Shown here one piece after another: positions 1 to 29,727 of a stretch of 29,727 bases of DNA. Each line of letters starts with the position of its first letter. Positions within the stretch are counted from its first letter, which is position 1. This stretch comes from a virus. The notes beneath the pieces are model-generated. The model did not search any database, was not told the DNA's origin, and saw nothing but the letters and a program-made list of their open reading frames with translations. Where the stretch lies: IMG/VR virus record IMGVR_UViG_3300013286_000040, positions 1 to 29,727 of that record. One strand, given 5' to 3'. The translations under genes were made by a program, and so were the position numbers.

Positions 1-117
1 ATGGCCCTGCGTTGGATCCATGAAGCTGAAGGATCCAACGGTGATGAAGAGTACCTGTGCCACTTGATCGGCTTGCCCTACGGCTATTTCCGTTCAGTTG
101 ACAGGGTTATTGTTTGA
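1..117 (+). CDS. 3' part of an unrecognised small gene (possibly complete, 38 aa)
   Basis: An open frame runs from the first base of the window to a TGA at 115-117, giving 38 residues that begin MALRWIHEAEG and end RSVDRVIV. Because the window starts exactly at an ATG, I cannot tell whether this is the true start or an internal methionine of a longer gene; the absence of visible upstream sequence means no ribosome site can be checked. No family is recognised. Its final codons (GTT GAC AGG) contain the -35 box of the next promoter, the same arrangement seen at later genes in this region, which supports it being a real coding 3' end. It also contains a perfect 10-bp inverted repeat at 10-40. 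Confidence 0.5.
   Translation: MALRWIHEAEGSNGDEEYLCHLIGLPYGYFRSVDRVIV
10..40. repeat. perfect 10-bp inverted repeat, 11-nt loop
   Basis: CGTTGGATCC at 10-19 is exactly mirrored by GGATCCAACG at 31-40, separated by 11 nt. It lies inside the coding frame at the window start. No T-run follows, so it is not a standard terminator. It could be an mRNA hairpin or a protein-binding site. Confidence 0.6.
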
Positions 118-126
118 CCGTATAAT
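98..126 (+). promoter_or_regulatory. sigma70-type early promoter P1
   Basis: TTGACA at 98-103, a 17-bp spacer, and TATAAT at 121-126: a perfect consensus pair. The -35 lies within the last codons of the preceding frame. A ribosome site AAGGAGCGAACC follows at 142-153, just before the ATG at 156. Confidence 0.92.
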
Positions 127-155
127 ACAAACATAGACACTAAGGAGCGAACCTA

Positions 156-479
156 ATGCAAACAGCAGAACTTAACACACAAGAAGCCCCAACTAAGTGG
201 TATGCCGCGCAAGATGCACAGCGCCGCAACACCAACAACAAGAGTCATTACGCATACTCTGTTCAAGCACAGATTACCCGTATGATGGCAGTGATGGACA
301 TGGTCTATGCGGCCAAGGGCATTTACGAAGCATATGGTAAGAAGGGTGTGTCAGTCAAAGTTGACGGCGCCATCGTCAAGGACCGCAAGAATCTGCAGGC
401 CCTGGAACAAGAGTGGACCTTCAAAGGATTCACTAAAAAGATTACACCACAGGGCGTAATTTATCGGTTGACTGCCTAA
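156..479 (+). CDS. unknown early protein, 107 aa
   Basis: A 107-residue soluble protein with no signal peptide or membrane segment and no recognised family. The N-terminal half is polar and glutamine/asparagine-rich, followed by a likely helix (QAQITRMMAVMDMVYAAKGI) and a lysine-rich C-terminal part that could form a small alpha/beta fold. The start is well set: promoter P1 is upstream and the ribosome site AAGGAGCGAACC lies 2 nt before the ATG. Its last codons (CGG TTG ACT GCC TAA) carry the -35 box of promoter P2. Position in the early cluster suggests a host-takeover or accessory function, but that is inference from location only. Confidence 0.85.
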   Translation: MQTAELNTQEAPTKWYAAQDAQRRNTNNKSHYAYSVQAQITRMMAVMDMVYAAKGIYEAYGKKGVSVKVDGAIVKDRKNLQALEQEWTFKGFTKKITPQGVIYRLTA

Positions 480-496
480 CCAAAAGACAGTATAAT
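468..496 (+). promoter_or_regulatory. sigma70-type early promoter P2
   Basis: TTGACT at 468-473, a 17-bp spacer, and TATAAT at 491-496. The -35 box is inside the end of the preceding gene. The ribosome site downstream is AAGGAGCACACT, a diverged version of the AAGGAGCGAACC element. Confidence 0.9.
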
Positions 497-523
497 TAAC
501 ACATACACAGCAAGGAGCACACT

Positions 524-613
524 ATGGATCAAGCTATTATCAACGCAATCATCATGTTTAGCCCTATCGTCATCATGGGTATTGCGATCCTAGTGGTTGA
601 CGGGTTGGAATAA
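524..613 (+). CDS. small single-pass membrane peptide, 29 aa
   Basis: The ATG at 524 follows promoter P2 and a strong AAGGAG ribosome site, and the frame ends at TAA 611-613. The 29-residue product is almost entirely hydrophobic (INAIIMFSPIVIMGIAILVV), flanked by acidic residues at both ends, so it should form one transmembrane helix. No family is recognised. Having its own promoter and ribosome site argues that it is translated despite its size. Its end codons (GTT GAC GGG) supply the -35 box of promoter P3. Small membrane peptides in phage early regions often affect the host envelope or superinfection, but nothing here shows that directly. Confidence 0.75.
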   Translation: MDQAIINAIIMFSPIVIMGIAILVVDGLE

Positions 614-625
614 AGACAGTATAAT
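597..625 (+). promoter_or_regulatory. sigma70-type early promoter P3
   Basis: TTGACG at 597-602, a 17-bp spacer, and TATAAT at 620-625. It is nested in the 3' end of the 29-aa gene, and AAGGAGCGAACC precedes the ATG at 652. Confidence 0.9.
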
Positions 626-651
626 TACTACATATTAACAAGGAGCGAACC

Positions 652-843
652 ATGTACAATATCGTAAACAACCCAATCCCAACTAGCAAGCTGTTCCTAA
701 CTCCAGAGGACGAACAAGACTTGTACAACCGCATTGAGCAGTTAACGGGTGCGGAAAAAGCCCTGGCATACCAAATTGCCATGTTCACATTCAATCTGTG
801 TCACAAGCTGGTTGAAGACAAGATCCTATATAATAGAGACTAA
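652..843 (+). CDS. unknown early protein, 63 aa
   Basis: A 63-residue mainly helical acidic protein (MYNIVNNPIPTSK... LVEDKILYNRD) with no recognised family. The start is supported by promoter P3 and the ribosome site AAGGAGCGAACC directly before the ATG. The segment around LTPEDEQDLYNRIEQLTGAEK reads as two short amphipathic helices. Its 3' codons contain a TATAAT (829-834), but I see no -35 at proper spacing, so a separate promoter for the downstream tRNA is uncertain. Twelve bases separate its stop codon from the tRNA-Arg gene, so the two may share a transcript. Confidence 0.82.
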   Translation: MYNIVNNPIPTSKLFLTPEDEQDLYNRIEQLTGAEKALAYQIAMFTFNLCHKLVEDKILYNRD

Positions 844-855
844 TTAAAAATTAAT

Positions 856-930
856 CTGTCGTTCGTATAATGGATAATACAGGGGATTTCTACTCCCTAA
901 ATAGCAGTTCGATTCTGTTACGACGGACCA
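856..930 (+). tRNA. tRNA-Arg (anticodon UCU), CCA encoded
   Basis: A full cloverleaf folds by eye. The acceptor stem 856-862 pairs with 920-926 (one G-U pair), with discriminator A927 and an encoded CCA at 928-930. The D-stem GTAT/ATAC lies at 865-868 and 877-880. The anticodon stem 882-886 pairs with 894-898, with loop TTTCTAC and anticodon TCT at 889-891. The T-stem 903-907 pairs with 915-919 around loop TTCGATT, and the variable loop is 4 nt. It would read AGA (and possibly AGG) codons. Phage tRNAs commonly supplement codons that are scarce in the host. A small hairpin (GTTGTA-GAAA-TACAAC, 940-955) follows and may mark 3' processing. Confidence 0.93.
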
Positions 931-939
931 AATACTGAA

Positions 940-955
940 GTTGTAGAAATACAAC
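940..955 (+). other. hairpin downstream of the tRNA
   Basis: GTTGTA (940-945) and TACAAC (950-955) form a 6-bp stem with a GAAA tetraloop, 10 nt after the tRNA CCA end. The following bases are A-rich rather than T-rich, so I do not call it an intrinsic terminator; a tRNA 3' processing element is possible. Confidence 0.5.
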
Positions 956-964
956 AAAAATAGT

Positions 965-993
965 TTGACATTAAATGGTGTTTAGTATATAAT
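965..993 (+). promoter_or_regulatory. sigma70-type early promoter P4, no ORF downstream
   Basis: TTGACA at 965-970, a 17-bp spacer, and TATAAT at 988-993: a perfect consensus pair. Unlike the other early promoters it is not followed by a ribosome site or gene before the next promoter 75 bp on. It would start a transcript near position 1000 that holds the hairpin described at 1025-1060. Confidence 0.88.
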
Positions 994-999
994 ACATGT

Positions 1000-1066
1000 A
1001 TAGATTGAGAAGAAAGAGTTTTAGTTCAGATAGGTCCACCGCATATGCAACGGCACTGAAATAAAG
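1000..1066 (+). ncRNA. candidate small RNA or leader with conserved hairpin (copy A)
   Basis: This stretch lies between two perfect promoters, starts about 7 nt after the TATAAT of P4, and has no start codon with a ribosome site. It folds as an outer stem TTCAG (1025-1029) with CTGAA (1056-1060), and an inner stem CCG (1039-1041) with CGG (1051-1053) closing a 9-nt loop CATATGCAA. The element GATAGGTCC before the inner stem and CGGCAC after it recur in the hairpin at 2891-2923, where the outer stem is different in sequence but still paired. No terminator is seen, so it could also be the 5' part of a longer mRNA reading into the gene at 1131. Confidence 0.5.
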
Positions 1067-1069
1067 TTC

Positions 1070-1098
1070 TTGACAATTAATCAAAATGGTGTTATAAT
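1070..1098 (+). promoter_or_regulatory. sigma70-type early promoter P5
   Basis: TTGACA at 1070-1075, a 17-bp spacer, and TATAAT at 1093-1098. The spacer shares the string AATGGTGTT with that of P4, suggesting duplication. The ribosome site AAGGAGCGACCC lies just before the ATG at 1131. Confidence 0.92.
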
Positions 1099-1130
1099 AG
1101 ACACTTAAATAGCAACAAGGAGCGACCCAA

Positions 1131-1514
1131 ATGGCTAAATCAAAATATGACAACTTCCCCAGCTTTGATCTTAACGAAGCTTGTGACCACTTTGACAGTA
1201 ATAAGCAAAGCAACTGGAAGAAGATCAGCAAGTTCATCGTGGCAGACGGTGATGAGTATTCAGAAGTCATGCTCAATGAGTTTGACTACTACGAGGTCAA
1301 TGACGGCGAGTACGAGGCCTTCATGCGAGGTGTACAGTATGCCTTGACCAAGATGAACACGGCCTTTGAGGCGGCAGGTGTGGACCTTCAAGTGTGCGAG
1401 GCAGACCTGGGCAATAACATGGGATTTGTCATGACCCGTACAGATGATGAGCCCGAAGACTTTGTGAAACGAGTGCTGAAAAAGCCCGTTTTAATGGTTG
1501 ACAGTTGGGTCTAA
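1131..1514 (+). CDS. unknown acidic early protein, 127 aa
   Basis: A 127-residue strongly acidic soluble protein (MAKSKYDNFPSFDLNEACDHF... at the N-terminus), rich in Asp, Glu and aromatic residues, with no signal peptide or membrane segment. No family is recognised. The acidic, compact character would be compatible with a DNA mimic or an inhibitor of a host DNA-binding protein, but there is no motif to prove this. Promoter P5 and the AAGGAGCGA ribosome site fix the start. Its last codons (GTT GAC AGT) form the -35 box of P6. Confidence 0.85.
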   Translation: MAKSKYDNFPSFDLNEACDHFDSNKQSNWKKISKFIVADGDEYSEVMLNEFDYYEVNDGEYEAFMRGVQYALTKMNTAFEAAGVDLQVCEADLGNNMGFVMTRTDDEPEDFVKRVLKKPVLMVDSWV

Positions 1515-1526
1515 AGCTGTTATAAT
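1498..1526 (+). promoter_or_regulatory. sigma70-type early promoter P6
   Basis: TTGACA at 1498-1503, a 17-bp spacer, and TATAAT at 1521-1526. The -35 box lies in the coding end of the previous gene. It is followed by ACAGGAGCGAACC before the ATG at 1558. Confidence 0.92.
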
Positions 1527-1557
1527 CACTACTTAAACAACACACAGGAGCGAACCT

Positions 1558-1917
1558 ATGTTAGCATTAGCAACTAAAGAAGCATTCAACGCAGCAGCTG
1601 TTCAGGATGCATGTAACGCAGCAGCCTTGGCAGCACGAGTAGCGGCCAAAGACTTTTACAACAAGCACGGCGACAGAGACGCTTGTGGCTTTGCTTGGGT
1701 TGATGTGTATGGCGTGCGTTCAAACAGCAGATTGGGCCGCACACTTCAGAGCTACGGTTTCCGCAAGAGCTACACAGGTAGCCTGCAGTTATGGAACCCC
1801 AGCCAGGCCAGCACACAGAGTGTATCAATCTTGGAAGCGGGTGCAGAAGCCTACGCACAAGTGCTGCGTGACAAGTTGGGCTTGGACCGGGCGTCGGCCA
1901 ATAGCCGATTGGATTGA
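1558..1917 (+). CDS. unknown early protein, 119 aa, alanine-rich N-terminus
   Basis: A 119-residue protein. Residues 1-30 are very rich in alanine and likely one long helix. The middle (FAWVDVYGVRSNSRLGRTL) and the aromatic/glycine segment YGFRKSYTGSLQLWNPS look like a compact conserved domain, and a second alanine-rich helix follows near residues 92-105. I recognise the general look of a conserved phage protein but cannot give a function. Start is defined by promoter P6 and the GGAGCGAACC ribosome site. The frame ends at 1917; the sequence after it carries the inverted repeat and promoter P7. Confidence 0.82.
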   Translation: MLALATKEAFNAAAVQDACNAAALAARVAAKDFYNKHGDRDACGFAWVDVYGVRSNSRLGRTLQSYGFRKSYTGSLQLWNPSQASTQSVSILEAGAEAYAQVLRDKLGLDRASANSRLD

Positions 1918-1925
1918 TTGTGCGT

Positions 1926-1954
1926 CAAACTGCCTTGACACACAGGGCAGTTTG
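1926..1954. repeat. 9-bp perfect inverted repeat around the -35 box of P7 (candidate operator)
   Basis: CAAACTGCC (1926-1934) is mirrored exactly by GGCAGTTTG (1946-1954), with an 11-nt centre that begins with the TTGACA -35 box of P7. No T-run follows, so terminator function for the upstream gene is doubtful. The placement would suit a repressor operator or a hairpin at the end of the upstream mRNA. None of the other early promoters has such a repeat, so the AAA+ ATPase gene may be regulated separately. Confidence 0.6.
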
Positions 1955-1964
1955 ACTATATAAT
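1935..1964 (+). promoter_or_regulatory. sigma70-type promoter P7
   Basis: TTGACA at 1935-1940, an 18-bp spacer, and TATAAT at 1959-1964 (within TATATAAT). It drives the AAA+ ATPase gene, whose ribosome site is AGGAGCGAACACT before the ATG at 1996. The -35 box sits in the centre of an inverted repeat. Confidence 0.88.
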
Positions 1965-1995
1965 AAACACTTAACAACACACAGGAGCGAACACT

Positions 1996-2868
1996 ATGGC
2001 AGGTTATAAAGTACTTAAACTGGACGAAATGCGTACATCACCAACTCAAAGGGCCATCGAGCAACGGGCCGTAGAAACCAATCTCAAAGAGACCGATGCA
2101 GAGATCATCGAACGCTTGCGCCAGCGTTTTGAGATACTGGACGACATGACCCGCGCTGTGAAGCGGGGTGATGTGCGTGCTATGATTGTGACAGGCCCCC
2201 CGGGTGTGGGCAAGAGCTTTGGCGTAGAGAAAGTGTTATCAAAGCATGATGTGTTTGCTACTGTGGCACAGAACGACAAGCTGAAGAAGTATGAAGTGGT
2301 CAAAGGCGCTATGAGTGCTATTGGACTCTATCGTAAGCTGTACGAGTATTCAGACCGGAAGAGCATCTTGGTGTTCGATGACTGTGACTCAGTGCTGTTG
2401 GATGACCTTAGCCTGAACATACTCAAGGCCGCATTGGACAGCTCAAAGAAGCGTATGATCCATTGGAACACTGACTCAAGACTCTTGCGCTCAGAAGGTG
2501 TGCCCGGCTCGTTTGAGTTCCGAGGCGGTGCTATCTTTATCACCAACATCAAGTTTGAGAATGTGAAAAGCAAGAAGCTACAGGATCACTTGGAAGCATT
2601 AGAGAGCCGTTGCCACTACTTGGACTTGACTATTGACACAGAGCGTGAGAAGGTGTTGCGTATTAAACAGATCGTACAGGACGGCATGCTGGCTGACTAC
2701 GAGTTCCACGAGTGGGATGTAGATGAGATACTTGCATTCATTGATGATAATAAGAAGAAACTGCGCGAGCTAAGTCTTAGGACTGTGCTCAAGATAGCAG
2801 ACTTGAAGAAGAGCTTTCCTGATCGCTGGAAAGCTGTTGCTGATGTTACTGTAATGCGTAGAGGCTAA
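1996..2868 (+). CDS. AAA+ ATPase, 290 aa
   Basis: Walker A is GPPGVGKS at residues 67-74, Walker B is ILVFDD near 124-129, and a sensor-1-like FITN lies at 181-184, so this is an AAA+ family P-loop ATPase. The N-terminal 60 residues are mostly helical and charged. The C-terminal part (from about 225) is helical, as in AAA+ lid domains, with several arginines that could serve as sensor 2. It is shorter than hexameric protease or helicase AAA+ proteins and lacks an additional catalytic domain, so it is probably a remodeller or loader of unknown target. It is the last gene of the plus-strand early block, with its own promoter and the noncoding hairpin region immediately downstream. No member is specifically recognised; T4 itself lacks an obvious equivalent. 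Confidence 0.88.
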   Translation: MAGYKVLKLDEMRTSPTQRAIEQRAVETNLKETDAEIIERLRQRFEILDDMTRAVKRGDVRAMIVTGPPGVGKSFGVEKVLSKHDVFATVAQNDKLKKYEVVKGAMSAIGLYRKLYEYSDRKSILVFDDCDSVLLDDLSLNILKAALDSSKKRMIHWNTDSRLLRSEGVPGSFEFRGGAIFITNIKFENVKSKKLQDHLEALESRCHYLDLTIDTEREKVLRIKQIVQDGMLADYEFHEWDVDEILAFIDDNKKKLRELSLRTVLKIADLKKSFPDRWKAVADVTVMRRG

Positions 2869-2890
2869 GCACATAGCCCTACACCCTAGC

Positions 2891-3006
2891 TACTGATAGG
2901 TCCGATTCGCTCCCGGCACAGTATTTAGTTAGTAACTGAAAAGAGTCGAAAGGCTCTTTCTAATCCTTGGATGTCCGATTCGCTCCCGGCTCCAGGGATT
3001 TTTTTT
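2891..3006 (+). ncRNA. candidate structured RNA / 3' UTR with repeated hairpins (copies B and C)
   Basis: Three stem-loops follow one another. Copy B has outer stem TACTG (2891-2895) with CAGTA (2919-2923) and inner stem CCG/CGG (2902-2904, 2914-2916). The second is AAAGAGTC (2940-2947) with GGCTCTTT (2952-2959) and a GAAA tetraloop. Copy C is the terminator stem 2963-2999. B and C carry the identical 18-mer GTCCGATTCGCTCCCGGC (2900-2917 and 2973-2990), which places ATTCGCTCC in a 9-nt loop. TTCGCTCC is the exact complement of GGAGCGAA, the ribosome site of four early genes. No promoter is evident, so it would arise as, or be processed from, the 3' end of the AAA+ ATPase transcript. Confidence 0.5.
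2962..3006 (+). terminator. rho-independent terminator of the early plus-strand block
   Basis: ATCCTTGGA (2963-2971) pairs over 9 bp (one G-U) with TCCAGGGAT (2991-2999), followed by seven T at 3000-3006. The 19-nt loop is unusually long for a terminator and contains the repeated 18-mer. It lies 94 nt after the ATPase stop codon, on the same strand. Confidence 0.85.
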
Positions 3007-3135
3007 GACCTCAGGGGCTAGTGATCGCCTCGGGGTTAGTCATCGACCGAGAGACAACGGGTGAGGTCGGGGCTTATATATTATTATTACTGTTGCTTTA
3101 AAACAACAGCTTAGTGGTGCAAAATCACCTGGCTG
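3007..3135 (+). other. noncoding region with further inverted and direct repeats
   Basis: GACCTCA (3007-3013) pairs with TGAGGTC (3062-3068), enclosing CTCGG (3029-3033) with CCGAG (3047-3051). Within it two near-copies of GGGG(C/T)TAGT(G/C)ATCG occur side by side (from 3014 and 3032). Two more hairpins follow: CTGTTG/CAACAG (3090-3095, 3104-3109), and CAGC/GCTG with GGTG/CACC (3107-3135). I find no convincing gene. Whether this is a separate structured RNA or several terminators or processing sites is unclear. Confidence 0.45.
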
Positions 3136-3158
3136 AAACGAAAAGTACTCCACCTTTA

Positions 3159-3299
3159 TTTTTTGCGCGGTTATTTTTTTTCACTGCAGGACCCATTTGG
3201 GCTGTGTACGCACAATACTCTGTGCTAGTCACTGTCCCTAGATCTAAATTTTTTGAGCGCAATTTTTTCTACAGTACAAGACCCATTTCAGCTATATAC
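3159..3299. repeat. two imperfect 51-bp direct repeats, 90 bp apart
   Basis: Copies at 3159-3209 and 3249-3299 align without gaps at exactly 90 bp offset, both starting TTTTTTG and sharing GACCCATTT near the centre and TAC at the end; by eye roughly 70 percent of positions match. The offset is a multiple of three, and one plus-strand frame (3114-3302) stays open through both, giving a doubled FFxR-FF-PI-A-Y pattern. That frame has no ribosome site, so I annotate the repeat rather than a gene. The rest of 3136-3435 shows no supported gene. Confidence 0.55.
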
Positions 3300-3435
3300 T
3301 AGCATGCCTACACCTATTCCCTCAGATCCTGTCTTATTAGAGATTATACCCATATTACTCGGCATCAAAAACCTCTACTGCGTAGCAGTGTGCTAGGGCG
3401 TAGCCTCTAGCATTGACCTTGGTAAATATCACACT

Positions 3436-3645
3436 ATGCGTAGAATCATCAATCAATTTTTCAGTCTTGCTCCATTGCCAGCCATGCTTGCGGGTGCGGT
3501 CTACAGTGTTTTTCACACTGGTGCTGTATGTGGAATGACCAACTGGGAAATGACTGCCATGTGGACTGTCATGGCTTTTGCTCACATATCACCGTGGTTA
3601 ATGTGGTATCAAGCCAAGAAGATCTTTCCTGTTAGACAGCAGTGA
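3436..3645 (+). CDS. possible small two-helix membrane protein, 69 aa
   Basis: The 69-residue frame has two hydrophobic stretches (about residues 10-27 and 37-58) and ends in a basic tail (YQAKKIFPVRQQ), the pattern of a small inner-membrane protein. The central CGMTNWEMTAMW and HISPWLMW segments, rich in Met and Trp, look like real protein. Against it: no Shine-Dalgarno precedes the ATG, and only a weak TTGACC (3413-3418) is present upstream. A minus-strand frame covers 3355-3585 with a GTG start, so the coding strand is not certain. The 3' end overlaps the minus-strand frame at 3609-3836 by 37 bp. Confidence 0.45.
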   Translation: MRRIINQFFSLAPLPAMLAGAVYSVFHTGAVCGMTNWEMTAMWTVMAFAHISPWLMWYQAKKIFPVRQQ

Positions 3646-3836
3646 TAGTGTCCATCTGCTACTGCACACACTGTATCATACAAGTCAGCTAGTCTATCCG
3701 GATATTGCTCATAGTAGCCTGCTTCTATATAACCAATGTCCCAACAGCTGATCGTGCCTCTTGGTCCTGTCACTGTGAACCAACACACATAGTTGGGATA
3801 TGTGCCCGATACTATGCGCTGTTCGTATGTGATCAT
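3609..3836 (-). CDS. possible small protein, 75 aa
   Basis: A 75-residue frame with an ATG at 3836, beginning MITYEQRIVSGTYPNYVCW and rich in Tyr, Cys and Gly; no membrane segment and no family recognised. A credible promoter lies upstream (TTCACA-N16-TATTAT at 3866-3893), although there is no Shine-Dalgarno before the ATG. Its 3' end overlaps the convergent plus-strand frame (3436-3645) by 37 bp, so at least one of the pair may be wrong or shorter. Composition looks protein-like with few rare features. Confidence 0.5.
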   Translation of the reverse strand: MITYEQRIVSGTYPNYVCWFTVTGPRGTISCWDIGYIEAGYYEQYPDRLADLYDTVCAVADGHYHCCLTGKIFLA

Positions 3837-3865
3837 TGTGTATTTACACTGGCTTTGGCTATTGA

Positions 3866-3893
3866 ATAATACTAGCAGTTAACCGGCTGTGAA
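3866..3893 (-). promoter_or_regulatory. sigma70-like promoter for the 75-aa gene
   Basis: On the minus strand TTCACA (3888-3893) and TATTAT (3866-3871) are separated by 16 bp; each box matches five of six consensus bases. It points to the frame starting at 3836. Confidence 0.5.
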
Positions 3894-3908
3894 TCTTGTT
3901 TACCGATT

Positions 3909-3952
3909 TTTTGCGCTTCGCGCTTCGCAGCTCTGGACTGGCGGGCCGCGCC
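3909..3952. other. GC-rich intergenic segment with tandem GCGCTTC
   Basis: The plus strand shows six T followed by GCGCTTC twice in tandem, then a GC-rich run with GGCGGGCCGCGCC. GCGC-TTC-GCGC can fold on itself, and on the minus strand GGCG and CGCC can pair. It is markedly more GC-rich than the surroundings and sits just past the stop codon of the 141-aa minus-strand gene, so it may help end that transcript, but the T-run is on the wrong side for a classical minus-strand terminator. Confidence 0.35.
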
Positions 3953-4378
3953 TTAGAGGTATTCGTAGTTCACTGTGTCTGCGTTGTCCTGTAGCACTTG
4001 GGCGCCGTTGGCCAAATGAAATTTTCGAGCCATTTCCGTCTTGGGGCTCAGTGTGACAAAACGACCAATTTGTGGACGCTGTTGTTGTATGTGCTGTCTA
4101 GCTGCTGCTATCAACTTGCGACCGCTGCGGGGCGCATATGACCATATGGTGTAGAAAGCTGCCACACGATCACCAGTTTGGCCCAGTTCGCATTCTGTTC
4201 GGGGCACCTGCTCCAAATAGGCCACGCACACCACTGCCTGTGGCTGGCCGTCCTCCAACAGTACCAAAATCTCAGCGTGATCATGTATCCTACTACTGGT
4301 GGGAATTGAAGGTCTAACGGGATCATCTTTGATCAAGTCAATTAGGGGATCGTTGAGGTTTGGTATGGTGTATAACAT
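3953..4378 (-). CDS. GNAT-like acetyltransferase, 141 aa
   Basis: A 141-residue protein whose C-terminal half has the look of a GNAT fold: a beta-strand segment (AAFYTIWSY), then the basic turn APRSGRKLIAAARQHIQ in the place of the acetyl-CoA-binding loop and helix, a strand with RFVTLSPKTEMARKF, and a closing NGAQVL segment. The canonical Q/RxxGxG/A is not cleanly present (PRSGRK), so activity or fold is an inference. The N-terminal HDHAEILVLLEDGQPQAVVCVAYLE could be strands 1-3. It follows gp41 at the end of the minus-strand replication block, with an AAGG ribosome site and a possible promoter of its own. Relatives occur, from memory, in T4-like cyanophages as conserved hypotheticals. Confidence 0.7.
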   Translation of the reverse strand: MLYTIPNLNDPLIDLIKDDPVRPSIPTSSRIHDHAEILVLLEDGQPQAVVCVAYLEQVPRTECELGQTGDRVAAFYTIWSYAPRSGRKLIAAARQHIQQQRPQIGRFVTLSPKTEMARKFHLANGAQVLQDNADTVNYEYL

Positions 4379-4394
4379 GGTTGGCAGCCTTGCA

Positions 4395-4424
4395 ATTATA
4401 TGAGTACTTATCTCTTTTGGTCTA
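4395..4424 (-). promoter_or_regulatory. possible promoter upstream of the GNAT-like gene
   Basis: On the minus strand TAGACC (4419-4424) is followed after 18 bp by TATAAT (4395-4400). The -10 is perfect and the -35 matches four of six. AAGG lies 12-15 nt before the ATG at 4378. Confidence 0.5.
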
Positions 4425-4432
4425 AATCGTGA

Positions 4433-5869
4433 TCACAGATCCGTTACACCGTCTTCATCCACACTCAAGTTGTTGATCAGCTGGCGCAGCTTGCTGCTTT
4501 CCACTTGACTCTGTGGGCGTTTGACACTGGCTCCTGTTTGTGGGTCCGAGCTCACCACACTGTTGCGCTGTAGATTGGCCAAGATGCTTGAGCCACGACT
4601 CACGGGTGCGCCATCTGTGCTGTCTCCATCCAAGCCCGGATCTGTAATGCGTAATGTGTCAATGTTAAACTCTAGATCAATCTTTTGACCCACACCCGAA
4701 CTGCTACGAGTTTTCATCAGCTGTAGTTGATACTTGCCATGTTCACGCATGGCTCTTGATGTAAAGATACCAAACACATTGTCCGCAGTTTGAATCTTGC
4801 TGAGTCCACCTGAAATGTGTGAATGATCAAACTCAACTTCTTCCACAGCACCACGATTCAGCTGTGCAGCAGTTACCAACACCAGATTCTTTTCCACTGC
4901 TAGATTGCGCAGTTCTTCACTCACATACTTGTCCTTGATAAACAAGTTTTCCGCTGAGATTTTCTTTGAGATAGGCATCAGCAGGTCCAAATAGTCCACC
5001 AGCAGGATGTCTACTCGGCGACCCAGTTTGATTTCATACTCTTTGATGTAACTGCGTATGTCATTGCTGGTCTTGCCCGACGGCATGTACTTGACCTGAT
5101 AGGTGCCTGACTTTTTGCCAATGACTCTGACTTTCATTTCAACTTCATCAATCTGTTTGAACACATCTCTGCTGGGGATCCCTGTGACCATGGAATCCAC
5201 ACGCATTGACACCAGTTCTTCTGAAAGTTCCAGAGTCAAGTACACCACATTCAATCCCTGCAAGGCCCAGTTCACACCCAGATTGGCCAAGAACAGGCTC
5301 TTGCCTGCACCTGATCCACCTGCAAAGATATTCAGCTCTCCACGGTTCATACCGCCAAACAGCCGCTTGTCAATGGTATCCCAACCTGTTTTGATCTGGC
5401 CGTTTTTGTCTTTGATCTTCATCAATCGAGCACGAGGATCAGCAAAGTAATCTGTGCCCATGTCTTTGGTCAAACCAACTTGTACTGCCTTCTTGACTAG
5501 ATCTTCCACAGGACCATACTCGCCTTTTTCCAACAGATCAGCTGATTCAAGAATGGCTTTCTCCAGTCCCTTGTGACGGATGAATGTTTCAAAGTCATTC
5601 AGTAGCCAATCATAGTGCTGTTCTTTGAGATCTTGTGGTATGCGCAGTTCAACACCTGTGCTGGCATTGATAATGTCCTGTGTGGGCAACACACTGTGAT
5701 CTGTCACATAGTCGTTGATAAACTTGGCTGGGTTCTGTAGCTTGCGATCAAACAGTTCATGGTCAAAGATGCTTTGACAGCGTACAAATGTCTCTGCGTC
5801 ACTCAGCATCATTTCTAAATATAGCTTTTGGATATCATATCCGTAGTCTGCGTTTTGTCTTGTGGTCAT
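4433..5869 (-). CDS. 41: replicative DNA helicase, T4 gp41 / DnaB family
   Basis: A 478-residue protein, close to the 475 residues of T4 gp41. Residues 1-130 form the helical N-terminal domain. The RecA-like motor follows: Walker A GGSGAGKS at 184-191, the catalytic glutamate in LTLELSEE near 214, and Walker B ILLVDYLDLL with Asp292. Later come VTAAQLNRG and SGGLSKIQTADN, the DnaB-like sensor and arginine-finger region. It should form a hexamer that unwinds the lagging-strand template 5' to 3' and works with the primase encoded two genes upstream. The C-terminal tail (about 415-478) is polar and likely flexible. A perfect TATAAT ends just 5 nt before its ATG and no clear Shine-Dalgarno exists, so the transcript from that promoter would be leaderless. 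Confidence 0.96.
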   Translation of the reverse strand: MTTRQNADYGYDIQKLYLEMMLSDAETFVRCQSIFDHELFDRKLQNPAKFINDYVTDHSVLPTQDIINASTGVELRIPQDLKEQHYDWLLNDFETFIRHKGLEKAILESADLLEKGEYGPVEDLVKKAVQVGLTKDMGTDYFADPRARLMKIKDKNGQIKTGWDTIDKRLFGGMNRGELNIFAGGSGAGKSLFLANLGVNWALQGLNVVYLTLELSEELVSMRVDSMVTGIPSRDVFKQIDEVEMKVRVIGKKSGTYQVKYMPSGKTSNDIRSYIKEYEIKLGRRVDILLVDYLDLLMPISKKISAENLFIKDKYVSEELRNLAVEKNLVLVTAAQLNRGAVEEVEFDHSHISGGLSKIQTADNVFGIFTSRAMREHGKYQLQLMKTRSSSGVGQKIDLEFNIDTLRITDPGLDGDSTDGAPVSRGSSILANLQRNSVVSSDPQTGASVKRPQSQVESSKLRQLINNLSVDEDGVTDL

Positions 5870-5874
5870 TAGTT

Positions 5875-5903
5875 ATTATACTTTCTTTATACTGTGATAG
5901 CAA
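5875..5903 (-). promoter_or_regulatory. promoter immediately before the gp41 start
   Basis: On the minus strand TTGCTA (5898-5903), a 17-bp spacer and TATAAT (5875-5880). The -10 box is followed after 5 nt by the ATG of gp41, so transcription would begin at or next to the start codon. Confidence 0.6.
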
Positions 5904-6831
5904 TATGTTTGACAGGATCCCACTGGTGATCCAACCGTTGTTGGGTATGGTATAAGACTGCACCTATACTTGAACTGGCATCGCCCGGATCGGGCAAACT
6001 CCATATGTGTTTGAACTTGGGCTCAACTACCGTTTGATTTGCCTTGCGGTTCATAGCACATCCACCCATGTAAACCAGACTGTCAGCACCAGTCAGTTGT
6101 TTGGCTTTTTTCATAACACCATGTACTTGCTCGATAAACACTGTTTGCACTGCGGCAGCAATATCACATTGGTCACTTAAATTATTAATAGTGTGTGGCC
6201 AGTCTTGGATACCTCTATGCATGTTTTTACCAGCATGAACCACACCGTCCATATAGTTTTTTACATCCCAATAGTAGCGCATGGGATCGCCCTGATCACT
6301 CATCTGTTGTAACAAGTACTCGTCTTGGATAGGAGTCAGTCCTATCAATTTGGTAAATGCTGAATAAAACAATCCCAAACTGTGCGGATAACTTCGACTC
6401 CATACTTTCTTCATTTCACCGTGTCTAGCGTGCCAAATAGTTGCCGATTCAAATTCACCTATTGCATCGAGGACCACAACAGCACAATGATTAAAAGGAC
6501 TGGTATAGTAACCGGCGGCAGCATGGCTTGCATGATGCGGCGTACAAGTGATTGGTGCATAGTCTAACCGTAATTGTTTTAGATACTGCGTAGGTAGCGA
6601 GGACAGAGTAAATGCAGTCTTGTATTGTCCCGCATACAGTTGTCGGGCTTTTTTAAGCCAAGGTTGCTCGTACCAAAAAATTCTATCAGGTGCACCATAG
6701 TATTCCAAGGCATATCTAATATCACTATGATCCAACTGGTTGTCAGCTGAAGTGATCAATTTAAATTTGCTGCCACTGAACAGCGCAATACTACTGCCGT
6801 GGTTAAGTGCATTAATACCCCAATAGCTCAT
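5887..6831 (-). CDS. NodU/CmcH-type carbamoyltransferase, Kae1-like domain only (314 aa)
   Basis: From the ATG at 6831 the protein begins MSYWGINALNHGSSIAL, the usual N-terminal pattern (GINxxxHxxS) of O-carbamoyltransferases such as TobZ, CmcH and NodU. HHASHAAAGYYTSPF near residues 99-113 holds the metal-binding histidines, followed by VVVLDAIGEFESATIW and, near the end, YMGGCAMNRKAN and PDPGDASSSIGAVLY. These are the ASKHA/Kae1-like signatures. Characterised family members are about 550-600 residues because a second, YrdC-like domain makes the carbamoyladenylate; here the protein stops after the first domain. The start at 6831 overlaps the stop of the 34-aa gene by ATGA, which favours it over an upstream in-frame TTG. 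It may modify DNA, a metabolite or surface sugar; target unknown. Confidence 0.85.
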   Translation of the reverse strand: MSYWGINALNHGSSIALFSGSKFKLITSADNQLDHSDIRYALEYYGAPDRIFWYEQPWLKKARQLYAGQYKTAFTLSSLPTQYLKQLRLDYAPITCTPHHASHAAAGYYTSPFNHCAVVVLDAIGEFESATIWHARHGEMKKVWSRSYPHSLGLFYSAFTKLIGLTPIQDEYLLQQMSDQGDPMRYYWDVKNYMDGVVHAGKNMHRGIQDWPHTINNLSDQCDIAAAVQTVFIEQVHGVMKKAKQLTGADSLVYMGGCAMNRKANQTVVEPKFKHIWSLPDPGDASSSIGAVLYHTQQRLDHQWDPVKHIAITV

Positions 6832-6932
6832 TTGTAAATAAATGGGTCTCTTTGACGCATTTCCTTTATTCTTTTTGCAAGTTGTCGTTGATACTTCCAA
6901 CGAGCTATCAAATTTCTAATCCAATTAAACAT
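6828..6932 (-). CDS. small basic protein, 34 aa, between primase and carbamoyltransferase
   Basis: ATG at 6932 to TGA at 6828-6830 gives 34 residues: it begins MFNWIRNLIARWKYQ and ends EMRQRDPFIYK. It is highly basic, mainly one amphipathic helix with tryptophans at the N-terminus, then a conserved-looking DPFIYK tail. A clear ribosome site (AAAGGAAAG) lies just upstream within the primase 3' end, and its stop overlaps the carbamoyltransferase start as ATGA, the hallmark of translational coupling. From memory similar short proteins ending in this tail occur in T4-like cyanophages. Function unknown. Confidence 0.78.
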   Translation of the reverse strand: MFNWIRNLIARWKYQRQLAKRIKEMRQRDPFIYK

Positions 6933-6934
6933 GT

Positions 6935-7921
6935 TTAACTTTCCTTTGGAAACCAAGTTCTAGATCGTAACTGTATTTTTAAACCGTTGCTTTCTTTTGC
7001 CTGTACTATGGCATACAGTGTGTACAGTCTTCCGTATTGTTGACAAGCATCGTTGATATCTTTAACACCATATCCCCACTCAGGGAAGCTGACTGACCAA
7101 CCAAATTCCAATGCTTGTTCTACCAGCTTACTGCCCGCTTGATCTCTATCGGGCACAACTATGACTTCTCGCTGTAGCTGATTAATTAGCGTTTGTTGCA
7201 CCGGGCCTACTTCACTTCCGGTCAGGGCTACTGCGTCTATGCATATTGCATCAATTGGGCCTTCAACCACTATGACAAATTTCCTATCGTAGGTCTGTTG
7301 ATCTAGGTTAAACACATAACCAGGTTGTTGTTCAGATATGTATTTGACTTTTCCGTTACGAATAAGTCGAGCAGTATAACCTACACATCTGTTTTGATAA
7401 TAGAACGGTACAATCAATCTATTGTTAAATCCGTCTTCGGGTGTCCAATAAAACGGATAATCTTCTATATACAATCCTCGCCCTATCATGTATTCAAGTA
7501 CAGGCATTAATTCAGGTGGGGGGTTATCTAGAAATGAACTGATAGGCTCTGCACCTAATGGCAATGCTTTATCTAAAAATTCGGGTATTACACTTCTTTG
7601 ACCTTGATAGTCACTGTTCTCTTCTAGGCGCATGGCTTCGATTGAACATTTGGTTATAGCATCATCGCTAACATTAAGCCAGCGTAAGAACTTTTTAAAC
7701 TTGATTGATATTTTACGACCAGGTTGCCAACTGGCTTTGAATCCGCAATTAAAACAATGATAACTAACATTATCTTTCAGCATGATACCACCTCGTTGGC
7801 GTGTATCTGTACTGTTTCCGTTATGCTGACAACAGACCGCATTGAAGCTGATCCAGCCACTGGGTGTTGCTTTGCGTTTAGGAGGCAGATGACTATTAAC
7901 AGTATCTATGATTAGGTTCAT
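6935..7921 (-). CDS. 61: DnaG-type primase, T4 gp61 equivalent
   Basis: A 328-residue protein with the primase layout. The N-terminal zinc-binding part has CC.H at residues 30-33 and C56-x2-C59. The Toprim catalytic domain has the EGP motif (VVEGPIDAI, Glu220) and the DxD pair (VPDRDQAG, Asp258/Asp260). It should make short RNA primers on the lagging strand in association with gp41, whose gene lies two genes downstream. Length agrees with T4 gp61 (about 340). The final 50 residues are basic and could contact DNA or the helicase. Its stop is 2 nt before the 34-aa gene start, so the two are in one transcript. Confidence 0.93.
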   Translation of the reverse strand: MNLIIDTVNSHLPPKRKATPSGWISFNAVCCQHNGNSTDTRQRGGIMLKDNVSYHCFNCGFKASWQPGRKISIKFKKFLRWLNVSDDAITKCSIEAMRLEENSDYQGQRSVIPEFLDKALPLGAEPISSFLDNPPPELMPVLEYMIGRGLYIEDYPFYWTPEDGFNNRLIVPFYYQNRCVGYTARLIRNGKVKYISEQQPGYVFNLDQQTYDRKFVIVVEGPIDAICIDAVALTGSEVGPVQQTLINQLQREVIVVPDRDQAGSKLVEQALEFGWSVSFPEWGYGVKDINDACQQYGRLYTLYAIVQAKESNGLKIQLRSRTWFPKES

Positions 7922-7930
7922 AGAACTATT

Positions 7931-9025
7931 TTACAATCTTACTACAATTTTGTCAAATGTTCCGGTTGAATTAAGTGTGACACCCTGTGCATTTCCCCAC
8001 TTGCTGTTGTCCGTTTGAGGATTGATGTATGCACTGCCTGTCCAAGTGAATCCACTAGTTTGGACACCTCCGGCAGGCACAGTATTAACAGCAGTTATGG
8101 TAATGATCAAATCATTAGCACCGTCATCGCCACCTAGATGGCTACCTAAGATTTTGATTTGGTTTCCAACATGATAGCTGTAGCCCGCACGATTTAAGAC
8201 TACAGTATAAACACCATCAACCTTGGTTATATCAAATGTGGCACCTTGGCCTTGTGGCGGAATGTATTTGACTCTTAGATATACATCACGCTGTTTATAA
8301 TCAGCGTCTTGACTATAGGTTTTTGTTATCAAATTGGTAGATGGTGTCACACTAAATGTATCAATATCTTGCCATTTGTCTTCAAGTGCAATACTGGTGT
8401 AGTCAGTTACCTGTACAGTGACCGTGGCACTTAGACCCACAGGATAAAAGTCAACATTGAATGACGGAGTCGATGTGAGTATATTTGGTCGATGTATTTC
8501 TGCTAGTTCGCTTAGGTATGTGGCCACTAGATTGTTAGGGTTTCGATCATCAGTTAGTCTTAAAAATTTTCTCAAATATATTGGTGGCAAGGCACTGGGC
8601 ATTGCACCACCTAGCAGATCAATAGTGCCTGTTACTCCATATTGTGTGTCTCCATACACAGGAGTCATTGTATCGTCTGGATTCAGTATATATATTGTGT
8701 ATTTTAAAAATTGTGGAGCAATATCAGCAATAGCTGTGGCCGGGATCATCACGCGACCAATTCCAGGCATACCAGTAGCAACATCAATGTCAGTTTCATA
8801 GATGCCTTCGTTAAGTTCATCCATTAATACAAACTTCATGTTTAAACCTGTAATATCCTGGCGCTTTTGTTCTGAATTTTTAACATCAATTTCTAAGACA
8901 TTGTCAAGGCCCTGATATATTTTGAATTTTCTTTGGTACACGATTCTCCACTCCAATAGGGTTGAAGCCAAATTAACGACTGTCTGGATCCGATTAGGAT
9001 ATAAATAACTTGATATTTTTTGCAT
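7931..9025 (-). CDS. virion structural protein (baseplate/tail-fibre type), 364 aa
   Basis: A 364-residue beta-rich protein. The first ~135 residues (FKIYQGLDNVLEIDVKNSEQ ... GDTQYGVTGTIDL) have an immunoglobulin-like feel similar to the N-terminal attachment domains of phage baseplate/fibre proteins. The rest is repetitive beta sandwich-like sequence, rich in Thr, Val and Gly (for example TVTVQVTDYTSIAL and GNQIKILGSHLGGDDGAND). No catalytic motif is visible. It likely mounts on the baseplate or tail fibre network. A late-type CATAAATA element (9045-9052) and a GAGG ribosome site precede the ATG at 9025. It is isolated from the main structural block, lying next to replication genes. Confidence 0.75.
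   Translation of the reverse strand: MQKISSYLYPNRIQTVVNLASTLLEWRIVYQRKFKIYQGLDNVLEIDVKNSEQKRQDITGLNMKFVLMDELNEGIYETDIDVATGMPGIGRVMIPATAIADIAPQFLKYTIYILNPDDTMTPVYGDTQYGVTGTIDLLGGAMPSALPPIYLRKFLRLTDDRNPNNLVATYLSELAEIHRPNILTSTPSFNVDFYPVGLSATVTVQVTDYTSIALEDKWQDIDTFSVTPSTNLITKTYSQDADYKQRDVYLRVKYIPPQGQGATFDITKVDGVYTVVLNRAGYSYHVGNQIKILGSHLGGDDGANDLIITITAVNTVPAGGVQTSGFTWTGSAYINPQTDNSKWGNAQGVTLNSTGTFDKIVVRL
9000..9007 (+). promoter_or_regulatory. T4-type late promoter TATAAATA, plus strand
   Basis: Exact T4 late promoter octamer TATAAATA. It lies 42 nt before the plus-strand gene at 9050 and inside the first codons of the minus-strand gene at 7931-9025. No Shine-Dalgarno follows, so its use is plausible but not proven. 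Confidence 0.5.
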
Positions 9026-9044
9026 TGGTTAAAAGCCTCACTAC

Positions 9045-9052
9045 TATTTATG
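9045..9052 (-). promoter_or_regulatory. late-type promoter CATAAATA, minus strand
   Basis: CATAAATA on the minus strand, matching the NATAAATA late element of T4-like phages, 19 nt upstream of the structural gene starting at 9025 with a GAGG ribosome site between. It overlaps the ATG of the divergent plus-strand gene. Confidence 0.55.
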
Positions 9053-9430
9053 GTAAAATTAAGAGATAATATACAAGAACAACTCCCCTTTATTTCAGTG
9101 CTAAACTACGGCGAAAATGAATATGTAGGCATTATTATTAATCAAGATCAATATGTTACAAGTTTTTATGATCTAGCATTGATCAAAGCACAGGATGATA
9201 AATCTGCATTCTTAGAAATAGGCGAAGCGTGGTGGTACGAATCTAACCGACAAATTCCTATTAACATTTTTTGTCGTGTAGAAATAGAGCCTTTTAAATA
9301 TGCAGTAAAAACATTCAATAGCAAAGATGTAAGAGTAATATTAGGTCCAGTGGTCAACCTAATGAACTTAACTCTAAAAAGAGTTAAAAGGAAAAGCGTA
9401 CAATTAGTACGAACACCACCCAAGTGTTAA
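9050..9430 (+). CDS. conserved-type unknown protein, 126 aa, lone plus-strand gene
   Basis: From the ATG at 9050 the product is MVKLRDNIQEQLPFISVLNY..., 126 residues, mixed alpha/beta, ending in a basic tail (LKRVKRKSVQLVRTPPKC). The central IGEAWWYESNRQIPINIF and FNSKDVRVILGP segments look strongly conserved and, from memory, have relatives in T4-like marine phages. I prefer the ATG at 9050 to an in-frame TTG at 9020 because the sequence before it is not protein-like. No Shine-Dalgarno is seen. It is the only well-supported plus-strand gene in the right-hand 25 kb, and its stop overlaps the convergent DnaE-like gene by 4 bp. Function unknown; the basic tail may bind nucleic acid. Confidence 0.8.
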   Translation: MVKLRDNIQEQLPFISVLNYGENEYVGIIINQDQYVTSFYDLALIKAQDDKSAFLEIGEAWWYESNRQIPINIFCRVEIEPFKYAVKTFNSKDVRVILGPVVNLMNLTLKRVKRKSVQLVRTPPKC

Positions 9431-10002
9431 CTGTATCCGTAACTGATACTTTCACATATCTTATTCATTTGTACAACAATGGCTGTTGCATAACTGATCG
9501 CATGGGCTTTCTTAAAGTAGTATTCATCACCTTCTGGTTTTTGCCAAACTTCCGCTTCGATCAAGTTCCAGTCTTTCCCTATCAAATAACGCTTGGCAGG
9601 CCGGATAACCGCTAGTACAGCAGCCAATTGTTCTATACTCTTCGGTTTCATCTCTCTTAAAATTGTCCCGTAACCATTTATATGAAATAACAGATTTGTG
9701 AAATCGTCCTGTTCCAATAGATCCCATAATGGCTCCGTGTTCATTAATCGAACAAGTTCTTCTTCAGATTGTATATCTTTATATACACCAACATTGAGAA
9801 AATCTATTTTAAAATATCCTCGTTCGGCAGCTTGTTTGTAGTCAATAGTACTTAATCCACTAAGAGGATTGTACGGAATAGCTGTACAATATACACCGGT
9901 ATTGTGTTTTTTAAAAGTACCATTATCATTAATTGCGGCAGTGGTATGCTTGATTAACTTTAATGCCTGTTCTCTATCAGCAAAATCTATATCAATATCC
10001 AT
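9427..10002 (-). CDS. miniature DnaE-like protein: reduced DNA polymerase III alpha catalytic core, 191 aa
   Basis: Residues 1-10 (MDIDIDFADR) match the PDFDxDF..R motif of bacterial Pol III alpha, with Asp4 and Asp6 in the place of E. coli D401/D403. KKHNTGV (31-37) matches KHAGGV. FKIDFLNV (64-71) matches KFDFLGL with Asp67 at the D555 position. LKP-FEDIIALVALxRPGP corresponds to MKPKSIEQLAAVLAVIRPAK (118-137), and FNKSHAAAYAxxxYQT to FKKAHAISYATAIVVQ (163-178). So all motifs appear in order in 191 residues instead of about 1160; PHP, most of the fingers, and C-terminal domains are missing. T4-like phages normally use a B-family polymerase (gp43), so this is not the expected replicase. It could be a polymerase-fold adaptor or a degenerate homologue. 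It ends the uvsX operon, TAATG-coupled to the 60-aa gene. Confidence 0.7.
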   Translation of the reverse strand: MDIDIDFADREQALKLIKHTTAAINDNGTFKKHNTGVYCTAIPYNPLSGLSTIDYKQAAERGYFKIDFLNVGVYKDIQSEEELVRLMNTEPLWDLLEQDDFTNLLFHINGYGTILREMKPKSIEQLAAVLAVIRPAKRYLIGKDWNLIEAEVWQKPEGDEYYFKKAHAISYATAIVVQMNKICESISYGYS

Positions 10003-10184
10003 TAGTGTACCACTTGGCTTTCAAACAACATCAAAGGAAGATTCTGTTGTAAAAAGATTGCATATTGATCCGCATCTTCAATATTATCAAATCCTTCTAA
10101 TTTTACATATACAGTGTTGTCATCTTCACTTACTATTACTTCCATATCTAACTCAGTTCTGACAATATTACTCGGAGAAATCAT
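10002..10184 (-). CDS. unknown acidic small protein, 60 aa
   Basis: A 60-residue acidic protein (MISPSNIVRTELDMEVIV... to ...LFESQVVH) with two predicted beta strands (DMEVIVSEDDNTVYVKLEGF) then a helix (EDADQYAIFLQQNLP). No family is named. Its start overlaps the stop of the zinc-finger gene upstream (ATGA), and its stop overlaps the start of the DnaE-like gene (TAATG), so the three are translationally coupled and probably work together. The size and shape would suit a small partner subunit. Confidence 0.82.
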   Translation of the reverse strand: MISPSNIVRTELDMEVIVSEDDNTVYVKLEGFDNIEDADQYAIFLQQNLPLMLFESQVVH

Positions 10185-10879
10185 AATGCGGCCTCCTTGA
10201 CCAATTGCTTCACAAAATCTAGATCAAATTTGCGACTTTTAAACTTCTTAACCCAAACTTGGGGATCTATAATAGTACTTATCGCCGATAGTTGATCATC
10301 TCGGAAGTTGGCTAGCATCTCTTTGCCAGTTTTGCAATTTAACAATAACCAAGGACTTACTTTACCATCTTTAATATCATACACTGCTCTATTAGTGCTG
10401 ACATACCTAAAATAATGATTCCACTGACTGTTGTTATCTTTAGCCCAAGATTCCATATGTGCAATTGATCTTTCCAGCGCAGTTTCCACACCTTCTGTGT
10501 GTATAAGCTCTACAACATACTTTTCATAAAGCTCATCTCTGCACCAATGATCTAATTTTACTCCGCTGCGAACAATCCAATCTATAAACTTTTGTGGATA
10601 CAGTGGATTAACATTACTGACAAAACTGCCAAACTTGACCATGGCATTATAATAGGGACTACGAGCAAATTCGTCGTAAGTTTTAATTCCGCCTGCCGTC
10701 TGTGTTAGCTGGAAAAATGCCACAAAAGTTTGATATCCTATATGTACATGTTTTTCATCTTTGGCCAAGTACCTGCGCTTTTGTTCACAGATATGTACTG
10801 CAAGAGTTTTTTCTTGCATGTATTCATGATTACAAAATTGACAAGTATATACTGGCTTATTCACGCTTAATTGTAACAT
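10181..10879 (-). CDS. zinc-finger protein of unknown function, 232 aa
   Basis: The N-terminus carries a C2HC zinc finger: C13-x2-C16-x12-H29-x-C31 (within YTCQFCNHEYMQEKTLAVHI). After it come QKRRYLAKDEKHVHIGYQ and an alpha-helical body with notable conserved-looking segments such as YDEFARSPYYNAMVKFGSFV, KLDHWCRDELYEKYV and RAVYDIKDGKVSPWLLLN. No nuclease or ATP motif is seen. From memory proteins with this body are widespread in T4-like marine phages without known function. The finger and position in a replication/recombination operon suggest DNA or RNA binding. It is packed tightly between the 156-aa and 60-aa genes. Confidence 0.85.
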   Translation of the reverse strand: MLQLSVNKPVYTCQFCNHEYMQEKTLAVHICEQKRRYLAKDEKHVHIGYQTFVAFFQLTQTAGGIKTYDEFARSPYYNAMVKFGSFVSNVNPLYPQKFIDWIVRSGVKLDHWCRDELYEKYVVELIHTEGVETALERSIAHMESWAKDNNSQWNHYFRYVSTNRAVYDIKDGKVSPWLLLNCKTGKEMLANFRDDQLSAISTIIDPQVWVKKFKSRKFDLDFVKQLVKEAAL

Positions 10880-10881
10880 GT

Positions 10882-11352
10882 TTAGAATAGTTTAGCAATT
10901 TCTTTTTCGTCATATCCGTAGTCCCTAGCTAACTCTTTGGCTTCTGCTTTGCTAGTGATTGCTATCAGCACTTCAAGCTCGTCATCTTTGAGAGTTGGAT
11001 AAATTTCTGCTAGGAACTTATACATTTTATTACTAGGTTTCTTTTTAAAGCCAATCCATTCGTGAAAAAACACCTGTTGGCTTTCATGTCCACACATGCA
11101 GAGTAACTGCCACATGAGCTTAGGGTGTTTTTGAAGATCGTTCCAATACTTGTTAAAGTATTCATTTACTGCAAGTACAAAATGTTCTTGAGTTTCTGTC
11201 TTACTAGTCTTGGCACTTGAGATGTATCTGTTAAGAATAAAAAACTCATTCTTAAGAGCTTTTTGTTGCTCAGGATCCATTTCATCCCACAGGCCTTTAT
11301 AGTTCATGTCAACTGCGGCAAGTTTTTCTTTCAACTCTACTTTTTCACTCAT
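10882..11352 (-). CDS. helical protein, possibly clamp-loader small-subunit-like, 156 aa
   Basis: A 156-residue all-helical protein. The central part (FFILNRYISSAK ... NEYFNKYWNDLQKHPKLMWQLLCMCG) and the C-terminal YGYDEKEIAKLF have a pattern reminiscent of phage clamp-loader small subunits (T4 gp62), where a helical collar region contains NR-S, a NEY/NEL motif and a closing YGYS..A segment. The evidence is pattern only; gp44 and gp45, normally next to gp62, are not in this window, so this may be an unrelated conserved protein. It overlaps the 98-aa gene by ATGA. Confidence 0.75.
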   Translation of the reverse strand: MSEKVELKEKLAAVDMNYKGLWDEMDPEQQKALKNEFFILNRYISSAKTSKTETQEHFVLAVNEYFNKYWNDLQKHPKLMWQLLCMCGHESQQVFFHEWIGFKKKPSNKMYKFLAEIYPTLKDDELEVLIAITSKAEAKELARDYGYDEKEIAKLF

Positions 11353-11645
11353 AATGGTTTATCCTTGCTTAGACGATATATCATTATAGCACGATCCAGG
11401 GCCTTTTGTAAAGCAGGATTGATTTTCGCTTCACGGTGTATTTCACCCCACAGCTTGCTTTCCCGTATGTGCTCGTGTAAAGGTCTGCCGTCATTGGTTC
11501 TGCTGTCGTGCTGATGATCAATATCTGAATCATATTCATATCCGATTATCTTTCTGGTATTGAGATCAGCACCATGCTCTCTAGCATAGGTTACACCGCC
11601 TGCTGTTTCGTATATGAGGCTAGTATTAGGCTTCAATGTACCCAT
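11349..11645 (-). CDS. conserved-type unknown protein, 98 aa
   Basis: A 98-residue protein: the N-terminal KPNTSLIYETAGGVTYAREHG and central IGYEYDSDIDHQ are polar and beta-like; the C-terminal half (LQKALDRAIMIYRLSKDK) is a helix that looks strongly conserved. No catalytic motif is obvious, though several His and Asp (DIDHQHDSR) could bind metal. Its start overlaps the upstream 168-aa gene by one base (TAATG) and its stop overlaps the downstream gene (ATGA), so it belongs to the uvsX-uvsW operon. Confidence 0.82.
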   Translation of the reverse strand: MGTLKPNTSLIYETAGGVTYAREHGADLNTRKIIGYEYDSDIDHQHDSRTNDGRPLHEHIRESKLWGEIHREAKINPALQKALDRAIMIYRLSKDKPL

Positions 11646-12151
11646 TACAATATTTTATCAAGCTGTATGATTTCGCTTTGTCGTGATATCTCTTTGACGA
11701 AATAAGCACACAACGGTTTTGGGTCACTGTTCAGCGGAACAGCCAATAACTGCCCGTTTTTCATTTTGGGAAAATACCATTTGACATCATTGTAAAAATT
11801 TACTATTTCTATTTTTTGAAAATACAATTTAAAACTGCTGAGTGGGTTAAAACAAAATGCTTCAAAGCCTCTATCGTTTAAACTGGTCAGCGGAAGTATT
11901 TCAATATCGCTAGCACTTGAGCTGTCACCCACTGCAATACTCCAATCTATTGGCATAGTGACTTCGTGGTTGCCAATTTTAAGAACCATTGCCGGGCTGT
12001 TAAAACTTTCTAAAAAGATCAATGGCATAAAAAAGAAGTCTGGATTATTAGCATCCGAATTATCAAGTACAGCAAATCTCATACTGTCATCTACCTCGTC
12101 GGGTAAATTGTTTAGATCGAATGCACGATCATCTAGAGTTAGTATTTGCAT
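11645..12151 (-). CDS. conserved-type unknown protein, 168 aa
   Basis: A 168-residue, beta-rich protein: MQILTLDDRAFDLNNLPDEV, then FFFMPLIFLESFNSPAMVLKIGNHEVTM, LPLTSLNDRGFEAFCFNPLSSF and NFYNDVKWYFPKMKNGQLLAVPL. The well-formed alternating hydrophobic strands and the conserved-looking LNDRGFEAFxFNP and YFPKMKNGQLL segments indicate a real folded protein, and from memory it has relatives in T4-like marine phages. Function unknown. It follows uvsW after 5 nt, with the strand of the recombination operon, so a role in DNA metabolism is possible. Confidence 0.83.
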   Translation of the reverse strand: MQILTLDDRAFDLNNLPDEVDDSMRFAVLDNSDANNPDFFFMPLIFLESFNSPAMVLKIGNHEVTMPIDWSIAVGDSSSASDIEILPLTSLNDRGFEAFCFNPLSSFKLYFQKIEIVNFYNDVKWYFPKMKNGQLLAVPLNSDPKPLCAYFVKEISRQSEIIQLDKIL

Positions 12152-12156
12152 TTTTT

Positions 12157-13617
12157 TTATTTCCAGTCAATTTTTTCAATAGTAAAGGGATATTTCGCAT
12201 CCTTGTAAAATTTCTTGCGTTGCGTAAGATGTCGCTTGGCATACTTACAGGTTGATGTGATATCCCATATTTGTACAAAGTCTTTGTCGTCTGCTTTTCG
12301 AATACCGCGTCCAATTGATTGTATAACGCGAGTAAAGCTCTTTCCAGGTTCAAGAAGAACCAGATTAAAAATCCTTGGAATATTAATACCCACAGCGGCC
12401 ACACCATAAGTCGCCACAGTAACCTTGTTATCAAGTGTTTTAAATTCATCGTAATCTTCTTTTCTATCTTTAGTTTTTACTTCACCGGATATAAACACAC
12501 TATCAGGTATTTCATTTTTTATAAATTTACCAGTGTCTATTCTATTCACTAGTACTAAAGTGTTTCCAGTATTGCCGATACCCTGAATCAGTTTTGATAA
12601 AAATATCATCCTATCATCATTTGAAACAAGATACTTGTATTCTTCTGCATACGATCCAAATTCTGGCAGGTCAATCAATTGTAGAATTTTTACATGGCAG
12701 GCTGATAGTACACCCTGTGCTTGTAGTTCGTGTGCATGTACTTGATGCACTACAGGCCCAAGGCTGGCAAATATCTGTTCGAATTCAAATGATTCTTTAG
12801 GAATAGTTCCTGTCAACCCCCAGCGTATAGGAGCATTACAGAAATTTTGTGTCAATAGATTACGAAGCACAGTGGCCTTGGCCATGTGAACTTCGTCGAC
12901 CATAATACATTTGACACCATCAAGAAACTCTGCGAGTGTTAAGATATCTTGCTCTGAGTTTTTACTTTTCTTGTCAAGGATATTTAGACTTTGCCAAGTG
13001 GCAATTGTATGAGTCTTGTATAAATCTTTTCTATCACCGTAGTATACACCTACATCAAGTCCGCAATTGATAAAGTCTTCTTCTGTTTGTTCAACAAGAC
13101 TTTTATTAGGTACAATTGTAAATGTACGACCATAAGGTTCGCATAATTTTGCCAATGTGGCTGTGGTAATTGTTTTGCCAAAACCAGTGGCAATTTCTTG
13201 TAGACACTGTGGATTTTCTAAAAACTTATTCACTACTTCAACTTGATCTTCTCGTAGTTTAATTGGCTGACCGGCAAATCGATGCCCCACTGGCCATGTT
13301 TGGTCTCCCCAGAAATCTGTTTCCACACGGGGAAACTGAATGTTGATACTATTTCGTTTGTCTTCAATGTCTGCCACTTCAACAGAGTTTTTATCTAGTA
13401 CTTCTAATATGCGAGGCAACTGACTTAGATAACCATTTCCGCCAAGACCAAACAATGTAACTGCACCATCCCAACGACCTAATTTGTATGCAGGGCGATA
13501 TCTGGCAGTAGGATCTTCGTACTTGAAGGTATTGGCCAGCTTGCGCCTCATTTCAACAGGAAGCCCCTCAATTTTTAGGTTGACTTCGTCTTGAATAATT
13601 AATTTACATGATGGCAT
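12157..13617 (-). CDS. uvsW: UvsW-type SF2 helicase / translocase
   Basis: A 486-residue superfamily 2 helicase, near the size of T4 UvsW (about 500). The N-terminal domain (KIEGLPVEMRRKLANTFKYE ... RPAYKLGRWDG) is the UvsW substrate-recognition region. Motif I is ATGFGKT (143-149), motif II is DEVH (241-244), motif III is TGT (269-271), and motif VI is QSIGRGIRK near the C-terminus after ATYGVAAVGINIP. UvsW unwinds R-loops and remodels branched DNA, switching T4 from origin-dependent to recombination-dependent replication. GGAG lies a few nt before its ATG at 13617, inside the end of the 389-aa gene, with which it overlaps by 14 bp. Confidence 0.95.
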   Translation of the reverse strand: MPSCKLIIQDEVNLKIEGLPVEMRRKLANTFKYEDPTARYRPAYKLGRWDGAVTLFGLGGNGYLSQLPRILEVLDKNSVEVADIEDKRNSINIQFPRVETDFWGDQTWPVGHRFAGQPIKLREDQVEVVNKFLENPQCLQEIATGFGKTITTATLAKLCEPYGRTFTIVPNKSLVEQTEEDFINCGLDVGVYYGDRKDLYKTHTIATWQSLNILDKKSKNSEQDILTLAEFLDGVKCIMVDEVHMAKATVLRNLLTQNFCNAPIRWGLTGTIPKESFEFEQIFASLGPVVHQVHAHELQAQGVLSACHVKILQLIDLPEFGSYAEEYKYLVSNDDRMIFLSKLIQGIGNTGNTLVLVNRIDTGKFIKNEIPDSVFISGEVKTKDRKEDYDEFKTLDNKVTVATYGVAAVGINIPRIFNLVLLEPGKSFTRVIQSIGRGIRKADDKDFVQIWDITSTCKYAKRHLTQRKKFYKDAKYPFTIEKIDWK

Positions 13618-14773
13618 CTATATCTCCGCCTAGTGGCTGTTTATCATTGTAGTATACAATCAAATCAACAGAATCGCAATAGTAACTGGATTTATTATTT
13701 TTAAAATTATTGCTAAACGAAATCACACTGTTAGGGTACCATCCGTTTTTTATCATAAATTTTGGTAATTTATTATTGGCAATACCCGCTACCATTGTGG
13801 TGGGTGAGAGTTTTGCATTTAATTTGTTAGACTGTATAAACATGTTGAATTGTTTATCACCCTCGGCATGATTGTCAAATCTAAAGTAAATGCCGGTTTC
13901 GACAGTGTCTATGGATTTTGCCAGTTTTTCTAAGTTTTTTAGGCATTCCTTCGAGTCGTGTCCGTTGAATACCACCAACAACGGCAATCGGTTCAATGCT
14001 TGGATATTTGCTATAACTTCTGACAAGGCATGATTATCTGCGTTGATCCATACCTTTGTTGATGCTCGATTAGCCAGGGCATTTTTTAGAGAATTTTCAG
14101 GATTTTTTGAAGAAATTCGGTACTGATACTTGATGTGCCGGTCGTTGAGTAAAATTAGGTTGTCTTGGTCGATGGCGCCGACATCTTTCTTTAATGCCAA
14201 AATCAATTTTTCATTAGCCAACGCAAACACATCGTAAACATCTTTTTTAGATTCTATAATTTCTTCAATTTCATGGTAAAAATCCATGAATTTTTCGTCA
14301 AATTCAAAGTCGTCGTTTTCAAAATGGCGAACCACATTGTAAATATTTTGCTCAGTCAGTGGTAGGTGGTATTGACGAGGGTTAGCACACACTACTTGAC
14401 CTTGTAGGACTTTGTTTAGATCGTTGATGCTTTGCCTAATGCGTTTATTATAGGTAAATTCCACCACAATTTTAGGATTTTCTTCCAGCGACATAAAAAC
14501 TTTTCGAAGTTGTTCAATAACTCGAAAAGGTTCAGACCACTGCGGATCTTCAATCAAAGAAATATCAGCAGTGACAGTAGCGTTAACTACTGCCCAGTTT
14601 TCTTTTAAGATTTTCAACAGTAATTTTCCCTGATTTTCAGTGAGAAAATTACCGCTTTGTATTTGTTTGTTAAGACTAACTAAAACTTTCTTATCTTGTT
14701 GCGTCCAGTGAGTTGTTAGTGTTTCTTTATAGTTGTAACAGAGGTAAGAAAGGAATTTATCTACAGTAGGCAT
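13604..14773 (-). CDS. unknown protein between uvsY and uvsW, 389 aa
   Basis: A 389-residue protein that I cannot assign. The N-terminal 180 residues are mainly helical (VLVSLNKQIQSGNFLTENQGK, LRKVFMSLEENPKIVVEF). From about 225 the sequence alternates strand and helix (STKVWINADNH, RLPLLVVFNGHDSKECLKNL, DTVETGIYFRFDN), as in a Rossmann or RecA-like domain, and the end (GWYPNSVISFSNNF ... CDSVDLIVYYND) resembles the C-terminal motor part of a P-loop protein. I see no Walker A. It could be a helicase-derived or inactivated motor that works with UvsW, with which it overlaps, but that is speculation. Confidence 0.8.
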   Translation of the reverse strand: MPTVDKFLSYLCYNYKETLTTHWTQQDKKVLVSLNKQIQSGNFLTENQGKLLLKILKENWAVVNATVTADISLIEDPQWSEPFRVIEQLRKVFMSLEENPKIVVEFTYNKRIRQSINDLNKVLQGQVVCANPRQYHLPLTEQNIYNVVRHFENDDFEFDEKFMDFYHEIEEIIESKKDVYDVFALANEKLILALKKDVGAIDQDNLILLNDRHIKYQYRISSKNPENSLKNALANRASTKVWINADNHALSEVIANIQALNRLPLLVVFNGHDSKECLKNLEKLAKSIDTVETGIYFRFDNHAEGDKQFNMFIQSNKLNAKLSPTTMVAGIANNKLPKFMIKNGWYPNSVISFSNNFKNNKSSYYCDSVDLIVYYNDKQPLGGDIDAIM

Positions 14774-14785
14774 TGATTGGGGTTA

Positions 14786-15241
14786 TTATAAAGTAGCGTC
14801 TTCCATACCAGCAACCCGCAATTTGACGATATTTGTCAGTTGCCACTGTTTCTGATCAAGAGCTTTGGTTATGCCAAGCCAGCGATTCCTCAGTAAGGCA
14901 AATTCGTTGATGATTTTTTCAAAGTCAACTACATCTGCCTCACCTTCTACATAACGATTACAATCATTACTGCTGAGGGCCCGCTGATAATTTTCAAGAT
15001 ACTTGCGAAAGTGACTACTTTTTAATCTACGCAACTCGATATTCAAATATTCCAAAATTGCTTCAATTTCTTGAAGTTGACTATATCGTTCTTCTACAAC
15101 TCCAGGCATTGCTGCCGCAGCCTTTTCAATATTTCCAAAGATGCGACATTCTTTTCTTGCTTCTTCAAGTTCTTCATTAAAAAAATACACAGCATCTGGA
15201 ATATTTGATATGTCTTTGGAAATCTTTGTATACCAAGTCAT
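14786..15241 (-). CDS. uvsY: UvsY-like recombination mediator
   Basis: A 151-residue helical protein in the place expected for UvsY, two genes after uvsX. The core (PGVVEERYSQLQEIEAILEY, then RRLKSSHFRKYLENYQRALSS, and NEFALLRNRWLGITKALDQK) resembles UvsY-annotated proteins of marine T4-like phages as I remember them. T4 UvsY (137 aa) loads UvsX on gp32-coated ssDNA and forms a heptamer; similarity to T4 UvsY itself is weak by eye. Its final VKLRVAGMEDATL segment is conserved-looking. All genes around it are the UvsX/UvsW recombination set. Confidence 0.72.
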   Translation of the reverse strand: MTWYTKISKDISNIPDAVYFFNEELEEARKECRIFGNIEKAAAAMPGVVEERYSQLQEIEAILEYLNIELRRLKSSHFRKYLENYQRALSSNDCNRYVEGEADVVDFEKIINEFALLRNRWLGITKALDQKQWQLTNIVKLRVAGMEDATL

Positions 15242-15244
15242 AAA

Positions 15245-15493
15245 TTATTCTTCATCACTATCAAAATCCCAATTGTCTTCGGCGTCTTCATCCTCTTCAG
15301 AGTCTTGATCAAGATAAAATTCAATTGCCGCATCAAGATCTTCATCGATGCCTGCAGCCGCTGACATTACCTTGTCACTGACTCCGTGATCTGCTAATAA
15401 ATCAACAAATCTTTCTGCTAAGACATCAAGTACCTTTTTGTCTGCATACTCTTTGAACAACATCCAGATGTCACCAATTTGATTTTCATTCAT
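15245..15493 (-). CDS. small acidic protein next to uvsX, 82 aa
   Basis: An 82-residue protein: a helical N-terminal part (IGDIWMLFKEYADKKVLDVL ... AERFVDLLADHGV) and a very acidic C-terminal tail (SEEDEDAEDNWDFDSDEE). Its ATG overlaps the uvsX stop (ATGA). The acidic tail recalls the C-termini of ssDNA-binding proteins and could mimic DNA or mediate contacts with UvsX or UvsY. From memory the same small gene follows uvsX in other T4-like marine phages. No enzyme motif. Confidence 0.83.
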   Translation of the reverse strand: MNENQIGDIWMLFKEYADKKVLDVLAERFVDLLADHGVSDKVMSAAAGIDEDLDAAIEFYLDQDSEEDEDAEDNWDFDSDEE

Positions 15494-16548
15494 TCTAAAA
15501 TTTCCCCAGTTTCTTGGTCGATGTTAGATTGTAACACAGGGTTCTTAGCAAAGTCAATCATTACTTTATCAAGACACCCGTCTTCGTTTCTCTCCCACTC
15601 CTTGCGGTAGAGTTTAATTTCATCGGACCCTGCGTATTTAAGTCGGTTGCCATCTTTTTGTAAAAAACTTTTGGCTTCAAACAAGTCAACAAGACCGCTG
15701 TAGGGATTCATACCTTGTTCATATGGAATTTTAATTTGTAATGTTTCAAAAGGTTTGGCATAGCGTGTTTTCATAATCTTGCATGATGCACGAATACCTT
15801 TGACTTCACTGATCTTGTTGCCGTCTTCGTCTTCTTTCAACTTCAACTTCTTCATAGCAACTACAATACTAGATGCATAGACGAACCCTTGTCCACCTGA
15901 GATTTTGTCGTCTGGATCAAACATGTCCTGACTTGCATAAGTGTGATTTGTACAAACCATTCCCACATTATAACTGCCAAACATGTTGACACAGTTGCGA
16001 ACGAGACTAGTAAGTGCTTTAGGCTTACGGCCCATGTCACCTTTCATGTCACCTGCTTCAAACTGGTTAATGTCAGTGGGAGTCAATAACATGCCCAGCG
16101 AGTCAATAACAAACAAGACCTTTGGTCGTTCTGCCATAACTTTGTATTCTTTCATGAATTCGCTGATAGTTTTAGCAACATCATCAATCATAGCCATGTT
16201 AAGTTTCAATAGTTTTTCTTCACTAGTGTCTACACCTAGTGCCAATAACCACTTTTGATCCAATGCATTTTCACTGTCAACTAACACAACATAAATGCCT
16301 TGTTCCTGAGCAGCCTTAATGATATTGCCAGAACAGATATATGATTTACCTGCTCCTGATTCACCAGCAAACACAGTTACCTTACCAAGAGGAATTCCTT
16401 TGTTAAAGTCGCTACTGATAAGATAATTTAGAGCAAAGTTGCCTGTACTGACCCAATCAGTTGGGTCATTAAAGCCAACACCTAAACCGTCAATGCTCTT
16501 GGTTAGGGTTTTGCGAAATTTCGACAAGTCGAAGGCTTTTGTAGCCAT
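15490..16548 (-). CDS. uvsX: UvsX, RecA-like recombinase
   Basis: A 352-residue RecA-family recombinase; T4 UvsX has 391. Walker A is GESGAGKS (62-69), the Walker B strand is VLFVIDSLGMLL, and SGGQGFVYASSIVVAM and CTNHTYAS lie in the expected DNA-binding loop and core regions. It forms filaments on ssDNA and drives strand exchange, with gp32 upstream and UvsY downstream. A strong ribosome site (TTAGGAGTATAACT) precedes the ATG. The C-terminus ends shortly after KNPVLQSNIDQETGEILE, so the C-terminal domain is shorter than in T4. Confidence 0.96.
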   Translation of the reverse strand: MATKAFDLSKFRKTLTKSIDGLGVGFNDPTDWVSTGNFALNYLISSDFNKGIPLGKVTVFAGESGAGKSYICSGNIIKAAQEQGIYVVLVDSENALDQKWLLALGVDTSEEKLLKLNMAMIDDVAKTISEFMKEYKVMAERPKVLFVIDSLGMLLTPTDINQFEAGDMKGDMGRKPKALTSLVRNCVNMFGSYNVGMVCTNHTYASQDMFDPDDKISGGQGFVYASSIVVAMKKLKLKEDEDGNKISEVKGIRASCKIMKTRYAKPFETLQIKIPYEQGMNPYSGLVDLFEAKSFLQKDGNRLKYAGSDEIKLYRKEWERNEDGCLDKVMIDFAKNPVLQSNIDQETGEILE

Positions 16549-16570
16549 AGTTATACTCCTAAGTGATGTT

Positions 16571-16599
16571 AATAGGGACCGAAGTCCCTATTATTTTTT
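16571..16599 (+). terminator. 9-bp UUCG-type hairpin between gp32 and uvsX
   Basis: AATAGGGAC (16571-16579) and GTCCCTATT (16584-16592) form a 9-bp stem; on the minus strand the loop is TTCG. A T-rich run follows on the plus strand only, so as an intrinsic terminator it faces the plus strand and would block antisense transcription. On the minus strand it is a stable hairpin between gp32 and uvsX and may serve as an mRNA processing or stability element. Confidence 0.6.
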
Positions 16600-17593
16600 A
16601 CTGCTTGTTGCGATTGCGAATCATAGCAAGAATGTCTTCTGCACGACCGCCTGCGGCTGGTGCTGATTCTTGCTTTGGTGCTGGAGCGGATTTCGCTGCC
16701 GGAGCATCATCTTCCCAAGGTGCTGCATCGTCAGCAATCGGTGAAGGTGCTGGAGCTGCCTTAGGTACTGCTCTTGCGGCAGTATTAGGATCGCCTGTTG
16801 CCTGGCCCATGCCAGCTGGTTTGAAGTATTGTCCCCAACGATCCATATCAAATGGTTCGCCATCAACTGATGCTTCAAACATTTCTTTGATTACTTTGAC
16901 TTCGATGTCAGATGGCTTCTTGGGCAAGTAATCATTCAATTTAAACAATCCATGTGCTTCTAAGTTAGCAGTTTCTGTCGCATCCAAAGGACGGGTACGA
17001 CGGCTCCACTTTGATGTAGAGTAGTCAGCATAACCACCTTTTGAAGTCTTGATCAACTTGAAGTCAACGCCGTTAACTGCGTCAGTTGGCAAGTCATCCA
17101 TTTCTGGATCAAGCAATGCGCCACGGATAAGTTGGAAGATCTGTGGGCCGATAATGAAACGACGAATTGCGTTATCTGGTCTTTCAGATTCTTTCAAACC
17201 ATCTTCAACTACATAACCTTGGAAAATGTAACTACGCTTTTTCCAATACTTACGACCCATATCTTCAAGATTAGGATCTTTAAACCAGCCACGAACTTCT
17301 GCCAAGATTGGGCAAGTTTCACCGTACATTTCCATGCAGGGGACATTAACGGTAACAGACTTAGAGTCAGTTGAACCTTTAACACCGGCGAATGGCAATT
17401 TGATCATTGCTCGTTCTACCCAGAAAAATGTATTGTCGGGATTGCCGTCTGGAAGAAAACGGACTGTTGATTCGGAACCTTCTTTTAAGTTCCAGAAAGG
17501 ATAAATGGAATTGTCTCCACCTGTTCTACCCTCACCGCTTGAGCGGGTTTCTTGCTCTTTGAGCTTTGCGCGAATTTCAGCTAATGATGCCAT
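16598..17593 (-). CDS. 32: single-stranded DNA-binding protein gp32
   Basis: A 331-residue protein in gp32 layout. The N-terminal MASLAEIRAKLKEQE supplies the cooperativity region. The OB-fold core includes YPFWNLKEGSESTVRFLPDG, WVERAMIKLPFAGV and VPCMEMYGETCPI, with Cys86 and Cys94 as likely zinc ligands. A low-complexity proline/alanine stretch and a short basic end (MIRNRNKQ) follow; acidic residues (DDAAPWEDD) precede it. T4 gp32 is 301 residues. It covers ssDNA in replication and recombination and contacts UvsX, UvsY and the helicase loader. A strong AGGAG ribosome site is present and the leader is highly structured. Confidence 0.94.
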   Translation of the reverse strand: MASLAEIRAKLKEQETRSSGEGRTGGDNSIYPFWNLKEGSESTVRFLPDGNPDNTFFWVERAMIKLPFAGVKGSTDSKSVTVNVPCMEMYGETCPILAEVRGWFKDPNLEDMGRKYWKKRSYIFQGYVVEDGLKESERPDNAIRRFIIGPQIFQLIRGALLDPEMDDLPTDAVNGVDFKLIKTSKGGYADYSTSKWSRRTRPLDATETANLEAHGLFKLNDYLPKKPSDIEVKVIKEMFEASVDGEPFDMDRWGQYFKPAGMGQATGDPNTAARAVPKAAPAPSPIADDAAPWEDDAPAAKSAPAPKQESAPAAGGRAEDILAMIRNRNKQ

Positions 17594-17754
17594 GATTATC
17601 TCCTATTGTTAGCCTATATGTTTTGCATTTCTGCTAGTTTTGCCTGTATCTACTTTACACCATCGTAAAGTAAAAAAGTGCATATATGTTATTATACGCA
17701 CTTTTATTTATGTTTGCAAGAGAAATCTTGCTTAATTATGAGTAATTAAGCCAA
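17594..17754 (-). promoter_or_regulatory. gp32 promoter and structured leader
   Basis: On the minus strand: hairpin CTTAATTA-CTCA-TAATTAAG, then CAAGA-TTTC-TCTTG, then TTGCAA (17714-17719), a 17-bp spacer and TATAAT (17691-17696). AAAAGTGC and GCACTTTT flank the -10 box as an 8-bp inverted repeat followed by more T, so the same DNA reads as a terminator-like hairpin. Downstream, TACTTTAC and GTAAAGTA (17651-17672) form an 8-bp hairpin some 57 nt before the ATG. T4 gene 32 is translationally autoregulated through a leader pseudoknot; this leader may do the same job, though I cannot see a pseudoknot. Confidence 0.65.
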
Positions 17755-18255
17755 TTATCTTAAACCGGCAATTTTTAGCCAGCGTGTTAATTCGGTTGAT
17801 TCGGCGGTAGGGGTTACTGGCGCAGGCGCAGGCGCTGTGGCAGGCGCTGTGGCAGGCGCTGTTGCTGTTTTTTCTAATGCTTCGGCTTGTTTTATAAGTT
17901 CGGCTGCTTGGGCTCGAAGTGCTTTGGGATCTTGAGTTGCAGTAGCCCCGGGAGTACTGGCATCGGCATCCGCTGCCGATTTTACTAAACTTTGCTGAAG
18001 GGCGGCAATTCTTGCTAATTCTTTTTGTTTAATAGCAGGTAGTTTAGCATAATCTTGGGGGCCGTTAATTCCGTATTTTTTTGCCAGCATATCACGGCGT
18101 TGCATTTCTTGAGGATTGAACGCGGTTTTGCTTAACAAAGTTTCTAGCTCTTCGACCTCATTACGATAGTCACCCTTATAATTTGGGTCATACTCGGGAT
18201 CGTTGAATGTTCGCCCTTCTATCAAATCTGACAAATATTTTTTATATAATGCCAT
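17755..18255 (-). CDS. unknown virion-region protein with C-terminal IAG motif, 166 aa
   Basis: A 166-residue protein. The N-terminal part is helical and charged (MALYKKYLSDLIEGRTFNDP and on to residue ~110), residues ~125-150 are a low-complexity Ala-Pro-Thr linker encoded by 12-nt repeats, and the last 15 residues are ESTELTRWLKIAGLR. The same closing motif ends the two other large proteins of this block. A flexible linker with a conserved tail suggests a cargo protein that is docked or processed during head assembly. It starts at the last base of the upstream gene (coupled), and a hairpin region and gp32 promoter follow it. Confidence 0.8.
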   Translation of the reverse strand: MALYKKYLSDLIEGRTFNDPEYDPNYKGDYRNEVEELETLLSKTAFNPQEMQRRDMLAKKYGINGPQDYAKLPAIKQKELARIAALQQSLVKSAADADASTPGATATQDPKALRAQAAELIKQAEALEKTATAPATAPATAPAPAPVTPTAESTELTRWLKIAGLR

Positions 18256-20870
18256 TACTTTACTCCTGCTATTTTCAACATAGCTGCCAATTCTGAATTC
18301 TCTGGCAAGTTGGGTGTTGGGTGTTTGCCATGTACATTTTTGATCCTATCTTTGACCACGCCCATAGAGGTTTTGGTCAATAATCCTTTCTTAGCACGAT
18401 CACCAATTTTGGCCTTTTGTCCTACTTGATGATCTCCGTAATGATAGTGTAGTTTGTCTTTATCATTGCTTCTATCAAATGTGGAATGTTTTTGGCCAGG
18501 ATCGTTATCTGGTCTACTATCATGGTAATAATCGTAATGATCGTCATCGTCATCGGGATTCTGGGTGTAAAGTTTATCTTTATATTTGGGATCGCGCCAT
18601 TTAGCGGATTCATCAGTTTCTGTTGACTCTTCCTTCATACCGGCCATTTTCTTTAAATCAGCTAGCATTGACTTTGCTTCGTCACCGCTCATTGTAGATA
18701 GTTTGGCATCCGGCAAAGATTTTAACATTGCTGTTGGATCTTGTTTGGCAGGTGCTTGCACAGGTGCTCCTGGCATTCCGGGCATGTTCATACCCTTCAT
18801 CATGTCGCCAACTTTACCCTGGATGCCTTTGTGCATTGAATCTATGCTTGAACCGTCAAGGCCCATGCCGCCTGCCATATCCCTAAACTTACCCATTGCA
18901 CTATTGTAGCCAGCTTCGGAATCATCTTGCTTGCCGTTGATAGTCGATTTGAAGTTTGATGACTTAGTAGCACCGGGCATGCCGCCGATGTTTTTCATCA
19001 TACTATCCATGTCTGGCATACCAGGCATTGACATTTGTTCGTATAGTTTGGCAAATGCCGCATCTGCTGACAAGTTTGATTCGCCTAGGCCGCCCTTGGC
19101 CAATCCTGCCAACTGACGCATTCTATGTGATTCGTAAATGGCTGACAGTTCACCTATGACTTCTTGAGCAACTTGGCCAGCTTCTTCACCGAATTCTTTT
19201 TCACATGCTAGAATAACACCTGTTTCACCTTTGGGGAACTGTCCAGTATTTTCGTCATACATGCTACGAATAAATTCTACTATCTCATTTGATTCAGTCA
19301 TATCTTCTTCCTCGTATTCTTCAGCAACTGGTGCAGGCGGTGTAGCCTCCGGTGCTGGTGCAGGCGGTGTAGCCTCCGGTGCTGGTTCAGGTGCAGGTTC
19401 TGCAGAACCATCAAACTTTAATTTATCTGCTAAGTCTGGATGATTGGTTTCTACCCAACCTTGAACCAGCGTGTTGAGATCTGTTTCTGCTGGCGCATTT
19501 TTTAACATTTCCTCAAACTCTGGATCATCAATAAGTCCTTTCAAACTCATCAGTGCATTAGCACCATCTGTACCAACTTTCTGTTGTTGTGCCAACAGTT
19601 GATTTAATTTATCAACGGCAGCATCTTGCACTTCTTGATCACTGCTGGTTAAATCGTCTTCTTCTGCTAGGATATCATTGATATACTGTTCAAATGCTGA
19701 AACCGGTTCAATAGTCTCACTCTTGGGCATGCCTTTACGAGCTAATGCTTTGACAGTGTCGTGTGGTGTACGATTGGGATTGTGCGGCTTCTTAAATGGT
19801 GATTTTTCTTTCTTGCCAGCTTCGCGCTCTTTGGCTTCGTCATCTGTTTCCCAAGGCATGGTTTCTTCATCTAACAAATCATCTGCTGTTAGTTCTTTAA
19901 CAACATCAATTTCTTCCCCAACCAGTTTATAAATGTAAGGGAATACATTTTTTAATTCTTCATTGAATGTACGAATGGTCAAGCGATCAACCCAGTCGTT
20001 GACTAGGTCTTCTGGAATTTCTTGTGCATCATTGACTGTGAATGACTCTGCGAAAGATTCGTAGTAGTTGTGATTTTGTAAGCTGTGAATTTCTTTTTTC
20101 ACTTGAGCAATGCGCTCGTAGACTTTAGTTTGTATTTGGCCAACTGCTTCACTGACCATTGGATTGCGATCAACATAGTTCTTGAACATGCGAAGTTTGT
20201 TTAGTTCTTCACTTAGACCAATGATGTGTTGTCCCATTGGGTCATAACTGTTGCCACCGTGTGCCACATGAGTAGCCAGTGCGCGAGCGCCGTTTAGATG
20301 TTTGAATGGATATTTGAAACGCTCACCGTCTGCATTTTCAACATAGATGCTTTCAATGTGTAGTGTGCGGCCAGCAGCGTGATTGTAGTTCACAGGTTGA
20401 GTGTGTCTCACAATAATCTTGGCTTCCCCCATGTCTTGATAACTGGTCTTTGAGGTTCCCCACAATTTACTTTCTGTCATACTGCCTTCTCCATTGTGCT
20501 TGGCTAAAAATTTATAATCTCGTTTGTCAAGATTACTTTTTGTTATATTTCTTGGACTCCAATCTAACATTCGTTGTCCTGCAAACTCGCGCAATTGTTC
20601 TAAAAAATTATACCATTGCTTTTTAACGCTGTTAGGTTGACCGTCAACAACATCGTTGGTATATAGGCAAACTAAGCCGTCGTCTTCCGAAAGACTCACG
20701 CTGATTGTTCCTAAATTAGCTCCGTGTTTAACAAAGTCAAATTCAAAGAATCTAGCGTCTTCTGCACGATCAGTTACTTTGCCGTTGGCGTCGCCAAGTT
20801 TAATCTTTGGAAATTGTGTGCGTATCTTTCCAAACAGTTCCGGCGCGATTTTATTGAGATCTTTATCCAT
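18255..20870 (-). CDS. large virion-region protein, conserved N-terminal domain, ~871 aa
   Basis: From the ATG at 20870 the protein begins MDKDLNKIAPELFGKIRTQF and has 871 residues. I choose it because it is the first ATG after the terminase stop and the usual start of this family; a longer frame begins with non-protein-like sequence. The first ~350 residues form a conserved globular domain (including ESKLWGTSKTSYQDMGEAKI and RFKYPFKHLNGARALATHVA). The middle is acidic and low-complexity with APEATPPAP repeats, then Met/Gly-rich segments (GMPGMPDMDSMMK). The last residues are ENSELAAMLKIAGVK; a related ESHRMRQLAGLAK occurs internally. The disordered cargo-like design suggests an internal head or scaffold-associated protein. 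A GATAAATA element ends 5 nt before the ATG. Function unproven. Confidence 0.82.
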   Translation of the reverse strand: MDKDLNKIAPELFGKIRTQFPKIKLGDANGKVTDRAEDARFFEFDFVKHGANLGTISVSLSEDDGLVCLYTNDVVDGQPNSVKKQWYNFLEQLREFAGQRMLDWSPRNITKSNLDKRDYKFLAKHNGEGSMTESKLWGTSKTSYQDMGEAKIIVRHTQPVNYNHAAGRTLHIESIYVENADGERFKYPFKHLNGARALATHVAHGGNSYDPMGQHIIGLSEELNKLRMFKNYVDRNPMVSEAVGQIQTKVYERIAQVKKEIHSLQNHNYYESFAESFTVNDAQEIPEDLVNDWVDRLTIRTFNEELKNVFPYIYKLVGEEIDVVKELTADDLLDEETMPWETDDEAKEREAGKKEKSPFKKPHNPNRTPHDTVKALARKGMPKSETIEPVSAFEQYINDILAEEDDLTSSDQEVQDAAVDKLNQLLAQQQKVGTDGANALMSLKGLIDDPEFEEMLKNAPAETDLNTLVQGWVETNHPDLADKLKFDGSAEPAPEPAPEATPPAPAPEATPPAPVAEEYEEEDMTESNEIVEFIRSMYDENTGQFPKGETGVILACEKEFGEEAGQVAQEVIGELSAIYESHRMRQLAGLAKGGLGESNLSADAAFAKLYEQMSMPGMPDMDSMMKNIGGMPGATKSSNFKSTINGKQDDSEAGYNSAMGKFRDMAGGMGLDGSSIDSMHKGIQGKVGDMMKGMNMPGMPGAPVQAPAKQDPTAMLKSLPDAKLSTMSGDEAKSMLADLKKMAGMKEESTETDESAKWRDPKYKDKLYTQNPDDDDDHYDYYHDSRPDNDPGQKHSTFDRSNDKDKLHYHYGDHQVGQKAKIGDRAKKGLLTKTSMGVVKDRIKNVHGKHPTPNLPENSELAAMLKIAGVK
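19328..19381. repeat. 27-bp tandem repeat (two copies) in the 871-aa gene
   Basis: Two exact 27-bp units at 19328-19354 and 19355-19381, with a third partial unit following, encode a nine-residue Ala/Pro/Glu/Thr repeat (APEATPPAP type) in the linker of the protein. Such tracts can change copy number by slippage. Confidence 0.8.
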
Positions 20871-20875
20871 ATTGA

Positions 20876-20883
20876 TATTTATC
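20876..20883 (-). promoter_or_regulatory. late-type promoter GATAAATA
   Basis: GATAAATA on the minus strand, 5 nt before the ATG of the 871-aa gene and overlapping the terminase stop codon. It matches NATAAATA. A transcript from it would have almost no leader. Confidence 0.5.
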
Positions 20884-22477
20884 CAAGAGCCGACGAAACG
20901 AAGATAGGCATAGGCAATTCCCAATCTTCATCTGCCATAACATCACTGCTGCTAAATGTTTCAAATACTCTGTTATCCCAATCAGCAAGCACCTGTGCCA
21001 TTCTAACAATCAATAACAATGCAGAAACTAGGTCATCCTCTTCACCTGATTTGGCCTTAAAGCTAACACCTGTGGCAATAAACGCTTTGAGTTCGGATAT
21101 CAAAGGCTTACTATTAACAATCATTTTGTTCGATTCTATTAGGTATTTTAAGCGAGCACTTGCTGAAATCTTAGTACCATGTGTGGTATTAAATCCTTTA
21201 CGGAACTTGCGCACATGGCCTTTTCTAATGGGTTCGCTAACAAATAATCCGGCAAACTGATCTTCACCTAGATCCCTAATACAAACCAACCCTGCTTCTC
21301 CCACAGTGTTGTTTTCAATTGACCAATAGATATTGCTGGCACTTGCTTCACCTAGTTGCTCTTGTAGGTATTTTAAAATTTCTCTTAATATACGAATTTG
21401 GCCTTGTATTGGGGTTAGGTTGTGATGCCATTCACCTACTTGTATAAATGTGGGCAATTCAAATATTTGTATAGCAGCTGAGTTACCGCCTGTACCTAAG
21501 CTAGGATCTAATGCTATAGCGTATATACAGTCTTTGTTAATCTGTTTATACCAACGAGTTTGTCCCATGTTCATGATAGGCTGTTTACCTTCCATGCCTG
21601 CTAGATAAATGCTGTTGATCAATGTTTCATCATAGATCAAGAACTCGCAACCGTACTCACGACGGAAACGCTCTTCACCAATGCGTCCTCTTTCTAATGT
21701 TGCCCAGGCATCGTCTCGATCAGGATGCTCACTCCATGAGCAAGTATAAGGAAAAAATCCATTAATGCCTACTTCTTGTTCATTACCAAACTCATCAAAT
21801 TTCTTATTAGCTTCTTTCCATATAATAGCAAATGTATCTTCATCACTGTTGGGAGTACTAGTGATAATTGCTCGGCCGCCAGTTGCTAGTGTCGGGGAAA
21901 TTGAAGTCCAAAACTCGTCGGCGATATTTGGAGGTACAAAAGCAAACTCGTCACAGTATAGAAGGGAAATAGACATACCACGACCTGTGTTGCCAGTAGT
22001 AGTTGTAGAGACAATGCGTGATCCATTTTCAAACTCAATTGAGCCCTTGTTATAGTTGACTACTCCGGCTCTTATATAATCGGGACATAGTTCGTATGCA
22101 TAGCGTATGCGTTGCATAATTTCTTGTGAACCGGTGTATTTGTGTGCAGATATTAGTATTGTTTGGTCAGGATGAAACATGGCAAACCATAATAGGTACC
22201 CTGCCGCACAGGTAGTTTTTCCCATCTGTCTAGGCAACATGTTGACATTGAACCTGTGCCCGTGATAAGCATCTAATAGTTGTGTTTGATATCCAAACGG
22301 TTCAAATAACATCTTGCCGCGTACAGGATGTTGGATATAGAAAAAGTTACTGCAAAAATAATGATAACCTGTATTAGGGTTTGCACATGCCAACAGATGA
22401 GCAACCTGTTCTTCAGTGAACTTTTCTTTTGTGTGGGCCTTCTTGGTTAAGACGCCATCTAATGATTTACTTGCCAT
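20879..22477 (-). CDS. 17: large terminase subunit (DNA packaging ATPase-nuclease), gp17
   Basis: A 532-residue protein; T4 gp17 has 610. The N-terminal ATPase has Walker A LPRQMGKTT (81-89) and Walker B LLYCDE (172-177). The C-terminal RNase H-like nuclease has ALDPSLGTGG (Asp324), SIENN (Glu388) and EEDDLVSALL (Asp481/482), corresponding to T4 D401, E458 and D542. It pumps DNA into the prohead through the portal and cuts headful lengths. The ATG at 22477 lies 5 nt after an ATTAAATA element and there is no Shine-Dalgarno. A terminator separates it from the upstream gene, so it begins its own transcript. Confidence 0.97.
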   Translation of the reverse strand: MASKSLDGVLTKKAHTKEKFTEEQVAHLLACANPNTGYHYFCSNFFYIQHPVRGKMLFEPFGYQTQLLDAYHGHRFNVNMLPRQMGKTTCAAGYLLWFAMFHPDQTILISAHKYTGSQEIMQRIRYAYELCPDYIRAGVVNYNKGSIEFENGSRIVSTTTTGNTGRGMSISLLYCDEFAFVPPNIADEFWTSISPTLATGGRAIITSTPNSDEDTFAIIWKEANKKFDEFGNEQEVGINGFFPYTCSWSEHPDRDDAWATLERGRIGEERFRREYGCEFLIYDETLINSIYLAGMEGKQPIMNMGQTRWYKQINKDCIYAIALDPSLGTGGNSAAIQIFELPTFIQVGEWHHNLTPIQGQIRILREILKYLQEQLGEASASNIYWSIENNTVGEAGLVCIRDLGEDQFAGLFVSEPIRKGHVRKFRKGFNTTHGTKISASARLKYLIESNKMIVNSKPLISELKAFIATGVSFKAKSGEEDDLVSALLLIVRMAQVLADWDNRVFETFSSSDVMADEDWELPMPIFVSSALG

Positions 22478-22482
22478 ATGTT

Positions 22483-22490
22483 TATTTAAT
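22483..22490 (-). promoter_or_regulatory. late-type promoter for gp17
   Basis: ATTAAATA on the minus strand sits directly after the terminator of the upstream gene and 5 nt before the gp17 ATG. It shares TAAATA with the T4 late consensus TATAAATA. Confidence 0.5.
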
Positions 22491-22491
22491 G

Positions 22492-22519
22492 AAAAAAATA
22501 GCTCCCGGAGGAGCTATTT
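22492..22519 (-). terminator. rho-independent terminator after the 503-aa gene
   Basis: On the minus strand AAATAGCTCC and GGAGCTATTT form a 10-bp stem with a TCCG tetraloop followed by four more T. It lies 34 nt after the stop of the 503-aa gene and just before the gp17 start. Confidence 0.88.
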
Positions 22520-22552
22520 GGCACTATTGGACAGAGTGCTAACTGCGACGAA

Positions 22553-24064
22553 TTATCGTAGGCCTGCAATGCGTAACATTGCTGTTAATTCTGCTGATTC
22601 AGCCGTAGGCATTTTCAAACCTGGGCCACTTGCTTTTGGTGCAAGACTGTAAGGTGATGTTGCAGGCGCTGCCGTTGTTGCCGCAGCTGCCGGAGCATTA
22701 ATTGGCTGTGCATCAATATCAGATGGAACATTTCCAACTGCGGCTGTTTGAGCTTGTTGTGCTGGGGCCGGTGCTTCTTTCTTTCCAAGCCCAAGAAAGT
22801 TTTGAAGTCTCTGCATATTTGCCGCACCATTAGCCATTCTAGCATCATAACTACCAGGAGTAACAACACCTGTTCTAGGATTTGTATCACCAATTTCTGC
22901 ATCACTTCTTGTTCTCAATGCGCTTCCATTACTTGTAACTGGTGCACCTTGTGGATAAGGATTTTCTGGAGTACCTAGAACTGGGGAGGTTGCTGCTTGT
23001 GTAGCTGGTGCAACAGGATCGTTAGTAGCGTTGCCAATGTTTCCAGTCATACTACTTCCGTTATTTGTATTTTGTGTTACCGGAGTTGGTGCTGTCGCCG
23101 GTGCTGCCGCTGCCGCATTGGGGTTAGTTGTAATCTCTGGGTGACGGGCCATGGCTTGACGAGTGGCTGGTCCCATTTTACCGTCAACTGTTAATTTTTC
23201 ACCAGCCGCATTTAATTTAGTTTGCAATTCTTTAGCAGTAGCTTCTGGAAAATCTTTTTCGTATGCAACTTTTGGTGCACCAGCAGGTGCAGCCGGTTTA
23301 GTAGCAGGTTTAGTAGCAGGTTTAGTAGCAGTAGTTCCTAACTTGGCCTGTAAGCCTGCAACATATTGTTTATTGGCAGCTAAATTCATGTCGTTGCCTT
23401 TACTAAAACGATCAATCTCAGCTTGAATCTTTGCAGGATCGGCTGGTGCTGCCGCTGGTGCCGCTGGTGCTGCCGGCTTGCCGCCACCGCCCATCTCATC
23501 TAACTCCATTGTATCATACAATTCTTGTAATTTGGCCTTTAGTGCTTCCATCGGATTGCCGCCACCGTTGACTTTAGGGGCTTCTGCGCCTGAACTGTGC
23601 AGGTCATCACCTGTAGCAGTCATTCTGCTCATAGGAGCATACTTTTCATTTGGTGAATTGGCAAGACGCTCTTCTTCCATGTCACTGCCAAACATTGGTT
23701 CTAATTCAATCTCAATAGGCTCACCACCGTGCTCATGGCCCATACCGCCTTGTTCTAAATTGCTTAGTAGATCCATTAGGTGACGGATACCATTTGCGCC
23801 ACTACCATTCATGCTGACATTCATATTAACTGAATCTTGTTGCGGAGCTGGCTTAGGCATAGACGACATTCCAGGCATACCCATACCGCATTCATCCACC
23901 TCGTCTTCTTTTACTGGAAAAGTTTTTCCGTCAACTTCAAATTCATCTGCGCCAGCATCTTTAGCTGCATCGAGTGCGCCGCTGAAAGCATTGCCTTCAT
24001 TTGGTTCTTCAGTCACTGGTTGATCCAGTTCTCTCATTCTTTGAAATAGTTCATTAAAGTTCAT
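22553..24064 (-). CDS. virion-region protein with peptidoglycan-binding-like segment, 503 aa
   Basis: A 503-residue, largely low-complexity protein (Gly, Ala, Pro, Met, Asn), with an acidic N-terminal half and Ala/Pro/Thr linkers, including a triple TKPA repeat. One compact segment, residues 279-306 (ELQTKLNAAGEKLTVDGKMG and following PATRQAM), matches the PG_binding_1 pattern (xxLQxxLNxxG...VDGxxGPxTxxAI). The last 15 residues are ESAELTAMLRIAGLR, shared with two neighbouring proteins. Its ATG overlaps the upstream gene by ATGA. A terminator follows. A flexible virion protein that touches the cell wall, or a scaffold-associated cargo, are both possible. Confidence 0.8.
   Translation of the reverse strand: MNFNELFQRMRELDQPVTEEPNEGNAFSGALDAAKDAGADEFEVDGKTFPVKEDEVDECGMGMPGMSSMPKPAPQQDSVNMNVSMNGSGANGIRHLMDLLSNLEQGGMGHEHGGEPIEIELEPMFGSDMEEERLANSPNEKYAPMSRMTATGDDLHSSGAEAPKVNGGGNPMEALKAKLQELYDTMELDEMGGGGKPAAPAAPAAAPADPAKIQAEIDRFSKGNDMNLAANKQYVAGLQAKLGTTATKPATKPATKPAAPAGAPKVAYEKDFPEATAKELQTKLNAAGEKLTVDGKMGPATRQAMARHPEITTNPNAAAAAPATAPTPVTQNTNNGSSMTGNIGNATNDPVAPATQAATSPVLGTPENPYPQGAPVTSNGSALRTRSDAEIGDTNPRTGVVTPGSYDARMANGAANMQRLQNFLGLGKKEAPAPAQQAQTAAVGNVPSDIDAQPINAPAAAATTAAPATSPYSLAPKASGPGLKMPTAESAELTAMLRIAGLR
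23295..23330. repeat. 12-bp tandem repeat (three copies) in the 503-aa gene
   Basis: The unit GGTTTAGTAGCA occurs exactly three times at 23295-23330 and encodes a repeated Ala-Thr-Lys-Pro in the linker before the peptidoglycan-binding-like segment. Confidence 0.85.
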
Positions 24065-24687
24065 TTTGTTTTTCCTTTTCTTGGATCTGGATTAGCGACA
24101 GTTCCAAGAGGACTTCTTGCTGGGCCAGGTTTTGGTAATTCGTTTGATTTTTCTTTAAATGCTTTTTTAGCAAGTAATTTTTCATTTACGCCTTTGTACT
24201 CTGTAGGCTGAGTATTTTTGCGTTCTTTAGATAATTCTTTTAAGAAACTAGCAACACCTTTATCACCCACCATACCTTGATGATTTTCTTTTGCTAGTTC
24301 ACTGGTTAATAATGACTTGCTGTCTAGTTCGGCATGTTCAACATTTAGTTCGCTTTCTGATTCTTCGCCTAGACTACGAACACGCACACGAGCTAATGGG
24401 ATGCCTGTTTGTTCTGCTACATAATTTGACAATACTAAACTAGTAGTAGGATAATCTAATTCAACATCAAACATATGAACTTCTAGATTTTCTAACTCTG
24501 GAAAGTCATTTAGTTTCTTTTGGATTGGAGTTGTCTTTGTTTTAGCAAATTTGCCTACTTGATATTTTTGTAGAGCATTTTCCATGACATCTTCACAATG
24601 CTCTGGAAGATCTCCGGCAATTTTAATTTTGAAAGAGTATTTGTGCTCTTCCTTGCTTTCTGTTAGATATTCTGTAAACGATTTCAT
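24061..24687 (-). CDS. virion-region protein, 208 aa
   Basis: I place the start at 24687 (MKSFTEYLTESKEEHKYS), with an AGGATCC ribosome site upstream, rather than an in-frame ATG at 24705 which has none. The 208-residue protein opens like the short capsid-targeting peptides of T4 internal proteins (MKxxxExxxE). A folded segment follows, with a possible HMFDVELDYPTTSLVLSNYV and IPLARVRVRSLGEE alpha/beta unit, and then a long basic, proline-rich tail (LAKKAFKEKSNELPKPGPAR) ending in KGKTK. It lies between the two terminase genes. A late-type AATAAATA is positioned 18 nt upstream. No catalytic motif; probably packaged or head-associated. Confidence 0.82.
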   Translation of the reverse strand: MKSFTEYLTESKEEHKYSFKIKIAGDLPEHCEDVMENALQKYQVGKFAKTKTTPIQKKLNDFPELENLEVHMFDVELDYPTTSLVLSNYVAEQTGIPLARVRVRSLGEESESELNVEHAELDSKSLLTSELAKENHQGMVGDKGVASFLKELSKERKNTQPTEYKGVNEKLLAKKAFKEKSNELPKPGPARSPLGTVANPDPRKGKTK

Positions 24688-24705
24688 GTTAGGATCCTGA
24701 TACAT

Positions 24706-24713
24706 TATTTATT
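24706..24713 (-). promoter_or_regulatory. late-type promoter AATAAATA
   Basis: AATAAATA on the minus strand overlaps the gp16 stop codon. It is followed after 18 nt by the ATG at 24687 with an AGGA ribosome site between, the normal layout of a T4-like late gene. Confidence 0.55.
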
Positions 24714-25182
24714 TCATACTCTTAAGTTTTTCCAATAAGCTATTACGATCTGAAATGATTATTCCGGTTCCTGAAACATCTATACTGTCATCATTATTAG
24801 ACTCTTGATCTAGCTTCTGCTTTTTAAGTTGTAATTCTACCATCTTTAACTTTTTATCAATTTTTGCACTTTTAGCATCAATGGCATTTTTCAGCATAGT
24901 AGCGGCAACTTCAAAAACACGACCACTGTATCTAGCTTCTACATTCATACCTAAATCCATCAGGTCATCGTAGGCATCTGTTGCTCGTCTAGCTAGTTCG
25001 TCAAACTCGCCGTCGCTGATATCGCCTAGCCCCTTTACTTGGGGTAACGCGGATGCAATTTTATCAAATTCAGCCATGTCACGAAGCAACGGCTGTGCAA
25101 CTTCTTGCATTTGTGCTTTTTCGGCCTTTTTAATAGTTTTTTTAGTCTCAGGTAGATTTAAGAGTTCTTCAAGTTTTTTCAT
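24709..25182 (-). CDS. 16: small terminase subunit, gp16-like
   Basis: A 157-residue coiled-coil-rich protein. The N-terminal MKKLEELLNLPETKKTIKKA, central DAYDDLMDLGMNVEARYSGR and FEVAATMLKNAIDAKSAKID segments follow the pattern of T4-like gp16, whose core helices form an oligomeric ring and stimulate gp17. The C-terminal part is charged. Two genes separate it from gp17, whereas in T4 16 and 17 overlap. Recognition rests on pattern and context rather than on strict motifs. Confidence 0.78.
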   Translation of the reverse strand: MKKLEELLNLPETKKTIKKAEKAQMQEVAQPLLRDMAEFDKIASALPQVKGLGDISDGEFDELARRATDAYDDLMDLGMNVEARYSGRVFEVAATMLKNAIDAKSAKIDKKLKMVELQLKKQKLDQESNNDDSIDVSGTGIIISDRNSLLEKLKSMK

Positions 25183-25190
25183 ACTAATAC

Positions 25191-25628
25191 TTATCTACCT
25201 TTGGTTCCCTGGAATAAATCTTGTTCATTTAACACACGGAATTTGATACCTTGGCTCTTGCACCAACTTTGGGCGGCACGCCATTTGGCTATGTTTTTAA
25301 CATATTGATATTGATTGTTGCGATTCTTGCCAACTTTTTCTAACACAGTTTGATTTTGTGGTTTGACTTCTATAAGTTCAACATGGGGCTGACCTTGTTT
25401 GTCAACATATTGTATGAAGAAATCTGGAATGTAAATTGTACTCTTTCCAGTAAATGGATCTTTGTAAGGAATACTGATTGCTTCGCTGGCCCATTTTTGT
25501 ATGCTGGGATTATTGTCACAAAAACGCATAAATGCCCACTCCCAGCTGGATCTAAAAGTAGGAGTTCGTTTTCCTATGTACTTCTCAGGGTTAGTGGGTG
25601 TAAATTTACCCTGAGCAAATCTACTCAT
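25191..25628 (-). CDS. 4: head completion protein gp4 (PD-(D/E)XK nuclease fold)
   Basis: A 145-residue protein matching T4 gp4 (also called gp50/gp65): SRFAQGKFTPTNPEKYIGK, then SSWEWAFMRFCD (Glu30), YIPDFFIQY (Pro68-Asp69) and LIEVKPQNQ (Glu87, Lys89), the E-x-PD-x-ExK metal-site pattern shared with TnsA and restriction nucleases. In T4 it acts late on filled heads before tail joining. It overlaps the upstream 129-aa gene by ATGA. Confidence 0.9.
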   Translation of the reverse strand: MSRFAQGKFTPTNPEKYIGKRTPTFRSSWEWAFMRFCDNNPSIQKWASEAISIPYKDPFTGKSTIYIPDFFIQYVDKQGQPHVELIEVKPQNQTVLEKVGKNRNNQYQYVKNIAKWRAAQSWCKSQGIKFRVLNEQDLFQGTKGR

Positions 25629-26014
25629 GATACTATGTTACGGCTTTCAAAAGTCTCGTCAACTGTGGCTATTTTGTAACCTAGTGTACTGGATTTATCT
25701 CGATACACATTAAGTATCTCAGTTACTACTTGACTCAACTGTGAGTCAGTAAGTCCTTTAAGTGTGTCCAATAATTCAAATACATTGACATTGTCAATTC
25801 TAGATTGATTTAATAATACGATTGCAGTACTCTTGGCGGCATCATCTTGGAAGCCTCTTTTTAGGAAATACCCCACAACTGCATCTACCTGTGCGGCAGG
25901 AAAACTTACCTTATGACGATAATAGTTGTCAAAGAAACTTTTGACCACTGTGGCACTGTCATTGGTATTTTGTTGATTCTGAGTGGGTAAATTTAAATAG
26001 GTATCTACAGTCAT
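25625..26014 (-). CDS. conserved-type structural-region protein, 129 aa
   Basis: A 129-residue helical protein (VVKSFFDNYYRHKVSFPAAQ, VDAVVGYFLKRGFQDDAAKS, VNVFELLDTLKGLTDSQLSQ) ending ATVDETFESRNIVS. The ...FPAAQVDAVVGYFxKRGF... pattern is, from memory, conserved among T4-like marine phages next to the gp4 gene, without an assigned role. It overlaps both neighbours (ATGA type), so is co-translated with gp4 and the tail-tube-like gene. Confidence 0.85.
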   Translation of the reverse strand: MTVDTYLNLPTQNQQNTNDSATVVKSFFDNYYRHKVSFPAAQVDAVVGYFLKRGFQDDAAKSTAIVLLNQSRIDNVNVFELLDTLKGLTDSQLSQVVTEILNVYRDKSSTLGYKIATVDETFESRNIVS

Positions 26015-27078
26015 GGTAATTGTCTTTGTGTGGCCACTGTTGACGGATTATTAGCAGTGTCATTTATCGGCATTCTGATGTTATTCAATCCCACATTGCC
26101 TAAGTTTCTGATTCCAGTAGTGGCCACATTAGTTAGCTCATTCCTGATACTGGTTGATGTTAATTTTGAAGCATTGTTGTAGGTGTTGACTGCTGTAATA
26201 GCTGCGCCTACAATTTGACCAGTGGTAAGACTATCTAAACCGTCAGTCATTGCTTGACCCACAACCCCAAATGTACTAGCAAGGCCTGCAAGTACGCCAC
26301 CTGTGCCCAACAATGTTTTGGTGCCGCCGCCCGCCAAACTCAGTGGACTAGGCACAGTATCATAATGATCCGGGCCGCCAAATCCCGGAGGATCACTTCC
26401 TGGAACAACAGGTCCTGTGTTGTAGGCCACTGCTTCATAGACTAGCGACATTGCTTGTGACGCAGCCTGACTGCTGCTCATGTCCATAGAATCATGGCTC
26501 CAACTGGCTATTTTAGGGTTTACTAATGTGTAACTTTGGTACTGATGATTGGCCATTTGATAGATAGTGATCTTATCAAAAAATGGAATAGAGCTGTTGT
26601 TATCTAGGCCATACGGTGCAGTGATCAATGTGCCGGGACTATATGCTGTATTTTTATATGCAGATGGCTGTTTGGCCACTGTGGGATCAGCATAATAGTA
26701 ACTGTAATAATTTTGCCACAGTTGACCTACAACACCTAACCTATCATCATGAAAGGTAATGTTGACCGGCTGATAATTAATTTTGGTTTGTATAATATGT
26801 TTTCTATTATACTGGTCTGCTGCAACTGTATCTATGGTAAATTTGGGAAGTTCGCAAGTCTTGACCAACATGTTGATTTCACTAGCATGTCTATAACTAA
26901 AATTTAAACTTTTAAGCGCATTTGTGTTGATACTAAAATTAACATAAAAATTAAATTTACTTTTTGGTGCCAGTCTAAAATCGCTGTCTGTAAACAGTCG
27001 CGAGGCATGCCGCCAATCAGCAACATTGCCTTTGGGGTTAAGAAGTCCCTGTACTAATTGATCACCAAATCCACTCAT
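26011..27078 (-). CDS. tail-tube-fold structural protein (gp54/gp19-like), 355 aa
   Basis: A 355-residue structural protein. Residues ~30-220 have the tail tube-type pattern seen in gp19, gp48 and gp54: INMLVKTCELPKFTIDTV, NRKHIIQTKINYQPVNITFH, WQNYYSYYYAD and a strand-rich block up to SLVYEAVAYN. The C-terminal third is Gly/Ala/Thr-rich (LLGTGGVLAGLASTFGVVGQ) and probably flexible or buried in the baseplate. It follows gp19 and a terminator. It may be the baseplate tube initiator rather than the tube itself; I am sure of the class but not of the exact T4 name. The ATG lies 5 nt after an ACTAAATA element. Confidence 0.8.
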   Translation of the reverse strand: MSGFGDQLVQGLLNPKGNVADWRHASRLFTDSDFRLAPKSKFNFYVNFSINTNALKSLNFSYRHASEINMLVKTCELPKFTIDTVAADQYNRKHIIQTKINYQPVNITFHDDRLGVVGQLWQNYYSYYYADPTVAKQPSAYKNTAYSPGTLITAPYGLDNNSSIPFFDKITIYQMANHQYQSYTLVNPKIASWSHDSMDMSSSQAASQAMSLVYEAVAYNTGPVVPGSDPPGFGGPDHYDTVPSPLSLAGGGTKTLLGTGGVLAGLASTFGVVGQAMTDGLDSLTTGQIVGAAITAVNTYNNASKLTSTSIRNELTNVATTGIRNLGNVGLNNIRMPINDTANNPSTVATQRQLP

Positions 27079-27083
27079 AACAA

Positions 27084-27091
27084 TATTTAGT
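27084..27091 (-). promoter_or_regulatory. late-type promoter ACTAAATA
   Basis: ACTAAATA on the minus strand ends 5 nt before the ATG at 27078, downstream of the gp19 terminator. It shares TAAATA with T4 late promoters. No Shine-Dalgarno lies between. Confidence 0.5.
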
Positions 27092-27124
27092 TAAAAAATT
27101 AACTACGCAGATAATGAATAGTCA

Positions 27125-27150
27125 TAAAAAAACACCCGAAGGTGTTTTTT
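27125..27150. terminator. rho-independent terminator after gp19 (bidirectional shape)
   Basis: AACACC (27131-27136) and GGTGTT (27141-27146), minus-strand loop TTCG, flanked by A-run and T-run so that it could terminate in either direction. It starts 2 nt beyond the gp19 stop codon. Confidence 0.9.
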
Positions 27151-27151
27151 A

Positions 27152-27781
27152 TTAGGCCTTGCCTGCGCCAGTAGATAGTGTACCTATTGTACGACCAACA
27201 TTTGTGCCAACACCAGCTCCTTGCGGACCTTGTTGTGCGTTATCATATGAAATTGTCAATGCAATAGTTGCGGCTTCGTTTGCACTGTAGGCCACATTAC
27301 CGTAGTTCACAGATTTCAAATATGCACCATATAGTTCCCAAGTTTCAAGAACTGTAGGAGCAAATGCGCCATTGCCACCATCCAGCATTTCAAGTCTCGC
27401 AACAAACTTATAATCGATAGCACTAGCAGCGCTGGCCATCTCAAAAAAGTCAAATTGTTTCTGTAGCTGTGATCCGACTAGTTTTGTAACATTGCCACTA
27501 GCATCGTCGCGTAGATTCAATGTTACATCTGCCCAGTTGTGGCGACCTGCCATTTTGACTGTGGAATTATAGGTAGGCAGTGCGATCTCTTCAAAGTTAG
27601 CAGTAGGACGAGTAAAGTCCACAACCATCTTTGTTAGTTCAGTTTGCCCGTTACCAACTCCAAAGTTTTCTAAAGTAACGCGGAAACGATACTTCAACTT
27701 TGGCATCAGCATGCCCTGTGTGCTAGAGCTTTGACTTGATGCTAAAGGTACTGTAAATTTATTTAATGTTGAAATTGCCAT
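27152..27781 (-). CDS. 19: tail tube protein gp19
   Basis: A 209-residue protein matching T4-like gp19 (163 aa in T4, larger in this branch): PKLKYRFRVTLENFGVGN, VVDFTRPTANFEEIALPTYN, VKMAGRHNWADVTLNLRDD and ETWELYGAYLKSVNYGNVAY are the family landmarks. It forms the stacked hexameric rings of the inner tail tube. The ATG at 27781 has an AAGGAGAG ribosome site 10 nt upstream and follows the sheath gene by 11 nt. The C-terminus is Gly/Thr-rich. Confidence 0.96.
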   Translation of the reverse strand: MAISTLNKFTVPLASSQSSSTQGMLMPKLKYRFRVTLENFGVGNGQTELTKMVVDFTRPTANFEEIALPTYNSTVKMAGRHNWADVTLNLRDDASGNVTKLVGSQLQKQFDFFEMASAASAIDYKFVARLEMLDGGNGAFAPTVLETWELYGAYLKSVNYGNVAYSANEAATIALTISYDNAQQGPQGAGVGTNVGRTIGTLSTGAGKA

Positions 27782-27792
27782 TTCGTCTCTCC

Positions 27793-29727
27793 TTATTTGA
27801 TGCCTAGAGCTTTAATAGCTCCAGTATTTTCTAAACGCAATGGAATGTAGATATATTCAACTGCTTTGACTGGCTCAATAGCAATGTCAAGATATAATTC
27901 ATTACGGTCAATTCTGCTTGGTGTGTTGTTGCTAGTATCACAAACAACCACATAATCATACAGGGCTCTGTTGCCAACTAACTCTAGCATCAATGATTCG
28001 GCGGCAGCTTTGATCTGATCTCTAGTGATTTTGTCATTAGGTTCAAATATGTAAGGTTTAGCCAGTCTGTTTAGCTGTCTGCGTAGATAGCAAACTAAAC
28101 GAGCAACATTGATACGATCCAATGCACTTGTGCCTTTTGCACGAGTCTTCTGACCATAATTAACCAAACCAGTACCTGTCAAGAATGTGATAGGATTGAT
28201 TTCAGCTTTGTACAGTGTGTCGCGTTGTCCAGTGTTTAATGCCACTGATACAAACTGTCCGTCTGCATTGACATAACCAACTGCTGATGCGTTGGTAATA
28301 CCACCGCGGCGTACACCAGCTGGGGCGAACCATGGATAGCTAACTTGGTCGCTTAGAGCAATGGTTCTCAAAATCATATGACTTGGCGGAACAACAATGT
28401 TTCGGCCAAAGTTGTCGCTGGTAAAGCCCCATGGATAGAACATAGCCATGTATTCGTCATAGCTGACTGCGCCACGATCATTGTCTTGTAATGCCAATTT
28501 GCTGTTCATGCCCCATGATAACAAGCTGGTTGCATCTGCAGGCAAACGGCAAGGAGTATCACCAATAACAAATGCTGTTAAGCCTCTGTCATAGTTTAGT
28601 CCAATCATTGCGCTGATCAATTCTGGATAACCGGGGCAAGCAATCAAGTTAAACACGCGACTTTCTTCGTCACGGATCTCTTGGTTGCTGTTTACTGTGG
28701 CTTTTAAAGCAATTTCAACAACTTTACGCTGTGCTTGGCGGCCAAATGAACCAGAACCGTCTTCGTCTTGATTGGTACTGACTGTTACCCAACGATGCGG
28801 ATAATATGAGCCCATTGTTTCGTTATTATAACGAATGTTGCCTTTTGTTGTGTCGATGTAATTCTGCTTAAATTGTTTGACATTGAATCCGCTTCTGCGT
28901 AGATTCCACAGCAACATGCCTTTTGGATACAATGCTGGATCTGGACAGTCAAAGTCTACATAATTACTGACCAACAATTCCGATATTGAAGCTGAATAAC
29001 TGTCTACGCCGTTGTCACTATAACGAGCATCGGCAAAAATAATACCTTCTTCAGTATCGTGATCGGCCTTGTTGATCAATATCCACTTGACTAGGTCTCT
29101 GTTGTATTTGTAAACAGTTCCCCATTTTTCTTCGTTGCGAGTGTCAATCCATAAGTCGCCAGTCTGTAATGGCGTACCTGTGCTTTGTAGCAATGGTTGA
29201 GTGGCACTTACAATAGGACCTGCAGGATCTGTACCATTTGAATAAAATGGATTTGTAGCATCTTTGTAGCCAACCCATTTAGTTCCGTTATGAATCATGA
29301 TATCAACTTCATCATGTACAGAACTATACCAGTAGGTACCGTCAGCTGTTAATGAACTAGGCGGCTTGCTACCAGCAGTATAGCTTAATGGTTTCCATAG
29401 TGTAGCTGTGTACTGACTAGCATCATCACTGTCGTACAAGTTTGCCGTAGCATTGGCGCCTATGACAGCAAATCCCAAGCTGGTTAATGGACTGTTGTTG
29501 CCGTTGGTTAGAGTAAAATCACCACCTAATTTGTGACTGATTACAACTCTGTTCAAGTTATCAACAGATGCAGTGACATTGACAAATCCTGCAGAGTTGA
29601 TGCGGCCTGCTACTGTGTCTGCATCAAAACTGGTACCGTCAGCTGTAAAAGTAATAGATTTACTTGCACTGAATGCATCTTGTCCTAACAGACTTTCTGC
29701 CATCTGGAATGTGTAGCTGGTTGCAGC
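27793..29727 (-). CDS. 18: tail sheath protein gp18 (5' end beyond the window)
   Basis: The frame stays open to the right edge, so at least 644 residues are visible and the N-terminus is missing; sheath proteins of this branch normally start with a conserved handshake region not seen here. The visible part includes a glycine/serine/threonine-rich insertion domain, the central HRWVTVSTNQDEDGSGSFGR and PWFAPAGVRRGGITNAS blocks, and a C-terminal INVARLVCYLRRQLNRLAKP ... DIAIEPVKAVEYIYIPLRLE typical of the contractile sheath fold. It forms the outer sheath that contracts to drive the tube through the host envelope. gp19 follows after 11 nt. Confidence 0.95.
   Translation of the reverse strand, partial: AATSYTFQMAESLLGQDAFSASKSITFTADGTSFDADTVAGRINSAGFVNVTASVDNLNRVVISHKLGGDFTLTNGNNSPLTSLGFAVIGANATANLYDSDDASQYTATLWKPLSYTAGSKPPSSLTADGTYWYSSVHDEVDIMIHNGTKWVGYKDATNPFYSNGTDPAGPIVSATQPLLQSTGTPLQTGDLWIDTRNEEKWGTVYKYNRDLVKWILINKADHDTEEGIIFADARYSDNGVDSYSASISELLVSNYVDFDCPDPALYPKGMLLWNLRRSGFNVKQFKQNYIDTTKGNIRYNNETMGSYYPHRWVTVSTNQDEDGSGSFGRQAQRKVVEIALKATVNSNQEIRDEESRVFNLIACPGYPELISAMIGLNYDRGLTAFVIGDTPCRLPADATSLLSWGMNSKLALQDNDRGAVSYDEYMAMFYPWGFTSDNFGRNIVVPPSHMILRTIALSDQVSYPWFAPAGVRRGGITNASAVGYVNADGQFVSVALNTGQRDTLYKAEINPITFLTGTGLVNYGQKTRAKGTSALDRINVARLVCYLRRQLNRLAKPYIFEPNDKITRDQIKAAAESLMLELVGNRALYDYVVVCDTSNNTPSRIDRNELYLDIAIEPVKAVEYIYIPLRLENTGAIKALGIK

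Follow-up and report, generated by a model that had tools for sequence, protein, structure and literature searches.

The early region of the DNA analysed here contains several short hairpins, which raises the question whether they constitute a functional RNA and what such an RNA would act on. The window, i.e. the whole stretch of 29,727 nucleotides (a 29.7-kb contig), originates from an uncultured T4-like phage, as indicated by matches to tail sheath, DnaB-like helicase and UvsW-like DNA helicase; a megablast search of its first 10 kb against cultured phages gave no match. The early region (positions 1-3000) comprises six small plus-strand ORFs, most of them directly behind a near-perfect TTGACA-17/18-TATAAT promoter, as well as a tRNA-Arg (856-930). 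Annotation with phrogs and Pfam recognised only an AAA ATPase (phrog_1250, 290 aa; 1996-2868, plus strand) and one phrog of unknown function in this region. Throughout, the early status of genes is derived from promoter sequence and clustering. An earlier note on this DNA had described hairpins A (1025-1060), B (2891-2923) and C (2963-2999) as three copies of one RNA family, with C doubling as a terminator. Coordinates and sequences of all three are correct, and C is directly joined to a T8 run at 2999-3006. The grouping itself has to be revised: B and C belong together as the two arms of a single small RNA, located between the early AAA-ATPase gene and its terminator, while A is a different element, which is absent from the relatives of this RNA and shows no complementarity to Shine-Dalgarno (SD) sequences.

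The small RNA covers positions ~2870-3006 of the plus strand, with the ATPase gene adjoining on its upstream side. Its 5' end is not defined, its 3' end is the intrinsic terminator, and homologues are present in the ATPase 3' UTRs of relatives. Hairpin B forms the first arm with a 9-nt loop at 2905-2913, and hairpin C together with its T-run (2963-3006) forms the second. The loop AUUCGCUCC is identical in both arms and presented as G-AUUCGCUCC-C; altogether, B and C have an exact 18-mer, GTCCGATTCGCTCCCGGC, in common (0.00 expected in shuffles). Between the arms, folding places a spacer hairpin, AAAGAGUC-GAAA-GGCUCUUU (2940-2959, plus strand), and similar short hairpins occupy this position in relatives. 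A GC-rich hairpin followed by a U-run, as expected for an intrinsic terminator, was found for C only, B having no U-run. Compared to shuffled sequences, hairpin C with the terminator showed a folding z of -2.8 and hairpin B one of -0.58 in the window. A search of the segment between the ATPase stop codon and hairpin B (2868-2890) revealed no sigma-70-like promoter. Since no promoter of its own was found, the RNA would originate at the end of the early transcription unit, with the 3' UTR of the ATPase mRNA as its probable source. Alternatively, it could remain part of the 3' end of the mRNA and have an effect in cis only. A search of the window with Rfam 15 gave only the tRNA above the gathering score, and a permissive search of positions 840-3120 gave only chance matches below threshold, e.g. 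CRISPR-DR17 with 20.5 bits compared to a cut-off of 42.

The loop sequence points to a possible partner of the RNA. Both loops contain the seed UUCGCUCC (2906-2913 in arm 1 and 2979-2986 in arm 2, plus strand), which is the exact reverse complement of GGAGCGAA, an extended SD of the early genes. Four of the six early genes in the window carry GGAGCGAA as SD on the plus strand, and these are the predicted targets: at 144-151 for the ORF 156-479, at 642-649 for the ORF 652-843, at 1547-1554 for the ORF 1558-1917 and at 1984-1991 for the ATPase gene itself, where pairing would amount to autoregulation. Two further plus-strand SDs fit partly and are likewise predicted targets, namely GGAGCGAC at 1119-1126 (ORF 1131-1514, duplex of -13.1 kcal/mol) and, as a weaker one, GGAGCACA at 514-521 (short ORF starting at 524, -12.0 kcal/mol). 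In the entire window, GGAGCGAA occurs four times, always as an early-gene SD, and its complement twice, in the two hairpin loops; these 6 matches compare to 0.47 expected. The GGAG part of the SD pairs with the 16S rRNA, while the CGAA beyond it adds no canonical pairing with the 3' end of the 16S rRNA (anti-SD). Since CGAA lies outside this pairing, its conservation requires another reason.

For the assessment of conservation, relatives of the ATPase were collected from viral contigs, resulting in 134 distinct ATPase 3' UTRs. The motif TTCGCTCC was present in 99 of these (82 with two copies, 4 with three and 13 with one), in total 189 copies compared to 0.4 expected. All 164 copies with enough flanking sequence to be testable lie in a hairpin of at least 5 bp, and the 11-mer GATTCGCTCCC (extension GA...C) is intact in 163 of the 164, surrounded by 131 distinct stem contexts. 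As the stems have little sequence or length in common, a flank-swap test was chosen over a covariance model. Native hairpins folded with -15.4 kcal/mol on average, compared to -6.8 kcal/mol after exchange of the 3' flanks among hairpins, and 111 of 164 outfolded all 30 of their swaps. This loss of folding indicates that the stems covary while the loop stays fixed. Compensatory changes are also directly visible in the outer stems of the B homologues (TACTG/CAGTA, TACAC/GTGTA and TACAT/ATGTA). The covariation that the earlier note saw between the outer stems of A and B, by contrast, compares non-homologous hairpins and provides no evidence. Likewise, a conserved core with a variable loop had been expected, whereas the loop is the invariant part and the stems vary. 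A functional RNA with homologous hairpins in related phages and covarying stems is supported for B and C, though not in the three-copy form; the complementarity of the loop to the early SDs is absent from that account. Single-sequence folds of some copies favoured alternative pairings touching the loop, which counts against the model. In PA5oct, the best named relative by ATPase (49.6%), no such element follows the ATPase gene.

If the loop addresses the early SDs, the extended SD should be associated with early genes in other phages as well. In loop-carrying contigs, GGAGCGAA heads 343 of 798 promoter-linked (early) genes (43%) compared to 30 of 793 other genes (3.8%). The shorter GGAGCG precedes 67% of the early-promoter genes and 9.3% of the others, and GGAGC 92% and 27%, respectively. 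The median loop-SD duplex amounts to -13.2 kcal/mol for promoter-linked and -8.0 kcal/mol for other genes. Contigs without the loop showed GGAGCGAA at 0 of 14 early genes, which is a small set. In three large contigs read almost whole for SD placement (G001, G002 and G003, 278-383 kb), GGAGCGAA SDs cluster with early promoters beside the RNA gene: they extend from 87.6 to 98.1 kb in G002, where the RNA lies at 99.1 kb, and from 105 to 115 kb in G003, where it lies at 110.8 kb; G001 has its early promoters at the two ends of the contig, adjoining the RNA at 3.0 kb. Two findings count against the model: about a third of the early-promoter genes have no CGxx extension, and the fragment L402 has kept the loop, yet its SDs are mostly not GGAGCGAA.

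A few non-early genes are also headed by GGGAGCGAA. These comprise three CsgF homologues (PF10614, mutually 42-48% identical), a small membrane-like protein (in two of its three copies) and a protein of 295 aa in G001 and G006, the leader of which contains a 17-nt exact complement of hairpin 1 of the same phage.

The most plausible interpretation, to which we assign a probability of about 0.8 on the basis of these sequence patterns, is that the two loop-presenting hairpins of a phage sRNA pair in trans with the early SDs and shut off early translation. The RNA would accumulate as the early unit is transcribed, and its loops would pair with the early mRNAs at the SD, blocking the binding of the 30S subunit and turning early translation off. 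With the SD of the ATPase gene among the blocked sites, this would establish a negative feedback and an early-to-late switch. The evidence covers the pairing and not the sign of its effect, and an RNA paired with early SDs might also stabilise, store or activate the early mRNAs. This is regarded as unlikely, as the pairing covers the GGAG core needed by the 30S subunit and the best studied parallel, NfeR1, represses translation via occlusion of the ribosome binding site (PMC10746234).

NfeR1 from Sinorhizobium meliloti belongs to the ar14 or 'cuckoo' sRNAs, which comprise several hairpins with strongly divergent stems and an identical, ultraconserved anti-SD motif that is unpaired; its seeds are redundant, and silencing of the mRNA at the ribosome binding site is a tested mechanism (PMC10746234). 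Multiple hairpins, an identical anti-SD loop and variable stems are found in the phage RNA as well; repression would most likely proceed via occlusion of the ribosome binding site, which would match the architecture and mechanism of NfeR1. The motifs differ, however: the bacterial RNAs carry CCUCCUCCC, the phage RNA carries UUCGCUCC (loop AUUCGCUCC) or (U)GCCCUC, matched to a phage-specific SD extension. Unlike the bacterial RNAs, it is viral, encoded in a 3' UTR and predicted to cover the phage's own early genes. The CCUCCUCCC motif defines the cuckoo family, and its absence here excludes membership.

Among phage RNAs, C4 of P1 and P7 is a structure-dependent antisense RNA with complementary sequences probably located in loops, which blocks translation around the ribosome binding site (PMC12197685). 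While C4 acts on one antirepressor mRNA in the immunity of temperate phages, an early regulon addressed via a shared SD is predicted here. Membership in the C4 group, with ant/icd as target, was rejected, the complementary sites in the window being the SDs of six early ORFs. The sar RNA of P22 and the OOP and PreS RNAs of lambda are likewise phage-encoded small RNAs acting by pairing (PMC12197685), but they have single or few targets and no repeated anti-SD loops. On the protein side, RegB of T4 cuts GGAG in the SDs of early mRNAs, and RegA represses at the initiation region of about 30 mRNAs (PMC3014915). Post-transcriptional shutoff of early mRNAs at the SD or initiation region would be common to both systems, with the difference that the agent proposed here would be an RNA recognising GGAG plus a specific extension. 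In agreement with the earlier note, no phage RNA of such a kind was found in the literature searched, the coverage of which was incomplete.

If base pairing in trans is the function of the loop, it should change together with the SD, and this was observed. A search of a bacterial genome collection gave one match only, the phage-like contig L417 in a Flavobacteriaceae MAG, which led to a sister clade. L417 has three hairpins with the loop UGCCCUC and represents an intermediate, its SD GAGGAGCAC and loop GUGCCCUC forming 8 pairs around one bulged A. In the sister clade, the early SDs read GAGGGC(A), with GAGGGC at 80 of 133 early starts and GGAGCGA at none. Its ATPase 3' UTRs contain 50 copies of GCCCTC, where 1.06 would be expected, and none of TTCGCTCC; every GCCCTC copy lies in a hairpin with 5 bp or more, and the flank swap resulted in -9.2 kcal/mol compared to -17.9 kcal/mol for the native hairpins. 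The window loop pairs with its own SDs with -12.3 kcal/mol on average and with those of L417 with -7.8 kcal/mol, and the L417 loops with -10.2 to -12.2 kcal/mol and about -7 kcal/mol for their own and the window SDs, respectively. On the SDs of its own group, each loop ranks in the top 0.1% of random 9-mers. The two loop types fall into different groups of the ATPase tree, which requires 6 changes among three labels compared to 26.5 for shuffled labels, so that the joint change comprises few independent events, though many sites in each. L457 and L459, which branch within the GCCCUC clade, no longer have the multi-hairpin array; their 3' UTR retains one or two degenerate GCCC(C)TC stem-loops, and most of their GAGGGC SDs are lost, too. 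A third loop type complementary to GGAGATC was not found in these two contigs; their early leaders have CTCC before the SD. Altogether, base pairing in trans would lead one to expect such a common change of loop and SD between clades.

The same data bear on the suggestion that a phage or host protein or an RNase recognises both the loops and the SD region, or that the hairpin is a DNA-level element, with complementarity as a secondary feature. Protein-binding hairpins can also have invariant loops on variable stems, and both strands fold about equally well (-17.8 and -17.5 kcal/mol), so that neither fold energy nor G-U pairs are informative for the strand. However, a protein site would directly copy the mRNA site, whereas the loop is its reverse complement, and the joint shift to GCCCUC and GAGGGC in another clade is a prediction of base pairing. 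Furthermore, the T-runs together with the direction of the early genes decide the strand of the element, orienting it to the early-gene strand. This explanation is considered quite unlikely.

A more conventional explanation would be that the hairpins are ordinary 3'-end structures, a terminator and a stabilising hairpin, with a loop that plays no part in regulation and owes its distribution to inheritance or recombination. The usual layout in relatives is an anti-SD hairpin, a spacer hairpin and a second anti-SD hairpin with a T-run, at a median loop-to-loop spacing of 72 nt, and the last hairpin indeed serves as terminator in 84 of 86 multi-copy relatives, with a T-run at most 32 nt after the last loop. 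Other arrangements occur: some relatives have a single copy behind another gene with a separate terminator, and 13 large contigs (95-383 kb) contain GATTCGCTCCC two or three times, two copies lying side by side in each. Nonetheless, the first hairpin is not a terminator, and invariant loops on rewritten stems are the opposite of what copying of whole terminators would produce. Since the loop moreover matches the early SD of its own phage as an exact complement and shifts together with it from clade to clade, a mere 3'-end function is very unlikely.

Returning to pairing in trans as the preferred interpretation, we lean slightly towards a more general role. In a large group of uncultured T4-like and jumbo phages, the SD extension may serve as an address on early genes and a few late ones (csgF), the tagged set being shut off by one multi-hairpin anti-SD RNA, with tag and RNA co-evolving between clades. 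An RNA would thereby bring about the early-to-late switch at the level of translation, perhaps in concert with bS21, a ribosomal protein encoded by the phages with the largest genomes. If so, a phage RNA would control a whole temporal gene class via one shared SD extension and do the job of RegB and RegA in T4, which would also explain conserved early-gene SD extensions that do not aid 16S rRNA pairing. Because each clade has its own pair of complementary loop and SD sequences, sequence alone suffices to read out the target set in phages that have not been cultured, and sRNA/SD pairs that are naturally orthogonal are at hand.

Hairpin A belongs to a conserved cassette of its own on the plus strand (965-1098), consisting of promoter P4 (965-993), the hairpin and promoter P5 (1070-1098). 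As had been noted before, a perfect promoter precedes the hairpin and no gene lies before the next promoter. The resemblance of A and B in GATAGGTCC...CGGCAC is present but too weak to define a family, the full pattern occurring in more than 119 viral contigs; as a family motif, GATAGGTCC-N-CGGCAC was rejected, nearly all contexts among the matches listed looking unrelated. Although many homologues of B and C have TARGTCC before the loop and A shows it as well, with the A/G variation included, one three-copy family with an AUARGUCC...CGGCA internal-loop motif is hardly tenable, as A lacks the seed (duplex of about -4.7 kcal/mol with the early SDs, i.e. no complementarity), was found at none of the ATPase-family loci and sits between tandem promoters near tRNAs in unrelated contigs without TTCGCTCC, and no A-like hairpin with a UUCGCUCC loop was found. 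A target for the loop of A via UGCAUAUG was also sought, without a convincing leader being found. Located between tandem promoters, A is possibly a leader RNA or an operator. In the window, shuffled versions of it fold just as well (z = 0.17). Three other viral contigs, L114, L418 and L419, have the identical 22-nt core; they are tRNA-rich and do not contain TTCGCTCC, and their segment spanning P4, the hairpin and P5 shows 81-85% identity with the window. In these contigs the outer stem has a greater length, resulting in folds of -17.5 to -24.6 kcal/mol compared to -11.4 kcal/mol in the window. Compared by eye, the window departs from the three contigs in two pairs, one exchanged in a compensatory way (G-C to A-U) and one broken.

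In two large viral relatives of the window phage, G001 and G006, the leader of a 295-aa secreted-looking protein (AGTTGGGAGCGAATCAACT; G001:258185-258202, minus strand; G006:123350-123367, plus strand) is exactly complementary, over 17 nt, to hairpin 1 (GTTGATTCGCTCCCAAC) in the predicted small RNA that each phage itself encodes. The SD GGGAGCGAA was common to all three phage-encoded homologues of the curli assembly protein CsgF (G002:3039-3515 and G003:34050-34490, minus strand; G004:160004-160441, plus strand), and in G003 a curlin-repeat-like protein is encoded close to the homologue.

Among the clade-1 contigs searched, six from large relatives of the window phage (G001, G002, G003, G004, G006 and G014) encode ribosomal protein bS21 (PF01165), including every contig of at least 265 kb. 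In the ribosome bS21 adjoins the SD/anti-SD helix, and the phage protein might work together with a translation switch based on the SD.

In the lineage of L457 and L459, where the multi-hairpin array has been lost, CTCC lies 2-8 nt upstream of the GGAG SD in early leaders (e.g. ACTCCAACTAGGAGATCCAATG) and could sequester the SD in cis. The contig leading to the sister clade, L417 (PKDU01000070.1), is binned as a Flavobacteriaceae MAG; its content is that of a phage early region, with small promoter-linked genes and the ATPase, and it is probably a misbinned phage.

The promoter-hairpin-promoter cassette of hairpin A (window 965-1098) is kept among the tRNA-rich viral contigs L114 (reverse complement, ~9346-9494), L418 (reverse complement, ~8112-8285) and L419 (~4113-4267). 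Downstream of the second promoter, these three contigs carry a boxA-like sequence (GTTCTTTAAAATTT or GTTCATTAAAAATTT) and no SD with a gene at that place. The early region of the window itself contains a tRNA-Arg (TCT) at 856-930, followed by the inverted repeat GTTGTAGAAATACAAC, which is similar to the terminator hairpin downstream of the single-copy anti-SD hairpin in contigs L368-L393.
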